A stretch of DNA of 64,000 nucleotides from a virus. Positions 1 through 64,000 of the stretch are shown piece by piece. Location of the stretch: positions 1-64,000 of the IMG/VR virus record IMGVR_UViG_3300027973_000003, one strand, 5' to 3'. Under the pieces are notes generated by a model. The model ran no database searches and was not told where the DNA came from. It saw only the letters and a program-made list of their open reading frames with translations. Each line of letters begins with the position of its first letter. Position 1 is the stretch's first letter. A program made the translations under genes and the position numbers.

Positions 1-125
1 GGGTTAAATGCCATTGCATTGGCATACACATCCGTCAGGGTCATGGTCTCAGCTATGTCAACTGGGTAAGCAACCCCACCTAATGAAGCAAAAGGCGATT
101 GAGCAAAGGTGCTGATTCCGAACAT
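1..125 (-). CDS. Phage structural protein, partial (C-terminus off window)
   Basis: The reading frame starts at an ATG at 125-123, overlaps the stop of the upstream tail gene as TAATG, and runs off the left edge after 41 residues (begins MFGISTFAQSPFASLGG). The AQSPFASLG type of start is common in small phage tail proteins, but no domain can be named. The overlap and strand place it in the same tail-fibre operon. Confidence 0.6.
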   Translation of the reverse strand, partial: MFGISTFAQSPFASLGGVAYPVDIAETMTLTDVYANAMAFN

Positions 126-649
126 TAGGCTTTGATTTCCATAACAGTTATATTTGAAGCACCTCTTGGGTCAAATCCTGACCCATCGTTATCTCTGTTG
201 TTTCTATTAATGTAAGTTGTTCCAGAAACCGCTCCAAATATATAAATTTGATATGTAACTGATGATGTAGTTGCAGGGCTATCCAAGTAATTAAATGAAT
301 AATTTCCAATATCAATTGTTGGATAATTTCCATAGTTTGCGCCAGTTGTTACTCTAGGTCTGCTTCCAGCCGTTGCGCCACGAGCTGCGTCAATAATCGT
401 GCCGTCTCTAGCTATGGTTGCATAACAAATAGTATTGTCACTTGACTCATTTATATTATATGAAACTAGAATTTTGTTTGAACTAGCTGATGGTGTAATT
501 GAAACGCTTAAACCAGTAACCGCCACCCATGAACCGTATGTTGTTGTGGAAAAAGTATCTGTTTTTACGGTTTGTTGTACTTGCAACACAGACCCCGTAG
601 GCATGCCACTAGCTGGAACCCCAGTATCGCCACTTAGAATTAAAGCCAT
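125..649 (-). CDS. Short tail-fibre / receptor-binding-like protein (paralogue A1)
   Basis: A 174-aa Ser/Thr-rich protein of beta-structure composition. It contains the pattern GSVLQV, then VTGLSVSITP, then SNKILV, and later LDSPATTSSVTY and a C-terminal ITVMEIKA. The same ordered motifs occur in the proteins at 1189-1701 and 4253-4834, so these three are paralogous fibre-head modules. It sits at the distal end of the tail operon, three bases from the next gene. Host-surface binding is inferred from position and composition; no catalytic residues are visible. Confidence 0.7.
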   Translation of the reverse strand: MALILSGDTGVPASGMPTGSVLQVQQTVKTDTFSTTTYGSWVAVTGLSVSITPSASSNKILVSYNINESSDNTICYATIARDGTIIDAARGATAGSRPRVTTGANYGNYPTIDIGNYSFNYLDSPATTSSVTYQIYIFGAVSGTTYINRNNRDNDGSGFDPRGASNITVMEIKA

Positions 650-652
650 AAT

Positions 653-1192
653 TTACCCCACCAAGAAGCCACAGAAGTAGCCTGAGTTATCAATAATTAC
701 ACTACCAGCAGGGCATTCAACTTTAAATGAAAAAGCGTCATTAAGGTTTAGGTAGTATTGAATAGTAACAATGTATGTAAGATTTCCTGAACTTACTCCA
801 GATGCGTCAGTATATGCCCCAGCACCACCAGCAATTGCAGACCCATTTATATATGGAGTAAATGCTACATACGCAAGTCCGTTTCTATTAATCCATACTT
901 TTCCTGTAAAACTATAAAACCCAGCAACTGGCGCAGTAAAAGAATTTGTGCTTGTACTATAGTTAGATCCAATGTTTGTAACCGCAGTATCAAAAGTTAC
1001 TGTTGTACCACTACCAACAGATTGAGAACCTGTCTTACGAATATAAAAAGCTGGGCGTAATGGGGTGGTTGGAATACCCCCAGAACTTAATAAAAGCCCA
1101 GTAGTACCATTATTTTGAAGCGCTATTGCGCCTGAGTTGTCAGGTGTAGTAACCAGACCAGACGAGGTTGAGGCATTGATTGTTGTTGTCAT
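653..1192 (-). CDS. Tail fibre protein with C1q-like C-terminal domain
   Basis: The chosen ATG (1192-1190) overlaps the upstream stop as ATGA and is preceded by GAGGTGG, giving 179 aa; a longer frame would start 12 residues earlier. The N-terminus is low-complexity Ser/Thr/Gly. The second half follows the C1q/TNF-like jelly-roll pattern: VTFDTAVTNIGSNYSTST, then FTAPVAGFYSF, and a terminal GYFCGFLVG. The protein at 2958-4250 ends in the same type of domain. Such domains form trimeric tips of phage fibres, so a receptor-binding role is likely. Confidence 0.7.
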   Translation of the reverse strand: MTTTINASTSSGLVTTPDNSGAIALQNNGTTGLLLSSGGIPTTPLRPAFYIRKTGSQSVGSGTTVTFDTAVTNIGSNYSTSTNSFTAPVAGFYSFTGKVWINRNGLAYVAFTPYINGSAIAGGAGAYTDASGVSSGNLTYIVTIQYYLNLNDAFSFKVECPAGSVIIDNSGYFCGFLVG

Positions 1193-1701
1193 GCTGCCAC
1201 CTCTTGCAAAGTAATTTGGCAAGTCCAATTGTTTAAAGCTATATACGTTGTGCCTGTGGAATTACATCTCATATAAACGGTATATGAAGTCGCTGATGTT
1301 GTTGCGGGAGAATCTAAATAGGTTAAAGTCATTGTTGAATCACTAGCAGAACTTCTTAACTGCCCTAAACCAGCGGCAACTACATTGGTAGTATTTCTAA
1401 AAATAGAATATTTTCCATTATCTGTTGTATAACACCCAAAACTAGCAATAATTAAAATTTTACTAGTAGAAAATTTTGGGGTAATACTTGCGGTTAAACC
1501 AGTAGCTACATAGCTTGTGCTTGTAGTTGGTGATTCTGTTGCATAAGTAGCGCCAACTACTTGCAGAATAGTGCCTGGTGTTGTAGTAGCCAAAATAGTT
1601 CCGCCAGTAGTAGGCAGCGTTAGCGTACTAGAACCAGCTACCGAAGGTGCAGCAAGAAGAATCGAACCGCTGGTATCTCCAGCAATACTTACCGAACTCA
1701 T
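1189..1701 (-). CDS. Short tail-fibre / receptor-binding-like protein (paralogue A2)
   Basis: The start is placed at the ATG overlapping the previous stop (ATGA), giving 170 aa beginning MSSVSIAGDTSGSILLAAP. That N-terminus is typical of phage fibre proteins that carry a short beta-repeat before the head. The second part matches paralogues at 125-649 and 4253-4834: GTILQVVG, ITPKFSTSKILI, YLDSPATTSATSYTVY and a terminal ITLQEVAA. It is part of the tandem fibre set. Confidence 0.7.
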   Translation of the reverse strand: MSSVSIAGDTSGSILLAAPSVAGSSTLTLPTTGGTILATTTPGTILQVVGATYATESPTTSTSYVATGLTASITPKFSTSKILIIASFGCYTTDNGKYSIFRNTTNVVAAGLGQLRSSASDSTMTLTYLDSPATTSATSYTVYMRCNSTGTTYIALNNWTCQITLQEVAA

Positions 1702-1907
1702 AATATAGCCCAACGTGAACCAGACGGAATAGTGACGCTCACGCCTGAAGAGATTGTGATTGGCCCGACAGACATAGCGCTTGAACCTGTAGGGATTGTG
1801 TAAGAAGTAGAAATTGTTTGGGTGTTTAAATAAATAGGTACTTCTGGAGCAAACGCTACAGAGCTGCCCCCACCAATCATTGCACTTTGGACTTTAGTTA
1901 ATGGCAT
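1698..1907 (-). CDS. Small phage structural protein
   Basis: A 69-aa protein (begins MPLTKVQSAMIGGG) dominated by Ser, Thr, Val and Ile, predicted all-beta. It overlaps its neighbours by a few bases on both sides (TAATG and ATGA junctions). The VQSAMIGGG start is seen in many phage fibre proteins. It could be a fibre adaptor piece; no function can be assigned. Confidence 0.55.
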   Translation of the reverse strand: MPLTKVQSAMIGGGSSVAFAPEVPIYLNTQTISTSYTIPTGSSAMSVGPITISSGVSVTIPSGSRWAIL

Positions 1908-2107
1908 TATTCACCCCAAACTGCGTTGCATACAGCCTGTACTTTAGGATCTTGCTCGAAAATGTCATCGCCTTTGTTTAATGTCCAGCGATGGTAGCTT
2001 TTACTTAGTTCTTTACCATCTTCAAGGATAGTTGTAGCCTGACGCACTTGAACAATGTCATTTTCTACTACTTCAATTTTGTCGATTATTACTTTTTTTT
2101 CTAACAT
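1907..2107 (-). CDS. Conserved hypothetical small phage protein
   Basis: A 66-aa charged protein beginning MLEKKVIIDKIEVVEND. The order 'KKVxIDKIEV...VRxATxIxEDGxE...HRxxL' is recurrent in small proteins encoded among phage tail genes. It is soluble, lacks Cys and has no recognised domain. It may be a chaperone or adaptor for the fibres around it, judging only from position. Confidence 0.6.
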   Translation of the reverse strand: MLEKKVIIDKIEVVENDIVQVRQATTILEDGKELSKSYHRWTLNKGDDIFEQDPKVQAVCNAVWGE

Positions 2108-2116
2108 AATTTTTCC

Positions 2117-2674
2117 TTAAATTCGGTAAGTGCAACCGCCTAACATTTCACCACCTGGCTCCATTTGTAATTGTGTCCAACCAGCATTATCTGCCGAACA
2201 ATAAATTTCAAAATACGAAGTACCTGGAATTTTATAAAGCGTAGCCATTGTGTATCCATTGGGCCAATCAATATTTCCCGTCATTAAAGAGCCAGTTATA
2301 TAAGTGTTGCCGCCTCCAGACGAAAATGGAAGCCCACCTATATTCACATTTCCAGTTCCAGTTGCAGAAGAAAAATTTAAATAAAACCCAGCAGTTACAA
2401 GGTTTCCTACTTTTGTATACCAACCAATTTGTGCACTATAACTTGTTGTTCCAGCGGTTGAATTTCCTATATAAGTAGGTGTCCAAGTGCCTTCTTCATA
2501 ATCATCTAGTGTGTTTGCATCAGATGAAGGGTTTTGAGTTGCTGGAAAAGCTATTTGCCCACCAGTCAAATTAATAGTCGGTATTGTGGCTTGCCCAGTA
2601 AATGTAGGCGAAGCAAGGTTTCCAGAAGAATTTACGTTAGTACCGAGAGCGCCTAAGTTAGCTGCTTGTGTCAT
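2117..2674 (-). CDS. Tail fibre-like structural protein
   Basis: A 185-aa Gly/Ser/Thr-rich protein. The N-terminal part (MTQAANLGALGTNVNSSGN) and the middle DDYEEGTWTPTYIGN resemble the end of phage tail spikes, where DYEEGTWTP opens a small terminal beta domain. The remainder is aromatic-rich and plausibly a receptor-contacting head. It is one member of a consecutive row of short fibre genes. Confidence 0.65.
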   Translation of the reverse strand: MTQAANLGALGTNVNSSGNLASPTFTGQATIPTINLTGGQIAFPATQNPSSDANTLDDYEEGTWTPTYIGNSTAGTTSYSAQIGWYTKVGNLVTAGFYLNFSSATGTGNVNIGGLPFSSGGGNTYITGSLMTGNIDWPNGYTMATLYKIPGTSYFEIYCSADNAGWTQLQMEPGGEMLGGCTYRI

Positions 2675-2676
2675 TT

Positions 2677-2943
2677 TTAGACCTGTTCAGCTTGCGCCTG
2701 TTGTGCTTCTGCTTGACGTTCTGCGGCAGATTGGATTGGGGCAGCGATCACGATGTCATCTTTAGAACCTGTGATTGACTTGCCTTCACCTAATAAGCGC
2801 TGAACTTCAGCAGCAATAATTTCTTCCATAGCAATACGGCAACGCTCATGAACTGCGTTTTGAATCCAGTCGTCTTGGCTAAATGCCACTACGCCTAGAG
2901 CTTTGTTTTCTGCATCAGAAAGTGTAATTGTGTATGTTGCCAT
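2677..2943 (-). CDS. Small conserved phage protein, tail region
   Basis: An 88-aa protein, MATYTITLSDAENKALGVV at the start and an Ala/Gln/Glu-rich C-terminus (EAQQAQAEQV). It is mainly helical, acidic and without Cys. The start follows a good Shine-Dalgarno site (AGGAG upstream of 2943). Its role is unknown; small helical proteins in this position can be fibre assembly factors. Confidence 0.6.
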   Translation of the reverse strand: MATYTITLSDAENKALGVVAFSQDDWIQNAVHERCRIAMEEIIAAEVQRLLGEGKSITGSKDDIVIAAPIQSAAERQAEAQQAQAEQV

Positions 2944-2957
2944 TTTATTTCTCCTAA

Positions 2958-4250
2958 TTAACCTATTAACCAGCCACCAAAATAACCAAACACCGCTTCA
3001 CTACCATATATTGGTTGTCCGCTGTCATTAAACAAATCAACATAATCACCAGCAGCTAGCGTTTTAGTTACCTCTACATGCACAAAATCAAAATATGCTG
3101 CTGTGCTATCGTAAAAGTTTTGATTTTTTTGTACATATGATCCATTTACACGTAAACCAACCCTTGGTCCTGTGTGGGTTCCAGCAGAACCATTATCTAG
3201 TACGGATGCGTAAAAATGATAAGTACCAGCTACGGGAGCAGTAAATCTAGATGTAGAAGTGCTGTAGTTTGAGCCAACGTTTGTAAGCACAACGTTAAAT
3301 GTAATTTGTACACCACCAGTTTGTGCTCCGTTGTCTTTTTGTGCATGAAATATTGGCTGGTAAGGCATTGTTACAATTCCAGTACCAGAAATTCGCATAC
3401 GCTCAGTAGCGTTTGTATTAAATGTAATTGGAGTTGCAGAAGCTGTGTATAAATTTAAACTGCCAGCCCCACCCCAATTGCTGTTTCCACTTGAAGGTAC
3501 AAAAATAGCAGTTTGATTAGCGTTTGTGTTGCTACCGATCCAAATTTCACTATAAGCAGTACCGCCGCTGTTTGTGTTTTGTACTTTTATTCCTTGGTCA
3601 GCATTTGCATTTCCGATAACACTAAGGTTATAACTTGGGCTACTAGTACCAATACTAACTTGACTAGACGAATTCCAAGCAGGACCGCCTGTGCTTAATT
3701 TAGCTGGGGTTACAGCACCATCCACAATATTAGAAGAACTTACTGCGCCAGCAGCATTAGGGATTGCGTTGGCTACAGAGCTGACTTGGAAGGACTCTAC
3801 AGTAACAAGATTGCCAGCCGCAGCACCCGTAGTAAGAACAACAGTAGTTCCGTTAGAAGCAGTATAGTCAGCGCTGCCCAGCAAAACTCCATTAAGGTAG
3901 ACATTGATGAATCCCACGGTGTAAGAAGGCGGTGTGAATGTAGTCTGTCCTGCTGTAGCTGTGAACTCCGTTACGGTTCTGTAAGCTGTGGTAGTTACGC
4001 CTGTTACTGGAACACCAAGATAGCGGCATGAGATATTACCTGTGCCAGTCGGCGGAGCAGTTGTGAAGTTAAGCGTGTTGCCAACTACACCATAAGTAGA
4101 TGGGTCTTGAACTACACCAGATACCACCACAAGTACGTTAGTAGTCCCAGCAGGAGCCACCGACATTGTGAAAGCCGTAGTAGAGCCGTTACCGCTAAAT
4201 TGGTCGGTAACAAAAGCCGATTGGTATATGGGGTTTCCAATGTATGGCAT
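2958..4250 (-). CDS. Tail fibre protein with C1q-like tip
   Basis: A 430-aa fibre. Residues 1-85 (MPYIGNPIYQ, FSGNGSTTAFTM, a second beta repeat) are paralogous to the start of the protein at 5140-6546 and probably form the particle-binding end. The middle carries a repeat-like shaft with VDGAVTPAKLS and IGTSSPSYNLSV. The last ~140 residues are a C1q-like domain: FNVVLTNVGSNYSTSTSRF, TAPVAGTYHFY, LAAGDYVDL and a terminal FGYFGGWLIG. A receptor-binding fibre is the best reading. Confidence 0.8.
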   Translation of the reverse strand: MPYIGNPIYQSAFVTDQFSGNGSTTAFTMSVAPAGTTNVLVVVSGVVQDPSTYGVVGNTLNFTTAPPTGTGNISCRYLGVPVTGVTTTAYRTVTEFTATAGQTTFTPPSYTVGFINVYLNGVLLGSADYTASNGTTVVLTTGAAAGNLVTVESFQVSSVANAIPNAAGAVSSSNIVDGAVTPAKLSTGGPAWNSSSQVSIGTSSPSYNLSVIGNANADQGIKVQNTNSGGTAYSEIWIGSNTNANQTAIFVPSSGNSNWGGAGSLNLYTASATPITFNTNATERMRISGTGIVTMPYQPIFHAQKDNGAQTGGVQITFNVVLTNVGSNYSTSTSRFTAPVAGTYHFYASVLDNGSAGTHTGPRVGLRVNGSYVQKNQNFYDSTAAYFDFVHVEVTKTLAAGDYVDLFNDSGQPIYGSEAVFGYFGGWLIG

Positions 4251-4252
4251 AT

Positions 4253-4834
4253 TTAACCCGCTATTTCCATGGCTGTAATTGTTGTAGTACCCCTATCGTC
4301 AGCACTAAACTGAACTTCATTTCCATTAAGCGAGCGAAAATATACTGTGTATGTAACTGAAGATGTAGTAGATGGACTATCTAAAACTGACATTGAATGC
4401 GGTGTAAGTACCCAACTACCGCCTGGAGTTGAAACTCGCTCAAACCCAAAATTAGTACTACTTAAATTTGTAGAGTTTCTGTATATAGTGCAATACATTG
4501 TACTTGAAGCAGATGTACCCATATAAGCTCCTCCGCCAGCAACTGTTATTAAAATTTTTGAAGTAGTTGCTCTTGGTGTTATTGAAATACCAAAACCTGT
4601 AGTAACAAAACTACTAGATGATGTACCAATAGTTGAAGTACCAATTTGATTTTGAAGAACTTGCAAAACAGACCCAGTAGGCAAAGATGCAGACGGTAGT
4701 ACCCCAGAAGTCTGAGTAGCTAAAGCAACAGCGCCAGTAGCTATCTTTGCAGAAGTAACAGCACCCGCAGCAATATCAACTGCGACAACTGCGCTATCCG
4801 CAATTCCGTTGGTTCCTATTTGACTGATTGGCAT
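4253..4834 (-). CDS. Short tail-fibre / receptor-binding-like protein (paralogue A3)
   Basis: 193 aa. The N-terminus (MPISQIGTNGIADSAVVAVDI then AGAVTSAKIATGAV) is a classic fibre shaft repeat. After GSVLQVLQ the protein enters the same head module as 125-649 and 1189-1701, with ISITPRATTSKILI, SVLDSPSTTSSVTYTVYF and a terminal ITAMEIAG. The three heads have clearly diverged in the loops between these motifs, as expected for receptor-contact surfaces. Confidence 0.75.
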   Translation of the reverse strand: MPISQIGTNGIADSAVVAVDIAAGAVTSAKIATGAVALATQTSGVLPSASLPTGSVLQVLQNQIGTSTIGTSSSSFVTTGFGISITPRATTSKILITVAGGGAYMGTSASSTMYCTIYRNSTNLSSTNFGFERVSTPGGSWVLTPHSMSVLDSPSTTSSVTYTVYFRSLNGNEVQFSADDRGTTTITAMEIAG

Positions 4835-5130
4835 TATTTAGCCTCTTCAACTACAGGAACTTCCCATAGCCATGTATCAGTATTTAGTGTAGCGTCTTCA
4901 GATGGTTTTGGGGCGATAAACACATCGTTTTCTCTATCGTATGTGTAGCCAATACCAGCGTAGTTACCACGCAATGGTGTGCCACCTTGAGTATGCTGAT
5001 TGCCAATGGTGTTATAGGATGTTTGAATCCACTCACCAGGGCTTGAATCTACGAATGTTTTAAAGAAATCAGGCTCAGCCACAATCACTTGTGTAACTTT
5101 ACCGTCAACTACTTTTGCAAAATGTCCCAT
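4834..5130 (-). CDS. Conserved phage protein of unknown function (GHFAKVVDG type)
   Basis: A 98-aa protein beginning MGHFAKVVDGKVTQVIVAEP, with SSPGEWIQTSYNT, then NYAGIGYTYD and a tryptophan near the end (DTWLWEVPV). This arrangement is widespread in aquatic phage tail operons. It is small, soluble and without a recognised catalytic site. It overlaps the next gene by one base. A fibre-associated structural or chaperone role is inferred from position only. Confidence 0.7.
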   Translation of the reverse strand: MGHFAKVVDGKVTQVIVAEPDFFKTFVDSSPGEWIQTSYNTIGNQHTQGGTPLRGNYAGIGYTYDRENDVFIAPKPSEDATLNTDTWLWEVPVVEEAK

Positions 5131-5139
5131 GTTTTCTCC

Positions 5140-6546
5140 TTAAGCTGTATATGTACCAGATGATGTAAATGTATGATAAGTGTATCCACCTGACGAAGTT
5201 ACAGTTCCGCCAGTGCCTTTTTGAGATCCGAGGTAACGAATAATTACAATACCAGAGCCACCAGATGCTCCTGCTTGGTTGTCTTGAGAGCCGCCAGCTG
5301 GGCCATTAACTGAACTACCTCCAGCTCCACCGCCTGTGTTGGCAGAACCATTTGCGCCCGCAAGATATACTTGAGAAGATGCTCTTGCTCCATTACCGCC
5401 ACCGCCCAATCCACCTGTACCAGCAGTTTTACCACCTTCAGTCCAAGGCGCAGCTCCACCACCTCCGCCACCAGCGTAATATGTGCCTAGCGATTTCCAA
5501 TTAATTCCTACACCACCGTTACCAGCAACAGCAGTTGAATTACTACCACTAGCGCTTCCACCTGCACCACCTGCACCACCACCGCCGCCGCCAACACGGT
5601 CACTAGAATTTAGACCGTATCCGCCAGAACTACCTTGACCAGTAGTTCCAGAACCAGGAGTATTTGGAGAGGTGTATCCACCGCCACCGCCTGATCCACC
5701 AGAATTTGCTGTGTATCCTGGATAAGCTCCCCCTGCTCCGCCGCCTATAGCAGTTTGGCTAAACCCAGTTGAATTACTACCGTTGTTTCCATTTCCACCT
5801 CCAGCAGCTCCAGCTCCACCAGCACCGATAACTATTGAATATGTGTTTCCAGAAATTAATGAAATCGCTGCGTCAATAGCTCCACCAGCCCCTCCGCCAC
5901 CACCGCCTGTAGCGTGTTCTCCTGCCTTACAAGAACCTCCACCAGCTACAATTAAATAGTCTGCTGTATAAGGTACAGTTATCCAACTAGGGGCTGCACT
6001 AGGGCCATTAGACTGCAATACTTGACCCGCAGTTCCATAAGAAGGAGTTGTTCCAACACCTAAAGCGCCGTTAGCGGTCAAAGCTAATAGTGAAGCACGA
6101 GCAGAAGTACCGCCGTTGTACAGCGTTATGCCTTCTGATGGGCCTACAGTAACCCGACCTGTACCTGTAACGTAGTCAACAATCGTGCCAGCAAGGTATG
6201 CGTTACCAAAGTCGCCAGTAGAGAGTAAGCCACCACCAGTAGTAGTAATGTCACCAATAACCGTTGGGTCTTGGGAGATAGCAGCGTAGGTAGTAATTAA
6301 ACTGGTGTACTCAACCCAGATGTTATTTGTGCCTGATAGCGGAGCAGAAGTAAATGTAATGGCACTACCAGCTACAGTAAATGCAGAACTTGGGTTTTGA
6401 ATGACGTTATCAACAGCAACAATCATCTGCGCCACAGAAGATACTGGGCGTGTCAAAGTAAAAGTTACAGTTACACCATTACCACTAAAGTAATCAATGG
6501 CTGGGGTAAACCCTTGGTTCTGAACTGTATTACCGATATATGGCAT
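5140..6546 (-). CDS. Glycine-rich tail fibre / adhesin
   Basis: 468 aa. Residues 1-85 repeat the fibre N-terminal module of 2958-4250 (MPYIGNTVQNQGF, FSGNGVTVTFTL). From about residue 200 (DYLIVAGGGS) the protein becomes extremely glycine-rich, with many runs of 4-6 Gly separated by small residues, ending in YTYHTFTSSGTYTA. Such Gly-rich phage adhesins form polyglycine II-like bundles whose loops bind host receptors. The reading as a receptor-binding protein is established for related adhesins and inferred here. Confidence 0.8.
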   Translation of the reverse strand: MPYIGNTVQNQGFTPAIDYFSGNGVTVTFTLTRPVSSVAQMIVAVDNVIQNPSSAFTVAGSAITFTSAPLSGTNNIWVEYTSLITTYAAISQDPTVIGDITTTGGGLLSTGDFGNAYLAGTIVDYVTGTGRVTVGPSEGITLYNGGTSARASLLALTANGALGVGTTPSYGTAGQVLQSNGPSAAPSWITVPYTADYLIVAGGGSCKAGEHATGGGGGGAGGAIDAAISLISGNTYSIVIGAGGAGAAGGGNGNNGSNSTGFSQTAIGGGAGGAYPGYTANSGGSGGGGGYTSPNTPGSGTTGQGSSGGYGLNSSDRVGGGGGGAGGAGGSASGSNSTAVAGNGGVGINWKSLGTYYAGGGGGGAAPWTEGGKTAGTGGLGGGGNGARASSQVYLAGANGSANTGGGAGGSSVNGPAGGSQDNQAGASGGSGIVIIRYLGSQKGTGGTVTSSGGYTYHTFTSSGTYTA

Positions 6547-6547
6547 A

Positions 6548-6874
6548 TTAGGTCGCAGTCAAAGCAGAAACAATGCAATCACCAGACGAGGCGCTGCCGT
6601 TTTGAACATAAAGAGCATCACTAGTCTTCATCACTACACGGTTGCCTTGGATTACTTCAAGCGAACCGCCAACAGGCACAGTAGCGTTATAGACCAAATA
6701 GTAGTTAACAGAAGAGCGAGTCAAGTAAACCGAAGTAGTAATCGGCGCAGTTGAAGTATTAGATATGATGCAGCTAGAAATAGCCACAGTACCAGAAGCA
6801 ACGCTAGTAATAATATTGACTGCGGATATGCCAACGTTTTTGGCTACGAACGAGGTGTTTGAATAAGTTGCCAT
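6548..6874 (-). CDS. Small beta-rich structural protein
   Basis: 108 aa, MATYSNTSFVAKNVG at the start, with ISNTSTAPITTSVYLTRS and a C-terminal GDCIVSALTAT. The pattern, a short beta sandwich, recurs in small phage virion proteins next to fibre genes. It is separated from both neighbours by one base. Role unknown, probably a virion component. Confidence 0.6.
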   Translation of the reverse strand: MATYSNTSFVAKNVGISAVNIITSVASGTVAISSCIISNTSTAPITTSVYLTRSSVNYYLVYNATVPVGGSLEVIQGNRVVMKTSDALYVQNGSASSGDCIVSALTAT

Positions 6875-6875
6875 A

Positions 6876-7742
6876 TTAGCCCATCATAAAGGATAAGAAG
6901 TACGCATCATCAACTGGAGAAGAACCCCAAGTAGGAGGAGCGCCAGAACCATTTGTTGTTAATACTGAACCAGCCGTACCATATACGCCGTTAAACGCAA
7001 TCGCACCAACCGCATTAATAGTCATAGCATCAGTAGCAGAACTATTAGTTACTAAGTGAATTGCATTACTTGAAATAGTACCAACAACAATATCGGTGCT
7101 GCCAGAAATAAAGTAAGCATTGTTTGGCGCATTAATAGCGCCTGTACCAACATAACCAGATGAGTTAATACCCATCGTAGCGTAGTTAGTTGTTGCTGTC
7201 CCAGTGTCGTTGTAAGCAATAAACTCAGCCGTTGCCGAAGAGCCACTAGATAAGTTCTGAATAGCCGCTTGGTAGTAGCTTGGGTGCGTTGCAACAAAAT
7301 TAGAAGCCAGACCTGTATCGGTAAAACCTAATGCCCCGCCAACAACTAAGTTACTTGTATTAGCGTTAGTAGCTAGGGTTACGTTAGGTACTGTGAATCG
7401 TGCTGGTAATGTGACGTTGTTGCTTGCGTCTGTGTTGACAGAGTTCTCAGCTGGGTAAGTAACAAATACAGTCTGTGTGCCAGAGCTAAAGTTAACTAGG
7501 GCAGTAGTGCCAAGGTAGTTAGCATAAACAGTTGTACGGGCAAGCGTACCTGCACCTACAGTACCAAGACCTACTTCCCACTTTGCTCCGCCTTGATCCG
7601 CAATACAGTAAAAGGTTGTGTTGCCATTACCAATAGATGAACTAAAGGTCTGATAGCCTAAAGCCGCACCACCAAGCGTAACTGTGCCTGTACCTGGTGC
7701 GGTAGCTGATTCTTGTACTCTGTCTTTTAAGACCAAGGCCAT
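6876..7742 (-). CDS. Tail fibre / structural protein
   Basis: A 288-aa Ser/Thr/Gly-rich protein beginning MALVLKDRVQESATAPGTGTV, a common start for phage fibre proteins carrying an attachment module. A central segment (IQNLSSGSSATAEFIAYNDTG, split in two here: LSSGSSATAEF and IAYNDTGTATTN) resembles phage fibre repeats. The end (DAYFLSFMMG) is hydrophobic. It is likely a fibre with a virion-binding N-terminus. Confidence 0.65.
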   Translation of the reverse strand: MALVLKDRVQESATAPGTGTVTLGGAALGYQTFSSSIGNGNTTFYCIADQGGAKWEVGLGTVGAGTLARTTVYANYLGTTALVNFSSGTQTVFVTYPAENSVNTDASNNVTLPARFTVPNVTLATNANTSNLVVGGALGFTDTGLASNFVATHPSYYQAAIQNLSSGSSATAEFIAYNDTGTATTNYATMGINSSGYVGTGAINAPNNAYFISGSTDIVVGTISSNAIHLVTNSSATDAMTINAVGAIAFNGVYGTAGSVLTTNGSGAPPTWGSSPVDDAYFLSFMMG

Positions 7743-7752
7743 TTATGGCTCC

Positions 7753-8346
7753 TTAGCCAGCAGCGCTGAGTGTATACGTTACGTTAATAGTATCGCCAGA
7801 TGTTACCGTCTTAGAACCAGCCGTAAACGCACCGATGCTAAACAAAGTACCTGTAGTGTTATCAATCGCTGTAGAACCACCAACGTTAATGAACGCACCG
7901 TACACAGTACCAGAGCCAGTCATGCTAAACACCACCGCAGCGCTGGTTGACAGAACGGAGGGATTCGCTGTCGTTGCTGCTGAGAAAGATGGAGTTTTAC
8001 GGGTTCCAGAGTAGGTTGGGGCATTGGCGCCACCAACTTCAAACCAGCCAGCATGGCTAGCTTGAGTATCAGCATAAGCAGGAGTAAACGTACCAGAACC
8101 ATTAGCGCCTCCAAGACCCATAACAATTGCACCGCCACCTGAGTTAGCAAAGTAAGAGTCCATTAGATTCTTACGACCAACGTTTGTAGTTAAGTTTGTA
8201 AATGTATCAGACCACTTTTCAACGCCATTAGCGTCGTAGCACGTAGCAACGTATACACCTTCTAAGCCAACAGTCTCGGCTGAACCACCACCGTAGGAAG
8301 CACAAGCCCCGAAGCTATCGCCTAATTTTGTAATTTCAGAACTCAT
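7753..8346 (-). CDS. Phage structural protein
   Basis: 197 aa. The N-terminal half contains GVYVATCYDANGVEKW, FTNLTTNVGRKNLMD and FANSGGGA, a combination often seen in virion proteins near podovirus connectors. The C-terminal half ends in SGDTINVTYTLSAAG, a beta strand typical of decoration or fibre domains. No enzyme signature. A virion role is inferred from neighbours. Confidence 0.6.
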   Translation of the reverse strand: MSSEITKLGDSFGACASYGGGSAETVGLEGVYVATCYDANGVEKWSDTFTNLTTNVGRKNLMDSYFANSGGGAIVMGLGGANGSGTFTPAYADTQASHAGWFEVGGANAPTYSGTRKTPSFSAATTANPSVLSTSAAVVFSMTGSGTVYGAFINVGGSTAIDNTTGTLFSIGAFTAGSKTVTSGDTINVTYTLSAAG

Positions 8347-8354
8347 AATTTCTC

Positions 8355-8780
8355 CTAAGAAACTCTAATAATGGCACTTGTTGCGTTTGCCGTTGGGAAT
8401 TGCACTGTAAATGTATTTGTTGCTATTTTATCGCTACCAAAATTTAGCACACAAACAGCGGCCCCAGTAGTGCTATTGTAGATTAATGCACCCCTAGTAG
8501 TAAAGGACGCTGGGCTCCAAATAGCGGGTAAAAATGAAACAAAAGCTGTTTGATCTGGGTTACTAAAGTCTGGCGGTATAACAGTTAGAGCTAAACCCCC
8601 TGCCGTGTACCCAGTACCTGTAATTTCGTTATTAGTAGTGTAGGCAGTAGTATCGCTATCTAGGTTAGCAAAAGCAGTATATAAAGCAATCTTGTATGTG
8701 TAGGGGGTACCCACGGCAAAGTTCTCTAAAGCCTTTAAAAGGTTTAGTTTAAATACGGTAGTTTGGCCCTGAACTATCAT
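8355..8780 (-). CDS. Conserved phage structural protein
   Basis: 141 aa. It starts MIVQGQTTVFKLNLLKALENF and contains YKIALYTAFANLDSDT, then EITGTGYTAGG and a terminal ATSAIIRVS. This layout (VFKxNLLxG...YKIALYT..A.L...T..YT..NE..GtGYtaGG) is a recurring virion protein between connector and fibre genes. It overlaps the connector gene upstream by four bases. Confidence 0.65.
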   Translation of the reverse strand: MIVQGQTTVFKLNLLKALENFAVGTPYTYKIALYTAFANLDSDTTAYTTNNEITGTGYTAGGLALTVIPPDFSNPDQTAFVSFLPAIWSPASFTTRGALIYNSTTGAAVCVLNFGSDKIATNTFTVQFPTANATSAIIRVS

Positions 8781-9718
8781 GAATTAACTTGCAATATAGT
8801 TTGACCGTTACGGTATGCATCACCACGCTCAAGACCGTCGCCAAGACGTTTAAGCTGTGCAATAGCTTCTTCGTACATCTTTTGGTAATAGGCAACCATA
8901 TCTTGCTCGCCCTTCATAAAGATAATAGCCTCTCGCATTGCTCCATAAAACAGTACTGGGTCATAGTTATCACCTAACCAGCTTCTACCAGTTGAGTTAG
9001 ATACTGTAGCTACAGTAATGGTAAACCCTGATCCAGTAGATCCTAGTGAAGAGCAAGAAAGAATATCGCCAGCAACATAGAAATTGCCGCCAAACTTTAA
9101 AGTTACGCTAGTAACAGTCTGTCCAGTTACTACAATATCCGCTGTAGCATTAGCTCCAGATCCCCCAGTTAACAAAACGTTTTGGTATACACCATTGGTA
9201 TATAGCGCCCCTGCGCTAAACGTACCAGCCAATGTAGCAATTTGACCTTGCACAATTGTGGGCGGGTAGTAGAAATAGTGCATCTCTACTGTGTAGCTTT
9301 GGTCTGGGGTTGGGGCTACCATCAAAGTCATTTCATTGACATTAGAATACTGAGCACCAAATAGAGCATAGTATTTAGGAACCCCGCCAGGAGTACCTTG
9401 GTAGGTAGATCCAGTTAAAGTTACAGCTGGGTAAGCCGCACGTAAGTAGTTAACATCTTTGTTAATAAGGTAGTTGTAATTATTGGTTGAATCAATAACC
9501 GCAATCGAGTAGTTAGAGAGCCAATCATCTGGCAAAGAAATATACTGATTACCTGACGTCATGGTACCTGTAACGTTTTTACGTAAAGATGGGATTTGAA
9601 CTGCGTTATATATACGGTCTTCAGCTTCCTGTACAAATACAGGAATGTTTGCTACAAACAACTGCTCAGTGTTCTCAGCGTACGACTGAATTGAGTTATA
9701 TAACGTTTCGTAATTCAT
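8777..9718 (-). CDS. Head-tail connector / adaptor-like protein
   Basis: 313 aa. The helical N-terminus (MNYETLYNSIQSYAENTEQL, FVQEAEDRIY) and the helical C-terminus (FYGAMREAIIFMKGEQDM, YYQKMYEEAIAQLKRLGDG) match podoviral adaptor proteins that ring the portal. A beta-rich insert of about 80 residues (roughly 165-245) interrupts the fold and is unusual for the family. The location between head genes and fibres agrees with a connector. Confidence 0.75.
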   Translation of the reverse strand: MNYETLYNSIQSYAENTEQLFVANIPVFVQEAEDRIYNAVQIPSLRKNVTGTMTSGNQYISLPDDWLSNYSIAVIDSTNNYNYLINKDVNYLRAAYPAVTLTGSTYQGTPGGVPKYYALFGAQYSNVNEMTLMVAPTPDQSYTVEMHYFYYPPTIVQGQIATLAGTFSAGALYTNGVYQNVLLTGGSGANATADIVVTGQTVTSVTLKFGGNFYVAGDILSCSSLGSTGSGFTITVATVSNSTGRSWLGDNYDPVLFYGAMREAIIFMKGEQDMVAYYQKMYEEAIAQLKRLGDGLERGDAYRNGQTILQVNS

Positions 9719-9960
9719 TAGCCCATTTTCCCGCTAATCTTGCGACCTTTAGTAGCAGCGCCATAACCACGCATAACACCCACACCGTATGGGTTAATAG
9801 GGGCGTAGTTGCCTTTGCTAATACCGCCTACAGAAATATTTTCTTTTTCCATAACTTTAGCGCCAGCTTCATACCCGCTATAGGTATTAACGTTAGTTTG
9901 TTCACCACTCATTTTATGCGGCTCATCATAAGCCTGAGCAGGCTTGTTGTTTTTAGCCAT
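9718..9960 (-). CDS. Small basic virion-associated protein with GAATKG tail
   Basis: 80 aa. The C-terminal stretch RGYGAATKGRKISGKMG is a recurrent motif in small phage proteins encoded between the capsid and connector genes. Related basic tails occur in the neighbours at 9963, 11996 and 12259. There is no enzymatic domain. It could be packaged with DNA or serve in head assembly. The stop overlaps the next start. Confidence 0.6.
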   Translation of the reverse strand: MAKNNKPAQAYDEPHKMSGEQTNVNTYSGYEAGAKVMEKENISVGGISKGNYAPINPYGVGVMRGYGAATKGRKISGKMG

Positions 9961-9962
9961 GA

Positions 9963-10148
9963 TTAACGACCTCTTTGGTTATTCGCACGTGCCATATTGC
10001 GACCAACAGCTTTCATAGCTTTGCCAGTTACACCAGCAGATTTTTTGCCACCAGTTTGAACTTTAGCCGTTGGGCCTGAATCGCCTAAATTTTTACCTTT
10101 AGTTTTGCCTTTGGACTCAATACCGCTAGCGCCTTTTTTGAATGTCAT
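9963..10148 (-). CDS. Small Lys/Gly-rich basic protein
   Basis: 61 aa, very basic and low complexity (MTFKKGASGIESKGKTKGKN at the start, NMARANNQRGR at the end). It has no hydrophobic core. It may be a nucleic-acid-binding virion peptide. The KGKTKGK piece resembles motifs in the adjacent small proteins. Confidence 0.5.
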   Translation of the reverse strand: MTFKKGASGIESKGKTKGKNLGDSGPTAKVQTGGKKSAGVTGKAMKAVGRNMARANNQRGR

Positions 10149-10157
10149 AATAAACTC

Positions 10158-10586
10158 CTAAGTTGTTACTACGGTTACGGTTCCTGTTTGCCCTATAGCC
10201 ACTAAAGCATTAGGAGTTAAAACAGTATCAAAACTACTTGCACCACCTACAGGGTTCCAACCCCATTGAATCTGTCTACTACCATCGCTAGGATAACCAG
10301 CATTTGCGGTGTTATTACTAGCAGTCTGCGACGTATATAAACCAGTATTACCAGATGCATAATAGGATACATCAGGACGTGGTTCCCGTACAGCCTGTGG
10401 ATCATTTACTGGGTACATACCTAACTGCAACTGCGGCTGATCTGGATCCCAACAAGTTTTACAAACTTTAACCTTATATGGCTTTGTCTTCAATACTTGG
10501 ATGCGTAATTCTTTAAGCATGTACCGCTGGTCACAACGATCACATTCCGCTATTGCCCACTTACCAGAAGCAAACTTACTAGGCAC
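10158..10586 (-). CDS. Virion protein with N-terminal zinc ribbon
   Basis: 142 aa. Residues 15-46 hold two CxxC pairs (CDRCDQRYMLKEL and later VCKTCWDPD), a zinc-ribbon arrangement. The C-terminal part is Gly/Ser/Thr-rich and ends in a beta strand (GQTGTVTVVTT). Phages with this gene order commonly carry such a protein next to the connector. Function not established. Confidence 0.65.
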   Translation of the reverse strand: MPSKFASGKWAIAECDRCDQRYMLKELRIQVLKTKPYKVKVCKTCWDPDQPQLQLGMYPVNDPQAVREPRPDVSYYASGNTGLYTSQTASNNTANAGYPSDGSRQIQWGWNPVGGASSFDTVLTPNALVAIGQTGTVTVVTT

Positions 10587-10588
10587 AA

Positions 10589-11536
10589 TTACCTCGAATA
10601 GAACATATTGCGTGGCACAAACCGAATCGGGGCTTTTTCCCGATCTTCGTCTGCAGCTAATTTAAACTGTTCCTCGTACTCCGCTTTTAAGAACGGAACC
10701 CTTGAGAGGTCCATACCTACAATCTTCTGGGACATATAAAAAGCCAACCCAGCTGCCATACAAGGAATCCAACGGAACGGGATATCCTGAGTAGACACAC
10801 CAGTGCCCGCATCTTGCAGGCGACGCATACGCCAATAAACAACAGTGAACTGCTGTCCAGGAACCCCAGTAGGCCAGATATTAATGTTTGGCAGGTAATT
10901 TACGTAGATTGGGGCAGCTATTGAATGGGTTGCAGCTGTAGTGCCGTTTTGCCCACGGTAACAATTTAAAAGCTGGTTGTAGACCCCATTAGAGTCAGCC
11001 CCAATGTTTTGATAAAGAATGGTCTCGTTATCAATGTTGATATATCCCTGACTACGCAGGTTAGCCGTAGAAGCTACAGTTAGAGTAGTAGCAGTTGCGC
11101 TTGCAGCCGCAGCTAAAGTGGTTGTAGCCGTTGCATCGACGTTGCCTGACTGCCTATCTATCCAAACTTGAATTGGGCGCCCTGTGGCGTTTTTAGTAGG
11201 TATTGTGAGGTAATCATCAGCTGATATACGGGTAAGGTTAATATCAACTTGGTTTTGTCCTGTACCAGTACGGGTTACTTGGTCGTAGAAATCAATGGTA
11301 TCTACTGGGATTGGGTAGCTGATTTGCCCAGCATTAATGTTAATAGGGATTTGACCCTGCTCAATAGTCCAAAGATTAATGCCACGGTTTGCCCACTCAA
11401 TGGTCATCATATTGACGCTACGACGGGCAGTTCTAAACTCATAGCCCGTACGCACCTGTGAACCACAACGCTCAAAAGCTTCCTCGATAAGGTCGCCCAT
11501 ATCTAGGTTAAATGTGGTTACGCCAGTAGTACTCAT
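10589..11536 (-). CDS. Head completion / connector protein
   Basis: 315 aa. The N-terminus (FNLDMGDLIEEAFERCG, RTARRSVNMMTIEWANRGINL) and C-terminus (PFRWIPCMAAGLAFYMSQKI, LKAEYEEQFKLAADEDREKAP) match podoviral gp4/adaptor-like head completion proteins that plug the portal. A beta-rich insert lies near residues 135-200. It overlaps the gene upstream by four bases. Confidence 0.75.
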   Translation of the reverse strand: MSTTGVTTFNLDMGDLIEEAFERCGSQVRTGYEFRTARRSVNMMTIEWANRGINLWTIEQGQIPININAGQISYPIPVDTIDFYDQVTRTGTGQNQVDINLTRISADDYLTIPTKNATGRPIQVWIDRQSGNVDATATTTLAAAASATATTLTVASTANLRSQGYINIDNETILYQNIGADSNGVYNQLLNCYRGQNGTTAATHSIAAPIYVNYLPNINIWPTGVPGQQFTVVYWRMRRLQDAGTGVSTQDIPFRWIPCMAAGLAFYMSQKIVGMDLSRVPFLKAEYEEQFKLAADEDREKAPIRFVPRNMFYSR

Positions 11537-11748
11537 TTAGTAGCCTTTTTAACAACTTTTGTAGCTTTTTTACCAACAGCCTGTTTAGTTCTAGTTGCTC
11601 TAGATGGTAAAGCACGTGTTTTCTTTACAGCTGGTTTTTTAACTGGTCTATCCAAACCAAAGAAATCTTTATCCTCTTTAGGGGAAACCACAATTTCAAC
11701 TTGTGGTTTTTTGAATAAATTAAATATCCAACTAATCGCAAAGTTCAT
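11533..11748 (-). CDS. Small basic protein with amphipathic N-terminus
   Basis: 71 aa. The first 15 residues (MNFAISWIFNLFKKP) form a hydrophobic or amphipathic helix and the last 35 are Lys/Arg/Thr-rich, ending in KKATKVVKKATK. A membrane-and-DNA-contacting peptide is possible. It overlaps both neighbours by a few bases. No homologous family is recognised. Confidence 0.55.
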   Translation of the reverse strand: MNFAISWIFNLFKKPQVEIVVSPKEDKDFFGLDRPVKKPAVKKTRALPSRATRTKQAVGKKATKVVKKATK

Positions 11749-11999
11749 TATTTCTTCCTCGCTGTTTTTGCAGATTTAATAAAGTCCGCTTTAGTAGGCG
11801 CGCCCTTAGCCCCAGGCTTACGCATTGTTTCACCAGAGCCAGCTGCAATACGTGCTTGCTTTTTATGAATATTTGCGTATAGGCCAACTTTGCCGCCTTC
11901 TTTAAATTGAGTAAAGTCAGTATTATCCCTACGTGCTTTCTTTTTAGCACCAGGCATTTTAGATGGGGCTATGTCGCCCATACCTCGACTTGGTCTCAT
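11748..11999 (-). CDS. Small basic phage protein
   Basis: 83 aa, strongly basic. The middle (FKEGGKVGLYANIHKKQARI, AAGSGETMRKPGAKG, TKADFIKSAKTARKK) matches a family of small head-region phage proteins seen beside capsid genes. It has no Cys and no hydrophobic core. A DNA- or capsid-associated role is possible but unproven. Confidence 0.6.
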   Translation of the reverse strand: MRPSRGMGDIAPSKMPGAKKKARRDNTDFTQFKEGGKVGLYANIHKKQARIAAGSGETMRKPGAKGAPTKADFIKSAKTARKK

Positions 12000-12256
12000 G
12001 CTCTTGTCTTTCCACGAATAGCACAGCCATCAGCACGGGCAGAGGCAGATTTAACTTTGCCACCTTTCTTCATGCCACTAGCCATTGCAGGTTTTTTGCC
12101 ATTACTAACTTCTTCTTGGGCAATACGACGCATTTCTTCTTTTTTTGCTTCTTCGTCTGGGTTAATCATATTGATTAGTTTATCCCGCAACCCAGGGACG
12201 GCTGCACCAAAACCAATAGCTTTTAAATTGCTAATACCGTCTTTAATAAAGTCCAT
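11996..12256 (-). CDS. Small phage protein with ADGCA motif
   Basis: The start at ATG 12256 gives 86 aa (MDFIKDGISNLKAIGFGAAV). The N-terminal half is helical; the C-terminus is SASARADGCAIRGKTRA. The same RADGCA(T/I)xGKT motif ends the next protein at 12259-12630, so the two share a short C-terminal signature with a conserved cysteine. An assembly tag or nucleic-acid contact is possible. Confidence 0.6.
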   Translation of the reverse strand: MDFIKDGISNLKAIGFGAAVPGLRDKLINMINPDEEAKKEEMRRIAQEEVSNGKKPAMASGMKKGGKVKSASARADGCAIRGKTRA

Positions 12257-12258
12257 GA

Positions 12259-12630
12259 TTACATCTTCCCGCCGCCACACATGGAGATCATTGTGCCTTT
12301 GGTTTTGCCTTTAGTAGCACAACCGTCCGCACGTGCTGAGGCGCTGCCGCCTTTAGCTAACTTCAATGTTGTGCCTTTGCCGCCTTTATGTTCTTGAGCA
12401 TCATGCTGTTTCATAGCTTTTTTAATCATGGACACGTCTTGCTTTTTGTCCATTTTCATATCTTCTTTCATGTCGCTTTTCATAGATCCACCTTTATTAA
12501 ATTTCTTGCCTTTGTCGGCAGTTAAAAATTCCTCACCAATTGAGGATTTAATTCCAACCTTCTTAGCAAAAGCTGGGTTCTTGGCAACGGCAGCCATAAA
12601 GTTGTGTTGTTTTTTACTTGTACTAGGCAT
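12259..12630 (-). CDS. DUF3008-like small phage protein with ADGCA motif
   Basis: 123 aa. The start MPSTSKKQHNFMAAVAKNPA resembles DUF3008-type proteins (SKKQ.xFM..V). The centre is Lys/Met/Asp-rich (KSDMKEDMKMDKKQD) and the end is SASARADGCATKGKTKGTM followed by CGGGKM. The DUF3008 match is from memory of the family start only. Function unknown. Confidence 0.6.
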   Translation of the reverse strand: MPSTSKKQHNFMAAVAKNPAFAKKVGIKSSIGEEFLTADKGKKFNKGGSMKSDMKEDMKMDKKQDVSMIKKAMKQHDAQEHKGGKGTTLKLAKGGSASARADGCATKGKTKGTMISMCGGGKM

Positions 12631-12631
12631 T

Positions 12632-12883
12632 TTACTTTCCTAAATATCCTCTAAAACCACTCATAAATATTCCAGCTATTGTGACTAACGCTGCTATTGC
12701 CAAGCCAGCTAGAGTCTTTTCAATAACCGCTTTACGAAACTCAGCTCTGTTAGCTTCAGCTTTAATTGCCATCCTAACCCAATGCACTTCCTCTTGAGAT
12801 AGCGGATGCTGTTCAACTGCTTCGCTAACGGCGGTTTTAACAAGCTGTATTAGCTCTATTCTGGTTTGGTCATCTAAAGTCAT
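12632..12883 (-). CDS. Small protein with C-terminal membrane segment
   Basis: The ATG at 12883 (TAATG overlap with the upstream gene) gives 83 aa starting MTLDDQTRIELIQLVK. A charged helix is followed by one transmembrane segment (GLAIAALVTIAGIFMSGF, about residues 60-77). This topology is common in small phage membrane proteins. An earlier GTG or ATG a few codons upstream is possible. Confidence 0.6.
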   Translation of the reverse strand: MTLDDQTRIELIQLVKTAVSEAVEQHPLSQEEVHWVRMAIKAEANRAEFRKAVIEKTLAGLAIAALVTIAGIFMSGFRGYLGK

Positions 12884-13140
12884 TAGCATTTCCACCTTTT
12901 TAAGCTAGCTGCTTTACGAGTAGGTTTGCCATTTTCATCTTTCATTGGTCCAGGCATTCCAGACATGCGAGCACAAAACGACTTTTTACGTGGTCCGCCT
13001 TCGGGCTGTGGGGCCTTTAGATTAGAACCTGTAGCAGCATTATACTTAGCACGACCTTTGGCAGTAAGACCAGCCCCCTTAGATACAGGGAGCTTTTCGC
13101 CTCTACCAATAGCGAGAGAGGGGCCTTTTTTCTTAGCCAT
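12883..13140 (-). CDS. DUF6321-like small basic protein
   Basis: 85 aa. The order GEKLPVSKGAGLTAKGRAKY, then NAATGSNLKAPQP, then KSFCARMSGMPGPM and a terminal RKAASLKRWKC is a well-conserved small phage protein family that I recall as DUF6321. Two conserved cysteines (SFCARM and the terminal KC) are present. Function is unknown; the position is between capsid and connector genes. Confidence 0.7.
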   Translation of the reverse strand: MAKKKGPSLAIGRGEKLPVSKGAGLTAKGRAKYNAATGSNLKAPQPEGGPRKKSFCARMSGMPGPMKDENGKPTRKAASLKRWKC

Positions 13141-13423
13141 AGAATACGGTTACGCCTGTTACAGATGCACTTAAAGCTAAATATAACGTGCTACTAAATC
13201 TAACCCCTTCACCAGGAATATCAAAGGTGTAGGTATTTGGGTTTGAATTACTTGCTATATCAATTTCTAGTAAAACAGCGCCAGATGAACCGCCATCTTT
13301 AAACTGAATAGTAGCCGCAGTGCTTACGGCTGGACAAATAATCAGCCCTTTTAAACGTGTAGGCCCATTAAAAAGCGTACCAGCAGCACTTGCGTGAGCC
13401 GATTTAACGTCAGTTTGCATCAT
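13133..13423 (-). CDS. Small beta-rich virion protein
   Basis: 96 aa (MMQTDVKSAHASAAGTLFNG). It has the pattern RLKGLIICPAVSTAATIQF, then GGSSGAVLLEIDI and a terminal SVTGVTVFYG, a compact beta sandwich common among head-decoration or neck proteins of aquatic phages. AGGAG lies seven bases before the ATG. It overlaps the next gene by eight bases. Confidence 0.6.
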   Translation of the reverse strand: MMQTDVKSAHASAAGTLFNGPTRLKGLIICPAVSTAATIQFKDGGSSGAVLLEIDIASNSNPNTYTFDIPGEGVRFSSTLYLALSASVTGVTVFYG

Positions 13424-13441
13424 AATTAATCTCCTAAAGTT

Positions 13442-13467
13442 GAAAAAGAGGTAGGGTTTGTACTACC
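13442..13467 (-). terminator. Weak intrinsic terminator, minus strand
   Basis: On the minus strand GGTAG, an 8-nt loop and CTACC are followed by TCTTTTTC. It lies just after the structural gene 13480-13971 and may reduce transcription into the small-protein genes. Confidence 0.5.
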
Positions 13468-13479
13468 CCCGAAGATTAA

Positions 13480-13971
13480 TTAAGCCTGCTGAGCTGTAGG
13501 AGCGTATGTACCGTCACCTTGGCGAACTACGTATTGGCAAGTAATAGTAGCTGCACCACCAGAAGCTGTTCCAGCGCAAGCATAAGTAGCTTGGATTAGA
13601 ACGTCAGATGAGCCTACGTTTACGTACGTGCCAATACTTGCACCAGTGATGGTAAATGTTGCACGACCAACAGACAAAGGTGTTGTAGTAGCGCCACCAA
13701 CAGTACCTAATGTAGTACCAGTAGAGGTTGCAATAGTGATGGTATTACCTGTAGTACCAGCATAAGCGGTAGTAATATCAACAGTAAAGCTTAAAATCTG
13801 TGAGCCAGCTGGCAACACAAATTCTGTAGTAGCAGTAGTGTCGTTTACGGTAGTTACGCCTGTTTGGGTGCAAACAGTAGCGCCCATATTGCGAATTGTG
13901 CCAGCAGTAGTGCCAGTAGTGTTTTTAACAGTGCCCAATAGCCAAGGGCCTAAATGTGTAGCTAATCCCAT
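13480..13971 (-). CDS. Head decoration-like structural protein
   Basis: The chosen ATG (13971) has GGAG six bases upstream, giving 163 aa starting MGLATHLGPWLLGTVKNTTG. The protein is Thr/Gly/Ala-rich and all-beta in composition, with three Cys. It is the first gene after the capsid terminator, the usual place for a decoration or head-stabilising protein, but the family is not recognised with certainty. Confidence 0.6.
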   Translation of the reverse strand: MGLATHLGPWLLGTVKNTTGTTAGTIRNMGATVCTQTGVTTVNDTTATTEFVLPAGSQILSFTVDITTAYAGTTGNTITIATSTGTTLGTVGGATTTPLSVGRATFTITGASIGTYVNVGSSDVLIQATYACAGTASGGAATITCQYVVRQGDGTYAPTAQQA

Positions 13972-14069
13972 AATATTCTCCATACAGAGTTGAACTTATT
14001 AGTCTTGTATGCGCCTGCGCGGGGCAGTCTAATAAGCGGTTAATCCCGCGATATATGAATCTTACAACA

Positions 14070-14101
14070 AAAAAATAAAAAGGGGGGTTTTTACGCCCCC
14101 T
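14070..14101 (-). terminator. Intrinsic terminator after the major capsid gene
   Basis: On the minus strand GGGGG, a short loop and CCCCC are followed by a CTTTTTATTTTTTT tract, 14 bases past the capsid stop. It would set a higher level of capsid mRNA than of downstream genes. The hairpin also has T-rich sequence on the plus-strand side, but no plus gene ends here. Confidence 0.85.
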
Positions 14102-14114
14102 TTCTTTTACAACA

Positions 14115-15023
14115 TTAGGCTCCTGGGGAACCGTACATTCCTAGTGGATCAGACCAGCCGAATGAATAACGCTCACGAGACTTGTAACGTACGTTACCAG
14201 TATCAAAGTCGCCGTCCATAGAGTTCTGGAGTGGTACACGAACGAAATGCTTCATGCCGTTAGGAACGTCAGTTGTTAAATACCAACCGTTGGAATCGGT
14301 CAAGAAGTGGTTAATGGTGTAACCCTCTGGAATCGAACCATTGTTCTTAATAGCATTGATGTCGTTGTCAGTTGTACCAACACGCAATTCTGTCTCGAGC
14401 AAACGAGTAGCAACGAACTGCAATGCAGGTGGAACGATCAATTTCTTAGGTTTAGCAGCGATTAGCAAGCTACGCTCATCTGTCCAAGCAGCAATTTGAA
14501 TAACAGCATTTTCCAATGATGTTTCGTTCAAGTCAGCTGGAACAGCTGGAGTGTTGCTGTTTGTGCCACCAGAAACTAAGTTATGAGTTGTGGAGAACAA
14601 AGAAGTACCGTCACCACCAACATAAGTTTGGTTGAAACCGTTGTTTAAAACGGCAGCAGCTTTAACTTGTTTGGTGTAAGCCATAGCACGAGCCAATGCC
14701 TTTGTATAGCGAGCAGATAAAGAATCGTAGAGGTTGTCTTCGATTGCTTCTTCAGTCAAGCTAAAGCCAAGGGCAATAGTTTCGTGGTTGTAGCGAGCAG
14801 TCCATGCTTCTTGTGCATTGTCATAAGCGATGGCTTGGCCTTCGTTTTTAACAGGTGCAGCGGAGAAGCCAGAAAGCTTGGTCTCTTCTTCAAAAGAACG
14901 CTCAGAGGTCTCTGTTTCGTAGATCTCTTTGTGCTCTTCGCCGTAGCGAGCGTACTCTAATCCGAACAATGCATTCAGTCCAGGTAAGAGCTCTTTTAGT
15001 AGTTGTGCGCGTGAAATAGCCAT
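14115..15023 (-). CDS. Major capsid protein (HK97 fold)
   Basis: 302 aa. It starts MAISRAQLLKELLPGLNALF and carries EETKLSGFSAAPVKNEGQAI (the E-loop region), ETIALGFSLTEEAIEDNLYD, then ARYTKALARAMAYTKQVKAA and a C-terminal GDFDTGNVRYKSRERYSFGW. These are typical of HK97-type capsid subunits. Position after scaffold and head genes and a strong terminator just downstream support a highly expressed capsid gene. A maturation cleavage site is not obvious. Confidence 0.9.
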   Translation of the reverse strand: MAISRAQLLKELLPGLNALFGLEYARYGEEHKEIYETETSERSFEEETKLSGFSAAPVKNEGQAIAYDNAQEAWTARYNHETIALGFSLTEEAIEDNLYDSLSARYTKALARAMAYTKQVKAAAVLNNGFNQTYVGGDGTSLFSTTHNLVSGGTNSNTPAVPADLNETSLENAVIQIAAWTDERSLLIAAKPKKLIVPPALQFVATRLLETELRVGTTDNDINAIKNNGSIPEGYTINHFLTDSNGWYLTTDVPNGMKHFVRVPLQNSMDGDFDTGNVRYKSRERYSFGWSDPLGMYGSPGA

Positions 15024-15037
15024 TATTTAGCTCCTAA

Positions 15038-15904
15038 TTAAACGCCAGTAGTATTGTTGTAGCTATGGAAATTTCCGTTCCATGTTACCAATACTTCAGG
15101 ATAGCCGAGGAAAGTAACTTGAGTACCAGAAGCGATTGTTACAGCTGAACTTAAAGTTACAGTTGTGCTATTCACGTTTGTTACATATACATAGTTACCA
15201 CTATATCCACCAGTACCGCTTGGTGAACTAATTTGCATACCAGCTTGGATGTTGCTGTTAGCTGCAGTTAGAGTCAACGTAGAGCTTGAACCAGAAGTAG
15301 AAGCTGTTTGTGTGACTGCATATACAGTATCAGGAACAACACCAACTACACGCAAAGGAGCAGCGGCTGTTACACGTACGTTACCTGTACCGTTAGATAC
15401 AACACCGCCAGAAACGGAGGTTAAGGAATCACCAGTAGTGGTGGAACCGCCTGCGCCAGACAATGGGTATACGTTAGTACCGATAAATTGTGGGTTCATA
15501 TAGCCAGCACCTGCAGAGGTGTTAGACAATGATGTTCCCTGTGATCCTACTGCTACTTTAAATACTACGCGTGGGTCATCAATTACATAAGCAATTGCGT
15601 CATTAGCGACAGTACTTGCAGGCCAATATTGTGATTGAATAGGTTGTAATGTGCTTGGATTAGTGTAAGCACAACCTACAAACACACCAATGGTGCCAGC
15701 GATAGGGGTTGTTGGAGAAGATGCGCAGGAATAAGAACCTGTCACCAATGTGCCAGCGGATAGCTGAACAATTTGACCATAAAACAAACTAGTGCCATAG
15801 CCAGATGCAATAGGGATCATACGAGTTGATCCTGCATATGGTAGACCACCAATCTCGTTTCTGGCCAGAAGTCCGTAAGGACCTGATACTGTTGGGTATG
15901 CCAT
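15038..15904 (-). CDS. Capsid-associated structural protein
   Basis: 288 aa. The start MAYPTVSGPYGLLARNEIGG and the following AGSTRMIPIASGYGTSLFYG define a conserved podoviral head protein encoded directly before the capsid gene. Residues 190-265 are a beta repeat (SSSTLTLTAANSNIQAGMQI, VTLSSAVTIASGTQVTF). A role as head decoration or auxiliary capsid protein is likely from context. Confidence 0.75.
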   Translation of the reverse strand: MAYPTVSGPYGLLARNEIGGLPYAGSTRMIPIASGYGTSLFYGQIVQLSAGTLVTGSYSCASSPTTPIAGTIGVFVGCAYTNPSTLQPIQSQYWPASTVANDAIAYVIDDPRVVFKVAVGSQGTSLSNTSAGAGYMNPQFIGTNVYPLSGAGGSTTTGDSLTSVSGGVVSNGTGNVRVTAAAPLRVVGVVPDTVYAVTQTASTSGSSSTLTLTAANSNIQAGMQISSPSGTGGYSGNYVYVTNVNSTTVTLSSAVTIASGTQVTFLGYPEVLVTWNGNFHSYNNTTGV

Positions 15905-15921
15905 AAAAAACTCCTGATTAG

Positions 15922-16371
15922 TTAATTGCCTTTACCAAATGATACGTCAGACCGACCTTCTTTAAAAATCGGCATGCGAGCATCGCTTTGGCGCATTAAA
16001 TTGTTATCTACAGCCAACGTCTGAGCATCTGTCTGTTTTTGGAAATGTGCATTCCGCTGTTTGACAAACTCTTCTGGAGTCTTGCAAAGTAACAACCCGC
16101 CAATCTCAATTTTGTCCTTAAAGCGACTATTGGGATCAACTAGCAGTGAAAATTGTGGTTGTTCTTCTACTGATACAGGTTCCCAACCCTCGCGTAACTT
16201 GGCTGACAAGTTGCGAGCATCGCTCTGATCTAGTGTTGAAGTACGAATCCAACGATATGCGTACCCTGGTTGTTTATCTGGTTCAGGTAACAACTCTGGC
16301 TGCTGCCACTGCTTAGGGCGTTCTGCCGTCATACGGGTATCTAATTCGCGAGCAAGTTTATTTGTTGCCAT
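15922..16371 (-). CDS. Conserved head-region protein
   Basis: 149 aa. It contains GYAYRWIRTSTLDQSDARNL, LREGWEPVSVEE and KIEIGGLLLCKTPEEFVKQR, then a C-terminal KEGRSDVSFGKGN. This is a conserved accompaniment of scaffold and capsid genes in related phages. Mixed alpha/beta, soluble, function unknown; two bases separate it from scaffold. Confidence 0.65.
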   Translation of the reverse strand: MATNKLARELDTRMTAERPKQWQQPELLPEPDKQPGYAYRWIRTSTLDQSDARNLSAKLREGWEPVSVEEQPQFSLLVDPNSRFKDKIEIGGLLLCKTPEEFVKQRNAHFQKQTDAQTLAVDNNLMRQSDARMPIFKEGRSDVSFGKGN

Positions 16372-16373
16372 TT

Positions 16374-17360
16374 TTAAGCCTCCAGTTTTTGCATTTCACG
16401 AGCATATTGCTCAGGGGTTAAGCCAAGTTTTTTAGCCAATGCTACTTGGCTAGCCTTCAGTACGATTCTTTTAGCCGCTGTACTTCGCGTTGCTGGCGCT
16501 ACCACTGGTGCCGACTTTGTTTCAGCGCGTTGACTGGGCCTGTCGCCCCCAGCCTGCGTATCTACTGCTTCTACTTCTTCCGAAAAATTCTCGGGAAAAC
16601 GTTTGCGCATAGTGTTATCTATACGTTTGAAATACTCTTCGGAACCAATATAACTCTTTCCAAATTCTTTTTCAAGCTTTGTGTGCGTTCCTAATGCTAA
16701 CGCTGTCATTTCTTCATCTGGCCCATACCACGTATTCTTTTCTAACCATTTTGCAGTAAGAGGGTCAATTTGTGGTTTGGCTGGTTGTTGGTATGCCTGT
16801 TGAGCCTGTTCAAAAGTCTCTTCTTCAGCTTGTGGGGCAGGTTTAAAGTTTCTAGCTCTATCTTGTTTGAGGCTGGCCTCAGTTAATTTAGCTTGCGCTT
16901 CAACCATTCTATCGGTATCGCCAGAGTCAACAGCCTCTCTATATGCCTGCTTTGCAATCTCTAACTGAAGATCGGCAGCATTTTGGAAGGTGCTAATGTA
17001 CTCTTTTTCACCTGTGGAATAGGCTTCTTTGAGCTTTTTATGCTCATCCATCACGCGTTTAGCAAGATTAATAGCCTCTTGTTGCTCACGTAATGCAGCT
17101 TCTTTCTCACGGCGCTCGTCGTGCCAAGCCTTTTTCATCTTGTCGATGCGGTCTTTTACGCGCTTAGAATAGTCTTCGTGGTTGTCTTTTTCTAACTCCT
17201 CGACTTCTTCTTTAGAAAGAGGGGGTTCTGCAAACTTATCGGCAACAGGGGTGTCATCTTCAATTTCTAATGAAAAATCGCCGCCCTCTGCTAATGTATC
17301 TACGGGTTTACCCTTAATTTCGTCGGGGAATTTAAATTCTTCTTGGTCTAATTCAGCCAT
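16374..17360 (-). CDS. Capsid assembly scaffolding protein
   Basis: 328 aa, highly charged. The acidic N-terminus is followed by a long coiled coil (about residues 50-180, e.g. KRVKDRIDKMKKAWHDERRE). A Gln/Pro linker and a small C-terminal domain (VALAKKLGLTPEQYAREMQK) complete it. Composition, size and location directly before capsid genes are those of a scaffolding protein that directs procapsid assembly through its C-terminal helices. No protease domain is visible. Confidence 0.8.
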   Translation of the reverse strand: MAELDQEEFKFPDEIKGKPVDTLAEGGDFSLEIEDDTPVADKFAEPPLSKEEVEELEKDNHEDYSKRVKDRIDKMKKAWHDERREKEAALREQQEAINLAKRVMDEHKKLKEAYSTGEKEYISTFQNAADLQLEIAKQAYREAVDSGDTDRMVEAQAKLTEASLKQDRARNFKPAPQAEEETFEQAQQAYQQPAKPQIDPLTAKWLEKNTWYGPDEEMTALALGTHTKLEKEFGKSYIGSEEYFKRIDNTMRKRFPENFSEEVEAVDTQAGGDRPSQRAETKSAPVVAPATRSTAAKRIVLKASQVALAKKLGLTPEQYAREMQKLEA

Positions 17361-17371
17361 AGTGTTTCTCC

Positions 17372-17779
17372 TTAAATGAACTTACGTTTAATGCCGCGTG
17401 GATCGTCAACTACCGCTTCCACTGAGTCATCGTTAATAATGCGGAATTCACGGTCATGGATAACTAGGCGGGTGCCTGAGTTTGGGCGAACTAAAATAAA
17501 GTCGCCTTGTTTACACCATGGTCCATTTGGGAATCGCGTTTTATCTTGATAACAATCTGGCCCTAAGTCCACTACGAATAGCACTGTAGTTAACAGCTCA
17601 TCGTGCCTGCGCATTTCTTCAGGTTTGATAATGCCGCTTTCAAAGGCTTCTTCTGCTTCGGGGATTGCGCAAAGAATTCTATAACCTTGCGGTTTAGGTA
17701 GCTGCTTTGCTTTTTCCTCCTGCGACTTAGCCATTAAAGCGCCAAGGTCTACAGCTTGTGTTAAATCAATACTACTCAT
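17372..17779 (-). CDS. GroES-like co-chaperonin (Cpn10 family)
   Basis: The ATG at 17779 has a TGGAG site eight bases upstream, giving 135 aa. Residues 31-135 follow the Cpn10 barrel: YRILCAIPEAEE, SGIIKPEEMRR (the mobile-loop side), VVDLGPDCYQDK, GPWCKQGDFILVRPNSGTRL, EFRIINDDSVEAVVDDP. A phage co-chaperonin, like T4 gp31, would work with host GroEL to fold the capsid protein. Being embedded in the head operon supports this. The long N-terminal extension (about 30 residues) is unusual. Exact partner is inferred. Confidence 0.75.
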   Translation of the reverse strand: MSSIDLTQAVDLGALMAKSQEEKAKQLPKPQGYRILCAIPEAEEAFESGIIKPEEMRRHDELLTTVLFVVDLGPDCYQDKTRFPNGPWCKQGDFILVRPNSGTRLVIHDREFRIINDDSVEAVVDDPRGIKRKFI

Positions 17780-17966
17780 CAGAATTCTCCAGATTTTTAG
17801 CAAGGTCTAATAGGTAAGACTCTGCGGTGAGAAGACCTCGAATTTCACCACAGATAGCGCGGTATTCCGCGAAATCTTTAGCTGCACCACTGGAAACGGC
17901 GTCAGCTAATTGAGAGCGCTTGTCTCGATATTGCCTAAGCAATACGTCTAGCGTGTTGTCCATCAT
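17772..17966 (-). CDS. Small helical protein between portal and GroES-like genes
   Basis: 64 aa, predicted fully helical (VLLRQYRDKRSQLADAVSSG, then IRGLLTAESYLLDLAKNLEN). It overlaps both neighbours, so it is translationally coupled. Many podoviruses have a short coiled protein at this place. Function unknown. Confidence 0.65.
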   Translation of the reverse strand: MMDNTLDVLLRQYRDKRSQLADAVSSGAAKDFAEYRAICGEIRGLLTAESYLLDLAKNLENSDE

Positions 17967-20461
17967 TTATTGGATTTCTCCTTGTTTTGGTTGTTTCTAT
18001 TACCTTCCATCCTTCTTTGTTGAAGGTCTGCGTTTTTATGCGCTATATCAGCACCAAGACGTAATCCCTCAATCTTGTCTTTTGACTCTTGTTGGGCTTT
18101 ATCTTTGGCGGCTTTTGCTCCAACTTGCATTCCAGCAATTTCTTTCTGGGCTGCAATACGAGACTCTTCAACACGGATTTGGTCAGCTTTTGCTGCCGCA
18201 TCAATCTGAAGTTTTTGCTGCTTAAGTTGCAGATCCTGTTGCTTAATTTGCAGTTCTTGCATTTGCATTTGGATCAGTGGGTCTTGCGCTGCTTGAGCGT
18301 TTTGCTTAGCTTTCTCTTCAGCTTGGTTCTGGCCGAGAAGTTGTTGTGCAGCTTGCGCTGCTAGTTGCGAGACGCGAACCTCAATCTCTTGTGGTATTCC
18401 GTCTTCGTTGATTTCATCTGTAGTTGGCAATTCTGCGCCCATGATTTCTTCCATCTGGCGGCGATATTCGTAGCCAAGATGTTCTGCAATATGAGCTTGC
18501 ATAGCTGCGCCAATTTGTTGTGCCATAGGACTTTGACCAACCAGACCCATAATTTTTGGATCTTGCATTGCGCCCATGTGTACTGCAATGTGAGCTTTGT
18601 GGTCTTGGTACAAGAAAGCTTTGACTGGTTTCATCATGAGAATGTTTTGGTTCTCGGTGATTGGGTCCGCTGGCTTCTTATCTTCTTGAGTAGGCACAAG
18701 TTTTTGGTAATTTTTAATCCCCAACACATCCAACATCTGACGATGCAGTAGTGGCAAATCATATAGCTGTGGGGCAGTCTGAGCTAGTTGTAAAGCAGCT
18801 TGATATTGCACTACTTTTTGCGACATGGTTGCCGCATTGGGGTCTGATACAGGAATAACGTTTACCAAATCGTAATCAGACTTCTTAGCCCTGCGACTAC
18901 CTTCTTCTGGTTCAAATGAATATTCTTCTGGTGTGTATTCAGCAATAATGTTCTTTAATAGCTTGAACTCTTGCTTCATTGAATAGTGGATACGAGCTTG
19001 AACTGCGCTCATTACCTTCAATGTTCTTTCTAAAATTGCTAATGTAGTCCCAACTGGGGAGTTAGCAGACATATCTGATACTTTCATATCAGCTGCTGCT
19101 GCAAAGCGGCGACCTTCGTCAATGATTTGATTCATTAACTGGTACAAGGTCTGGCTTGGCTCTTTATATGGTAGCGGCAGGATGTTATCGCGCATTGTTC
19201 CGCTTGGAACGTCTACATCACGGAATTCTCCTGGTGCTATTGGTGTGTCATCTCCTTTAACACGCAATCCACGGGTCTTAAAGCCACCTGGCAAGTTGCT
19301 AAGGGTTCCTGCATCAACCAGCTGACGGAGGATACTAGTTCCTGACTTAGCAAAAGCCCCGATAAGATGAATAAGTCCAAAATGATAAAAGCCAAAACCA
19401 GGAATGTAACCGTAGTGAACAAAGTGGTTACGCTTCGCATTAGTTTTGTCATCAGGCTGCCAATTACGACGGATAGCGAGAACATTTGACGTTCCTTTCT
19501 CGATAGTCACAACATAAGGCAGACCAATACCTGTAGGTTTACCTTTTTTGTCTTTGTGCTCGTACCCAGGAATATCTAAGTTGACGTGCATCTCAAGAAC
19601 TTTAAAGCGATCATCCGATGTTGCACGGAATCCCATCTTTTCTGCAATCTTTTTCTCTACTTCATCTAGTGTATTAACTGGATCACCTAAGTCACACTCA
19701 CGATAGAAGCCCGCAGCTTGCAATCGGAGTAACTCATTCTTAGTTTTGCGCATAACGTGGGTTACACGCTCCGCAGTATCAAGATTGCTCGCACCATAAG
19801 GTACAACAATGTCTTCTGCTGGTACAAATATAGAGGCTTGACGATCTAATGCTGGGTCAAAGTACACTTTTTTGAACGCATTACCTGCTAAACCCAAGCC
19901 CCACAACATTCTTTCGTGCTCTGGACGGTATTCTTTCATCACATCCGTAAGCTGGTAGTTCATGTCTTCTTTGACACGCTCTGCTGCATCTTTTTTCTCT
20001 GGCGTTTCTTTGCCAATGATCTCAATTTTGACTGGGCCTGCGGCTGGGAACGTCTCCATCATGGTTTCTGATTGGAATTTAACGAGCGCTTCGCTCATTA
20101 ATGGGTGATATACACCGCATGCGCCTTCCCAAGGCTCACTTCTATCTTCAATTTTCATACCTAACAGCTCTAAACCGTCAACGTATGTCTGCATCCAATC
20201 TTTACGGGCACTAATGTCGTCTTCAAAGTCACTAACTAAGTCACTTGCTAGCGATTGGAGCTCATCTTCGTCAATATATTCAGCTAAGTTAGCATTAAAG
20301 TCATCTTCTGACTCTTGGTCAGGCTTAATTTCTATAGTTAAGGGCCCTGCGTTTATCTCAACTGACTCTGGATCTTCAATGGAAATCTCTAATGGCGCTT
20401 CTTCCTCTGCCATAGCGTCCATACCCATAGGGGCTGCATAAAGACCTTTTTCCATCGCCAT
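17963..20461 (-). CDS. Portal protein
   Basis: 832 aa, larger than P22 gp1. The core contains EDDISARKDWMQTYVDGLEL, VYHPLMSEALVKFQSETMME, LWGLGLAGNAFKKVYFDPAL and, near residue 440-480, LYQLMNQIIDEGRRFAAAAD. The last 150 residues form a Gln/Lys/Ala-rich helix (QMQELQIKQQDLQLKQQKL), likely the barrel or tail-like C-terminal extension. It forms the dodecameric DNA gate and lies directly after terminase, as usual. Confidence 0.9.
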   Translation of the reverse strand: MAMEKGLYAAPMGMDAMAEEEAPLEISIEDPESVEINAGPLTIEIKPDQESEDDFNANLAEYIDEDELQSLASDLVSDFEDDISARKDWMQTYVDGLELLGMKIEDRSEPWEGACGVYHPLMSEALVKFQSETMMETFPAAGPVKIEIIGKETPEKKDAAERVKEDMNYQLTDVMKEYRPEHERMLWGLGLAGNAFKKVYFDPALDRQASIFVPAEDIVVPYGASNLDTAERVTHVMRKTKNELLRLQAAGFYRECDLGDPVNTLDEVEKKIAEKMGFRATSDDRFKVLEMHVNLDIPGYEHKDKKGKPTGIGLPYVVTIEKGTSNVLAIRRNWQPDDKTNAKRNHFVHYGYIPGFGFYHFGLIHLIGAFAKSGTSILRQLVDAGTLSNLPGGFKTRGLRVKGDDTPIAPGEFRDVDVPSGTMRDNILPLPYKEPSQTLYQLMNQIIDEGRRFAAAADMKVSDMSANSPVGTTLAILERTLKVMSAVQARIHYSMKQEFKLLKNIIAEYTPEEYSFEPEEGSRRAKKSDYDLVNVIPVSDPNAATMSQKVVQYQAALQLAQTAPQLYDLPLLHRQMLDVLGIKNYQKLVPTQEDKKPADPITENQNILMMKPVKAFLYQDHKAHIAVHMGAMQDPKIMGLVGQSPMAQQIGAAMQAHIAEHLGYEYRRQMEEIMGAELPTTDEINEDGIPQEIEVRVSQLAAQAAQQLLGQNQAEEKAKQNAQAAQDPLIQMQMQELQIKQQDLQLKQQKLQIDAAAKADQIRVEESRIAAQKEIAGMQVGAKAAKDKAQQESKDKIEGLRLGADIAHKNADLQQRRMEGNRNNQNKEKSNK

Positions 20462-20470
20462 AATTTATCC

Positions 20471-22030
20471 TTAATAGTAGGGCTGTTTCCTACGAAATTC
20501 TCTTGGTTCATCTTCTTCATCTGATTCCAGACGAATAAAGCCACCACGCCTGAATCTTAACAGGGCTTGGCTCATGGAGTCCACTAAGTCGTCGTGTTCG
20601 CCCGACGGAAATGACGCAACTTCTTCCACTAGCTCATCTGCCCAGCGTGTTCCTGGTACCCATACTCTACCAGATGCAAATATATCTGCAACTGAATTTA
20701 AACGAGAAATTTTATCATTGCCTTTTGACGGAGTGTACTCCTGTACGGGCAAACCCATAGCCCTTAACTCAAAAACAAGGGGCGCACCTGATGCTTTTGC
20801 CTCAACTATAAGCGAATCAGGGTTCCATTCTTTGTATTGTTCTACCGCTTTTTGCTTTAATTCGGGGAACTCCATACGTCTTTTAAATGAATTTAAAGCA
20901 ATAATATTTGCTTGTGGGCGCCCTGTATCGTCATCTTGATAGAAAACACCCCATGTTGTACATGCAGAATAGTCAGCTCGTTCGGTTTTAAGAAAGGCTG
21001 TATCCCAAGACTGGATAATAAATTCGCATGGGGGCGGGGTATCTTCTTGCCAATTACGCCACCACTCTCGTTTAATAATTGCAGAGACTTCCGAAGTGGG
21101 GTTCTGCATATACTGCGCCATCCACTTAGATACTGGAAGTTCTTCCCGCAGTGCAAACAATTCCTTTTGGCTCCAAAACTCAGGCCAAAGCGGGGTGTCA
21201 TCATCCCAAAGTGCTGGAAATTCAATAACATCCCAGCCTTCACCGTTTCTCTGGGCATCTGCTTTTAATACCTGACCAGTCAAGTCTTTCTTAGACCACC
21301 GTGTCATAACAATAATAATTGCCCCGCCTGGCTGCAGACGTTGACGAGGTCCTGAGTTATACCACTCGTAGGTTTTGTCGTAAATGTCCGAGTTAGTTTC
21401 GGCTAAGATCGCCTCTTGTTCTGAATGTGGGTCGTCAATAATAAGGACGTCCGCGCCCTTACCCGTAACAGCGCCCCCAACACCGATAGCGAAATAGTCT
21501 CCACCATGGTTAGTCGCCCAACGTCCAGCCGCTTTAGAGTCAGACTGCAATCCAACATTTGGGAATATCGACTTATAAACTTCTGAGTCGACCAAGTTCC
21601 TGACTTTTCGTCCAAATCCAACAGCAAGCTCTGCAGTATGGGCTGTTTCAATAATCTTTTTTTGTGGGAATTTACCCAGAAACCAAGCAGGTAACAAATA
21701 AGACGCGAATTCACTTTTTGTATGACGTGGAGGCATATTAATAATAAGCCGTTTGCATTCACCTTTAGCCACCCTTTCAAATGCTCGGGCCATATCCGCA
21801 TGGTGTTTACCAGCTATGAATGTAGGCCACACTTTGTTAACAAATGCCAAGAAGTCCACCGTAGCTTCTTCCTTGGTTTTGAATGTATCTAGAAGTTCTA
21901 AGTCTTCTAAGATTCTTGCCTGCTCGTGTTCTGGGAACAAGTGTATGTACTTAGGGATATCCCTTAGAGACAGGTTAGCCACAACCTTTTCTACTTGTTC
22001 GGGTGTTAACTTTTCAGCTGTCGCTGTCAT
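20471..22030 (-). CDS. terL: Terminase large subunit
   Basis: 519 aa. The ATPase half shows Walker A (INMPPRHTKSE, residues 97-107), Walker B (ADVLIIDDPHSE, 193-204) and motif III (MTRWSKKDL, 242-250). The nuclease half has SWDTAF (341-346), VEAKASG (409-415) and GEHDDLVDSM near the end, holding the acidic metal ligands of the RNase H-like fold. It cuts and pumps DNA through the portal. It overlaps the small subunit by 17 bases. Confidence 0.95.
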   Translation of the reverse strand: MTATAEKLTPEQVEKVVANLSLRDIPKYIHLFPEHEQARILEDLELLDTFKTKEEATVDFLAFVNKVWPTFIAGKHHADMARAFERVAKGECKRLIINMPPRHTKSEFASYLLPAWFLGKFPQKKIIETAHTAELAVGFGRKVRNLVDSEVYKSIFPNVGLQSDSKAAGRWATNHGGDYFAIGVGGAVTGKGADVLIIDDPHSEQEAILAETNSDIYDKTYEWYNSGPRQRLQPGGAIIIVMTRWSKKDLTGQVLKADAQRNGEGWDVIEFPALWDDDTPLWPEFWSQKELFALREELPVSKWMAQYMQNPTSEVSAIIKREWWRNWQEDTPPPCEFIIQSWDTAFLKTERADYSACTTWGVFYQDDDTGRPQANIIALNSFKRRMEFPELKQKAVEQYKEWNPDSLIVEAKASGAPLVFELRAMGLPVQEYTPSKGNDKISRLNSVADIFASGRVWVPGTRWADELVEEVASFPSGEHDDLVDSMSQALLRFRRGGFIRLESDEEDEPREFRRKQPYY

Positions 22031-22616
22031 TTGTTCTATCTATAGCTGGCCCAAACTCTTCGTCTAAGGCATGGGTTGAACTGGGTGAGACATTCTTGAC
22101 GTCTACATCTACGGCGCTACTTCTAAGTAGCCGCCCGATGCGCTCTTTGATCGCGCTCTCTAAATCACCAGAGTTCTTATAGTTAACCGTTACTTCTGAG
22201 CGTTCTGTAAATAGTGCGATATCACTATGCTTGCCCAGTAACTCTAGGGCTTTAAGCTCAAACCTAGGGTCCCCACAGTTGGCTAACTCTAGTAGTTTAT
22301 TAGTAAGCGCTGACCTGACATCACTGACATCCACCGCAAGTCTTGCTGTGTATACACGTAGGAACTCTTTAGCAGCATAAGCTGCCATCGGGTTGTTTAG
22401 TGCTTTCTCATCTTTACTCTTTAGCGCCTGGTCGATAAGCGTCTTGGTTTTCCCCAAGTTCTCAGGGTCTATCTCAGGAACGCTTGCACCTAATTGCTCA
22501 ATTGCTTCTTGGGTGTTTACGGCAATACCGAGTGCCTCGACAAAGTCTTTGGGCTTGTCGTCGATTGGGTGATACGGAATCGCAACGTCGTTGGTTGGTT
22601 CTATATGTACGGTCAT
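22014..22616 (-). CDS. terS: Terminase small subunit-like protein
   Basis: 200 aa. The C-terminal half (LTNKLLELANCGDPRFELKA, then ELLGKHSDIALFTERSEVTV) is typical of podoviral small terminases, where helical oligomerisation is followed by a beta segment. The N-terminal third is an acidic helix. Immediate position before terL fits. No clear Shine-Dalgarno precedes the ATG at 22616, so expression may depend on coupling or a longer leader. Confidence 0.8.
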   Translation of the reverse strand: MTVHIEPTNDVAIPYHPIDDKPKDFVEALGIAVNTQEAIEQLGASVPEIDPENLGKTKTLIDQALKSKDEKALNNPMAAYAAKEFLRVYTARLAVDVSDVRSALTNKLLELANCGDPRFELKALELLGKHSDIALFTERSEVTVNYKNSGDLESAIKERIGRLLRSSAVDVDVKNVSPSSTHALDEEFGPAIDRTNDSDS

Positions 22617-22728
22617 AAATTGTTAGCAGGAGTTAATCCAGTTTCACGAAATATAACACAACAAATAAATTAGGTGGGGTGATTTGATGCACGTACACCC
22701 CCAACGTGACTCACGTGACTAAGCCTTG

Positions 22729-22851
22729 TTATTTTACTTTAAAAAATTCTTTGGCTGTTGACAACACGCAGCTTACCCAAAAGTCATACGCTTCTTGCGT
22801 ACGGTTAAGGACTTGCTCAAACTTCTTGTACTGCTCATCAAATGTAAACAT
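22729..22851 (-). CDS. Forty-residue peptide before the terminase genes
   Basis: The ATG at 22851 has AAGGAG nine bases upstream, so the true product is 40 aa (MFTFDEQYKKFEQVLNRTQE onward) rather than the longer in-frame version. It is helical and aromatic and looks like the start of phasin-type helices. A promoter lies 30-60 bases upstream. Function unknown; it opens the packaging operon. Confidence 0.65.
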   Translation of the reverse strand: MFTFDEQYKKFEQVLNRTQEAYDFWVSCVLSTAKEFFKVK

Positions 22852-22883
22852 AGGGTTTCTCCTTAGTGGTGTGTATGGTGTGT

Positions 22884-22911
22884 AGTATACCACACAATTG
22901 TTGCGCTGCAA
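22884..22911 (-). promoter_or_regulatory. Sigma70-type promoter for the packaging operon
   Basis: On the minus strand TTGCAG (22911-22906), a 16-bp spacer and TATACT (22889-22884) precede the 40-aa gene. The -10 element lies in a near-perfect palindrome (TGTGTAGTATACCACACA on the plus strand), which could be an operator. The -35 element lies in GTTGCGCTGCAAC, another palindrome. Confidence 0.7.
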
Positions 22912-22932
22912 CATCTTTACAATCGCCCACAC

Positions 22933-23092
22933 TTTTCTTTACAAAAAACCCCGATCGGGAAGATTTTCCTATTTTTGCCTACTTTTTCGTCAGAATTGCC
23001 CGTTCGGGAAACTTTTTTATACCTATGGGTTGTAATTAAGGTTCCGTTTTGGTACCTATGGGTTATGTTTTGCATGATTTTTTATTAAAGTT
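22933..23092. promoter_or_regulatory. Repeat-bearing leader region upstream of the packaging promoter
   Basis: This 160-bp gap has two CCCGWTCGGG palindromes (22950-22959 and 22999-23008), each followed by AA, and two copies of TACCTATGGGTT (23020-23031 and 23053-23064). The first palindrome is followed on the minus strand by GTTTTTT and could act as a small terminator for the HNH gene. The paired repeats suggest protein-binding sites controlling the promoter at 22889. Confidence 0.55.
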
Positions 23093-23449
23093 TCATGCAC
23101 TTTTTCTTTTAAGGCGCTCGTCGTGGTGGTGTATCCGATGGCAGTTAGCGCACAGGACTATGCATTTTTTAATCTCTTCGTAGGCTTTGGCGAACTGTCC
23201 GTTAGATATGAACTGGTGGACACTGCCTGATTTTGTACTGGGGTCTTCGTGGTGAAAGTCCATTGCTGCTATATGGCTGTACCCGCATGCCGTGCACTTA
23301 AGCGTGGCTTTGAAGATGTACCACTTTAGTCGCTCTTTAATCTTAGTGGTCTTGGTTGCTACCTTGCTTTTGTCTTTGTTCTTTGAATAGTACGTTCGGC
23401 TATATCCAGCCTGTTTTTCTTTTTTAACTTTTGGGTCCTTATACGGCAT
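23093..23449 (-). CDS. HNH endonuclease
   Basis: 118 aa. After a basic N-terminus (KDPKVKKEKQAGYSRTYYSK) comes a CxxCG knuckle (LKCTACGYSHIA), AMDFHHEDP with the catalytic HH, and IVLCANCHRIHHHDE with the second CxxC and the terminal His. Complete HNH with zinc-binding cysteines. Its location near terminase fits HNH nucleases that assist terminase cutting at packaging, but a free-standing homing endonuclease is also possible. Confidence 0.85.
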   Translation of the reverse strand: MPYKDPKVKKEKQAGYSRTYYSKNKDKSKVATKTTKIKERLKWYIFKATLKCTACGYSHIAAMDFHHEDPSTKSGSVHQFISNGQFAKAYEEIKKCIVLCANCHRIHHHDERLKRKSA

Positions 23450-23870
23450 CGTTTAAGCGGTATGTTTTTATTGGCTCGCTACTGTTTGCATCTACATTGC
23501 ATGCCCACTTTACCGATTCTTCCGCTGTCAACCCCATGCGCATACAGACTTCTGCTGCCATGGCTCCAGACCCAATTGCCATAAATGATCTGATTCTTTC
23601 CCACTCCAGGTCGTCCCCACAGGAGAACAATCCATCTTTAGTTAGCTTGAGAAAGGAGCTGTCCGATTTTAGTTTTGGTTTTGTTTTGCTCTTCTTGCCC
23701 AGGTAATCTAAGACCTTCTCGGCATCCACGTAGTTACCAGCTACGCCCATCCAGCCACCATCTATTGCAAATACTTTTTCTTCAAAGTACTTAATCCCCG
23801 AATCAGAATCCGTGAACTGACTATCTGCTACCAGTATCTTCTTATCCCAGTCACCGATGATTGTCGTCAT
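23439..23870 (-). CDS. HslV-like Ntn-hydrolase (proteasome-type peptidase)
   Basis: 143 aa. After Met removal the protein would start with Thr (MTTIIGDWD), as in HslV. ADSQ (residues 15-18) matches the ADGQ region, EEKVF places Lys at 32 where HslV has its catalytic Lys33, VAGNYVDAEKVLDYL matches the GFAGG.ADAF helix, and FMAIGSGAMAAEVCMRMG matches the AIGSGGPYA helix. Together they indicate a proteasome/HslV fold with an intact Thr-Asp-Lys set. No HslU-like ATPase is next to it. It may be a late maturation protease or act with host HslU; both are inference. Confidence 0.8.
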   Translation of the reverse strand: MTTIIGDWDKKILVADSQFTDSDSGIKYFEEKVFAIDGGWMGVAGNYVDAEKVLDYLGKKSKTKPKLKSDSSFLKLTKDGLFSCGDDLEWERIRSFMAIGSGAMAAEVCMRMGLTAEESVKWACNVDANSSEPIKTYRLNDAV

Positions 23871-23982
23871 TTCTGTGGTACCTATCGTTAGGGTTATTAA
23901 GCATACTTTGAATCAGGCTATCAATCGTACTAAACCACTGAATCACTTTCATGCCATCATGCTGCATGATCGTAAAACTCAT
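23851..23982 (-). CDS. Small hypothetical protein
   Basis: 43 aa (MSFTIMQHDGMKVIQWFSTI onward), overlapping the upstream stop as ATGA and the HslV-like gene by 20 bases. It is helical with a polar, His/Asp/Arg-rich end. The overlapping junctions support real translation. Function unknown. Confidence 0.5.
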   Translation of the reverse strand: MSFTIMQHDGMKVIQWFSTIDSLIQSMLNNPNDRYHRNDDNHR

Positions 23983-24134
23983 TCTTCTTTCTGCCCTACA
24001 ACCTTATAGACTTGATTGACTATATTTAAAACGTGTTCTATATCCTCGGGCGTTAACTGGCCCATCAGCTGCAATATCTTTATTACTGCAACGTCGTTGT
24101 TTAGTGGTACTGGTTTGACTAGGTTTTCAATCAT
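23979..24134 (-). CDS. Small hypothetical protein
   Basis: 51 aa (MIENLVKPVPLNNDVAVIKI onward), with ILQLMGQLTPEDIEHVLNIV, a helix-rich region. It starts at ATG 24134, overlapping the upstream stop as ATGA. The longer in-frame extension upstream is rejected because it would read through the membrane protein gene. Function unknown. Confidence 0.6.
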   Translation of the reverse strand: MIENLVKPVPLNNDVAVIKILQLMGQLTPEDIEHVLNIVNQVYKVVGQKEE

Positions 24135-24277
24135 TTGGTAGCAATCAGATAGGCGCCGTAATTGGCAAAACAATATCCTGAGTACATGCAGGCTAAACCC
24201 ATATTGCCTTTGAGCGCTTGCTCCGCAGCTATATAAGCGTAGATTAATCCCGTCACAATAATCAGCCAAGAACTCAT
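24131..24277 (-). CDS. Small two-segment membrane protein
   Basis: 48 aa (MSSWLIIVTGLIYAYIAAEQ onward). Two hydrophobic helices (WLIIVTGLIYAYIA and ACMYSGYCFANYGAYLIA) are joined by the short polar linker EQALKGN. This small protein type recurs in aquatic phage genomes. It is the first gene of the leftward block next to the divergent region. A membrane function is inferred, no partner is known. Confidence 0.65.
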   Translation of the reverse strand: MSSWLIIVTGLIYAYIAAEQALKGNMGLACMYSGYCFANYGAYLIATK

Positions 24278-24637
24278 AGCAAAATGGTATCCCCTTGATA
24301 TGTCAGATATTTTACAAAAAAATATACCCCCCTGGGGGTATTGAAATAAAAAAGATAGGGGGTGTGTTTCTATGAGCACCTTGAGCATGTGCTTGTGGAT
24401 ACTTTGATAGGGGGTGGGGGGTTAAGTACTTATTGCCGATTACATCGGGTCCACGACGTGCGGGCTTAAGAGGGCCAAGTCGACTAAGAAGCCAAGTTCT
24501 ACCTAGTTGTAGCTATGTAACACAAATAGCACAAAGTTCTTAAACGAAGGTATCTAACGTGCAAATTATTGAGTAGAGGGGACTTAGGATTCCTTTTTTT
24601 AATTTTGGGGTCATGGGGTTGTTACTGCAAACCTTTT
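24278..24637. promoter_or_regulatory. Divergent intergenic region with hairpin and G-rich repeats
   Basis: The 360-bp gap has no gene. It holds a perfect inverted repeat ATACCCCC-CT-GGGGGTAT (24324-24341) with a T-run on the minus-strand side, which could block leftward read-through. It also has two copies of GATAGGGGGTG (24354-24364 and 24406-24416) in a G-rich stretch. No strong leftward promoter could be defined. The plus-strand promoter lies beyond it at 24680. Confidence 0.55.
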
Positions 24638-24650
24638 CTAACATTGTTAG
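24638..24650. repeat. CTAACAWTGTTAG operator, copy 1
   Basis: Perfect 13-bp palindrome located 30 bp upstream of the -35 box of the promoter at 24680. It is the leftmost exact copy of the array. Confidence 0.85.
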
Positions 24651-24679
24651 CCATAGCCCTATTTTTGTTTCCAAAGAAT

Positions 24680-24708
24680 TTGCTTTAGGGGTTATTTTGT
24701 GTTATAAT
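24680..24708 (+). promoter_or_regulatory. Early promoter P1
   Basis: TTGCTT (24680-24685), 17-bp spacer, TATAAT (24703-24708). The TGTGTTATAATATA context is shared with the promoters at 25827 and 28801. Operators flank it at 24638-24650 and 24758-24770, the second in the leader just before the ribosome-binding site of the 156-aa gene. This fits autoregulation. Confidence 0.8.
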
Positions 24709-24757
24709 ATAACCATGCAACAGAGAAGTAAAGGTCAATGTTAGATACCTCTTAAAT

Positions 24758-24770
24758 CTAACAATGTTAG
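24758..24770. repeat. CTAACAWTGTTAG operator, copy 2
   Basis: Exact copy in the leader of the 156-aa gene, ending one base before the AAAAGGA ribosome-binding site. A half-site (CAATGTTAG, 24736-24744) lies 20 bp upstream. Confidence 0.85.
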
Positions 24771-24785
24771 AAAAGGAATTAAATC

Positions 24786-25256
24786 ATGGAAAAGACTTTA
24801 TTGGCTCAACGTTTAGAAAATGCTCGTAACGCAATAGTGGCAAACGCTGTAAATACTGGTGAACTCATTGGCTCTTATGCTAGTGCAATGCAAGAATCAT
24901 TTGACATGGTGCTAGAAAATGGTGAGGTTGTTAAGTGGTTTAATCTCAAGGGCAAGGCTAAAGTAGGTGTTAAGGCTGAATATGCTTTATTCGTTGATGC
25001 CCTAAAATCTGCTGACCTCGAGGGTAATAAGTATGTTTACTGGCAGAGAGTTAAGGAAGCAAGTGGTTATCAAACTGCAGGTAATACAGTAAAAGCAAGC
25101 CTGACTATTGATGCCCGTAACCTTGCTGACCTTAAAACGATTTTGGGTCGCATCTTGAATAACGAATCAGACGATGATGCTGAATTGTCAAATCAAGCAA
25201 AATCACACCTAACCGAAGCATTCTCAATTCTAGGTGGTGACATTACCAAAATCTAA
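24786..25256 (+). CDS. First early protein, candidate regulator of the operator array
   Basis: 156 aa, no recognised family. The N-terminus is helical (MEKTLLAQRLENARNAIVAN), the middle basic and aromatic (VKWFNLKGKAKVGVKAEYAL, NKYVYWQRVKEASGYQTAGN) and the end acidic helical. The gene stands alone with its own promoter and terminator, and an exact palindrome sits on each side of it, one overlapping its stop codon. That layout is usual for an autoregulated DNA-binding protein, so it is my best candidate for the factor that reads the CTAACAWTGTTAG sites. A replication initiator is the alternative. There is no sequence proof of DNA binding. Confidence 0.7.
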   Translation: MEKTLLAQRLENARNAIVANAVNTGELIGSYASAMQESFDMVLENGEVVKWFNLKGKAKVGVKAEYALFVDALKSADLEGNKYVYWQRVKEASGYQTAGNTVKASLTIDARNLADLKTILGRILNNESDDDAELSNQAKSHLTEAFSILGGDITKI

Positions 25257-25265
25257 CAATGTTAG
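25253..25265. repeat. CTAACAWTGTTAG operator, copy 3
   Basis: Exact copy overlapping the stop codon of the 156-aa gene (TAA at 25254-25256) and just before its terminator. Confidence 0.85.
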
Positions 25266-25275
25266 ATTTGACCGA

Positions 25276-25301
25276 AGCCCTGATTCGTCAGGGCTTTTTT
25301 T
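25276..25301 (+). terminator. Intrinsic terminator of the 156-aa gene
   Basis: AGCCCTGA, loop TTCG, TCAGGGCT, then seven T. An eight-base-pair stem with a UUCG tetraloop, strong. Confidence 0.92.
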
Positions 25302-25412
25302 GTGCCCATTCGGTTCGCACCGCGTGGGTTTTTTGTTTCCGCCTAGCAGAATAATGATAGTTCCAAGAAACGATAGGGCGAAACGAGGGAATTTCCTTTG
25401 TTAGAGGCAAAA

Positions 25413-25425
25413 CTAACATTGTTAG
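25413..25425. repeat. CTAACAWTGTTAG operator, copy 4
   Basis: Exact copy in the non-coding control region, preceded 15 bp upstream by a TGTTAG half-site. Confidence 0.85.
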
Positions 25426-25760
25426 AAACTGGGCTACAAAACTCTAACAATAGAAGCCTTTATAATCAAGGACTTACAAGCATTGTTAGAAAGTGAAAAA
25501 GGACTCTAACAATATAAAAAGCCTTTAGAATCAAGGACTTACAAGCGTTTTTGGGGGTATTGTTAGAAAATGGAGAAAAACTAGGGAACGGAATCTGAAA
25601 AGAGCCTTTCACGCAGTGCAAACTTCCAGCACTAAAGCAAAAAGTTCTGCAAGCCTCTCTCTATCTCTATTTTCTCTAACTTTATAACAATATATCTTTT
25701 TCTAACACCAAAGCCTTTTACTTATTGGATTTTACATTGTTAGAATTTCTTTTTATTTTT

Positions 25761-25810
25761 CTAACAATACCCTGTTTTTTCTAACATTACCCCACTTTTT
25801 CTAACATTGC
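25761..25810. repeat. Iteron-like 20-bp direct repeats
   Basis: CTAACAATAC, CTAACATTAC and CTAACATTGC begin at 25761, 25781 and 25801. Each is preceded by TTTTT or ATTTTT. The spacing is exactly 20 bp, near two helical turns, so bound protein would line one DNA face. Confidence 0.75.
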
Positions 25811-25826
25811 TCACTCAACCCAAAAC

Positions 25827-25855
25827 TTGCAATAGGTCTAACAATGTGATACAAT
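25827..25855 (+). promoter_or_regulatory. Early promoter P2 with operator in the spacer
   Basis: TTGCAA (25827-25832), 17-bp spacer, TACAAT (25850-25855). The spacer contains CTAACAATGT (25838-25847), the first ten bases of the operator, so a bound protein would compete with RNA polymerase. It drives the small-gene operon starting at 25939. Confidence 0.8.
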
Positions 25856-25906
25856 ATAGGTATGAGTGGGAATATGTTTCTTATCGTTTACATTTATCAG
25901 CCGTTC

Positions 25907-25919
25907 CTAACAATGTTAG
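25907..25919. repeat. CTAACAWTGTTAG operator, copy 5
   Basis: Exact copy in the leader between promoter P2 and the AAGGAG of the 32-aa membrane peptide. Confidence 0.85.
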
Positions 25920-25938
25920 TTTTTACAAGGAGAAGTAT

Positions 25939-26037
25939 ATGAATCGTTTTATCGCCATCGTTGCCTTAGTAGTTGCACCACTTTATTTCGTGATGCATTT
26001 TGTATTGTTTCTATTAGCTAACACAGGAGTCAAATAA
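25939..26037 (+). CDS. 32-residue membrane peptide
   Basis: ATG at 25939 follows AAGGAG by six bases; the longer in-frame version would begin upstream of the promoter. The peptide (MNRFIAIVALVVAPLYFVMH onward) is almost wholly one transmembrane helix. It is the first product of the P2 operon. Small early membrane peptides in phages often alter the host envelope or block superinfection; that is inference here. Confidence 0.7.
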   Translation: MNRFIAIVALVVAPLYFVMHFVLFLLANTGVK

Positions 26038-26342
26038 TGGGCAAACTAAAACAGTCAATCATTGCAGAGCAAGAGAAGCGCCAGTTCGTATTCGACTTTG
26101 ACGATGAGCCACAGACCATGCAACGCAAACTTACTACTACTCAAATGGTGGCAAGTAACTGGGTTCGTTACTACCATGTCAATAAACTTAAACCGAACAC
26201 AGAGAAGTATAAGCAAGCGCAACATGCATACCTTTGTGGTATTGGCTTGATGCTAGGTGAGCAGATGCCAACGCTATTGTCTTTGTGTTTATCGAGTGGC
26301 AGAGATATTGCAAGTGTAATCGAACGAACACAACCAAGATAA
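26037..26342 (+). CDS. Hypothetical early protein
   Basis: 101 aa, starting at an ATG that overlaps the previous stop (TAATG). Mixed charge, with ASNWVRYYHVNKLKPNTEKY and a helical centre. No recognised domain. Coupled to the membrane peptide before it. Confidence 0.65.
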   Translation: MGKLKQSIIAEQEKRQFVFDFDDEPQTMQRKLTTTQMVASNWVRYYHVNKLKPNTEKYKQAQHAYLCGIGLMLGEQMPTLLSLCLSSGRDIASVIERTQPR

Positions 26343-26357
26343 TTTTGACAGGAGAAT

Positions 26358-26370
26358 CTAACAATGTTAT
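26358..26370. repeat. Operator variant over a start codon
   Basis: CTAACAATGTTAT differs from the consensus in the last base. It contains the ATG (26364-26366) of the zinc-ribbon gene, so it may also control translation as an RNA hairpin. Confidence 0.7.
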
Positions 26371-26570
26371 ACGGAATTGATTGTGATTGCGGTATGGAGA
26401 TTGATGCAAGGAGAGTGGCTATTGGCTACTTTGTATGCCTAGATTGTGGTGACAAGCAAGCTAAGGCTAAGAAGTTTGTAGTCCAAATACCTTACGGCAA
26501 AGGCGCATACCAGTATATTCACAACCCGATGGAAGATTTGAAATACACCAACCCAAAGAGGACAACATGA
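26364..26570 (+). CDS. Small zinc-ribbon protein
   Basis: 68 aa (MLYGIDCDCGMEIDARRVAI). CDCG near the start and CLDCG (about residues 28-32) form two CxC/CxxC knuckles able to bind zinc. The rest is a short basic tail. The start codon lies in an operator copy. Probably a nucleic-acid or protein adaptor; partner unknown. Confidence 0.65.
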   Translation: MLYGIDCDCGMEIDARRVAIGYFVCLDCGDKQAKAKKFVVQIPYGKGAYQYIHNPMEDLKYTNPKRTT

Positions 26571-26656
26571 ACTACTCAGAGTATTTAAAAGCTAAGTATG
26601 GCTCAGACAAGTTTGCTGATGTGTTACGCAAATGCATAGAGGAGAGGAAGAAATGA
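26567..26656 (+). CDS. 29-residue early peptide
   Basis: Starts at an ATG overlapping the previous stop (ATGA) and ends overlapping the next start in the same way. The product (MNYSEYLKAKYGSDKFADVL onward) is a charged helix. The two coupled junctions are the main support. Confidence 0.5.
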   Translation: MNYSEYLKAKYGSDKFADVLRKCIEERKK

Positions 26657-26922
26657 AAGTAAAGGACAAAGACTATTACGAGTTATGCGACATGGTATTT
26701 AGTCTAGGTGCAGAGCAACGCAAGAAAGTTCTAACATTGTTAGACGACATGCAAGACCCAAAAGACCGAGGAACAATCTTTGACCACGCATTGACCAAAG
26801 CCTATGAGTATGCAGAGAGTGGGCGAAACGACAAGCTAGCCAAAGAGGGCATTGCATGCGATGCATACCGAGATGGATTTTTAGATGGAGTGGCTTACAG
26901 AATGGGTGGGTTCAATGCATAA
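26653..26922 (+). CDS. Hypothetical early protein
   Basis: The ATG at 26653 follows GGAGAGGAAG and overlaps the 29-aa gene; an ATG 21 bases earlier is less well placed. 89 aa, starting MKVKDKDYYELCDMVFSLGA, acidic and helical with AYRDGFLDGVAYRMG near the end. An exact operator (26731-26743) lies within it and encodes LTLLD. Function unknown. Confidence 0.6.
   Translation: MKVKDKDYYELCDMVFSLGAEQRKKVLTLLDDMQDPKDRGTIFDHALTKAYEYAESGRNDKLAKEGIACDAYRDGFLDGVAYRMGGFNA
26731..26743. repeat. CTAACAWTGTTAG operator, copy 6 (in gene)
   Basis: Exact copy inside the gene 26653-26922, read as CTA ACA TTG TTA G. Confidence 0.85.
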
Positions 26923-27103
26923 GTATAAGTATTACAAAGGGCAACGCATTAGTGAGTTGCTTACGCAGATAGATGAGTTGAGTAGGGCATTGGAAGATAA
27001 CAATGATGCCTATAAAAACGAGACGCAAGCATTAAGAGCAATGGAAGCAATGGCTACGCTAGCAATAGCAAAGGCAAAACTAACCGCACTACAAGGAGAA
27101 TGA
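26915..27103 (+). CDS. Small helical early protein
   Basis: 62 aa from ATG 26915 (MHKYKYYKGQRISELLTQID). Mostly coiled helix (ELSRALEDNNDAYKNETQAL) with an Ala-rich end. It overlaps the previous gene by eight bases. Function unknown. Confidence 0.6.
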   Translation: MHKYKYYKGQRISELLTQIDELSRALEDNNDAYKNETQALRAMEAMATLAIAKAKLTALQGE

Positions 27104-27104
27104 C

Positions 27105-27287
27105 ATGATTAAAAGTCTTGACGATATTTTGTTGGATGCAGAAGATGCGTTCTATGAGTTTGATGATGAGCAAGGCAATATCTTTGACGATGATGACCGC
27201 ATGCTATTCATCGAGGGATACAACCAAGGAGTTGAAGCATTTCGCAAGCAAGCCCTAACATTGTTATACAACATGAGGAGTGAGTGA
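27105..27287 (+). CDS. Small acidic early protein
   Basis: 60 aa, with a very acidic N-terminal half (LDAEDAFYEFDDEQGNIFDD) and a helical C-terminus. An AAGGAG precedes the ATG. Acidic early phage proteins can mimic DNA, but nothing here proves it. An operator variant (27255-27267) lies in the 3' part. Confidence 0.55.
   Translation: MIKSLDDILLDAEDAFYEFDDEQGNIFDDDDRMLFIEGYNQGVEAFRKQALTLLYNMRSE
27255..27267. repeat. Operator variant in gene
   Basis: CTAACATTGTTAT, last base different. It lies 524 bp after copy 6 and 525 bp before the next exact copy. Confidence 0.7.
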
Positions 27288-27288
27288 G

Positions 27289-27783
27289 ATGGGATACCGA
27301 AGCACGATAGCGTTTTGCTTATCAGTCAATGAGGAGAACAGGGAGAATGGGGATGGCACTCATTCTCTTTACTTTGATAGGGCTAAGTTCAAAGAGATGG
27401 TCGGGTTCATGAAACTAACTAAGTTCTATGAGATTGCGACAGACTCAGAGTATGACTTGCTTAGTAAGGAAAGCCCGCACCTTGGATGGGCAGAGGGCAA
27501 GATTGTTTTCTATGCAGAAGATTGGAAGTGGTATTCCGACTATCCATTGGTGGTGGCATTTAACGATATGTGGAATTCGATGCAAGACATAGAGGGTATA
27601 AGCGGATACTTCTTGCGAGTAGGCGAGGGTGATGGCAACCAGTTGGATATAGACGAGGAAGAATTCGGAGATGACCCTGACTACCAACACTTTAGCCCCC
27701 ATGCATCTATGTATTTTAGTGGCGAAGGATTTTTAGGAGAGCAAGATACGAACGAAGAAGCGAAGGAACAGGTGACTACCTAA
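27289..27783 (+). CDS. Hypothetical early protein, acidic
   Basis: 164 aa from ATG 27289, placed eight bases after GAGGAG (a GTG nine bases earlier is an alternative). It starts MGYRSTIAFCLSVNEENREN and contains WKWYSDYPLVVAFNDMWNSM and a long acidic tail. It resembles small phage proteins predicted to adopt an alpha/beta fold, but I do not recognise the family. Its stop overlaps an exact operator. Confidence 0.6.
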   Translation: MGYRSTIAFCLSVNEENRENGDGTHSLYFDRAKFKEMVGFMKLTKFYEIATDSEYDLLSKESPHLGWAEGKIVFYAEDWKWYSDYPLVVAFNDMWNSMQDIEGISGYFLRVGEGDGNQLDIDEEEFGDDPDYQHFSPHASMYFSGEGFLGEQDTNEEAKEQVTT

Positions 27784-27792
27784 CATTGTTAG
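27780..27792. repeat. CTAACAWTGTTAG operator, copy 7
   Basis: Exact and extended palindrome (CCTAACATTGTTAGG, 27779-27793) at the stop codon of the preceding gene and 70 bp before the next start. Confidence 0.85.
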
Positions 27793-27860
27793 GAATATTA
27801 GCGTATGTGTATGGTAGTTACAAATAGTAGCGTAGGCATATAACAATTAAGGAGTTATAA

Positions 27861-28796
27861 ATGTTTGGATATAGTAGAAACTCAGGCATCAGTTGGATGC
27901 GTGATTATGGGGATGCGTTCCATAAGTATCAGTCCACTACCGATATCAGAGGTAGGGTAAAAGAACCTAAGCGCCCGCTTGGTCAGCGCAAGAGTGTCGA
28001 TATGTATTCCATCAGACTCAAAGACGATGGCTCGATGGGTGTTGAGTGTGTGCTTTATCAGACCCCAGTTGTTACATTCTACCCAACAGGGCTAGTTGAA
28101 TTGCGTAGTGATGGGTGGGCAAGTGCATCTACCGCTAGCTTTATCAATGAGGTTACAAACTACTCGGCTCGTATATTTAACGGCTCACTATGTGTAAGCG
28201 TAGCTGGTATAGAAAGTAGGATAGATGAAGGTGTCTTAAAGATAGAGGGTAATCGCATCCTTAATCTAGTTGCGGATAAGACCCATTCAGTTATCAGAAG
28301 CGAAGCTAACAAAGTTAGAAAACAGTATGCCGAGTTCCTTAAGTATGGTTGTGCATTGGTGCGCCTCAAAGCTGAGGGCTTTCTTCTAGCAGAGTATGAA
28401 GAAACCTTTGGCAGAACTAGCAATGGTTCGTTTGTTGGTTTGCCCGAGGGTATAAGCAAATCATACAGGACTAACTTTATTGATGATGTGCATGCGTTCT
28501 TTGCATTGGCTAAGGAAAGCGGGGCGGATAAGCATGTTGCTCATTACAAAGCAGTCTTAGCTATGGCTTGGGCATTCGGCTCTAATACTTATAGTGGAAG
28601 CTATACCGCAACAGGCACTCATATAAACGAGGCTAGCTTTAAGAGAGCATTCGATAACTTAGTGCTTGGCTATCACAGAGATGAGGTATTTGTGGAGAGG
28701 GTAAGAGAAGAAGGACAAGTAAAGAAAGACCCCTATGGCAAATACTATGAGAGTGGATGGGGAAGATTCCATTCTAACAATGTTAGTCAAACCTAA
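27861..28796 (+). CDS. Conserved hypothetical phage protein
   Basis: 311 aa. The segment TPVVTFYPTGLVELRSDGWA with ASTASFINEVTN recalls a phage/cyanobacterial domain of the form 'VV.f.pdG...L.sgGW.t..T...iN'. The C-terminal half is helical (HVAHYKAVLAMAWAFGSNTY). A GGAG site precedes the ATG. Two array sites lie inside: a one-mismatch copy at 28306 and an exact copy at 28774. Function unknown. Confidence 0.65.
   Translation: MFGYSRNSGISWMRDYGDAFHKYQSTTDIRGRVKEPKRPLGQRKSVDMYSIRLKDDGSMGVECVLYQTPVVTFYPTGLVELRSDGWASASTASFINEVTNYSARIFNGSLCVSVAGIESRIDEGVLKIEGNRILNLVADKTHSVIRSEANKVRKQYAEFLKYGCALVRLKAEGFLLAEYEETFGRTSNGSFVGLPEGISKSYRTNFIDDVHAFFALAKESGADKHVAHYKAVLAMAWAFGSNTYSGSYTATGTHINEASFKRAFDNLVLGYHRDEVFVERVREEGQVKKDPYGKYYESGWGRFHSNNVSQT
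28306..28318. repeat. Operator variant in gene
   Basis: CTAACAAAGTTAG, one base different from consensus, 526 bp after copy 7. Confidence 0.6.
28774..28786. repeat. CTAACAWTGTTAG operator, copy 8 (in gene)
   Basis: Exact copy near the 3' end of the 311-aa gene, read in a different frame (T-CTA-AC..., giving S-N-N-V) from copies 6, 12 and 13, and 14 bp upstream of promoter P3. Confidence 0.85.
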
Positions 28797-28800
28797 GAAC

Positions 28801-28829
28801 TTGCATTGGGATACTAATTGTGTTACAAT
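28801..28829 (+). promoter_or_regulatory. Early promoter P3
   Basis: TTGCAT (28801-28806), 17-bp spacer, TACAAT (28824-28829), followed by ATATATGTATAGTGGGAAT, nearly the same as after P2. Operators lie 14 bp upstream (28774) and 44 bp downstream (28873). It drives the MoxR operon. Confidence 0.8.
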
Positions 28830-28872
28830 ATATGTATAGTGGGAATTTATTACATCATAAGTGGTGAATTTC

Positions 28873-28885
28873 CTAACATTGTTAG
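28873..28885. repeat. CTAACAWTGTTAG operator, copy 9
   Basis: Exact extended palindrome (CCTAACATTGTTAGG) in the P3 leader. Confidence 0.85.
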
Positions 28886-28958
28886 GTGTAGTGTAGTAAC
28901 AGTAGTATGTTTATAGGCAGCCGTAGTAATCATCAATCAATTAAAACGAGGAATCAAA

Positions 28959-30026
28959 ATGGCAGAAATCAATTTCGGTAAGACTGTATCAATCGCACAG
29001 GCTTGCAACATCATTCTTTCAACACCAATGAACCGCTACTTCTTAAGAGGTGAGCCAGGGATAGGCAAATCATCTATCCTTAAGACGCTATCCGCAAGCC
29101 TACCTGACCATGAGGTGTCATACATTGATGTGCCGAACATGGACTTGGGTGATATCGCTATGCCCGTTATCGACAGAGAAACAAAGACTACTGCCTATTA
29201 CCCTAACAGTAGATTCAAGATTCATCTTGGCAAGCCAGTCATAACAATGTTAGATGAGTATACGAAAGGCGCAGACCCTATTAAGAACATGCTCCACCCG
29301 ATGCTCGAGGTAGCTAACCCACGACTAGGTGATATCTCATTACTGCCTGAGTCTATTACTTTCTTGACAGGCAATCTATCTAGTGATGGTGTAGGCGACT
29401 CCCTGAAGGCGCATAGTATGAATCGTATTATTCCGCTACATGTAAGAAAGCCTGATGCAGATGAGTGGATTGGTTGGGCTATCAATAACGACATAGCACC
29501 TGAGGTTATCGCATGGGTTAAACAGTTCCCGCATGCAATGGCTAGCTATCTTGATGGCTCACAGTCAGACAATCCGTATATCTTTAATCCAAAGAAAGTG
29601 CAGTCAGCATTCGTATCGCCTCGTTCATTGGAGAGGGTATCTAACATTGTTAAGGTCAGGTCACAGTTAGATGCCGATAGCTTGATATGTGCAATGAGTG
29701 GTGCGGTGGGCGAATCAGCTAGTAGGGATATGCAAGCATACATAGAGTTCTCAGACCAGCTTCCTACATGGGAGTCGGTAGTTGCAGACCCACGACATGC
29801 CAAAGTTCCCGAGGGTGCGGGCGCTTGTGCAATTATTGTATTCGGTGCTATCGCTAAGGTTACTAAGGACACCATCAGTCCGTTCATGCAATACCTTGAA
29901 CGCTTTGAACCCGAGTGGCAAGCATGCTTTGCTATCAACATTGCGAAGTCCCCAAGCAAGCAGTCAGTTGCATTTAGTTCAGCTAAGTTTGCTGATTGGG
30001 TGCAGAAGAATGAAGATTTGTTATGA
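28959..30026 (+). CDS. MoxR-type AAA+ ATPase
   Basis: 355 aa. Walker A is GEPGIGKSS (residues 31-39), Walker B VITMLDE (94-100), sensor 1 lies in ITFLTGN, and an Arg-rich segment (SPRSLERVSNIVKVRSQ) follows. The fold order matches MoxR-like ATPases, which remodel protein complexes together with VWA partners. The VWA partner is encoded two genes downstream. Two operator variants (29241 encoding the Walker B segment, 29641) lie inside. Substrate unknown. Confidence 0.85.
   Translation: MAEINFGKTVSIAQACNIILSTPMNRYFLRGEPGIGKSSILKTLSASLPDHEVSYIDVPNMDLGDIAMPVIDRETKTTAYYPNSRFKIHLGKPVITMLDEYTKGADPIKNMLHPMLEVANPRLGDISLLPESITFLTGNLSSDGVGDSLKAHSMNRIIPLHVRKPDADEWIGWAINNDIAPEVIAWVKQFPHAMASYLDGSQSDNPYIFNPKKVQSAFVSPRSLERVSNIVKVRSQLDADSLICAMSGAVGESASRDMQAYIEFSDQLPTWESVVADPRHAKVPEGAGACAIIVFGAIAKVTKDTISPFMQYLERFEPEWQACFAINIAKSPSKQSVAFSSAKFADWVQKNEDLL
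29241..29253. repeat. Operator variant in gene
   Basis: ATAACAATGTTAG, first base different, inside the Walker B coding segment of the AAA+ gene. Confidence 0.6.
29641..29653. repeat. Operator variant in gene
   Basis: CTAACATTGTTAA, last base different, read in the second frame (S-N-I-V). Confidence 0.6.
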
Positions 30027-30199
30027 CCGAGGAGAAAGTCAAACAACAGGGCAGACCACGCCTTGATAAGGATACTAAGGTTAGCAGAGAAAGGGTAAGG
30101 CAGATACAGAACCATGCCCTAGGTAAGCTACGCAAACTTATGTATGAGCGTGGGTATAAGTTCGAGGATTTTTTTGATGACAAGCAAAAGGGAAACTAA
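30023..30199 (+). CDS. Minimal sigma70 region 4.2-like protein
   Basis: 58 aa, starting at an ATG that overlaps the ATPase stop (ATGA). The segment KVSRERVRQIQNHALGKLRK matches the recognition helix and following helix of sigma70 region 4.2 (RpoD: TRERIRQIEAKALRKLR), and the tail FEDFFDD parallels the RpoD end SFLDD. Regions 2, 3 and 4.1 are absent. It may bind the -35 element or the RNA polymerase beta flap. It ends in the operator that overlaps the next start codon. Confidence 0.75.
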   Translation: MTEEKVKQQGRPRLDKDTKVSRERVRQIQNHALGKLRKLMYERGYKFEDFFDDKQKGN

Positions 30200-30208
30200 C
30201 AATGTTAG
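30196..30208. repeat. CTAACAWTGTTAG operator, copy 10, over stop and start codons
   Basis: Exact copy covering the TAA of the sigma-like gene and the ATG (30202-30204) of the VWA gene. As RNA it could fold with the AUG in the loop region. Confidence 0.85.
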
Positions 30209-31425
30209 ACATAGTAGAAGATAAGCAAGCAGTAAAGGACAAGGAAGAACGCAGACTGAGCAAGATTAAGATTGCCATTATGCGTAACCCTAAATTCGCT
30301 TTGTGGTCAGGCTTGATGACTGTTGGTAAAACTAGAGTAGTAGATAGTATCTTTGTTACCACAGCGAACACGAATGGTCGTGATGAGAATTACAGTCGTG
30401 ATTTCATTAAACGCTTAGACGACAAAGAGTTGGCATTCGTGGTGTTACATGAAACATTGCACAAGGCTTATCGTCATCTGTTTATATGGCGCAAGTTGTG
30501 GGAAGAAAACGCACAGATTGCAAACATGGCATGCGACTATGTAATCAATCTTCAGCTAGTGGACATGGATAAAGACCAACAAATGCTAGCTATGCCTATG
30601 CATGAGGGTAAGGTAGTAGGGCTAGTCGATGAACGCTTTCGTGGCATGAACGCTAAGCAAGTATTCGACATACTCAAAGAGGAAGAACCTGAGGGTGGGT
30701 ATGGCGGTGGCGATGGTGGCTTTGATGAACACGATTGGGAAGGTGCGAAAGAACTAACCGAGGAGCAGAAGAAACAATTAGCCAAAGAAGTAGACCAAGC
30801 GATTCGCCAAGGACTTATTGCCCATGAGAAGTTAGTAGGCAAGGGCGGCGGTGGACTTAATCGTGAACTCGAGGACTTGATGCACCCTGAGGTGGATTGG
30901 AAAGAGGTGCTGAAAGAATTCGTTCGTTCTACTTGTAATGCCAAAGATGCTAGCAGTTGGCGCAGAGTCAATCGTCGCTTCCTCGGTAGTGATATGTATA
31001 TGCCTACTCTAATAGGGGAGAAGGTAGGGCATCTCGTTATCGGTGTAGATACAAGTGGCTCAGTAGGGGGCAAGGAACTATCAGAGTTTCTTTCCGAGGT
31101 GCAAGGCATTGCTGAGGAAGTCCATCCCGAGAAAGTCGATTTGATTTATTGGGATGGGGCGGTGGCTGGTCATGAAGAATACGATGGCAACACAGTTTCT
31201 AACATTGTTAGTTCTACCCAACCAAAAGGCGGTGGTGGCACAGACCCGACTTGCGTGATGCATTACTTGAAAGAGAACGCAATTAGACCTGAGGCAATCA
31301 TCATGCTGACGGATGGATATATCGGTAACTGGGGAGACGAGTGGGATGCGCCAATTCTATGGACTATTGTCAGAAATTCAAAGACTTATGCCCCAGTTGG
31401 TAAAACAATTCATATTAAGGAGTAA
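30202..31425 (+). CDS. Metallopeptidase-like / VWA-domain protein (DUF2201 type)
   Basis: 407 aa. The N-terminal half has HETLHKAYRH (H83, E84, H87), a zincin HExxH-type site. The middle is acidic and Gly-rich (EPEGGYGGGDGGFDEHDW). The C-terminal VWA domain carries the MIDAS motif DTSGS (D283, S285, S287), a later GGGGTDPT threonine and IIMLTDG. It is the usual partner of MoxR ATPases. Whether the peptidase is active is not known; the three ligands are present. Confidence 0.85.
   Translation: MLDIVEDKQAVKDKEERRLSKIKIAIMRNPKFALWSGLMTVGKTRVVDSIFVTTANTNGRDENYSRDFIKRLDDKELAFVVLHETLHKAYRHLFIWRKLWEENAQIANMACDYVINLQLVDMDKDQQMLAMPMHEGKVVGLVDERFRGMNAKQVFDILKEEEPEGGYGGGDGGFDEHDWEGAKELTEEQKKQLAKEVDQAIRQGLIAHEKLVGKGGGGLNRELEDLMHPEVDWKEVLKEFVRSTCNAKDASSWRRVNRRFLGSDMYMPTLIGEKVGHLVIGVDTSGSVGGKELSEFLSEVQGIAEEVHPEKVDLIYWDGAVAGHEEYDGNTVSNIVSSTQPKGGGGTDPTCVMHYLKENAIRPEAIIMLTDGYIGNWGDEWDAPILWTIVRNSKTYAPVGKTIHIKE
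31199..31211. repeat. CTAACAWTGTTAG operator, copy 11 (in gene)
   Basis: Exact copy in the VWA gene, read as TCT AAC ATT GTT AG (S-N-I-V-S). Confidence 0.85.
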
Positions 31426-31429
31426 TCGT

Positions 31430-31672
31430 ATGAGCAAAGTAGTGGTAAGTCTTGGGTGGAATAACGAGTATGTATTAGATGCAGACAAGGCTCTAACATT
31501 GTTAGATTTACTTAAAGATGCAGAGATATACAAGGAGCAATACCAACCGATAGAAAAGGGCGGGACTAGCTACCATATATTTCAGCATGACAAGGATGTA
31601 TGCAACATGCGTGTGCTTAGCAAGAACTTTTATAACCTAGCGAAGTTGGCTGGTAAACCTGAGGAGAAGTGA
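31430..31672 (+). CDS. Hypothetical early protein
   Basis: 80 aa from ATG 31430 behind TAAGGAG; a longer frame overlapping the VWA gene is rejected. It starts MSKVVVSLGWNNEYVLDADK and contains an exact operator (31493-31505) encoding LTLLD. Small alpha/beta protein, function unknown. Confidence 0.65.
   Translation: MSKVVVSLGWNNEYVLDADKALTLLDLLKDAEIYKEQYQPIEKGGTSYHIFQHDKDVCNMRVLSKNFYNLAKLAGKPEEK
31493..31505. repeat. CTAACAWTGTTAG operator, copy 12 (in gene)
   Basis: Exact copy, read as CTA ACA TTG TTA G. Confidence 0.85.
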
Positions 31673-31673
31673 T

Positions 31674-32540
31674 ATGAGTATTTCGTCATCTGCAGTATTA
31701 GTAGAACTAAACATTAGTGTATGGACTGCTAACAAGTTGGACAAAGGTGCAACCGATAGTGTGCTTGCAAGTAATTCGGCAAGTAAAGATAGCGCACAAG
31801 TGCGTAAGAACCTAATGGCTGGCACAGACAAGCGTAAGAAGATAGCTGACTACGCTGCTAGGGCTAGGCTCTACCACAATCAGACTACATTATCGTGGTC
31901 AGACAAAGGTGCGAGGCTTCTTCCTACTAGCTTGTTTATGGACTACAAGGCGAACATGAATGTGTATGAGAAGAATATGAACGTAATGATTGCCGACTTC
32001 TATACAAACTATGCAGACCTGATTGAGTTATCAAAGCATCACATGGGCGACTTGTTTAATCCTTATGACTATCCTGATATTGATGAGTTGCGTAGCAAGT
32101 TTGGATTCCGATTGGTATTCTCTCCGTTGCCTGAGAGTGGGGACTTCCGCTTGGATATTCCGCAACAAGATATGGTCGAGATGCAAGACAAGTATGAGTT
32201 GGCATTTAACGACAGGCTAGCAGATGCAATGCGTGAGCCATGGGAGAAGTTGCATAAAGCGTTGAGCCATCTATCTGACAAGCTGACTGACGAAGAGAAT
32301 CAACAGGTGGATGGTAAGAATACTAAGCGTTATCACGATACCCTTATCACTAGCAATCAGGAGTTGTGCAGTCTATTGACCCACTTGAATGTAACCAAAG
32401 ACCCATTGCTAGAACAAGCACGACGGGAGTTGGAACTAACAATGTTAGGTTTAGATATTGAAGATATCAAGGATAGCGCAGACTGCCGTAAAGAAGTGAA
32501 GTCTAAGGTAGATGACATTCTTAACAAGTTTAATTGGTAA
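31674..32540 (+). CDS. Conserved phage protein of the MoxR/VWA operon (possibly DUF3150)
   Basis: 288 aa. The N-terminus (LVELNISVWTANKLDKGATD, then RKNLMAGTDKRKKIADYAAR) and the long helical remainder resemble DUF3150 proteins that accompany MoxR and VWA genes in phages. The DUF name is a recollection, not a search result. GAGGAG precedes the ATG. An exact operator (32436-32448) lies inside, encoding LTML. Function unknown; probably a partner or substrate of the ATPase pair. Confidence 0.6.
   Translation: MSISSSAVLVELNISVWTANKLDKGATDSVLASNSASKDSAQVRKNLMAGTDKRKKIADYAARARLYHNQTTLSWSDKGARLLPTSLFMDYKANMNVYEKNMNVMIADFYTNYADLIELSKHHMGDLFNPYDYPDIDELRSKFGFRLVFSPLPESGDFRLDIPQQDMVEMQDKYELAFNDRLADAMREPWEKLHKALSHLSDKLTDEENQQVDGKNTKRYHDTLITSNQELCSLLTHLNVTKDPLLEQARRELELTMLGLDIEDIKDSADCRKEVKSKVDDILNKFNW
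32436..32448. repeat. CTAACAWTGTTAG operator, copy 13 (in gene)
   Basis: Exact copy, read as CTA ACA ATG TTA G. Confidence 0.85.
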
Positions 32541-32549
32541 GGGGGACTT

Positions 32550-32648
32550 ATGTTTACTGTGTTAGTAACAATACTTGCAATAACAGGGGCGGTGACTTGG
32601 GCTTTTGCCATATATGTTTTGGTTAATATTTATTTAGGAGAGAAGTAA
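32550..32648 (+). CDS. 32-residue membrane peptide
   Basis: ATG at 32550 follows GGGGGA. The peptide (MFTVLVTILAITGAVTWAFA onward) is one transmembrane helix with a short Lys-ending tail. It is followed at once by the next ATG. Function unknown; second tiny membrane peptide in the early block. Confidence 0.6.
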   Translation: MFTVLVTILAITGAVTWAFAIYVLVNIYLGEK

Positions 32649-33509
32649 ATGACATACGACAATGTAAAACTTAAATCAACAGACAGGGGCGATGGGGTCA
32701 AGATAGATTCAAAGATTGATTCCTTCCTGCAACCCTTAATTGAGAAGCTAGCACTCAAGTATCCACAATGGACATTTGAAGAGGACAACACTAACTATAA
32801 GTGGGACAACATCAACGGCAAAAGCGTTAAGTCAGACCTTACTGCTACATGCTTTAAGGTAATGGATAAGCGTGAGGAGTTGGGTTCTATATATACGCAA
32901 ACTTACCACTCTAGCCATGGGCAACAGTTTTGTGTAGATAACTTCCGAGTGCAACAGTTGCGTGAGCGTGGCAACGGCATGAAAACAATCCACGAAAAGA
33001 AAGCCCTCAAGCATATAGATAAATTCTTTGGTAAGAAGAACTTAGATGAGAAGTTAGCTGATGCAAAAAACCAAGCGCAACAATGTGTCAGTCGTGTATC
33101 TAATGACTTATCCAGTAAGTTTGATTGGGATTGGAATAGATTTACCGAGTTATCAAAACAATTTATTGTGCAAAAACATTGGGAAGAATTTGTAGGTTAT
33201 GTAGACCAAGCTATCCCTAATGCAAATTTTGATATAAATAAAATGCCCGAAAAGTTTGAGCGTAAGCTAGCTGGTCAGCAAGTTAAAGATGCATTTAATA
33301 AAGACGAACATTATCTTATATATGTGGATGGTCAAAACTATGCTATATTTCGCAAGAATGAGCCTACTCAAATTAAAGTAAGCGAAGAGTTGCCTGAGTT
33401 TATCCGTAGAAGTGTGGGCATGCTCAAGCTAGTAGATGACAACCAAATACTTAGCGGTATTGGGTGTCGTGTTAACGCAACCACTTATGTTGTGTTGCAA
33501 CAAATCTAA
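32649..33509 (+). CDS. Hypothetical early protein
   Basis: 286 aa, lysine-rich. It begins MTYDNVKLKSTDRGDGVKID, has an alpha/beta N-terminal region and a helical centre (KNQAQQCVSRVSNDLSSKFD). AGGAGAG precedes the ATG. Its stop codon lies in an exact operator (33506-33518). I do not recognise the family. Confidence 0.65.
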   Translation: MTYDNVKLKSTDRGDGVKIDSKIDSFLQPLIEKLALKYPQWTFEEDNTNYKWDNINGKSVKSDLTATCFKVMDKREELGSIYTQTYHSSHGQQFCVDNFRVQQLRERGNGMKTIHEKKALKHIDKFFGKKNLDEKLADAKNQAQQCVSRVSNDLSSKFDWDWNRFTELSKQFIVQKHWEEFVGYVDQAIPNANFDINKMPEKFERKLAGQQVKDAFNKDEHYLIYVDGQNYAIFRKNEPTQIKVSEELPEFIRRSVGMLKLVDDNQILSGIGCRVNATTYVVLQQI

Positions 33510-33518
33510 CATTGTTAG
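33506..33518. repeat. CTAACAWTGTTAG operator, copy 14
   Basis: Exact copy over the stop codon of the 286-aa gene, ten bases before the next ATG. Confidence 0.85.
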
Positions 33519-33527
33519 GAGAGTGCT

Positions 33528-33734
33528 ATGTTATTTAAAAAGAAATTATCAGTAGTAGCAGAGTCAAAAAAAGAAAGGGTAATCCCTATGATACTTGATA
33601 AGAACTCAAGGTTTGTATACACAGGCGGTTCTGATGTATTAAAAACTTTTAAGAAGTATGGGTTCGTTCCGCCTAGTGAGTATCGTGATGACTATTTATT
33701 TAAACTTAACAGAGAAACCTCGAAAGGAGAATGA
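33528..33734 (+). CDS. Small basic early protein
   Basis: 68 aa (MLFKKKLSVVAESKKERVIP onward), basic, with FVYTGGSDVLKTFKKYGFVP. Likely a small alpha/beta protein. GGAGAG precedes the ATG and the stop overlaps the next gene. Function unknown. Confidence 0.6.
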   Translation: MLFKKKLSVVAESKKERVIPMILDKNSRFVYTGGSDVLKTFKKYGFVPPSEYRDDYLFKLNRETSKGE

Positions 33735-33943
33735 TGGATGAGGTAATAAGAAAAGGTAGGGGCAAAGCAAGTAAGCCAGCAATGGTTTACTTTCCCCTTA
33801 GAGTTAGCGTAGAAGTAGCACAGTTTTTTGAGGCTTATCCGAACAAAAGCAAAAAGATTCGGGAAGTCTTAGAGCAATTTATAAACAAAGAAAAAGGACT
33901 TAAAGATGAGAACAATAAGCAAGAAATCACAGAAGTTAAATGA
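33731..33943 (+). CDS. Ribbon-helix-helix-like DNA-binding protein
   Basis: 70 aa. The segment AMVYFPLRVSVEVAQFFEAY followed by NKSKKIREVLEQFI has the strand-helix-turn-helix layout of Arc/MetJ repressors, with a basic N-terminal arm (RKGRGKASKP). Such proteins bind palindromic DNA as dimers. It is a second candidate reader of the palindromes in this region. The assignment rests on pattern only. Confidence 0.6.
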   Translation: MMDEVIRKGRGKASKPAMVYFPLRVSVEVAQFFEAYPNKSKKIREVLEQFINKEKGLKDENNKQEITEVK

Positions 33944-34334
33944 CTATCTAGCAGAGAACCCTGATGTAAAGGCTAGCATGGTAGCCAAGTTGTTTAAAGC
34001 AACAGTGCAGTCTATATATCAGCGTAGGGCTAAACTAAAGTTGGCAGCGGGTAAAAGTGCAAAGCGTGGTCGCCCTCGCCAGATACCTTCAACGCTTGTG
34101 CCTAACGCAGTAATGTCAATGGCAGTATATGCGGATGATAAGGTGAATAGCCCGAGCCACTATAAAGTAGGTGGTATTGAGACTATCGACTTTATCGAAG
34201 CTAAAGGTTTGGACTACCATTTAGGTAATGTAGTCAAGTATATTAGTCGTGCTGAGTTCAAAGATACTAAGTTGGAAAACCTAAAGAAAGCACAATGGTA
34301 TCTCAATCGTGTGGTATCTAACTTAGAGAAATAA
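33906..34334 (+). CDS. HTH plus DUF3310 protein
   Basis: 142 aa. Residues 8-45 resemble a helix-turn-helix (LNDYLAENPDVKASMVAKLF, then ATVQSIYQRRAKLKL). Residues 80-140 are a clear DUF3310 domain: DKVNSPSHYKVGGIETIDFI, LGNVVKYISRAEF, LKKAQWYLNRVV. DUF3310 is widespread in phages and appears in nucleotide-kinase-like contexts, but its biochemical role is not settled. The HTH fusion is a little unusual. It overlaps the RHH gene by 38 bases. Confidence 0.75.
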   Translation: MRTISKKSQKLNDYLAENPDVKASMVAKLFKATVQSIYQRRAKLKLAAGKSAKRGRPRQIPSTLVPNAVMSMAVYADDKVNSPSHYKVGGIETIDFIEAKGLDYHLGNVVKYISRAEFKDTKLENLKKAQWYLNRVVSNLEK

Positions 34335-34490
34335 TATTAGGGGGGTAAGTTTACTCGCTACTACTAGTAGCCTTGTAGATGCAAATGTGGTGGCTCTCGG
34401 CTAGTTCCCCCCAAGACATTTCGACTAGCCGAATCCTTATAGCCCGACGAGGGGCGGGTAATCTACATACCCCCTCATTTTCTTCTTGCC
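34335..34490 (+). other. Structured intergenic region
   Basis: No gene. A 9-bp inverted repeat TCGGCTAGT / ACTAGCCGA (19-base loop) lies in 34395-34435. GGGGGG at 34341 could pair with CCCCCC at 34406. A GC-rich stem with GGGTA/TACCC (34457-34473) is followed by T-rich sequence, a possible terminator. The transcript would be strongly folded ahead of promoter P4. Confidence 0.5.
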
Positions 34491-34518
34491 TTGACAAAGT
34501 CAAACCCTGTGTTATCAT
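34491..34518 (+). promoter_or_regulatory. Early promoter P4 with second palindrome type
   Basis: TTGACA (34491-34496), 16-bp spacer, TATCAT (34513-34518). The -35 box is part of TTGACAAAGTCAA (34491-34503), a palindrome seen again at the promoter of 41134. The start site would fall about at the ATG (34525), so the nuclease mRNA is probably leaderless. Confidence 0.75.
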
Positions 34519-34524
34519 AAGGGC

Positions 34525-34839
34525 ATGGCACAAACACCCGAAAAAAAAGTAAAAGACAAAGTTGTAAAGATACTAAAGAAGCATGGTATCTATTACTTCT
34601 TCCCCGCAACGCATGGCTTTGGGCGCTCAGGTGTGCCTGATGTTGTGTGTTGCTTTAACTCATTATTCATGGGCATAGAATGCAAGGCTGGAACTAATAA
34701 GCCTACTGCACTACAAGAAAAAGAAATGGCAGACATCCGTAGTGCGGGTGGAGTGACCTTTGTTATCAACGAAACGAATCTAACAATGTTAGAAAGTTGG
34801 ATTACGGATGAAAATTTTGACTTTGATGGGAGATGCTAA
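34525..34839 (+). CDS. VRR-NUC family nuclease
   Basis: 104 aa. GFGRSGVPDVVCC, then FMGIECKAGTNKPTALQEKE, gives the PD-(D/E)xK core with D39, E52 and K54, followed by a conserved Gln-containing helix. VRR-NUC proteins cleave branched DNA such as flaps or Holliday junctions and are usual in phage replication modules. The last exact operator (34780-34792) lies inside. Only a poorly spaced AAGGG precedes the ATG. Confidence 0.85.
   Translation: MAQTPEKKVKDKVVKILKKHGIYYFFPATHGFGRSGVPDVVCCFNSLFMGIECKAGTNKPTALQEKEMADIRSAGGVTFVINETNLTMLESWITDENFDFDGRC
34780..34792. repeat. CTAACAWTGTTAG operator, copy 15 (in gene)
   Basis: Exact copy in the nuclease gene, read as CTA ACA ATG TTA G (L-T-M-L). It is the rightmost copy seen. 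Confidence 0.85.
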
Positions 34840-35204
34840 TGAATCAAGGAGTTCAGATTTTATTAGAGCGTATGCGTAGCAACCCTGATGAATTTATACC
34901 GACTGTGCATGGGTATTACCCTAAAAAATGGCAAGACATTTTACTTGCCATTCAAATGCGAGCCGAAGGGGGTAAGGACTACCAAGACCAACTACCTTTC
35001 CTCAGCAATGAGGAAGTCAAAGCCCTATGGGATGGTATGCAACAACTACAGGGCGAGCTGTTTACTAAGAAGGTTATGAATATTCTGCTACAAGATGCAA
35101 CGGAACTATCATCTTCTTTCACACAACTCTCGGACGATACGATTTATATTAAAAACGATGGTGCAGTATCAGGAACAATTACTGGAAAGTTGCGTTACCC
35201 ATGA
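34839..35204 (+). CDS. Hypothetical replication-module protein
   Basis: 121 aa from the ATG at 34839, which overlaps the previous stop (TAATG) and is six bases from GGGAG; an ATG six bases earlier is possible. Helical, with EFIPTVHGYYPKKWQDILLA and a beta C-terminus. It overlaps the polymerase gene by four bases. Function unknown. Confidence 0.6.
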   Translation: MNQGVQILLERMRSNPDEFIPTVHGYYPKKWQDILLAIQMRAEGGKDYQDQLPFLSNEEVKALWDGMQQLQGELFTKKVMNILLQDATELSSSFTQLSDDTIYIKNDGAVSGTITGKLRYP

Positions 35205-37024
35205 AAATATACTGCATTGATTTTGAGACCTATTACTCTCAGGCCTACTCATTAACTAAATTAACCACCGAAGAATACATCCGTGGAGAGGAGTTTGAGG
35301 TGATTGGTGTTGCCGTACAAGAACAAGGTGGGGACCCGCAGTGGTTTAGTGGTACTCAAGAAGCCACAAAGAAATGGCTAGAACAGTTTGAGTTTGAGAA
35401 CAATCTAGTATGTGCCCACAATGCCATGTTTGATATGGCTATCCTTAGTTTTGTATTTGATATAAGACCTAAGTCCATTGCGGATACTCTATCAATGGCA
35501 AGAGCAATATACGGAACTGAAGTTGGCGGAAGCCTTAAAGCATTAGCTGAATACCATGCGATTGGTGTTAAAGGCACAGAAGTATTACAGGCATTAGGCA
35601 AGCACAGGATTGACTTTACCCCCGAAGAATTGCGTTCCTATGGCGAATACTGCAAAAATGATACTGCGCTAGCCATGCAGTTACTAGAGATATTGGGCGA
35701 AAGTTTTCCTGTGGTTGAGTTTAAGTTGATTGACTTGACCATCCGTATGTTTACTGAACCTACTCTTCAGTTGTACAAGCCCTTGTTAGAAACGCACCTC
35801 AAAGCGGTACAAGATAAGAAAAGCGCCCTTCTTGATAATGGATTGCTAACCAAAGAGGCACTACTGAGTAACGATAAGTTTGCTGATTTGCTAAAGACAT
35901 GTGGGATAGAACCACCTACTAAAATAAGTCCAGCTACAGGAAAAGAAACCTGGGCATTTGCTAAAACGGATGAGGGCTTTAAAGCATTGCTTGAACACGA
36001 GAATCAAACTGTGCAGTTATTAGCAACAGCTCGTCTTGGCATTAAGTCTACACTAGAAGAAACAAGGACTGAACGCTTTATTGGTATTGCGGATCGGGGT
36101 TTACTACCTATACCACTACGCTACTATGCGGCTCATACAGGGCGGTGGGGCGGTGATGACAAAGTTAATTTACAAAACCTACCAAGAAGTTCACCACTTA
36201 AAAGTGCAATTCGTGCCCCTAGTGGTTACAAGATAATTGATAGCGACTCATCGCAGATTGAGGCTAGAACATTAGCGTGGTTGGCTGAACAGAATGATTT
36301 GGTTGATGCATTTGAAAGGGGTGAAGATGTTTACAAGATCATGGCATCGTCTATATATGGCAAGAGCGAAGAAGAAATTACGAAGGATGAAAGGTTCGTC
36401 GGGAAGACTACAATTCTCGGATGTGGCTACGGCATGGGCAGTAAGAAATTCCAAACCCAACTCAAGACTTTCAATGTGGAAATTGAGGAGGGGGAATCCA
36501 ATCGTATTATCCAAGTCTACCGCGAGACTTATGACTGGATTCCTGCTCTTTGGAGAAAAGCGGGGTTAGCTTTAGATGCCATCATCAACAATCAAAGCAT
36601 GTCGTTAGGTCGGGTTGGAGTGCTAGAGGTTGAAGGTATAAAAGGCATTCGTCTGCCAAATGGGTTGTATATGAAGTACCCAAACCTACGCAAGATAACT
36701 AATGAACAAGGTAAGACCGAATATGTATACGACACCAAAAAAGGTAAGGCAACTATACCTAACAGAATATATGGTGGGAAGGTTATTGAGAACGTATGTC
36801 AGGCTTTAGCTCGCATTATTATTGGCGAGCAGATGCTACAAGTAGCAAAGAAATACAAGGTTGTAATGACTGTGCATGATGCGATTGCTTGCGTAGTACC
36901 TGAGGCAGAAGCAAAGACAGCTCAAGAATACGTCGAGTTGTGTATGAAGATGCGACCAAAGTGGGCATTAGAGTTACCACTTAGTTGTGAGTCGGGCATT
37001 GGCAATAGTTATGGTGAGTGCTAG
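35201..37024 (+). CDS. polA: DNA polymerase, family A, with 3'-5' exonuclease domain
   Basis: 607 aa. The exonuclease has DFET (D7, E9) and CAHNAMFDMAIL. Polymerase motif A is DSDSSQIEAR (from D347), motif B R398-K402-L406-G407-Y410, motif C VHDA (558-561). The O-helix position equal to E. coli Phe762 is Leu (L406), and the usual Glu after HD in motif C is Ala. There is no 5'-nuclease domain, as in T7. It replicates the phage genome. Confidence 0.93.
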   Translation: MKIYCIDFETYYSQAYSLTKLTTEEYIRGEEFEVIGVAVQEQGGDPQWFSGTQEATKKWLEQFEFENNLVCAHNAMFDMAILSFVFDIRPKSIADTLSMARAIYGTEVGGSLKALAEYHAIGVKGTEVLQALGKHRIDFTPEELRSYGEYCKNDTALAMQLLEILGESFPVVEFKLIDLTIRMFTEPTLQLYKPLLETHLKAVQDKKSALLDNGLLTKEALLSNDKFADLLKTCGIEPPTKISPATGKETWAFAKTDEGFKALLEHENQTVQLLATARLGIKSTLEETRTERFIGIADRGLLPIPLRYYAAHTGRWGGDDKVNLQNLPRSSPLKSAIRAPSGYKIIDSDSSQIEARTLAWLAEQNDLVDAFERGEDVYKIMASSIYGKSEEEITKDERFVGKTTILGCGYGMGSKKFQTQLKTFNVEIEEGESNRIIQVYRETYDWIPALWRKAGLALDAIINNQSMSLGRVGVLEVEGIKGIRLPNGLYMKYPNLRKITNEQGKTEYVYDTKKGKATIPNRIYGGKVIENVCQALARIIIGEQMLQVAKKYKVVMTVHDAIACVVPEAEAKTAQEYVELCMKMRPKWALELPLSCESGIGNSYGEC

Positions 37025-37629
37025 TGGGCAAGATTAATAAACACTACAACGATTATCAAGACCGTGAAGTATTGCGGTCATTGGGTACACATCCTTGGAC
37101 TGGAGCTTTACCAGCAACGTATTATATTGAGGAAGATATTACTTATGAAACAGTTGACCCTGAGACTATTGAAGCGTTGATTGAGTATAGAACTGCTGAG
37201 GATGATATTGAATTAAATGACCTTAGACGAATTACACAAGATATGCTAGATTCAATGACCCGTAGAGAAGCTAAAATATTGCGTTTGCGGTTTGGTATTG
37301 GGCTTGCGCAAGAAAGCACTCTTGACGAGATTGGTCATGTGTTTAATTGCACTAGAGAACGTATTCGTCAGATTGAAGCTAAAGCATTGCGCAAGATGCG
37401 TCACTTTAGTAGGAGCAATCAGCTTAGGGTGTTTGTTAATGATGATGCTACTTGTTCATTATGGGATAGGTTGTTAGAACCAGTCCCCACGATAGATGAT
37501 TATGAAGGTTGGGGATACATACAGGCTGTTGAGTTTCTTGAACGAGACATGGTTGCTTGGAGAAAAAGAAATGACGAAGCAATTAAAAAATTAACAGACG
37601 CTAAAAAGAATTTAAGAGGACTAATATGA
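37018..37629 (+). CDS. Stand-alone sigma70 region 4 protein
   Basis: 203 aa from GTG 37018 (GTG at 37024 is equally possible; both overlap the polymerase stop). Residues 68-143 are strikingly like the RpoD C-terminus: NDLRRITQDMLDSMTRREAK, ILRLRFGIG, TLDEIGHVFNCTRERIRQIE, AKALRKMRHFSRS, LRVFVNDD. Regions 1 to 3 are missing; a 60-residue C-terminal extension is added. It could occupy the beta flap, compete with host sigma70 at -35 boxes, or serve as a phage activator. The match is visible; the role is inferred. Confidence 0.85.
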   Translation: MLVGKINKHYNDYQDREVLRSLGTHPWTGALPATYYIEEDITYETVDPETIEALIEYRTAEDDIELNDLRRITQDMLDSMTRREAKILRLRFGIGLAQESTLDEIGHVFNCTRERIRQIEAKALRKMRHFSRSNQLRVFVNDDATCSLWDRLLEPVPTIDDYEGWGYIQAVEFLERDMVAWRKRNDEAIKKLTDAKKNLRGLI

Positions 37630-37829
37630 ACAATGAACCAGTAGTGTGGACTGCTTGCTTGGATTGTGGCAAAAGGGTTACAGGGGATTCTATTCATACT
37701 TGTTCACCACAGTTAAAGACACTAACAGATGAAGAAATAATTGAGGTGTGGAATGCGTTTGAAAGAACTGACAACATACCAATTATTGATTTTGCTAGAG
37801 CAATACTAAGAAAGGCACAAGAGAAATGA
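37626..37829 (+). CDS. Small zinc-ribbon-like phage protein
   Basis: 67 aa. CLDCGKRVTGDSIHTC at residues 11-26 gives three Cys and one His for a small zinc knuckle. The C-terminal half (LTDEEIIEVWNAFERTDNIP, IIDFARAILRKAQEK) is a common phage helical segment. It overlaps the genes on both sides. Function unknown. Confidence 0.65.
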   Translation: MNNEPVVWTACLDCGKRVTGDSIHTCSPQLKTLTDEEIIEVWNAFERTDNIPIIDFARAILRKAQEK

Positions 37830-38023
37830 ATGATGAAGATTTAAGACAGGCTTTTGCTTTAATGCTAACGGCTGGGTTTGCAATTAAAGGCGAGATAAAC
37901 CCAAAAGCAATATGGGATATAGCAGATATGCTTGTTGAGGCAAAAAATAATAATGAAGAAGAACTTGGAATCGCAGCGGTTAAAACAAAAAGGCAATATG
38001 TCCGAAAAACTGACTATAAATGA
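37826..38023 (+). CDS. Small hypothetical protein
   Basis: 65 aa (MNDEDLRQAFALMLTAGFAI onward). Helical, with DIADMLVEAKNNNEEELGIA and a basic end. Overlaps both neighbours. Function unknown. Confidence 0.6.
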   Translation: MNDEDLRQAFALMLTAGFAIKGEINPKAIWDIADMLVEAKNNNEEELGIAAVKTKRQYVRKTDYK

Positions 38024-38138
38024 GGTGATGGATGAAGTGCTACCGTTACTTGTACAGAAGTATGTAGTGCCGAAGTTTGATGGGATAACAGATGTAACTT
38101 ACACAATAGGTAAAGTACCCCGAAGGAGAAAAAGATGA
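37998..38138 (+). CDS. Small hypothetical protein
   Basis: 46 aa from ATG 37998 (MSEKLTINEVMDEVLPLLVQ onward), ending in GKVPRRRKR. It overlaps the previous gene by 26 bases and the lipoprotein gene by four. The basic tail may bind nucleic acid. Weak support beyond the junctions. Confidence 0.45.
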   Translation: MSEKLTINEVMDEVLPLLVQKYVVPKFDGITDVTYTIGKVPRRRKR

Positions 38139-38395
38139 AGAAAATATTATTAATTACAGGATTGTTAGGGGCATGCTCGTCATCCCCTTATATAGACAAC
38201 TCCAAGCTACCTGATACTACGCTACTAGTAGATAAAGAACTTACACAAATGAGCCGAAATCAAGTGATAATGGCGGTTCAAGAGTGCGAATCTAGTGGGC
38301 TTAGACCAGTCATGGTTATGTCTAGACGCAAGATAAACGGCTACTTGTCAGACGTCCCAGTTGATGTAACTTGCTCACCGAGATACGGAAAATAA
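38135..38395 (+). CDS. Small predicted lipoprotein
   Basis: 86 aa. A short Lys-Lys start and hydrophobic segment lead to the lipobox LGAC (Cys14), then SSSPYIDNSKLPDTT. The mature part has two more Cys. GGAG lies ahead of the ATG. It would be lipid-anchored in the envelope. Early phage lipoproteins such as T5 Llp block receptors against superinfection; that role is a guess here. An outer spanin is less likely because the lysis genes lie elsewhere. Confidence 0.7.
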   Translation: MKKILLITGLLGACSSSPYIDNSKLPDTTLLVDKELTQMSRNQVIMAVQECESSGLRPVMVMSRRKINGYLSDVPVDVTCSPRYGK

Positions 38396-38396
38396 T

Positions 38397-39068
38397 ATGC
38401 CAGCATGGTCATACAGTAGCTTAAAAACATTTCAACAGTGCCCTAAAAAGTATTACCACTTAAAGGTTGCTAAGGATGTGAAAGACGACGGCAGTGAAGC
38501 TACTATCTATGGCAAAGAACTACACAAGGTAGCAGAAAATTACGTACGTGATAACGTACCAATTCCCGAGCGTTTTAAATTTATCCAAAAAACAGTAGAT
38601 GCGCTTAAGAACATCCCAGGTGAGAAGCATACTGAGATTGAATTAGGTGTAACCAATACTGGCGGGAAACTTAGTGCCTGTGGGTTCTATGACAAAAATG
38701 CGTGGTATAGAGGTATTGCAGATTTACTAATCATTAACGGTGACGAAGGCTATTTGGTTGACTACAAAAGTAGTAAAAATGCCAAGTATGCAGACTTAAA
38801 ACAATTAGATTTATTAGCGGCGGCGGTATTTATACACTTCCCTGATATTAAGAGTCTTAAGTCTGCTTTGATATTCGTAGTTAGTAACGAATTTGTTAAT
38901 AAAGAACACAGTTCACAGCACAAATTAGCTTATTTTGAGCACGTTCGGTTTGATTTAGAGCGTCTTGAAGTGGCTATGAAAACAGGGGTATGGAATGCAG
39001 TATCGAGCCCGCTATGTGGCTGGTGTCCTGTAAAAACATGCCAAAACTATAAAGAAAGAAGAAAATGA
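38397..39068 (+). CDS. Cas4/RecB-like PD-(D/E)xK nuclease with iron-sulfur cysteines
   Basis: 223 aa. SYSSLKTFQQCPKKYYHL opens the fold with Cys15. GKELHKVAENY holds His43. RGIADLL has Asp109, GYLVDYKSSKN has Asp122 and Lys124, and QLDLLAAAVF matches the helical Q motif. Cys207, Cys210 and Cys215 near the end (CGWCPVKTC) with Cys15 match the Cas4/AddB iron-sulfur layout. It probably resects DNA ends in replication or recombination. No cas genes are present. Confidence 0.82.
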   Translation: MPAWSYSSLKTFQQCPKKYYHLKVAKDVKDDGSEATIYGKELHKVAENYVRDNVPIPERFKFIQKTVDALKNIPGEKHTEIELGVTNTGGKLSACGFYDKNAWYRGIADLLIINGDEGYLVDYKSSKNAKYADLKQLDLLAAAVFIHFPDIKSLKSALIFVVSNEFVNKEHSSQHKLAYFEHVRFDLERLEVAMKTGVWNAVSSPLCGWCPVKTCQNYKERRK

Positions 39069-39445
39069 ACGACGAGAAAATGCCTTTGGTACTAAATAAA
39101 CCTGATTTTAAATATGAATTTAATTCTTGGTTGCCAATTCAATTAACTGTTCAAGTCGGAGAAAACGGACACAAAACAGAAGCCCAAAGCCTTATACATA
39201 TCAGGACAGATAATGGTGGGTATCCTATGACTTTAGCAGTGCAAACAGGGGATTACTCAAATCGTAAATGGCAAGTAGTAGAAGATATATATGACATAGG
39301 TATTTTAGTAGAGGGCAGTTGGGAACGTCAGGGGCTTATAGAAGCTTTGCAACGGGCTGGCTTGATGTTGATGCCTTATTACGGCAAAATGGATAGCAAC
39401 CTACAGGAGGAAGAAAATGCCTTACAAGAACAAATCAGATCGTAA
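39065..39445 (+). CDS. Hypothetical protein
   Basis: 126 aa, overlapping the nuclease gene (ATGA). Alpha/beta, with NSWLPIQLTVQVGENGHKTE and EALQRAGLMLMPYYGKMDSN, and an acidic Gln/Glu-rich tail. No recognised family. Its position between nucleases suggests a replication or recombination accessory role. Confidence 0.55.
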   Translation: MNDEKMPLVLNKPDFKYEFNSWLPIQLTVQVGENGHKTEAQSLIHIRTDNGGYPMTLAVQTGDYSNRKWQVVEDIYDIGILVEGSWERQGLIEALQRAGLMLMPYYGKMDSNLQEEENALQEQIRS

Positions 39446-39701
39446 ATACACACAAGCCACCGCTTACGAGGATACTCCTGAGCAAGTAAAAAATAGAGTT
39501 GCACGAAACAGAGCACGTGCCCAGTTAATGAAAGAGGGAAGGGTATCAAAAGGGGATGGAAAAGACGTTGACCACATTAAGCCTCTCAGCAAGGGGGGCT
39601 CAAGCTCTAAAGGTAATCTCAAGGTTAAATCCGCTAGCAGTAACCGTTCGTTCAGTAGAAACTCAGACCACACGGTTAAGCGGAATGTCTCAAAAAAGTA
39701 G
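39417..39701 (+). CDS. Small HNH-type endonuclease
   Basis: 94 aa. KDVDHIKPLSKGGSSSKGNL gives the HNH core (Asp-His, then GG and Asn) and SSNRSFSRNSDHTV the final part. It lacks CxxC zinc knuckles, like several short phage HNH proteins. AGGAGG lies eight bases before the ATG. It may nick DNA during replication or packaging. Confidence 0.75.
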   Translation: MPYKNKSDRKYTQATAYEDTPEQVKNRVARNRARAQLMKEGRVSKGDGKDVDHIKPLSKGGSSSKGNLKVKSASSNRSFSRNSDHTVKRNVSKK

Positions 39702-41082
39702 CATCCTAACTGATTACGATTGGCCTGGAAAATACAAGCCTTTTGCACATCAGAAACAAACCGCTGATTTTTTAACACTTAACCGAAAAGCCTTCTGTTT
39801 TAACGAACAGGGTACGGGTAAAACGGCTAGCGTAATATGGGCATGCGACTACCTCATGAATCTAGGGGTAATAAAACGTGTGCTTGTTATTTGCCCGTTA
39901 TCCATTATGAAATCAGCGTGGCAAGCCGACCTATTTAAATTTGCTATACACCGCACATGCGATGTAGCTTATGGCGAAGCTAAAAAACGCAGGAAGATAA
40001 TTGAAGCTGGCGCAGAGTTTGTCATTATTAACTTTGATGGGGTAGAGATTGTTAAAGAAACCATATTAAAAGGTGGTTTTGATTTAGTTGTAGTTGATGA
40101 GGCAAGTGCCTATAAGAACGCACAAACAACCCGCTGGAAGACCCTTAAAGAAGTAGCTAACAGCGTTAAAGGCATGTGGATGCTTACTGGTACTCCAGCA
40201 GCCCAATCCCCCGTAGATGCCTATGGTTTAGCAAAGATTATCAACCCTGATAAAACCCCTAAATTCTATGGTCAGTTCCGTGACCAAGTTATGTATAAAG
40301 TTGGCATGTATCGCTGGCTACCTAAACCCCAAGCTCAGCAAGTTGTACATACAGTATTGCAACCCGCTATACGGTTTGAGAAAGACCAATGTCTAGACCT
40401 ACCCGATGTAACCTTTGTAGAACGGGATGCCCCCCTAACTGCCCAGCAAATGAAGTATTACAGATTGCTTAAAAAACAAATGGTTATGTCAGCCGATGGT
40501 GAGCAAGTAACTTCTGTAAACGCAGCGACTAATATCAACAAGCTTCTTCAGATCTCTGGCGGTGCAGTGTATACGGATACTAGAGAAGTTATAGAGTTTG
40601 ATGTATCCAACAGATTACGTGCAATCCAAGAGGTTATTGAAGAGGCTTCGCACAAGGTCCTGGTCTTTGTTCCGTTTACTCATACTATAGAATTGCTAAA
40701 GGCATACCTTACCAAAGCAGGCATAACGTGTGACGTTATTAATGGGCAAGTTAGCGTTAATAAAAGACACGAAATAATCAATGACTTTCAAGAAACAGAT
40801 AAGGTGCAAGTGCTTATCATACAGCCCCAAGCTGCGTCACATGGGTTAACCCTTACAGCCGCCAACGTAATAATTTGGTACGCTCCTGTGACTAGTGTAG
40901 AAACATATCTACAAGCTAATGCACGTATTAACCGCCCTGGACAAAAGAATGCTATGACAATCGTGCATATAAAAGGTAGCGAAGTTGAAGCTAGACTGTA
41001 TAGCATGTTGTCTAGTAACATAGACAACCACGTAAAAATAATAGACTTGTACAGGCAAGAAATTATTTCTGATATAGCTTGA
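39685..41082 (+). CDS. SNF2-family DEAD/H helicase
   Basis: 465 aa from ATG 39685, overlapping the HNH gene by 17 bases; a longer frame would cover the HNH gene. FAHQKQTADF is the Q-like motif, NEQGTGKT (40-47) Walker A, VVDEAS (136-141) motif II, LTGTPAAQSP motif III, and QANARINRPGQK near the end motif VI. Phage SNF2 proteins translocate on dsDNA and remodel protein-DNA complexes at replication or recombination. All helicase motifs look intact. Confidence 0.88.
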   Translation: MSQKSSILTDYDWPGKYKPFAHQKQTADFLTLNRKAFCFNEQGTGKTASVIWACDYLMNLGVIKRVLVICPLSIMKSAWQADLFKFAIHRTCDVAYGEAKKRRKIIEAGAEFVIINFDGVEIVKETILKGGFDLVVVDEASAYKNAQTTRWKTLKEVANSVKGMWMLTGTPAAQSPVDAYGLAKIINPDKTPKFYGQFRDQVMYKVGMYRWLPKPQAQQVVHTVLQPAIRFEKDQCLDLPDVTFVERDAPLTAQQMKYYRLLKKQMVMSADGEQVTSVNAATNINKLLQISGGAVYTDTREVIEFDVSNRLRAIQEVIEEASHKVLVFVPFTHTIELLKAYLTKAGITCDVINGQVSVNKRHEIINDFQETDKVQVLIIQPQAASHGLTLTAANVIIWYAPVTSVETYLQANARINRPGQKNAMTIVHIKGSEVEARLYSMLSSNIDNHVKIIDLYRQEIISDIA

Positions 41083-41106
41083 CAATGTCAAACAGTGTGG
41101 TAGTAT
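41079..41106 (+). promoter_or_regulatory. Early promoter P5 with second palindrome type
   Basis: TTGACA (41079-41084), 16-bp spacer, TAGTAT (41101-41106). The -35 box lies in TTGACAATGTCAA (41079-41091), matching the P4 site at 34491; CAAAC and GTGT follow in both. It lies inside the end of the helicase gene and serves 41134 onward. Confidence 0.75.
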
Positions 41107-41133
41107 GGAGGTGTGGTAACAAAGGAGCTAAAC

Positions 41134-41541
41134 ATGGACAATTTGCACGAAGTACCAGCTGATATATTGGCTGAAACATATATAAAAATAAGAGATAAAA
41201 GAGCCGAGTTAAAAGAGCAATTTGAATCTCAAGATGAAGCATTAAAAGAGCAACAAGATTTATTAGCAGAAGAAATGCTAGAGGTTTGTTATGAGAATAA
41301 CGCCGATAGTATTAAGACACCAGCAGGGACAATTATTCGTAAAGTGGATACACGGTACTGGACGACTGATTGGGATTCTATGTATCAGTTTATTGAAGAA
41401 CATGATGCATACCCCCTGCTCGAGAAGAGATTGCATCAAACCAATCTTAAGCAGTTTCTCGAAGAGAATCCCGAACTGTTACCTGCTGGTTTACAAGCAG
41501 ACAGAAAATACACCGTGGTCGTTAGAAGGAGCAAATCATGA
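41134..41541 (+). CDS. Conserved phage replication-module protein
   Basis: 135 aa from ATG 41134, six bases after AAGGAG (a GTG at 41113 is rejected because it falls at the promoter start site). The N-terminal coiled coil (ILAETYIKIRDKRAELKEQF) is followed by AGTIIRKVDTRYWTTDWDSM and LKQFLEENPELLPAGLQ. This type is common next to phage single-strand binding or recombination proteins. Function unknown. Confidence 0.7.
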   Translation: MDNLHEVPADILAETYIKIRDKRAELKEQFESQDEALKEQQDLLAEEMLEVCYENNADSIKTPAGTIIRKVDTRYWTTDWDSMYQFIEEHDAYPLLEKRLHQTNLKQFLEENPELLPAGLQADRKYTVVVRRSKS

Positions 41542-42422
41542 GCAACATTTCTATTTTTAAACAAGAGTCATCCCCTGTAGCTGGTCGTGAGGTTAGTGAA
41601 TTATCTAAATCACTAGCTGGTAATGGTGGTACTTCCCGTCGTATTACTATGTCTAAAGGTGTGTTTCGTCGCATCGTAAATGGCAAAGAAGCGGGTAAGA
41701 TTAAAGGCGGTAGTATGAACGTCATTGTTGTTAATGCGTTACCTAAAGTATCTCGTCAATACTATGCATCTTCATTTGATCCTGATGCGGCGCCTACTCT
41801 GCCAGACTGCTGGTCAAACCTAGGTGATGTACCTGACCCTAAAGCTGCTAACCCACAAGCATCAAGCTGCGCTAATTGCGAACAGAACATTGATGGCTCA
41901 GGCACAGGCGGTAAAGGTCGTGCATGTCGTTTTAATCGTCGTGTAGCCGTATTGCTTGAAGGCGATATGAGTGGCGAGGTATACCAATTTAATATCCCTG
42001 CTAAGTCTTTGTTTGGTAAGGGCACTGGTAACACCCACCCATTTGAGAGCTATATTAAGTTCTTGCCAGCTAACGGCGAAAGCATTGATCGAATCATTAC
42101 TCAGATTTCTTTTGATGAAGATGAAACTGCTGACGTATTAAAGTTCACTCCTGTACGTCATTTAAGCAATGAAGAAATTGATGTTGTAGAAGAAGCTCAA
42201 CAAAGCGGTGACAGCAAACGGGTTATTCAGTTAACCGTAGCTCAGCAAGATGGTGTTGTTAAGCTACCCCCAGCAGCTAAAACTCCAGCGGTTGCTAGAG
42301 AAAAGGTTGAAGTTGAAGAAGTACAAGAGCCTGTTAAACGTCCGTCTAAGAAAGCAGAAGCGCCCTCTGCTACACCTAAAGCTGCATTGGCTGATGTAAT
42401 TAGCGCTTGGAGTGATAACTAA
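41538..42422 (+). CDS. Conserved phage protein, possible single-stranded DNA-binding protein
   Basis: 294 aa. SSCANCEQNIDGSGTGGKGR with ACRFNRRVAVLLEGD gives three Cys that could hold zinc; the core is beta-rich and the last 70 residues are a flexible Lys/Pro/Glu-rich tail ending ISAWSDN. Position beside polymerase, helicase and primase, plus the disordered tail, suggests an SSB-like role. I cannot show an OB fold by eye. Confidence 0.55.
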   Translation: MSNISIFKQESSPVAGREVSELSKSLAGNGGTSRRITMSKGVFRRIVNGKEAGKIKGGSMNVIVVNALPKVSRQYYASSFDPDAAPTLPDCWSNLGDVPDPKAANPQASSCANCEQNIDGSGTGGKGRACRFNRRVAVLLEGDMSGEVYQFNIPAKSLFGKGTGNTHPFESYIKFLPANGESIDRIITQISFDEDETADVLKFTPVRHLSNEEIDVVEEAQQSGDSKRVIQLTVAQQDGVVKLPPAAKTPAVAREKVEVEEVQEPVKRPSKKAEAPSATPKAALADVISAWSDN

Positions 42423-42654
42423 AGTGAGCTTAGGGTACAGTGCCAATACTATTTTGCTAAACAAAAAAGCAGATGTGAATCGGCTCGGTGTATCGCTTGG
42501 TAGGGCTGCTATAAAAAAAGGTGTATCAGTAGTTGATATTGCATCGTCATTAAGTGTAAGTCGACAAACTGTATATAACTGGTTCGTGGGGGCTTACGAC
42601 CCTAAAGCAGACCAAGCCAAGAATATTGCCAAACTACTAGCAAGACTTAAGTAA
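42412..42654 (+). CDS. Helix-turn-helix transcription factor (XRE/Cro-like)
   Basis: 80 aa from GTG 42412 (GTG 42424 is possible). AAIKKGVSVVDIASSLSVSR then QTVYNWFVGAYDPKADQAKN is a standard HTH of the Cro/CI type. It overlaps the previous gene by 11 bases and is followed by a terminator. It may bind one of the palindromic operator families. Confidence 0.75.
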   Translation: MITKVSLGYSANTILLNKKADVNRLGVSLGRAAIKKGVSVVDIASSLSVSRQTVYNWFVGAYDPKADQAKNIAKLLARLK

Positions 42655-42676
42655 ACTGTAAGACCGTGCAAACGGA

Positions 42677-42700
42677 GGGGGGAGTAGTCCCCCCATTTTT
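42677..42700 (+). terminator. Intrinsic terminator after the HTH gene
   Basis: GGGGGG, loop AGTAGT, CCCCCC, then ATTTTT. It separates the HTH gene from the primase-helicase, which then depends on read-through or an unseen promoter. Confidence 0.8.
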
Positions 42701-42718
42701 AACAAAACGAGAACACAT

Positions 42719-45571
42719 ATGACTAACCTTGATCTATTAAACAGAGTGCTTGCCGAAGATGGCTGGTACGCTGTGCTTGGGATCAAAAATAAGTCCGTGA
42801 TACAAAAGCTTGTTCAAACACGTGAAGAAGTAATTGAAACATCTGAAAAGTTTATAGCTGAAAAAAGAGATGTGTACTTCGGTTGCTCTAAGTTCGAGAC
42901 CAGTGATAACCGCACAAAAGATAACGTAAAAGTAATTAAGGCATTTTGGATTGACCTTGATTGCGGAGAAGCTAAAGCGGAAGTTAACGAGAAGACTGGC
43001 AGACCTGATGGCTATATTGACCAAGCAACAGCCTTACAAGAGTTTAAAAAGTTTTGTGAGACTATCGGACTACCCAAGCCAATCTTAGTAAATTCAGGCA
43101 GAGGCATACACGCTTATTGGCCTCTTAGTGCACCCGTAACACGTGCTGAGTGGGAACCAGTAGCTAATCGCTTGAATGAGTTGTGCGTTATACAAAAGCT
43201 ATATGTAGATGCTTCCGTATTTGAAGCGGCTCGTGTGCTTAGGATTCCTGGGACGTTGAACTTTAAAGACGAACCACCTAAGCCAGTAGAAGTAATCGAC
43301 ATGAGCGCGGAAGATGTTGAGTATGAAGATATCAAAAAGATATTAGGTGTATCGGAGAAAGCCTTTCAGCCCAAAGTAACCCAAGAGTTATCTGAGTTAC
43401 AAAAAGCCATGGCTGCCAATACTACATTTAAGTTTGGCAAAATTATGATGCGTAGTGCAAAGGGTGAAGGATGCGCCCAGTTGTTGCACTGCTATCAAAA
43501 CCAAGATTCAATTAGTGAACCCCTATGGTTTAGCGCTCTTTCAATTGCACACCGTTGCACAGATAGAGAAACTGCAATTCACAAGATTTCAGATAATCAT
43601 TCAGACTATTCGCCTGAGGATACAGAAGCTAAAGCAAGCCACACAGAGTTTGCTCATACATGTTCAACATTTGAAAAACATAATCCAGGGGGTTGTGAAG
43701 GATGCCCTTGGAAGGGTCGTATTAAATCCCCAATTAATTTGGGTAGAGAAGTAGTTAAGGCAGAAGATACTGAGGTGGAAGAGACAGAATCAGAAGCTAT
43801 TCAAAGCCTTTCTATACCTTCATACCCAAACCCATATTTCCGTGGTGGTAGTGGCGGAGTATACATACAGCCCAAGGAAGAAGAGGAAGATGCTCAGTGC
43901 GTTTATGAGCATGATCTGTATGTAGTCAAACGCATGAAAGACCCAGACCCCGAGATTGGTGAAGTTGTATTAATGCGGGTGCATTTGCCTGCAGATGGAA
44001 TACGTGACTTTATTATTCCGCTAGCTATTGTTGGCTCTAAAGACAGACTTAGAGAAGCGCTGGCTACTAATGGGGTGCTAGGTTACAAAAAACAAAACGA
44101 CCTAATAACGCATTACGTTATGACATTTGTCAAAACGCTGCAATACAAGAAGAAAGCAGAACTTATGAGAACACAATTTGGATGGGCTGATAAGAACAGT
44201 AAGTTCATTATTGGCGATAGAGAGATTAGCAAGGATGGTATTTTCCATAGCCCACCGTCAGCTGCTACTAAGCAGTTTTCAGAACACATGCACCCTATGG
44301 GCACACTAGAAAAATGGAAAGAGGTGTTTAATCTTTACTCCGCCCCTGGTTTAGAACCGCATGCATTTGCCGCTCTTACTGCGTTTGGGGCCCCTTTACT
44401 AAAGTTCACTGGACATAGCGGAGCAATCATAAACTTAATCCATAAAGAATCAGGTACGGGTAAATCAACAGCTTTGTATATGTGCAACAGCGTCTACGGG
44501 CATCCCGATAAGTTAGCAGCCATTTGGAAAGACACGCTTGCAGCTAAGATGATTCACTTGGGTGTGATGAATAACTTACCGTTCACTGTGGATGAGATTA
44601 CCAACATTAGTCCTGCAGACTTCTCAACCCTAGCTTATAGCATGTCCCAAGGACGTGGTGCAAACCGTTCTAAGTCCAGCGCCAATGAGCTTCGCACCAA
44701 CACAACCACTTGGCAGACTATGTCTTTAGCCAGTTCTAACGCTAGCTTCTATGAAAAACTAGGAGTGCATAAAAACAGCCCAGACGGTGAGATGATGCGA
44801 CTATTAGAGTATCGGATACACCCAACCAATATTATCCCTAGCGCAGTTGCAAAGCAGATGTTTGACCACCAGTTGAAAGAAAACTATGGACACGCTGGGG
44901 ATATTTACTGTTCATATCTAGTTAACGAGTTGGAAGAAGCTATTGGCGGAGTACGTGCAGTCCAAGCCCGTATTGACCAAGAAATGAAACTAACAAACCG
45001 TGAACGCTTTTGGTCTGCTCTTATAGCTTGTAACCTTACAGGCGGAATCATTGCACGTAACCTTGGTCTAATTAACTATGACATGAAGGCTATATATAAC
45101 TGGGCAATGACGATGTTAACTGAAGTACGTAATGAGATTGCACCGCCTACTAATAATGCTGGCTCTGTAATTGGTGACTTTATGAACCGCCATATGCGCA
45201 GTCTGCTGGTAGTAAACGATGAGGTAGACAAGCGTACCAAGATGCACTCTGTACCCCTACAGGAGCCCTATAGCAATGAGTTAGTAATGCGCTATGAGCC
45301 TGACACCAAGAAGTTATTTATCGTAGCTAAAGCCTTTAAAGCGTACTGCGTTGAGTTCCAAGTAGGTTACAGGGATACGCTAACTGAGCTGGGTAAGAAC
45401 GGCACATACGTAAATGCTGGAAATAAACGCATGTCTAAAGGTATGAAGATTACATCGCCAGGGGTACATGCACTTGAGTTTGATTGCACCATCCCTGATT
45501 TTATTGACATCGAAGGCATCGTAGAAGCGGCTAAAGAAAATGCTAATAGAGAAGATAAGCTACAAAATTAA
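42719..45571 (+). CDS. Primase-helicase (AEP-like primase with SF3/DUF927-type helicase)
   Basis: 950 aa. The N-terminal primase part has WIDLDCG (D79, D81), GRGIHAYWPL (H132) and RVLRIPGTLNF, the archaeo-eukaryotic primase pattern. C315, C326 and C329 near a GGCEGCPW segment may bind zinc. The helicase part has Walker A ESGTGKST (577-584), Walker B TVDE (D625, E626) and SQGRGANRSKSSAN further on. It would prime and unwind DNA at the phage fork. Large for the class. Confidence 0.85.
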   Translation: MTNLDLLNRVLAEDGWYAVLGIKNKSVIQKLVQTREEVIETSEKFIAEKRDVYFGCSKFETSDNRTKDNVKVIKAFWIDLDCGEAKAEVNEKTGRPDGYIDQATALQEFKKFCETIGLPKPILVNSGRGIHAYWPLSAPVTRAEWEPVANRLNELCVIQKLYVDASVFEAARVLRIPGTLNFKDEPPKPVEVIDMSAEDVEYEDIKKILGVSEKAFQPKVTQELSELQKAMAANTTFKFGKIMMRSAKGEGCAQLLHCYQNQDSISEPLWFSALSIAHRCTDRETAIHKISDNHSDYSPEDTEAKASHTEFAHTCSTFEKHNPGGCEGCPWKGRIKSPINLGREVVKAEDTEVEETESEAIQSLSIPSYPNPYFRGGSGGVYIQPKEEEEDAQCVYEHDLYVVKRMKDPDPEIGEVVLMRVHLPADGIRDFIIPLAIVGSKDRLREALATNGVLGYKKQNDLITHYVMTFVKTLQYKKKAELMRTQFGWADKNSKFIIGDREISKDGIFHSPPSAATKQFSEHMHPMGTLEKWKEVFNLYSAPGLEPHAFAALTAFGAPLLKFTGHSGAIINLIHKESGTGKSTALYMCNSVYGHPDKLAAIWKDTLAAKMIHLGVMNNLPFTVDEITNISPADFSTLAYSMSQGRGANRSKSSANELRTNTTTWQTMSLASSNASFYEKLGVHKNSPDGEMMRLLEYRIHPTNIIPSAVAKQMFDHQLKENYGHAGDIYCSYLVNELEEAIGGVRAVQARIDQEMKLTNRERFWSALIACNLTGGIIARNLGLINYDMKAIYNWAMTMLTEVRNEIAPPTNNAGSVIGDFMNRHMRSLLVVNDEVDKRTKMHSVPLQEPYSNELVMRYEPDTKKLFIVAKAFKAYCVEFQVGYRDTLTELGKNGTYVNAGNKRMSKGMKITSPGVHALEFDCTIPDFIDIEGIVEAAKENANREDKLQN

Positions 45572-45734
45572 TTGGAGAAACTTCAAGCAGGGGTACTCGT
45601 TCTTTATCCCTTGCTTAGATACGTCTGCAGCTGAAGATGAATTGCTACGTGTTACAAAAAGATTAAAGATGGAAATCTTTATGAAGGTGTCAGTTGAAGA
45701 GGGAATAAAAGGTTTACGGGTGTGGAGAATTTAA
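45540..45734 (+). CDS. Small conserved phage protein
   Basis: 64 aa. The segment GYSFFIPCLDTSAAEDELLR, VTKRLKMEIFMKVSVEEG, IKGLRVWRI is a compact conserved phage protein type often found after primase or helicase genes. It starts inside the end of the primase-helicase gene (32-base overlap). Function unknown. Confidence 0.7.
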   Translation: MLIEKISYKINWRNFKQGYSFFIPCLDTSAAEDELLRVTKRLKMEIFMKVSVEEGIKGLRVWRI

Positions 45735-45799
45735 TCTATACTTTGAGCATGCAGTTTCTCGTCTGCATGTCCTCGGAAGAAGCTCCTTCCACACCTTAG
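45735..45799 (+). other. Two hairpins before the terminator
   Basis: CATGCAG / CTGCATG (eight-base loop, about 45749-45774) and GGAAG / CTTCC are placed just ahead of the terminator. They may stabilise the 3' end of the early transcript or be part of a small RNA. Confidence 0.45.
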
Positions 45800-45824
45800 C
45801 CCCCGCCTAGTGCGGGGGTTTTTT
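45800..45824 (+). terminator. Terminator between convergent blocks
   Basis: CCCCCGC, loop CTAGT, GCGGGGG and TTTTTT on the plus strand. The T-tract overlaps the stop codon of the convergent 2005-aa gene. The minus strand lacks a T-run after the hairpin, so it mainly ends early transcription. Confidence 0.88.
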
Positions 45825-48800
45825 ATTGTCCCTCTGGTACTGGGGCTGCCCGTTTAGCAGAAGGAAGCAAGTAAGGCAGTAACTTCTCATCCATATACTG
45901 ACCACGGTAAGTTAAACCACGTTTCTTAGCATAATTCTTAAGTGAGGAGTCAATCGTATCTGCTTCAATCAAGAACTTCTCCATAGGGTAGCGTTTGTTG
46001 TATTCACGTATTTGATTAAATACAGTCTTTAACTCGCCAGGCCCTTTCTCCGCATCAAATACAACCTCATCTAGACGTTTAAGTATTTCAGCACGTTTAT
46101 TTTGCGCCTCAACAAGTTGTTTTTGCATTGCAAAGTTGTGTTCTTGTATGCGAGCAAGACGGCTAGATTGGAATCCAAGCGTTGTAGCTATTAAGTTAAG
46201 GGTGTTAATTTCTTCTCTCTTAAGCATATCCGCACCACCTTTTGTCTCCGCACCTTCTGTACCAATACGATAAGCAGTTAAAGAACCTTTAAAGAATGCA
46301 GGTACAAGTTTTTCTAACCCACGAATAATACGTCCGTTGTTAAAATCATCAACTACACCAGTTATATTTATACCTGTAGATACACCAGGACCCATATTAG
46401 CAATAATGTTGTTAATAACAGTTTCAGTAAAATTTCTACCTGGCTTAGCTTCTCTAAACCACATGCCATCAAAAGAGGTACGGGAACCAATGTTAATGTC
46501 AGTTAAGGCAGATACAGGACCTTTCTCTAACATATCACTTAATCTGTGCTGGCGACCATCTAAACCCGTTACCATGTTGTTGCCAAAGTATTTAGGTAAG
46601 AAATCATAGCGGAAACGTAAGTTTGAATCTTCTGCAGTTAATGGGTTCTTAGCACGTCGGGCTTTCTTTTCTTCGTCATCGCCACTAAAGAACGCATCAA
46701 TAACGGAGCATATTAAACTATATCCAGGCATACCTACTAATCCGTGGAACATACCGCCCATGACCAAGACGCCAGCTAAACGGTGCATAGCTTCAACACG
46801 TTGTTCTATAGGGGTAGAAAGACGAATAATTTGATAACCATTACGTAGGAAGAAAGACGTCATAAAGACTGCATACATCTTGAACTGCCCAACAGTTTTA
46901 CCAAATGCGTTACGAAGAATACGTGGTCTATTAAAATTATCGTAACGGCCCAGAAGTTCATGTGTTGTATCTACTGCCTTATCCACAGACTTTTGAAAGT
47001 CTTTTGTTTTTGCGTACTCAAGTTCAAACGCCATCATGTAAGTTAATTCTCGGCTCATACGCTCAGAGCCATTAAACATAGCAGTTATACCGTTAAGGCC
47101 TACACGAAGTGCTGTTCCTGGCAAGTTCTTAAAAGAGGAATCTGGGGTACGGTTTCTGTTTGTCAGAACAGAAGTATTGGTAAGAGTAGTTACTTCTCTA
47201 TCTATTGCGGCTTGAAAAGCCCGCTGCAAAATAGGGCTGCTTTTAACCATCTTAGAAGAACCCATAGAAGGCGCAGTAAACTCTACGTCTCCATTAGCTT
47301 GTTCTTGGGTAATGCCCATAGACTTCCAAATTTGAGAGTACTTTGCAAACGCTTTAGCAGATGCACCATAACCGTACTCTGCATTTAAAGAAGGCATAAC
47401 CATAACAGGTACAGAAGCCATCTGAGTAGCAGCAGATGCCGCACTAGTAAGCAGCATAAGGAACGCAAACTGATTAACCCTTGTTGCTATTTTTCCTGGG
47501 TCAGGCGGATTAATTTCTTCTTGCGCACGTTGGCTAAGCTCGTTTACAAACAACTCCATCTTGGCGCGTTCCATAGCGGGCATACCCTCTAAAGAATCTC
47601 TTGCGCGTTGGATTGAAGCTGTAATATCGTTTGCGTATTTTAGTTTAGACAACTGGTTTGCATAACTAGTAGCTGAGTTTTTAAAGTTACGGAAGATATC
47701 AGATGTAAAACCAGTAACATTCTCAGAATGCAAGAACTGCTTACGGAAGCTACGCTCAGGCATAGTCATTAAGTAAGTTTGATAAAGCTGGTCTTTTAGT
47801 TCTTCTTTAAAAGCAGCATTAGCTTCTGCCGCTGTAGCATATTTACTAGAATCAAACTTAGGGTTTACTACTGTCTCGTCAATTGCAGCAAACATTTCTT
47901 GCAACATAACACTGCTATCTTGGAAGTCTTTACGTAAAGAAGTTATGTCATCCCCCGCTGAGAAATTGGGGTCATCTATTTTTAAACCAAGTTCTTTAGA
48001 TCTTTCTAATAAAAATTTATTGCGTTCTCTACCACTTTCAAATAAGTAAAACTCTCGTCCAGTAGGCCCTTTAGCTACACGTAACCAGTATTTGCCGTAG
48101 CGCAAGAATGGGAAATACTCTTCTGGCAATGACGGCAATTCTAGCCCATCATAATCTTCATCTTTTCCACCTTTGGTTTGCTCTTGCATTAAGCGCACTG
48201 ACTTGAGCAACTTAGCTTTAGCGGCATCATCAATCTTTAAAGCGTCAATTTGGTCATTTAATAAAGTGCGGGTGGCAGTGTAATTATCAATGTAGAACTG
48301 GCGAACCATTTCATACATCTCGTGCCCACCCTTTTGCTTACCTAGGGCATCCCACTTTGCATATACTTTGTTAATACTGTTAATACGTCTAGTTCTTTGC
48401 CCTGTATAAGCTGCTTTTTGTTCTTTAGTACTATTTGGATTAGCTATAAGAGCATCATAGTGTTTAACGATAGGGTCTTGGGCAATATAAGTTGCAGCAT
48501 CAGGTGCTTTGGTAGGGCTAACTTTTTCTAAACGGGCAGTATGCATAGCGTCAGCTAAAGTCTGCATACCATTTTTACGTACAAAAGCCCCTAACTTATC
48601 AGCTTTCTTAGCCGAAGCAGCTAACATTCTGGTGCGCATAGCAGACATTTCTTGCTGTAGCTTGTCTGATTCTTCTAAGCCAGGAATCTGATCGCCTTTC
48701 CAGCGCAGTATGTCTACTGTCTGCATATTAAAGAGCATGGCGCTGATAGCCTCATTGCCCATTGCAGCATAATTTAAGTTAAATAAATCTTTATAGTCTT

Positions 48801-51800
48801 CAAAGGTATGACCGTCTGGAATCATACTGCCAACCAAACCTGTAGTAGTTGTTGAGTTCTTAGATAGACGAAGTTTTTCCTCAGTCTTATCAACTTTCTT
48901 GGCCGCAGTGTTTGCTTTCTTAGCTGCGTTAGCTTCTTCAGTTGGGCTTACTTCTTGTTCTTTAATACGTAGCAGCTTATCTGTAATGATGACTAAGTCT
49001 TGTAAAGCGGACTTGTGATCTTCGCCCATATTAAACATGGTGCGTAAACTTTGAACAAAACGAGTAAAGAGTTTGCTAATAACCCCAGGTTTTTCACCAA
49101 AGTACTCACCAGGTGCTAATGCTAAGAATTCTTGCATAGCAGGTGTAGTTAGACCGTAGGCTACAAATTCCTTAATATCTGTAAAGGCATCATAAGGAAT
49201 AGCTAACATTGCATTACTAAGCATGCCTTGTTCTTTAAGTTTGTCGTATAGCATCCCTGCTTCAGCCATTGTTTCTTCTAATTCTTTAACGGCAACACGA
49301 AGTTCGTTAGGAATAGGGCGACCCTCTAACTTAGCTTGTAAATAAGAGTTAATACGTTTAACGGTTGCACCGTGCAAAGCTTCGTGTAAGAACACAGTAT
49401 TGTTAATACCGCCTTCACGCAATAAATAAATTGTATTACGGCCTGGCACATAAAGACCAACTGCACCATTCATACTATTTTGCAAAGACTTGCTAGGTAA
49501 ATCTAAGTGGCTGTCTACAACTACCAGCTTTACTCCATTAAGGTAAGGTGCAAGTCGTTTTGCTAATGCTTTTTCAAATGCATTGCCATTTTTAGTAAGC
49601 CAAGTTAATGCTGCTCTAGCCTGAGTAAACGTTTCAAACTTAGGATTATCTTCTCCGTTTGTGTATTCAACTAATTGAGCACGGGATGGAGCATTTAATT
49701 TTTGTCGTGTTTCAGCACGGTTCTTAGCAAGCTCACGTTCTTGTGGCGTAGCTTTTGCTAGTAAGGCTTTAGCAACGGTACCCGCTTTATTATTACGATG
49801 TGCAGGGCTAGTAGATAGTACATGCGCATCTTCCAGTGCTTGGCGACGGCGCTCATTAAATTCGTTTTGAGCTACCTCAGCAGCATCAATACTTTCAAAC
49901 TGTTCTGGATCAAAAGTTTCATCCATAACCTTCTGAGATTTTTCAGCTAGTCTAATAGCATCTCTAGTAGCTGCTTGTGAACCCTTACGAACTTCGGCTT
50001 TAGCGGCTTGTTGTTCTGGGGTAAGCACCGCCTTAGGTCTGCCAGCTTTCCCTTTAGTTACTTTAGGTATGGCCGATTGTGTAACGTCAGGAGTTACAGT
50101 AGTTTCTTCTGTTTGGTCAGGCGTGATAGTTTCTGAAGAAGGAGGGGTAGGTTGCCCCATAGCCTCCACCATTTGTTTTTGGCGCAGACTTTCAGTAGCT
50201 GCTTTAAATGCTTGTTCTTGGGTTAAGTTGTATTTAGTTTTTAAACTAGCTACTAGTGAACTAAACTCATTTTCTGTTCCAGCTCCAACATTTCCAGGAG
50301 TCCCGCTAGTTCCGCCCAATCCGACAGGTTGAGCTCCAGGAGTTCCTTTGGTAGTTTGTTGTAAGGTAGTTTGTACGTTAGGTGCTGAAACGCTAGACTC
50401 ACGTGCTCTGGTGATAAGTTCAGGTTCATATCCTGCCTCCTTTAAATCTTCTTCTGCCAATCTTCCCGCATCTTCACGGGAAAAGCCACTACTTTCATAA
50501 CGAGTTACAGCATCAAGGTATTCTTTTGTTAATGTATCTTCTTCATTAGTAGTTTGTTCTTTACCAGCAAATCTTTGCTTGACGCTATCTATAAGCGCAC
50601 CAAGCTCTTCTTTATTGGAAGTATTAAAATCTTCTAGTTTTTGTTTTAGCGAACTAATAACCCCAGGTTTTTCTTCAGTGGTTTGTTCTGGCGCTGTTTG
50701 TTGTTTGGGCGGAACAAATCCTTGTTGCTCCATTAATTCACGTGCTGTAGGTACTTTATCGCCTTCAGGTACTTTTTCATTAAATTGTTTGGCTACTCTG
50801 TTAGCAGCGGCACCGCCACCTAACATCATACCGCCCTGTACTACAGTAGCTACCATAGTATCGGCAGCACCTTGTAAAAATTCTTTAATGCCAGCCTCGG
50901 GGTTCATGCCGTAGCCTTTATCTACTGCAAACTGACCAGCGTAGGTTAGTTGTTCACCTGGAATCTCTTTAACTAAAGCTTTTGAAAAGTAACCAGCTAG
51001 TTCTTTAAGTGGTACACCTTTAGCAGCTGCTTTAATACCCTCTAAAGTATTGCCCAATCCAAACTTTTCCCCAATAACTTCAAACGCACCGTATAGTGCG
51101 GATCTACCTGTGCTATCCCCAACATCTAAACCAGCACGGCGACTGTCGTCGTAGGTTTGTCCAAAAGACTGCATGAACATAGTAGTAAGGGGCAACACCT
51201 GGGATTGGATAGCAGTGCCCGATATTAGTGCAGGCAACTGAGTAATAATAGAAGTAGTAGCATCAGAAGTTATTTTTCCTAGATAGCTCTCAGGACCTAC
51301 CTCTCGCAATGCTTTTTGTTCGCTAGATAGCTGACCTAAAACACCTTTTACTCCTTTGTCTTCTACACCTAATACATCTTGGGCAAATTGTGCAGCGCCA
51401 CCCCACCCTTGCATAAAATTAATAGAAGCCTTACGACCAATTTGTTTAAGGTTTTGCCCAAAAGCTTCAACTGCATTCATATCAGGAGTTACGCCGTAGG
51501 CTGCTTTAGTTCTATCAGCGGCAGTAGACATCTTGCTTATGTCGCCTGTGTATAGGCTTGTAGGCATTTCAGTTGGGCCAACTGGGGAATTAAACGGTGT
51601 AATACGTTCTTCTGGACCTAACTTAGTACCAGCCAATATGCTTGGCTTCTCATCTTTTTTAGGTTCTTCTTTAGGTGGCTCTACGGCAACAACTTTTTTT
51701 CCACCAAATTGGGCAGCTAAGTCATCCTCGGGGGCGGCTTGAACAACTTTCTTACCCCCAAACTGTGCGGCTAGATCATCGGATGAATCCGTTTTTACAC

Positions 51801-51840
51801 GCTTCCCACCAAATTGGGATGCCAATTCATCAAGTTCCAT
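45823..51840 (-). CDS. Giant polyvalent internal virion protein with zincin and PLxRFG-like parts
   Basis: 2005 aa. The N-terminus holds three repeats of DxLAxQFGGKxV (residues 4-15, 21-32, 39-50). A HEALH zincin motif lies near residue 818 (VFLHEALHGAT). Hydrophobic segments occur near 1463 (FAFLMLLTSAASAATQMASV) and 1647 (KMYAVFMTSFFLRNGYQ). The composition matches large polyvalent or ejection proteins that enter the host with DNA. Its protease is predicted by motif only. It is the last gene of the late operon. Confidence 0.8.
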   Translation of the reverse strand: MELDELASQFGGKRVKTDSSDDLAAQFGGKKVVQAAPEDDLAAQFGGKKVVAVEPPKEEPKKDEKPSILAGTKLGPEERITPFNSPVGPTEMPTSLYTGDISKMSTAADRTKAAYGVTPDMNAVEAFGQNLKQIGRKASINFMQGWGGAAQFAQDVLGVEDKGVKGVLGQLSSEQKALREVGPESYLGKITSDATTSIITQLPALISGTAIQSQVLPLTTMFMQSFGQTYDDSRRAGLDVGDSTGRSALYGAFEVIGEKFGLGNTLEGIKAAAKGVPLKELAGYFSKALVKEIPGEQLTYAGQFAVDKGYGMNPEAGIKEFLQGAADTMVATVVQGGMMLGGGAAANRVAKQFNEKVPEGDKVPTARELMEQQGFVPPKQQTAPEQTTEEKPGVISSLKQKLEDFNTSNKEELGALIDSVKQRFAGKEQTTNEEDTLTKEYLDAVTRYESSGFSREDAGRLAEEDLKEAGYEPELITRARESSVSAPNVQTTLQQTTKGTPGAQPVGLGGTSGTPGNVGAGTENEFSSLVASLKTKYNLTQEQAFKAATESLRQKQMVEAMGQPTPPSSETITPDQTEETTVTPDVTQSAIPKVTKGKAGRPKAVLTPEQQAAKAEVRKGSQAATRDAIRLAEKSQKVMDETFDPEQFESIDAAEVAQNEFNERRRQALEDAHVLSTSPAHRNNKAGTVAKALLAKATPQERELAKNRAETRQKLNAPSRAQLVEYTNGEDNPKFETFTQARAALTWLTKNGNAFEKALAKRLAPYLNGVKLVVVDSHLDLPSKSLQNSMNGAVGLYVPGRNTIYLLREGGINNTVFLHEALHGATVKRINSYLQAKLEGRPIPNELRVAVKELEETMAEAGMLYDKLKEQGMLSNAMLAIPYDAFTDIKEFVAYGLTTPAMQEFLALAPGEYFGEKPGVISKLFTRFVQSLRTMFNMGEDHKSALQDLVIITDKLLRIKEQEVSPTEEANAAKKANTAAKKVDKTEEKLRLSKNSTTTTGLVGSMIPDGHTFEDYKDLFNLNYAAMGNEAISAMLFNMQTVDILRWKGDQIPGLEESDKLQQEMSAMRTRMLAASAKKADKLGAFVRKNGMQTLADAMHTARLEKVSPTKAPDAATYIAQDPIVKHYDALIANPNSTKEQKAAYTGQRTRRINSINKVYAKWDALGKQKGGHEMYEMVRQFYIDNYTATRTLLNDQIDALKIDDAAKAKLLKSVRLMQEQTKGGKDEDYDGLELPSLPEEYFPFLRYGKYWLRVAKGPTGREFYLFESGRERNKFLLERSKELGLKIDDPNFSAGDDITSLRKDFQDSSVMLQEMFAAIDETVVNPKFDSSKYATAAEANAAFKEELKDQLYQTYLMTMPERSFRKQFLHSENVTGFTSDIFRNFKNSATSYANQLSKLKYANDITASIQRARDSLEGMPAMERAKMELFVNELSQRAQEEINPPDPGKIATRVNQFAFLMLLTSAASAATQMASVPVMVMPSLNAEYGYGASAKAFAKYSQIWKSMGITQEQANGDVEFTAPSMGSSKMVKSSPILQRAFQAAIDREVTTLTNTSVLTNRNRTPDSSFKNLPGTALRVGLNGITAMFNGSERMSRELTYMMAFELEYAKTKDFQKSVDKAVDTTHELLGRYDNFNRPRILRNAFGKTVGQFKMYAVFMTSFFLRNGYQIIRLSTPIEQRVEAMHRLAGVLVMGGMFHGLVGMPGYSLICSVIDAFFSGDDEEKKARRAKNPLTAEDSNLRFRYDFLPKYFGNNMVTGLDGRQHRLSDMLEKGPVSALTDINIGSRTSFDGMWFREAKPGRNFTETVINNIIANMGPGVSTGINITGVVDDFNNGRIIRGLEKLVPAFFKGSLTAYRIGTEGAETKGGADMLKREEINTLNLIATTLGFQSSRLARIQEHNFAMQKQLVEAQNKRAEILKRLDEVVFDAEKGPGELKTVFNQIREYNKRYPMEKFLIEADTIDSSLKNYAKKRGLTYRGQYMDEKLLPYLLPSAKRAAPVPEGQ

Positions 51841-51849
51841 AGCCTAGCC

Positions 51850-54141
51850 TTATTTTTTCTTTTTCTTTGCATCCAAATATTTATCCGCAGATGCCTGGTC
51901 AGGGAACTCGTAGCCGTCAACAACTACTGGATTATTTCCGCCCGAACCACCAGCTGGGGATTCATCACTAACTAACTTAGCTGCTTCATTGTACCGCTTA
52001 GTAACAGCATTTTTCTCTTTTTGCTTATCAGCTTCAAGCTGCTTACGTTCAGCATCTGTTTCAGCCATTAATAAGCGAGTTGCATATGCAGCATCAATGT
52101 TCTTGTGCTCTGCACCAATTTTAGCTTCCATATTGACACCAAGTTTAGCGCCAGTACCACCAGTAAGTGCGATAGCTTGGGCACGTGCTTTTTGCATGGT
52201 TGCTGGGTCTTTTGGATCCGCACCTTTTTGTACTAACGCATTAAATTCAGCAGTGGTAGTTTTATCTAAATCAGTAGCACGATTAGCACTCATACCAGCA
52301 GCTTTAAGGTGTGCATCAGCATTAATACGCGCAACTTCAAGGGCTTTCTTATTGTTTTCAGCATTTGTACGTAGTGCATTAGCTTCTTTATTAAGACCCA
52401 AAGCCTCAAGACGGTCAGCATTTTGAAGTTCCGCTTGGCTCTTCATTACATCTGCTTCTGCTTTCTTAATAGATTGCAAGCCAGTTCTAAACGATGGAGT
52501 AGTTTCTCTAGCAGCTTTAAGGGCAGCGTAACCTAACGGGCCAGTCTGTGTGCCTAAGTTAGAGAAGTAGTCCATCATCATTAGACCCTTCTGACTTTCT
52601 TTATCTGCACCCAAACCAGATATCTGCTTATCAATAAATTCTTTATATTTAGCATTAGGGCCGCTAGTAATGCCAGCACGTTCTAGCGCAGCTTTTTGTT
52701 GTTTCTCAGCTAGATTTAAATACTGTAAATCTTCGTCTTCTACTTGGCTACCATCAGGACCAGCAAAAGCAATGATGCCGCCACCAGCCATACTATCCAT
52801 AGACGGTGCAGGTAAAGCCGCAATACCTTCACTCATTGCCTGTGCTTGTGGCGGGGTTACTTGCTGTCCTGCCTTAGCAGCCATCTGGTGTTCCATCATT
52901 ACTTCTGCAGCTAGCTTGCGTACTTCCTCGCTTGGAGAAGACTGCATAACTTTTTGTAACTGAGCCATACCGTTAGGCATATTAGCAACTTGTTCAAGTT
53001 TGGCGCGCATGCTATCAACTACACTGCCCTCAGGACCAGCATAGCCAGGAACTGCACCGCCTTCTCTCATGCCAACAATGCCGCCTTCTTTTTGACCAAA
53101 CGCTTTATATGCGCCAGCCAGAGTACCAACCGCACCAAGTCCTTGAGTTAAGTAGCTAGGAGTAGCTTGGTATTGTTGACTAGACATGTTCTGCATAGGC
53201 AGACCACGAAGCATAGAGTTCATCATACCCAACTGCATAAATGGATACTGCTGAGCCGTAGCGTAATCTTGAATAGATTGATTAATCTTATTCTGTTCAA
53301 GGCTTTGTTGTTGTGCACCCAAAGTACCTTGGGTATTAATAATGCCTTGTTGAGCTGCAAGCTGCTGACCACCTAACTGACCTAAACCTTGACCAGCGTT
53401 AATAGCTTGACCAAAACCTTGCAATGCACCTTGTTGACCTTGTAGACCTAAGTTAGCACCAAACTGCTGGGCTTGTTGAGCTTGTTGGAAAGCCTTGTCA
53501 TAGCCTTGAGCAATAGCTTGTTGAGCTGCCATCTGTTGATTTTGTTGGTTTAAACCTTGCATCAAAGCATTACGTGAACCACCAAAAGCGCCAGCAGAAG
53601 TAGCAGCGCCTTGTTCTTGTGCACCTTTAATACCAAACTGTTGGTTTAATTGCTGTAGTTGTGGGGCTAAAGACTGAGCAAGGTACGGGTTCATATACGC
53701 ACCAACACTGCCTGGGCCGTACATACTAGTAGCTTGGTTTTGATACTGGTTGCCAGCGTTAGCCATATTAGCCGCTGTACCTAATGCGCCCACTCCACCT
53801 ACTGCAGTTAAATCAGATCCTGCACCAATCTGTTCTGGAGTTTGTAAGTTATATGCACCTTGCTGCGCAGACTGTTGAAGGGGGGAGAAAGGGGCAAAGT
53901 AGTTATTTGGGTCTGTACTATATGGCTGATAAGGTCTAAACCCAGACATGTCATCGGTGTAAATTTGTTTCTGGGCAGAGGACAACATGTTCTCTACATA
54001 GGGACGTGCATATTCTGGAACGTTTGAAGACGTAGTAGTACTAGTAACTTGTTGTGGTCCGCCACCTCCACCACCGCCTTTACCCCCACCACCTTGGAAG
54101 GTATGACCTAGTACTTTGTTTTTCCAGTTTAATATGCTCAT
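51850..54141 (-). CDS. Gln/Ala-rich internal or ejection protein
   Basis: 763 aa. After a Gly-run (QGGGGKGGGGGGG) come VPEYARPYVENMLSSAQKQI, a long Gln/Ala/Gly-rich helical region (residues 150-330), a Met/Gly segment and a charged coiled C-terminus. The layout, and a place between tail nozzle and polyvalent protein genes, indicates a podoviral internal core or ejection protein. No enzyme motif. Confidence 0.7.
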   Translation of the reverse strand: MSILNWKNKVLGHTFQGGGGKGGGGGGGPQQVTSTTTSSNVPEYARPYVENMLSSAQKQIYTDDMSGFRPYQPYSTDPNNYFAPFSPLQQSAQQGAYNLQTPEQIGAGSDLTAVGGVGALGTAANMANAGNQYQNQATSMYGPGSVGAYMNPYLAQSLAPQLQQLNQQFGIKGAQEQGAATSAGAFGGSRNALMQGLNQQNQQMAAQQAIAQGYDKAFQQAQQAQQFGANLGLQGQQGALQGFGQAINAGQGLGQLGGQQLAAQQGIINTQGTLGAQQQSLEQNKINQSIQDYATAQQYPFMQLGMMNSMLRGLPMQNMSSQQYQATPSYLTQGLGAVGTLAGAYKAFGQKEGGIVGMREGGAVPGYAGPEGSVVDSMRAKLEQVANMPNGMAQLQKVMQSSPSEEVRKLAAEVMMEHQMAAKAGQQVTPPQAQAMSEGIAALPAPSMDSMAGGGIIAFAGPDGSQVEDEDLQYLNLAEKQQKAALERAGITSGPNAKYKEFIDKQISGLGADKESQKGLMMMDYFSNLGTQTGPLGYAALKAARETTPSFRTGLQSIKKAEADVMKSQAELQNADRLEALGLNKEANALRTNAENNKKALEVARINADAHLKAAGMSANRATDLDKTTTAEFNALVQKGADPKDPATMQKARAQAIALTGGTGAKLGVNMEAKIGAEHKNIDAAYATRLLMAETDAERKQLEADKQKEKNAVTKRYNEAAKLVSDESPAGGSGGNNPVVVDGYEFPDQASADKYLDAKKKKK

Positions 54142-54569
54142 TTATTTCGCTCCCTGATCCATCTGCAATCAGCTTTATTCATTTCAAAAACAACTAAATC
54201 ACCGCCATCGCAATGCACACCAGGGAATCGAATTGCTTCTGTAAACCCTAGTTTCTTGTCATATTCCATGGCCCTTGTATTTAGGCTATTAACAATTCCA
54301 AATGCTTTTTCTAAACCTAAATGGTTAAACGGATAATCGAACGCACCAAATAATAGCCCTTTAGGGGTATACCCACCCTTTAAGTTGACCATATGCATCT
54401 GGCACGTTTTACCAATAAACGCCGTATAACCTATTACCCACTCAATATTACTTGCTTCATCAGTCCAAAACAAGGCTTGTAAATCCCAGCATGGCTGCAC
54501 TCCTACTTCTTTTAATAATATATCTGCTGCTATTTGCTTTGCTTCTAGTGATTGCGCACTTTGTAGCAT
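54138..54569 (-). CDS. GNAT-fold acetyltransferase-like protein
   Basis: 143 aa. WVIGYTAFIGKTCQMHMVNL, then GLLFGAFDYPFNHLGLEKAF, IVNSLNTRAMEYDKKLGFTE and CDGGDLVVFEMNKADCRW match the GNAT beta-bulge and C-terminal parts of phage proteins encoded among virion genes. The acetyl-CoA loop (Q/RxxGxG/A) is not clear, so activity is uncertain. It may act on a virion or host protein. Confidence 0.65.
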   Translation of the reverse strand: MLQSAQSLEAKQIAADILLKEVGVQPCWDLQALFWTDEASNIEWVIGYTAFIGKTCQMHMVNLKGGYTPKGLLFGAFDYPFNHLGLEKAFGIVNSLNTRAMEYDKKLGFTEAIRFPGVHCDGGDLVVFEMNKADCRWIRERNK

Positions 54570-54572
54570 TAT

Positions 54573-55052
54573 TTAATCTCCCCCTCCACCATAACCACCC
54601 GTGGCTTGTGGTTCAGCTACAGGTTCAGGTGTAGGTGCTGGTGGCATTACAGGGGGCGCTACTCTAGTTAAATTCTGTTGAACTTGTGCCATGTCAGGCC
54701 TATACATTTGCCCATAACCTTGTTGTGGCATACCCTGTTGCATCATTCTTTGTGGGTTAAATTGCTGTTGGTTAAATTGTTGCGGGTTATATCCAGACAA
54801 TATCCTACTTAACATAGATTGTAATGGGGAAACATATTGTTGTTGCCCAAGACCTCTTTGCATTTGCATTTGTGGCTGCATCTGCTGCATTCTTTGTTGT
54901 TGCACAAATGGAGATATTTGAGCAGGGGCTTGTTGTTGCCTATATACATTAGGAGGTGGGGGAGCTTGATACGCAGCCCCGTTACCTTGCTCAGGAGCTT
55001 GCTGCTGTTTATTTAATATAGCTTGAATTGGAGAACTTATACTTCCACCCAT
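54573..55052 (-). CDS. Gln/Pro-rich low-complexity protein
   Basis: 159 aa, dominated by Gln, Pro and Met (QQQQAPAQISPFVQQQRMQQ-like stretches). No folded domain is evident. Similar disordered proteins lie among ejection protein genes and may thread through the portal. Function unknown. Confidence 0.6.
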   Translation of the reverse strand: MGGSISSPIQAILNKQQQAPEQGNGAAYQAPPPPNVYRQQQAPAQISPFVQQQRMQQMQPQMQMQRGLGQQQYVSPLQSMLSRILSGYNPQQFNQQQFNPQRMMQQGMPQQGYGQMYRPDMAQVQQNLTRVAPPVMPPAPTPEPVAEPQATGGYGGGGD

Positions 55053-55061
55053 TATCTTCTC

Positions 55062-56780
55062 CTATGCTGGCATGTATTTATTAACATTAACGGCAGGGGC
55101 TTGTTTCTTTTTGCCTGTACGAGCTTTACGAATCTTGTCCATCATCCCGTATAACCGTTTAGCACCAGCGTCAGTAGAGCCATTCCCAAGATGAGAGACG
55201 ACATCCGCAGGCACAACAAACTCACCGTCAGCCAATCTGGCAGGTTGTTTTTTACCAATAACGGCAGGGATGCTGTCAGACATACCATCGCCAGGACCTT
55301 TAAGCATACGTCCACCATCTGAATATCCTCCAATACCATGCATCATACCGCCACCAGCTGCGGATTCAACATCAGGAATATCGCCTAAACCTTTAATGCT
55401 AGTCTTAGGTAGTTTAGCTTTGCCTAAATTTGCAGCAGCAAGAATCTTATTAAGACGAATCATTGAAGCTTGGTCAGCTGGTTTTTTAGCAGTGTCTGGG
55501 TCGCTATCGCTGTACACACCTTTTACTGGTAAATGAGATAAAGGTTGAACCTTATCATAAGTAGAATAGGAGCTAGGTACATAACCGCCAGGAGCATAAC
55601 CAGCAATGCCACCAGAAGCCATGCTAACTTGACCTGTTAAAGGATTAGTGTTTTGCTCGTAGCTAGCCATACTTTGCTGGGCAGATGTAGGCATTTGGCT
55701 TGGGGTTGCATAATGCGCATTATCTTGCTGGCTCATTGGGTACATATCTTTACCCATAAAATCTACATTAGCAGCTTGATTACCATCCATTAACCCAGGG
55801 GTAGGGGGATTGGCGTCCATTATCCCGCCACTAGCTGCATATGTAGGATATTGTGCTTCGTAGTATGGGTTAGGGCGAGATGGATCACGCCCTCTAAAGT
55901 TAGGAGAAAGGCGTTGTAAATAGTCACCGTCGTCCGAAGTATCTTGCATTGGGGCACCCGCAATACCTTTTTGACCAAAGCTGTCTAAAATTGCTGGGGC
56001 AGCAGCCATAGCTAAATTCATCTTGTTATTACCAGCAAAATCTAAAGCACTAGAACCAGAACTAAAGGCATCTTTAAAACCTTGTCCCATAGCTTGCGTT
56101 GGAGATGTTGGAACAGGAGCGTTTGCATAGTTAACCGCACCTGCACTCTTAGCTGCATCTATTGGATTTGGCATACTACTAGCCGCACTTTGGAGGTTTT
56201 GCAATTGCTCAGGGGCTACGTTAGGGAAATTTTGCGCATTAAGGCTATTTTGAATAGCGTTAGTAGTTGCATCTCTACTTGAACCCGCTAGCATTTCAGA
56301 AGGACTAAATCCGCTAGTTGCTGGGTTATACCCTTGTGGAAGAGCCTCAAGCCCTGCTTTAGCAACAGCCTCAGTACCTACATTAACGCCTTGGGTTACA
56401 CCCTTTTCAGCTAAAGTAGACGCACCCATTTCAGCTAGACCACCAGCTAAGTTAGCACCACCATAGGCGCTTAAACCAGCCATTAAGCCTTTTTCTAAAC
56501 TGCCAGTAGCTACACCATAGCCAGCACCCATAATGCCAGCAGCTGCTAAAGGACCAACTCCAGGGATCATCATTAGAGCTGCGCCACCCAACATTGGGAT
56601 TAAGCTCTCTAAAAAACCAGCTTCGGGTAAACCCGTATGTGGGTTAATAGTTAAAGAACCTCCACTTGCCATAGCTAAGTCTTGCAGACCCTTAACCTCG
56701 CGGGGGGTCATGTGTACAAGCATTGTGTCGTTGTTACGACCATGGGATTCTAAGTGTTTAGCGGCAGTGTGTAGGCTCAT
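55062..56780 (-). CDS. Internal virion-type protein with Gly/Ala-rich hydrophobic helices
   Basis: 572 aa. The N-terminus (MSLHTAAKHLESHGRNNDTM, LVHMTPREVKGLQDLAMASG) is a conserved phage motif, followed by membrane-like segments (MLGGAALMMIPGVGPLAAAG, IMGAGYGVATGSLEKGL). The C-terminus has GMSDSIPAVIGKKQPARLAD then GEFVVPADVVSHLGNGSTDA, another phage hallmark. It is likely injected or involved in DNA ejection. Confidence 0.7.
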   Translation of the reverse strand: MSLHTAAKHLESHGRNNDTMLVHMTPREVKGLQDLAMASGGSLTINPHTGLPEAGFLESLIPMLGGAALMMIPGVGPLAAAGIMGAGYGVATGSLEKGLMAGLSAYGGANLAGGLAEMGASTLAEKGVTQGVNVGTEAVAKAGLEALPQGYNPATSGFSPSEMLAGSSRDATTNAIQNSLNAQNFPNVAPEQLQNLQSAASSMPNPIDAAKSAGAVNYANAPVPTSPTQAMGQGFKDAFSSGSSALDFAGNNKMNLAMAAAPAILDSFGQKGIAGAPMQDTSDDGDYLQRLSPNFRGRDPSRPNPYYEAQYPTYAASGGIMDANPPTPGLMDGNQAANVDFMGKDMYPMSQQDNAHYATPSQMPTSAQQSMASYEQNTNPLTGQVSMASGGIAGYAPGGYVPSSYSTYDKVQPLSHLPVKGVYSDSDPDTAKKPADQASMIRLNKILAAANLGKAKLPKTSIKGLGDIPDVESAAGGGMMHGIGGYSDGGRMLKGPGDGMSDSIPAVIGKKQPARLADGEFVVPADVVSHLGNGSTDAGAKRLYGMMDKIRKARTGKKKQAPAVNVNKYMPA

Positions 56781-56818
56781 GTGCGCCCCTCAGGGTTGAT
56801 TATGTTGAAGTTTATCAT

Positions 56819-57130
56819 TTAAACAGTTGTCCCACTAGCGTTTTTCCAGACTGTGCCGTTCCACCAAATAGGGATGCCTAGGGTAGTATCAAAAAATGGT
56901 TGCCCAACACCTAACGGTGCTTGCACTGTACTAATAGGCCTGCTAGAAGTAGGTCCAGAATTAGGAATAACTACAGATTGTGTAAAGTTATCTATCTGAT
57001 TAAAGTACAAACGCAAGGCATTAAGCACCTGATCTTGGTAGTACTGTGTGTATTCAACGGGCGCAATAGGTAAGTTAGGCGCTTTAGATGAAAGCAATAC
57101 ACTAGATTTAGCTGGGGTAGTATTAGCCAT
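56819..57130 (-). CDS. Small phage structural protein
   Basis: 103 aa, with LPIAPVEYTQYYQDQVLNAL, RLYFNQIDN and a C-terminal FFDTTLGIPIWWNGTVWKNA, a conserved small virion-protein type. It overlaps the tail nozzle gene by one base. Probably a tail or fibre attachment component. Confidence 0.65.
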   Translation of the reverse strand: MANTTPAKSSVLLSSKAPNLPIAPVEYTQYYQDQVLNALRLYFNQIDNFTQSVVIPNSGPTSSRPISTVQAPLGVGQPFFDTTLGIPIWWNGTVWKNASGTTV

Positions 57131-59517
57131 TATCTACGTCCATCTGGGCGAATATCAATACGTGGGCTACCCAACTGCCATGCCACCCCAAGAGTATTTG
57201 ACTCAATACGGAATGCCATTTGACGCCCACGAAGGCGGGTATAGACCTGACCATCAAACTCTTGGACGGTGTATTGCGGAACAGTAGTGTAGTTTTGTGC
57301 ACTAGCTATTTGTGGGTTATCAGCAGTTCCGTAAGGAGTACCAGAGTTTTGGCGTGGTTTAACCGTCATTGTGACTGAAGGCTGGTTAACAGTAGACCCG
57401 TTAAAATTAACGTCAGGAAGTATTCTCCAGACAAAACCAAAGTTATGACCATCACCAATATCAAAATCAGAACTTTGTACGTAGGCATCTATAGGTTGTG
57501 GGCTTGATGTAGCTTGGTCATCCGTACCATTTTCATGGTAAAGCAAACGTCCATTATAGTCTGCAGCAATAGGGTAGGGCTGTGTACCAGACTGAATCCA
57601 AGCAGAACGGTTTAAATTGCCGTAGTACCAAACTCGGTCAAGATAGTTGTAAATGACGTATTTATCAACAACAGTATTGCTACTAGACTGGCTAACGTAA
57701 TACCACCATACCTCGTTATACGCTTCGTTAGAACCTGCAAACACTTGATATGCTTGGTCGTTGTTAATATCAGTAAAAATGTATTGGCGTAAGGAGCAAG
57801 GAAGAACCTCAACTCGGCCTGAATACATGTAGAAACGGTCACGACCCATCCAGTAAGTTACGTTATTAACCGTAATCATGGAATTAGGGGATATAACAGA
57901 TATGTTATCCATTAGCACTTGGAAACCCCATACATAAGGAGAACCTAGGTACTGCTGAGAATACAAGCAAGAGTCAGTCCAAACCAGAATCTCTTGGCGG
58001 GTAGTACGTGCCGCCATAATATAAGAGCCATTAGTTAGTGTGAACTCACCTGACTGGTTAGTAACTTGAGGTATCCATTGGTATGCGTTAGCTTGATCTG
58101 ACCAGCGAACAAGCATTGGGTTAAATGTAGTAGAAGGGGTTCCAGGCACATAAGGGTTTGCACCGTAAGCTATTACAAACTCTTGGATTGAAGAAGCTAC
58201 TACTTGATAGGTAGCGGTAGGAACAAAAGCCCCTGCATAAGTAAACGAGTAATTACCAGCACTAGAACCAGTAGTAGTTGTAGTAATTGGTACTGTAGTA
58301 GCCCCAGTAATATAGTTTGCTGCCACCCTAGTACCCGCTGGTAGATTAGTACCAGATATATACATGTAAGGGTAAATATAAGGTGCATTAGCAGCAGTTA
58401 CTGTAATGCTAGTTGCAGAGCCAGCAAATGTAGACGCATCAGTAAATATAGTTGTTGTATCGGCTAAAGAACTTAAATATTTGGCACGAGTGCTTACGCC
58501 ACCAGAGTTTTGCCAGTAGAAAATAGGACCACCACGAGGTGCAATAACAAGGTCAGCACCAAAGTTATCGTTAGACCATAGGCGCAACTGCTGACCAATA
58601 CCAGAAGAATAACCAAGACCCCAGCCTTGTGAGCCTGATTGTTCGGTAACTACTACGGCAGAACCTCCGCCTGTTGCAGTTGAAGTAGCTGCTTTAGCTA
58701 ATGTAATTTGGTAAGTATTAGTAGTTACTGCAGAAATAACATAGGTAGTATTAAGTACATCAGCTGGGATACCAGCAAAAGTAGTAGCCCCACTAAAGGC
58801 AACATAAGTGCCGTTAGACATACCATGAGCATTTTGTGTAACAGTAACTGTAGTAGTGCTATTAGCTGAAAATGGGTTAGCCCCTAAGTTAACTAAGACA
58901 GGGGTAGGCACACCACTCCAAGGACCCGCACCCCAGCCAGTACCAATAGAATAGACGTTCAAACCTATTGGATATTCGTATTCGGTAGTTACCGTACCGC
59001 CACCAGTTGCGCTTGAAGAAGCATTAGCAAGTGTTTGGATTGTGTAGGTTGTACCACTTAAAATAGCAGTAACAACATATTCTCCGTTAATCAATAACCC
59101 ACCAACAACAGAAGCACCAGAAAAATCAACGTGGTCGCCAACTGCAGGGTTATATGATGCGTCAGTTACTGTAACGGTCTTAGACCCAGAAACTGTAGTA
59201 AATGGGTTTGTAAGGGTATTAGTTCTTACTATGGGGGTAACGTCGTTATATACACCGCCAAAATAAATATAGTATTGGGTATTTGTACCTACTCCAATAT
59301 AAGCATTACCAACACCAGCATCGCCAGATGACCATACCCAAATAGATCTAGCAACACCGTCATAGGTATTATTTGATACTTGAGTCCAACCACCAATTTT
59401 TTCTGGGAAGCCAGAACGAAAACGAATTTTATCCCCGTCATACCAACCGCCTTCGTTGGCGTAATCAGTACCTTCTCGGTTTAATCCAGGTCGAAATTGT
59501 AGTTTTTGTAATGGCAT
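57130..59517 (-). CDS. Tail nozzle / stabilisation protein
   Basis: 795 aa. The start MPLQKLQFRPGLNREGTDYA and EGGWYDGDKIRFRSGFPEKI is typical of podoviral tail or head stabilisation proteins. Two internal beta repeats (near 105-170 and 215-275) of the form TVTVT..h....G..V.FSGA.. resemble FCCH-type insertions. The end has RGRQMAFRIESNTLGVAWQL. It would form the tail tube or nozzle. Confidence 0.78.
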   Translation of the reverse strand: MPLQKLQFRPGLNREGTDYANEGGWYDGDKIRFRSGFPEKIGGWTQVSNNTYDGVARSIWVWSSGDAGVGNAYIGVGTNTQYYIYFGGVYNDVTPIVRTNTLTNPFTTVSGSKTVTVTDASYNPAVGDHVDFSGASVVGGLLINGEYVVTAILSGTTYTIQTLANASSSATGGGTVTTEYEYPIGLNVYSIGTGWGAGPWSGVPTPVLVNLGANPFSANSTTTVTVTQNAHGMSNGTYVAFSGATTFAGIPADVLNTTYVISAVTTNTYQITLAKAATSTATGGGSAVVVTEQSGSQGWGLGYSSGIGQQLRLWSNDNFGADLVIAPRGGPIFYWQNSGGVSTRAKYLSSLADTTTIFTDASTFAGSATSITVTAANAPYIYPYMYISGTNLPAGTRVAANYITGATTVPITTTTTGSSAGNYSFTYAGAFVPTATYQVVASSIQEFVIAYGANPYVPGTPSTTFNPMLVRWSDQANAYQWIPQVTNQSGEFTLTNGSYIMAARTTRQEILVWTDSCLYSQQYLGSPYVWGFQVLMDNISVISPNSMITVNNVTYWMGRDRFYMYSGRVEVLPCSLRQYIFTDINNDQAYQVFAGSNEAYNEVWWYYVSQSSSNTVVDKYVIYNYLDRVWYYGNLNRSAWIQSGTQPYPIAADYNGRLLYHENGTDDQATSSPQPIDAYVQSSDFDIGDGHNFGFVWRILPDVNFNGSTVNQPSVTMTVKPRQNSGTPYGTADNPQIASAQNYTTVPQYTVQEFDGQVYTRLRGRQMAFRIESNTLGVAWQLGSPRIDIRPDGRR

Positions 59518-59523
59518 ACGGGA

Positions 59524-60111
59524 TTACCCTAATACAGATAGTGCTTTCGCAATTTTGGCTTTGCGGTCATCTAAACCTATCAAGCCACCATTAATACGTT
59601 TTGTCATTGTCTCAATATCTGAAGCATCTGCCAAGCTATTTAAGCCTTTCTTATTCCAAAACCAGCCAGCACTTAAAGCCGCATATTTAGGATCAAGTAG
59701 CCAATCAGGATTCCCAATAAGATCCACACCCAAACCAGATCCGCAGTTTGCATAGTTTTCCTTGCCAGTTAGCTGGATAAGACCCCTTCCTAAATACTTA
59801 GAAGCCTCTTCTTCGCTGGTGTTACCTAGCCTTCCGTTATAAACTTTGCCAGCAATCTTAGCTGGTTGGCGGGCGTATTGGTCTGCAATTTCTTTAGTAG
59901 GGAAACGGCTAGGCCAAGTCTTCATTAAACCTTCAGCGCTATAGTTTAAGTTTTCTTGCAAAGTCTTGAAATTACCAGACTCATGAGCACACTGACCAAT
60001 AAACGCTGCTTGACGCTGTGGTGTAGAGATATCATATTTAGCAAAAGCTTCTTCTAGCGGGGCAAGCCATTTGTGGTCAATACCCAATTTGTCTAGTTGG
60101 TCATACGTCAT
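59524..60111 (-). CDS. Endolysin, GH19 chitinase-like lysozyme
   Basis: 195 aa. AAFIGQCAHESGNFKTLQEN holds the catalytic Glu44 and Glu53 seen in family 19 glycosidases, and YLGRGLIQLTGKENY (about 108-122) is the family hallmark. C-terminal helix GWFWNKKGLNSLADASDI follows. It cleaves peptidoglycan glycan strands. No signal peptide, so release depends on the holins encoded next to it. Confidence 0.92.
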   Translation of the reverse strand: MTYDQLDKLGIDHKWLAPLEEAFAKYDISTPQRQAAFIGQCAHESGNFKTLQENLNYSAEGLMKTWPSRFPTKEIADQYARQPAKIAGKVYNGRLGNTSEEEASKYLGRGLIQLTGKENYANCGSGLGVDLIGNPDWLLDPKYAALSAGWFWNKKGLNSLADASDIETMTKRINGGLIGLDDRKAKIAKALSVLG

Positions 60112-60316
60112 CTTTGTCTGATCCTATTTTAATGCCTGTAATAAGCCCTATAAAACCACCTACAATTGTTTGAAATGCTGGACCAATAATGGCAAATACT
60201 TTGTCTGTATCAAAATTAGGGTCTACTACAGCATAGGCAAACATTAAAAGCATAGCTACAACAATAGCTACTAAAGACCAAGCTGCAATAACTAAGATGT
60301 GTTCTCTATGATTCAT
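60101..60316 (-). CDS. Small membrane protein, holin candidate
   Basis: 71 aa with two transmembrane segments (ILVIAAWSLVAIVVAMLLMF and IVGGFIGLITGIKIG) and a charged tail. It overlaps the endolysin gene and lies in the lysis cassette, so it is a holin or antiholin candidate. Confidence 0.75.
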   Translation of the reverse strand: MNHREHILVIAAWSLVAIVVAMLLMFAYAVVDPNFDTDKVFAIIGPAFQTIVGGFIGLITGIKIGSDKDDV

Positions 60317-60713
60317 TTTTTTTGCTCTTCATATCCATAATCTTCTCAAGGGTGCGTCCACCAAAGTAAAAGGACATAATTAACATACCCCATTGACCTA
60401 GCAATTCTACGTAAGTTTTGTTAGTATCTAGGTCAAATGCTGACATCATGGCAAACACAAAATAACCTACAAGGATAGCAATCAATGTCATGGGACGAAT
60501 GTTTTTCGACAGCCAACTATCTGATAACATATCTGCTTCTTGTCGCTTGGTCAGTTCTTGAGCTTCTGCCGTATCTGCTGCTAACTCTGCTAACCTTCCT
60601 TGTTGTTGTAGCTCTACCAACTTGGCTTGTGCTTCGGCTTTGGCGGCTGGGTCGGGAATAACCTTATCCAGAATTTTCATTCCTACACTAATAATATCGT
60701 CAATACCAAACAT
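60306..60713 (-). CDS. Holin (3TM family-like)
   Basis: 135 aa. The N-terminal helix (PDPAAKAEAQAKLVELQQQG, LAELAADTAEAQ) and three hydrophobic parts (PMTLIAILVGYFVFAMMSAF, LLGQWGMLIMSFYFGG) match the 'holin of 3TMs' family. It forms the membrane lesion releasing the endolysin. Confidence 0.82.
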   Translation of the reverse strand: MFGIDDIISVGMKILDKVIPDPAAKAEAQAKLVELQQQGRLAELAADTAEAQELTKRQEADMLSDSWLSKNIRPMTLIAILVGYFVFAMMSAFDLDTNKTYVELLGQWGMLIMSFYFGGRTLEKIMDMKSKKNES

Positions 60714-61162
60714 TATTTAATCCCCCAAGTTAAATACCACGCTATAACTGCTGCAGCTGCAAAGCAATAAAACTGCACTCTGCGTACAGCTTTTAGGTCA
60801 TGCTGATATTCTTCGTTGTCTTTGCGTTGCATATTCTCAATATCCATTTTAATTTTTAAAACTGCTTCCCATTCTTTAGCACCGTACTTCTTTACAAAAT
60901 CAATCTTAAGTTTTGCCTCCTCATCGGAGATTTGCTTCTTATGCTTCCAAGATTCAAGCGCTTTAATTAACGCCCGCTCTTTTTTAAATTCTGCTTCTCG
61001 TCTTGCCCTAATACGTTCGTTAGCTTGCTTTTGGGCTACGTCTGTTGCATCGTGTTGTACATTTTCAATACTTTTAGACAGCCCTTTAGAGGCTTCTCGA
61101 CTTGCATCAAGACTCCCGCTAAGAGTTTTCACTCCTTCCGTTAAACCAAAAGGGTCTACCAT
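60713..61162 (-). CDS. Coiled-coil protein with C-terminal membrane anchor
   Basis: 149 aa. A Glu/Lys-rich coiled coil occupies residues 25-125 and a single transmembrane segment ends the protein (VQFYCFAAAAVIAWYLTW). It lies in the lysis cassette and overlaps the holin by one base. It could be a lysis accessory, but the orientation is opposite to classical Rz. Confidence 0.65.
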   Translation of the reverse strand: MVDPFGLTEGVKTLSGSLDASREASKGLSKSIENVQHDATDVAQKQANERIRARREAEFKKERALIKALESWKHKKQISDEEAKLKIDFVKKYGAKEWEAVLKIKMDIENMQRKDNEEYQHDLKAVRRVQFYCFAAAAVIAWYLTWGIK

Positions 61163-61170
61163 AATTCATT

Positions 61171-61965
61171 TTATGCACCGTTATTCTCATGTTTTGGCTT
61201 AGTGACAAAGCTTTGCCTAACGGCTTCAAACCTTTCATATTCTTCTGGACTAATAACAGCAGCATCAATGTTCTGCCTCATCATTTTTGCATGATCTTCA
61301 AGTTCTTGTATATTGCCCTTATAGCTAAATTCCTTAGTAATTCCCTTGGTATCGTAAAAATCACAAATAAGGTGGTAGCGGTCTTCAGTAGAGTCATTAC
61401 GAATCTGATGCCAGTTATTTACCCATACCCCATAGGCTTTACCCGCTTCCATATGCAAAGTAACACCCTCAGAAATAAACACGCATTTCTTATTAGTAAT
61501 CAATGGGATATGAAACCTAGCCATATATTCGTTGCCATCAGCATCTCTGTGTACTAATGATTTAGCACCAGCCTTTAAACATGTAACACGCACCCGCCTT
61601 GGGTACATACCAGCATCTTCTAACTGCCCAACAATAGACGCAAGTTCTCCCTTACACGCTTGGGTAGGGTTTTTATGTTCCATAGAATGTGCGATATCAA
61701 AGAACTTAAGCGACTTATAGTTGTTGTCATTTTTAGGGAAGTAGACTTCCATCGCCTCTCCCTCATCGTTCTGGAAAAAATCCCAACCATCTCGCCAATC
61801 ACCAGTACGGGAAGTAATAGACCAACCACCAAAGCCATGGTAAGCCACTGTCTCATACTCTTCTCCTTGGATAACTTGTGCACCTAACGGAAACACAAAA
61901 TGCTTTACGTCCTCCACCAATTTGGCGTGGTCAAACTTAATAAAGTCAAACTCTTCGTAAAACAT
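61171..61965 (-). CDS. Aspartyl/asparaginyl hydroxylase-like 2-oxoglutarate oxygenase
   Basis: 264 aa. The iron site is H139-R-D141 and H186 (WVNNWHQIRNDS), and R196 is placed to bind 2-oxoglutarate. Surrounding RVRVTCLKAGAKSLVHRDAD, ARFHIPLITNKKCVFIS and LHMEAGKAYGVWV fit the Asp/Asn beta-hydroxylase fold. It would hydroxylate a protein side chain. Four genes upstream lies a radical SAM maturase and next to it a second oxygenase. Confidence 0.8.
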   Translation of the reverse strand: MFYEEFDFIKFDHAKLVEDVKHFVFPLGAQVIQGEEYETVAYHGFGGWSITSRTGDWRDGWDFFQNDEGEAMEVYFPKNDNNYKSLKFFDIAHSMEHKNPTQACKGELASIVGQLEDAGMYPRRVRVTCLKAGAKSLVHRDADGNEYMARFHIPLITNKKCVFISEGVTLHMEAGKAYGVWVNNWHQIRNDSTEDRYHLICDFYDTKGITKEFSYKGNIQELEDHAKMMRQNIDAAVISPEEYERFEAVRQSFVTKPKHENNGA

Positions 61966-62501
61966 TAAACGTTCCCCGTTTCTACTAGCATATGTAACAC
62001 ATCATAAAAACCATGCTTATCTGTACCTAGGCATAGCAACGTACGCTCCCCACTACCTTGTACATCATGTACATGGTCTATACCTAGAAGATACGCATCC
62101 CCAGGCTTAGCAACAAAAGACCCACGGTTAGCTAGTTCGTCTTGTGAAAAGATGTACCCGTTAGTCTGGTTTTCTATCTGACGCTTAACTGCCTTTGGTT
62201 CTGGGGTATAAAACGTAGTTACATAATTACCAGGTTCTATATAAAAATTAATTGAAGTCTTAACTTCGCTGTCAGTATGCGGAGGAACCGCACCATTAAT
62301 CTTTAGCAGTGATAAATGAAAGTCATTACGGTAACGCAAGGGGATAGTAAACCAGACGCCTCCCCCTGCTAGCTCAGCATCGTAGTACGTTATGACATCG
62401 CCGTAGGAGATTTGTTTTCCCCCTTGGGCGTAATCAAGATTGCTGAACTGTTTCTTGAGTATTCTGAACACGGCTTTCTTTCCATATTTTGTACTCAGCA
62501 A
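61965..62501 (-). CDS. Second 2-oxoglutarate/Fe(II) oxygenase-like protein
   Basis: 178 aa. INGAVPPHTDSEVKTSINFY has H75-T-D77, DHVHDV holds H143 and H145, and GERTLL has R153, which together match the HxD...H...R facial triad plus 2-oxoglutarate Arg. The jelly-roll strands (TSINFYIEPGNYVTTFYTPE) fit. The start overlaps the upstream gene by 68 bases; a GTG at 62471 is possible. It overlaps the next oxygenase by one base. Confidence 0.7.
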   Translation of the reverse strand: MLSTKYGKKAVFRILKKQFSNLDYAQGGKQISYGDVITYYDAELAGGGVWFTIPLRYRNDFHLSLLKINGAVPPHTDSEVKTSINFYIEPGNYVTTFYTPEPKAVKRQIENQTNGYIFSQDELANRGSFVAKPGDAYLLGIDHVHDVQGSGERTLLCLGTDKHGFYDVLHMLVETGNV

Positions 62502-62823
62502 TAATTGGACAGCTATATTCCCAGTTAATACCAGTATGCGGGTTCTTATTAGCAGCTGCCCAGTGCTTGTCCTGTATGTACTCTAAGATTGGAATACCGT
62601 CATGGAAAATCTTTTCTAGGATGTCAGCATAGTCATTTAGCATCTGGAACATGCGTTCTTTATCCTGACCTTCAAGCCTAAGAATGTCTTTGTTCATCTG
62701 GTTATCAAAGTAATGAACAACCAATTCACGATACTTTTCTACTTCTTCTGGCGACACATTTGCATAAACCGTTGGTGTTGGAAGCGGTTCTTCAACGTAG
62801 GGTTGATTTAAATTTTCATCCAT
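62434..62823 (-). CDS. Hypothetical protein of the tail-modification cassette
   Basis: 129 aa. Helical, with SPEEVEKYRELVVHYFDNQM, ILEKIFHDGIPILEYIQD and a Trp/Tyr-rich segment (GINWEYSCPIIAEYKIWKES). It overlaps genes on both sides. It could be an adaptor binding the substrate or enzymes around it; no domain is known to me. Confidence 0.6.
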   Translation of the reverse strand: MDENLNQPYVEEPLPTPTVYANVSPEEVEKYRELVVHYFDNQMNKDILRLEGQDKERMFQMLNDYADILEKIFHDGIPILEYIQDKHWAAANKNPHTGINWEYSCPIIAEYKIWKESRVQNTQETVQQS

Positions 62824-63680
62824 TTTTTCACTCCTTCAATACTAAATTTATTAACAGAAACAATTGCAGAAGCAGTCCAATGGCTCATCCAAAATAACGC
62901 CCACATACCCCATAAAGTCAAGATACGGTGTCCACGGCGATGTGGAATGTAATCAATAAGGCGACTAATAGGTTTACCAATAGCCATAAGAACTCGACCA
63001 CGCAGATTGTCTTGAGGGCGAGCACCCATTAAATACGCCATATGCTCTGACCAAGGAATGCCAATACGTAAGGCCATAGCAGTAATAGCTTCTTTTTGTG
63101 CCATAGCACGTTGCTCTTTAGGTAGCCATAGGAAGCAATCTGGTCCTTTGCCATCCATCCAAGCAGTCACGGTTCTAGCCCAGCGAATATACCCACGATA
63201 CACACGACGGTCATTTTGACGCAACCACTTGCCATACTTCTGGTCAGCTACCCAAACATTAGGGTCCATATAGCCAAACTCATAGAGCTTAGCGCAGATA
63301 ATCTTAGAGCAGTTGCAAGCGCAGTTACAGTTATAAGAAACTGGGGAAATACTGCAGTTGTAAGTACAGGCGCAGTTAGTGCCGTCTTGTAGATAGGCTT
63401 GTGGTTGGCAGTTAGCACAGTTAATAGCTGAACAGTTTGTACAGTTAGTGCATTGAATGTTGCCGCAGTTACAGTTATAGGCGCAGTTACCGTTATTGCA
63501 ATTACCTTGCGTAGTATTCTGAAAATACGATTTGCTATAGAACGCACCCATATTAGGCGAGCTAGCTGGTGTTAAAAGCAACCCATTTAGAAAAGACAAG
63601 TCGTCAGTAAAGGTGGCGGACTGCCCAATCTCTACGCTAACCGCGCCAATACTTATTGGACCTGATGCTGGTAATGTCAT
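62808..63680 (-). CDS. Cys/Asn-rich tail-type protein, candidate substrate of the radical SAM maturase
   Basis: 290 aa. Residues 1-50 (MTLPASGPISIGAVSVEIGQ, LNGLLLTPASSPNMGAFYSK) are a phage tail N-terminal type. Residues 61-129 hold 17 cysteines, most as Asn-Cys (GNCAYNCNCGN, CTNCTNCSAINCANC, YNCNCACNCSK). The remaining 160 residues form a conserved phage domain (YGKWLRQNDRRVYRGYIRWA) with a hydrophobic C-terminus. It overlaps the radical SAM gene by four bases. Substrate role is inferred from composition and coupling. Confidence 0.75.
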   Translation of the reverse strand: MTLPASGPISIGAVSVEIGQSATFTDDLSFLNGLLLTPASSPNMGAFYSKSYFQNTTQGNCNNGNCAYNCNCGNIQCTNCTNCSAINCANCQPQAYLQDGTNCACTYNCSISPVSYNCNCACNCSKIICAKLYEFGYMDPNVWVADQKYGKWLRQNDRRVYRGYIRWARTVTAWMDGKGPDCFLWLPKEQRAMAQKEAITAMALRIGIPWSEHMAYLMGARPQDNLRGRVLMAIGKPISRLIDYIPHRRGHRILTLWGMWALFWMSHWTASAIVSVNKFSIEGVKKWMKI

Positions 63681-64000
63681 GCTGCTACCCTCGATTTTCC
63701 ATAAACTTCAACATTATCAATTTTCTCAACCACTTCACTGACTACCTTAATAGGGATAATCCGTTTAACTGGTTTCTCTTCGTGTTTTAAAACTGTACCA
63801 AAAACGTCTTGCCTTTCAGGAGGCAAACTATCATTCTTTATTAAAGTCGGTATATACCCAGTCATTTTATGAATTGACGCAGCAAACAGCGTTACGTTGT
63901 CTGAATACGCATTTGCACAGGAGACTTCCCAGAACTTATTATCTAAGAACATACAAGCGCCTTTGCATAAATGCAGAACTGGACACTTAGGGCAAGCGTC
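63677..64000 (-). CDS. Radical SAM/SPASM-type peptide maturase, partial (C-terminus only)
   Basis: The frame continues past the internal Met at 63952 to the window end. It reads DACPKCPVLHLCKGACMFLD then KFWEVSCANAYSDN, i.e. CxxCx5CxxxC with a later Cys: the second half of a SPASM auxiliary iron-sulfur cluster domain. The remaining 90 residues are a C-terminal extension. The catalytic CxxxCxxC half lies outside the window. Such enzymes form thioethers or other cross-links in RiPP precursors; role here inferred. Confidence 0.8.
   Translation of the reverse strand, partial: DACPKCPVLHLCKGACMFLDNKFWEVSCANAYSDNVTLFAASIHKMTGYIPTLIKNDSLPPERQDVFGTVLKHEEKPVKRIIPIKVVSEVVEKIDNVEVYGKSRVAA

What the first reader, a model, noticed from the sequence alone, without database searches (positions are those of the whole stretch)
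61171..64000. Phage RiPP-like cassette: SPASM radical SAM enzyme, Cys/Asn-rich virion protein and two 2-oxoglutarate oxygenases
Seen: the minus-strand order is radical SAM/SPASM C-terminus, Cys-rich tail-type protein (17 Cys in 69 residues), a 129-aa helper, then two proteins with HxD...H...R oxygenase triads, all with overlapping or nearly touching frames. Known: SPASM enzymes install Cys-linked cross-links in RiPP precursors; Asp/Asn hydroxylases modify protein side chains. Inferred: the phage matures a fibre or tail protein by installing thioether cross-links and hydroxyls, which would be a new use of RiPP chemistry in a virion.
Basis: partly seen in the sequence, partly recalled or inferred. 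Interest (0 to 1): 0.9.

Follow-up and report, generated by a model that had tools for sequence, protein, structure and literature searches.

The report
Radical-enzyme-matured phage tail-fibre tip
Many freshwater phages and prophages carry, beside a tail-fibre-like gene whose protein ends in an asparagine-cysteine repeat, a dedicated radical enzyme and usually hydroxylases, which suggests they chemically cross-link or harden the fibre tip in a way not described for any virus in the papers I could search.

Summary
Beyond base 64,000 the radical SAM gene is complete (476 aa, CxxxCxxC core, canonical seven-Cys SPASM domain). Its neighbour is the Cys/Asn-rich protein (17 Cys in 69 residues), followed by a helper and two 2-oxoglutarate oxygenases. 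The pair is strongly conserved. Essentially every one of 80 viral relatives has the Asn-Cys protein beside the enzyme. Of 55 relatives with the same C-terminal domain and enough flank, 55, 54 and 55 have helper, oxygenase 1 and oxygenase 2. More distant relatives, mostly in prophages, place the enzyme beside fibre-like proteins whose extreme C-terminus is an (Asn-Cys)n run, or whose run directly precedes a self-cleaving Hint or S74 domain. In a sample drawn on the DNA motif alone, 22 of 24 genuine Asn-Cys fibres have the enzyme on their contig; none of 89 out-of-frame controls has it in the stretch examined. I conclude that this is a phage system in which a SPASM enzyme modifies the Asn-Cys tip of a tail fibre, usually with 2OG oxygenases, and that detachable C-terminal domains expose the tip. 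That thioether cross-links and Asn hydroxylation are the products is inferred. I found no published account of it.

The parts
63677..64000 (-). C-terminal part of a radical SAM/SPASM enzyme (476 aa; the gene runs on to position 65107 of the same virus record)
   Evidence: Pfam Radical_SAM E 5.5e-10; phrog_1802 E 8.5e-61; TIGR04085 SPASM 33.5 bits vs cutoff 27; CxxxCxxC and seven SPASM Cys
62808..63680 (-). 290-aa Asn/Cys-rich tail-fibre-like protein, proposed substrate of the radical SAM enzyme
   Evidence: present next to the enzyme in essentially all relatives; 4-base overlap with the enzyme gene
63294..63500 (-). Asn-Cys core (residues 61-129; 17 Cys), proposed site of modification
   Evidence: Cys and Asn among the invariant columns; AlphaFold confidence 27-35 for most of the core, i.e. 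no fold predicted for the unmodified sequence
62811..63305 (-). C-terminal 'KIIC' helical domain, exchangeable with S74, Hint or no domain in relatives
   Evidence: pLDDT about 85, no match in the PDB fold search; also ends cyanophage fibres after poly-Pro/poly-Arg or poly-Gly
62434..62823 (-). 129-aa helper of unknown fold, overlaps the Asn-Cys gene
   Evidence: in 55 of 55 KIIC-type loci with enough flank, 0 of 9 other architectures
61965..62501 (-). oxygenase 1: Fe(II)/2OG-type double-stranded beta-helix protein (likely true start GTG at 62471)
   Evidence: invariant HxD..H..R; pLDDT 91.6; fold matches include JmjC ribosomal hydroxylases NO66/MINA53 and cupins
61171..61965 (-). oxygenase 2: aspartyl/asparaginyl beta-hydroxylase family (PF05118)
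   Evidence: PF05118 43.0 bits vs cutoff 22.6; PDB beta-hydroxylase 7v4f E 3.3e-6 and proline hydroxylase 4p7w E 1.2e-4

Best explanation
A fibre-tip maturation cassette. The phage makes a small tail-fibre-like protein whose C-terminal core is a run of Asn-Cys repeats. The radical SAM/SPASM enzyme encoded next to it oxidatively modifies the cysteines of this core, most likely by linking Cys sulphur to a carbon of a neighbouring Asn or other residue (thioether, -2 Da each). Two Fe(II)/2OG oxygenases add hydroxyl groups (+16 Da each), the AspH-type one most plausibly on Asn/Asp side chains. A C-terminal domain (KIIC here; S74 or Hint in relatives) then finishes the fibre; in the Hint and S74 cases it is expected to cut itself off directly after the Asn-Cys run, so that the modified run becomes the exposed tip. 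Shown here: the genes, domains and motifs, the two-way co-occurrence, and the C-terminal placement. Inferred: that the core is the substrate, the product chemistry, removal of the KIIC domain, presence in virions, and a role in adsorption or tip stability.
For: (1) Forward co-occurrence: essentially all of 80 viral rSAM loci have an Asn-Cys ORF immediately adjacent. Of 74 relatives in bacterial genomes 55 have one nearby, and most of the rest are truncated contigs or a divergent low-scoring group outside phage tail regions. (2) Reverse co-occurrence, from DNA motif alone: 17 of 31 in-frame Asn-Cys ORFs vs 0 of 89 out-of-frame hits have the enzyme in the stretch (Fisher p 1.4e-12); a whole-contig search of the seven edge cases raises genuine fibres to 22 of 24. 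(3) The run is joined to several unrelated fibre N-termini, always at the C-terminus or before a removable domain: NCNCNCDCCC-end (L177), NCDCNCNCSC-FPAGT Hint in cultured Achromobacter phages JWF and 2-1, CDCLF-SDDRLKD S74 (L036), core + Hint (L350). (4) The enzyme's best curated relatives are Cys-thioether makers or Cys-rich peptide maturases: PapB 2.4e-22, quinohemoprotein maturase 2.1e-20, CcpM 1.9e-19. (5) Helper, oxygenase 1 and oxygenase 2 in 55, 54 and 55 of 55 KIIC loci; other 2OG oxygenase families in 36 of 52 loci with a C-terminal run. (6) The loci sit in tail/lysis regions.
Against: No biochemical or virion data. The Cys-rich protein itself has no Pfam, PHROG or NCBIfam hit, so 'fibre' rests on context and on homologues with S74 or gpJ neighbours. 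All scores to thioether-forming families are far below their equivalog cutoffs (PapB 79.6 vs 340), so the product cannot be read from sequence. No RiPP recognition domain was found. Oxygenases 1 and 2 are absent from the S74, Hint and short architectures (0 of 9), so they may act on the KIIC domain or helper rather than on the Asn-Cys core. Oxygen-sensitive SPASM clusters beside O2-dependent hydroxylases is an uneasy pairing. Many viral contigs are near duplicates, so counts exceed independent events.
Confidence: 0.7

Rival explanations
1. Two independent modules: the radical SAM enzyme modifies the Asn-Cys core, while helper and oxygenases serve the KIIC C-terminal domain (for example its folding, hydroxylation or release) and never touch the core.
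For: Helper, oxygenase 1 and oxygenase 2 track the KIIC domain closely (55, 54, 55 of 55) and are absent in 9 of 9 other architectures that keep enzyme and core. Cyanophage fibres keep the KIIC domain, with poly-Pro/poly-Arg or poly-Gly in place of the Asn-Cys core and a small ORF next to it, and have no detected rSAM in the held stretch.
Against: Other 2OG oxygenase families lie near the enzyme in 36 of 52 loci that have no KIIC domain, typically between fibre and enzyme, and in some S74 or short-type loci. The cyanophage loci have no detectable oxygenase 1 or 2.
Confidence: 0.35
2. The Asn-Cys run is a metal-binding or disulphide-bonded tip (like the HxH iron column of the T4 gp37 tip), and the radical SAM enzyme acts on something else.
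For: Alternating Cys puts all thiols on one face of a strand, suited to metal binding in a trimer (inference). The spacer is mostly Asn but also Ala or Asp, so only the Cys spacing is strict.
Against: Near-perfect two-way co-occurrence of run and enzyme across unrelated fibres is unexplained if the enzyme has another substrate; the enzyme's relatives act on Cys-rich peptides.
Confidence: 0.12
3. The enzyme is an anaerobic sulfatase maturase-like oxidase that turns the cysteines into formylglycine, giving an aldehyde-bearing sticky tip.
For: Deposited annotation of the JWF homologue is 'anaerobic sulfatase-maturating enzyme'; anSME structures align over the whole SPASM region.
Against: The catalytic Asp of anSME (the Cys-Asp pair in VYPCDFYV of the 4k36/4k37 chains; its role is own knowledge) aligns with an invariant Gln, C332-Q333, in this family; NCBIfam anSME 56.5 bits vs cutoff 349; no CxPxR substrate motif in the core.
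Confidence: 0.06
4. Another radical modification of the core, such as epimerisation to D-residues as in proteusins, giving a regular helix from alternating residues.
For: Strict two-residue period of the run, and hydroxylases that accompany epimerases in proteusins (own knowledge of polytheonamide); weak match to the epimerase YydG chains.
Against: A full seven-Cys SPASM domain is typical of dehydrogenating cross-linkers, whereas PoyD-type epimerases lack it (own knowledge); better matches are to Cys-linking enzymes.
Confidence: 0.08

Closest known systems
PapB/freyrasin and other ranthipeptide maturases (radical SAM/SPASM)
   Same: Radical SAM core plus SPASM clusters; Cys-rich substrate encoded next to the enzyme; best curated profile match
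   Different: PapB modifies a short leader-bearing peptide through CX3D/E motifs and an RRE domain (PMC9413430). Here the substrate is a 90-620 aa fibre-like protein with a C-terminal (NC)n run, no leader or RRE found, and accessory 2OG oxygenases are usual
Quinohemoprotein amine dehydrogenase maturase (QhpD)
   Same: SPASM enzyme whose family makes Cys-to-Asp/Glu thioethers in a subunit of a larger protein (own knowledge); second profile match 2.1e-20 class
   Different: Different substrate, far below the equivalog cutoff (72.8 vs 453)
PHROG 1802 'radical SAM domain-containing protein' (Achromobacter phages JWF, 2-1)
   Same: Same enzyme family (8.5e-61); the JWF and 2-1 copies are also next to a fibre ending in NC repeats plus a Hint domain
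   Different: Family known only by domain; no link to the fibre is noted in the record annotations
S74 intramolecular chaperone of endosialidase-type tail spikes
   Same: C-terminal domain of a trimeric fibre that removes itself after folding; present after the Asn-Cys core in L036 and L076
   Different: No radical or 2OG modification of the fibre is known there (own knowledge)
Proteusins (polytheonamide)
   Same: Radical SAM enzymes and a 2OG hydroxylase act together on an Asn-rich repetitive core (own knowledge)
   Different: Secreted peptide toxin, epimerisation chemistry, no SPASM in the epimerase, not part of a virion

Membership tests
Radical SAM superfamily, SPASM subfamily | CxxxCxxC cluster motif and seven-Cys SPASM motif | tested here: met
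   all present and invariant in 16 diverse members; TIGR04085 above cutoff
Known SPASM RiPP maturase equivalogs (PapB, CcpM, SCIFF, QhpD, others) | Score above the curated equivalog cutoff | tested here: not met
   best 79.6 bits vs 340
Ranthipeptides/sactipeptides | Cys thioether to beta/gamma or alpha carbon in the product | not testable with these tools
   needs MS/MS
RiPPs in general | Short precursor peptide with cleavable N-terminal leader and RRE recognition | tested here: not met
   substrate is a 90-620 aa fibre-like protein; run at the C-terminus; no RRE family hit
Anaerobic sulfatase-maturating enzymes | Catalytic Asp after the SPASM Cys and score above cutoff | tested here: not met
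   Asp replaced by invariant Gln333; 56.5 bits vs 349
Aspartyl/asparaginyl beta-hydroxylase (PF05118), oxygenase 2 | Score above gathering cutoff and HxD..H..R | tested here: met
   43.0 vs 22.6 bits; residues invariant in 26
Fe(II)/2OG oxygenases, oxygenase 1 | Double-stranded beta-helix fold with HxD...H and Arg | tested here: met
   confident DSBH model; invariant residues. No Pfam hit, so no named family; best fold TM-scores are moderate (about 0.47)
Phage tail fibre | Found in virion or homologous to a known fibre | tested here: inconclusive
   window protein has no family hit; relatives adjoin gpJ (L159) or carry S74 (L036) or T4 gp36-like/shufflon N-termini (P0001)
Hint autoprocessing domain in relatives | Pfam Hint/Hom_end_hint above cutoff with Cys at the junction | tested here: met
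   Hom_end_hint 47.5 vs 32.1 bits in JWF, starting at the last Cys of the NC run; below cutoff in L213

The most novel reading that the evidence does not exclude
A widespread, previously unrecognised virion-maturation pathway: phages build a covalently cross-linked, hydroxylated (Asn-Cys)n tip on their tail fibres with a dedicated SPASM enzyme and 2OG oxygenases, and expose it with self-cleaving C-terminal domains. It would be a first use of RiPP-type chemistry in a virus particle.
Probability: 0.55. Interest if true: 0.93.

Novelty: new variant of a known kind. Interest (0 to 1): 0.86.

Why it matters
Radical SAM genes in phages are usually listed as auxiliary metabolic genes or sulfatase maturases. 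For this family (183 hits in one viral scan, plus prophage-like loci in Limnohabitans, Polynucleobacter, Paraburkholderia and others) they instead appear to belong to the tail. If the tip is cross-linked, it would change how host recognition by abundant freshwater phages is understood, reveal a C-terminally placed and portable modification tag that different fibres have acquired, and give a new source of peptide cross-linking enzymes. A cultured phage (Achromobacter phage JWF) makes it directly testable.

Tried and rejected
Sulfatase-maturase reading: rejected on the Asp-to-Gln change and score. Plain metabolic-gene reading: rejected because the loci lie in tail/lysis regions and track the fibre tip. 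Chance Cys-rich ORF or wrong frame: rejected (17 Cys vs next best 8 in the window, and conserved in dozens of relatives). A one-unit reading of all five genes: modified, because oxygenases and helper track the KIIC domain. Fold search for the KIIC domain: no match (the input was the full-length, partly low-confidence model). PHROG, Pfam and NCBIfam for the Cys-rich protein and helper: no hit. The Roseobacter CRP-738 match to oxygenase 1 lies among early replication genes, so it is a homologue outside the cassette. Nine searches of the held open-access library gave no paper linking radical SAM/SPASM to phage fibres, though subscription journals and preprints are mostly not held. Reports of radical SAM genes in pelagiphage and T4-like environmental genomes do not mention a fibre partner in the passages read.
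Full report
What is there. The window is bases 1-64000 of a 66,664-bp virus record. The phage has a portal, a large terminase, a DNA-ejection-type protein and a holin/endolysin block. The cassette lies between two tail-type genes (272 and 240 aa, just beyond the window) and the holin/endolysin genes, all on the minus strand. Fetching the rest of the record completes the radical SAM gene: 476 aa, core C74NYTC78DYC81, and the full SPASM pattern C313...G327x4C332...C372x2C375x5C381x3C385...C397. The Cys-rich protein (62808-63680) has an N-terminal fibre-like region, a core with 17 Cys in 69 residues, and a helical C-terminal domain called KIIC here after its first residues. A 129-aa helper, oxygenase 1 (DSBH fold, HxD..H..R) and oxygenase 2 (AspH family) follow.

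Conservation. The radical SAM protein found 183 relatives in IMG/VR; the best 80 (63-93% identical) were read. Essentially all of them encode the Asn-Cys protein immediately beside the enzyme. In loci with the KIIC domain and at least 5 kb of flank, helper, oxygenase 1 and oxygenase 2 are present in 55, 54 and 55 of 55. Contigs range from a few kb to 357 kb, so several phage groups share the cassette, although some contigs are near duplicates. A separate scan with the KIIC domain found the enzyme in 70 of 71 newly fetched loci, the exception being cut off at a contig end.

Architectures. The same Asn-Cys core is followed by different C-terminal ends: KIIC domain (window and most relatives); S74 intramolecular chaperone (L036, L076); a short end CACACW-stop (L072, L073, L080-L082, L085); or a Hint domain (L350). 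More distant relatives of the enzyme, mostly in bacterial genomes (Limnohabitans, Polynucleobacter, Paraburkholderia, Rhodospirillaceae and others), lie next to fibre-like proteins that simply end in the run, such as ...RYNCNCDCNCC...TNCNCNCGC...NCNCNCDCCC, or carry it directly before a Hint domain, as in the cultured Achromobacter phages JWF and 2-1 (NCDCNCNCSC-FPAGT). The N-terminal parts of these fibres fall into eight single-linkage groups, two large and six single, so the run looks like a portable tag. The residue between cysteines is Asn in 378 of 614 CxC cases, then Ala and Asp. In a tree of 147 enzymes, Hint ends occur in at least two separate clades and S74 ends in two, and most enzymes without a run form groups apart.

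Reverse test. Contigs were sampled only by a DNA pattern for NCNC[N/D]C (120 stretches). Of 89 out-of-frame matches none has the enzyme in the stretch; of 31 in-frame matches 17 do (Fisher p 1.4e-12). Of the other 14, I judged seven to be spurious short frames. The other seven lay at stretch edges or lacked flank, and searching their whole contigs found the enzyme in five. That makes 22 of 24 genuine cases; the two left are a 7.7-kb fragment (L295) and one weak case (L238).

Two modules. The enzyme and the Asn-Cys core occur together in every architecture. Helper and oxygenases 1 and 2 occur only with the KIIC domain (0 of 9 others). Yet other 2OG oxygenase families (phrog_81/PF13759 and PF13640) lie near the enzyme, typically between fibre and enzyme, in 36 of 52 loci with a C-terminal run, and near it in some S74 or short-type loci. 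Oxygenases have therefore been recruited repeatedly, which supports a shared purpose, but oxygenases 1 and 2 may act on the KIIC domain. In cyanophages the KIIC domain ends fibres whose preceding stretch is about 33 prolines plus arginines, or poly-Gly, without a detected enzyme in the held stretch. The KIIC domain thus looks like a general closing domain for fibres with a low-complexity tip.

Mechanism. Shown: the enzyme class, the two-way linkage, the C-terminal position of the run, and self-processing domains placed exactly at the end of the run. Inferred: the enzyme modifies the run. Its closest curated relatives are thioether makers, and PapB accepts Cys-Xn-Asp with n from 0 to 6 (PMC9413430), so dense Cys/Asn/Asp repeats are plausible substrates. 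AlphaFold finds no fold for the unmodified core (confidence about 30), which is compatible with, but does not prove, a need for covalent cross-links. AspH-type oxygenase 2 suggests Asn/Asp hydroxylation, a natural fit to an Asn-rich core. A sulfatase-maturase reaction is unlikely because the catalytic Asp is an invariant Gln.

Novelty. I found no paper on this among nine searches of the held library, and the record annotations read 'radical SAM domain-containing protein' or 'anaerobic sulfatase-maturating enzyme'. The chemistry class is known; its use on a virion fibre tip, with a C-terminal tag in place of a leader, is a new variant, and would be a new kind of virion maturation if confirmed.

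Noticed in passing
L004 6669-8519; L358-L364: Cyanophage fibre-like proteins end with a poly-Pro (about 33) plus poly-Arg run, or poly-Gly, then the KIIC domain, with a small ORF next to it: a second kind of homopolymer fibre tip using the same closing domain.
   Followed up: partly
L203, L205, L206, L208, L210, L211, L214, L215, L224: Divergent relatives of the enzyme (about 300-350 bits) in genomes such as Variovorax, Ramlibacter and Sulfuritalea without any Asn-Cys fibre; some neighbour an ATP-grasp-like 345-aa ORF and a 770-aa ORF, a possible cellular origin of the enzyme.
   Followed up: no
L161 5128-5955, L177 6575-7390, L204 7132-7992, L003 8231-8953: Two further unannotated families (about 270 aa and about 240 aa) lie between the Asn-Cys fibre and the enzyme in most prophage-type cassettes; function unknown, possibly chaperones or decoration proteins.
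   Followed up: partly
window 62471: Oxygenase 1 probably starts at GTG 62471 with an upstream GGAAAG, not at TTG 62501, judging by where its relatives start.
   Followed up: yes
window 45823-51840: A 2005-aa protein resembling DarB-like antirestriction/large ejected virion proteins (phrog_10089 E 2.4e-53).
   Followed up: no
L002 7941-8663 (record positions 65940-66662): 240-aa protein made of repeats of the type ET(I/L)T(F/L)TDVYA; partly like pentapeptide-repeat models below cutoff, probably structural.
   Followed up: no
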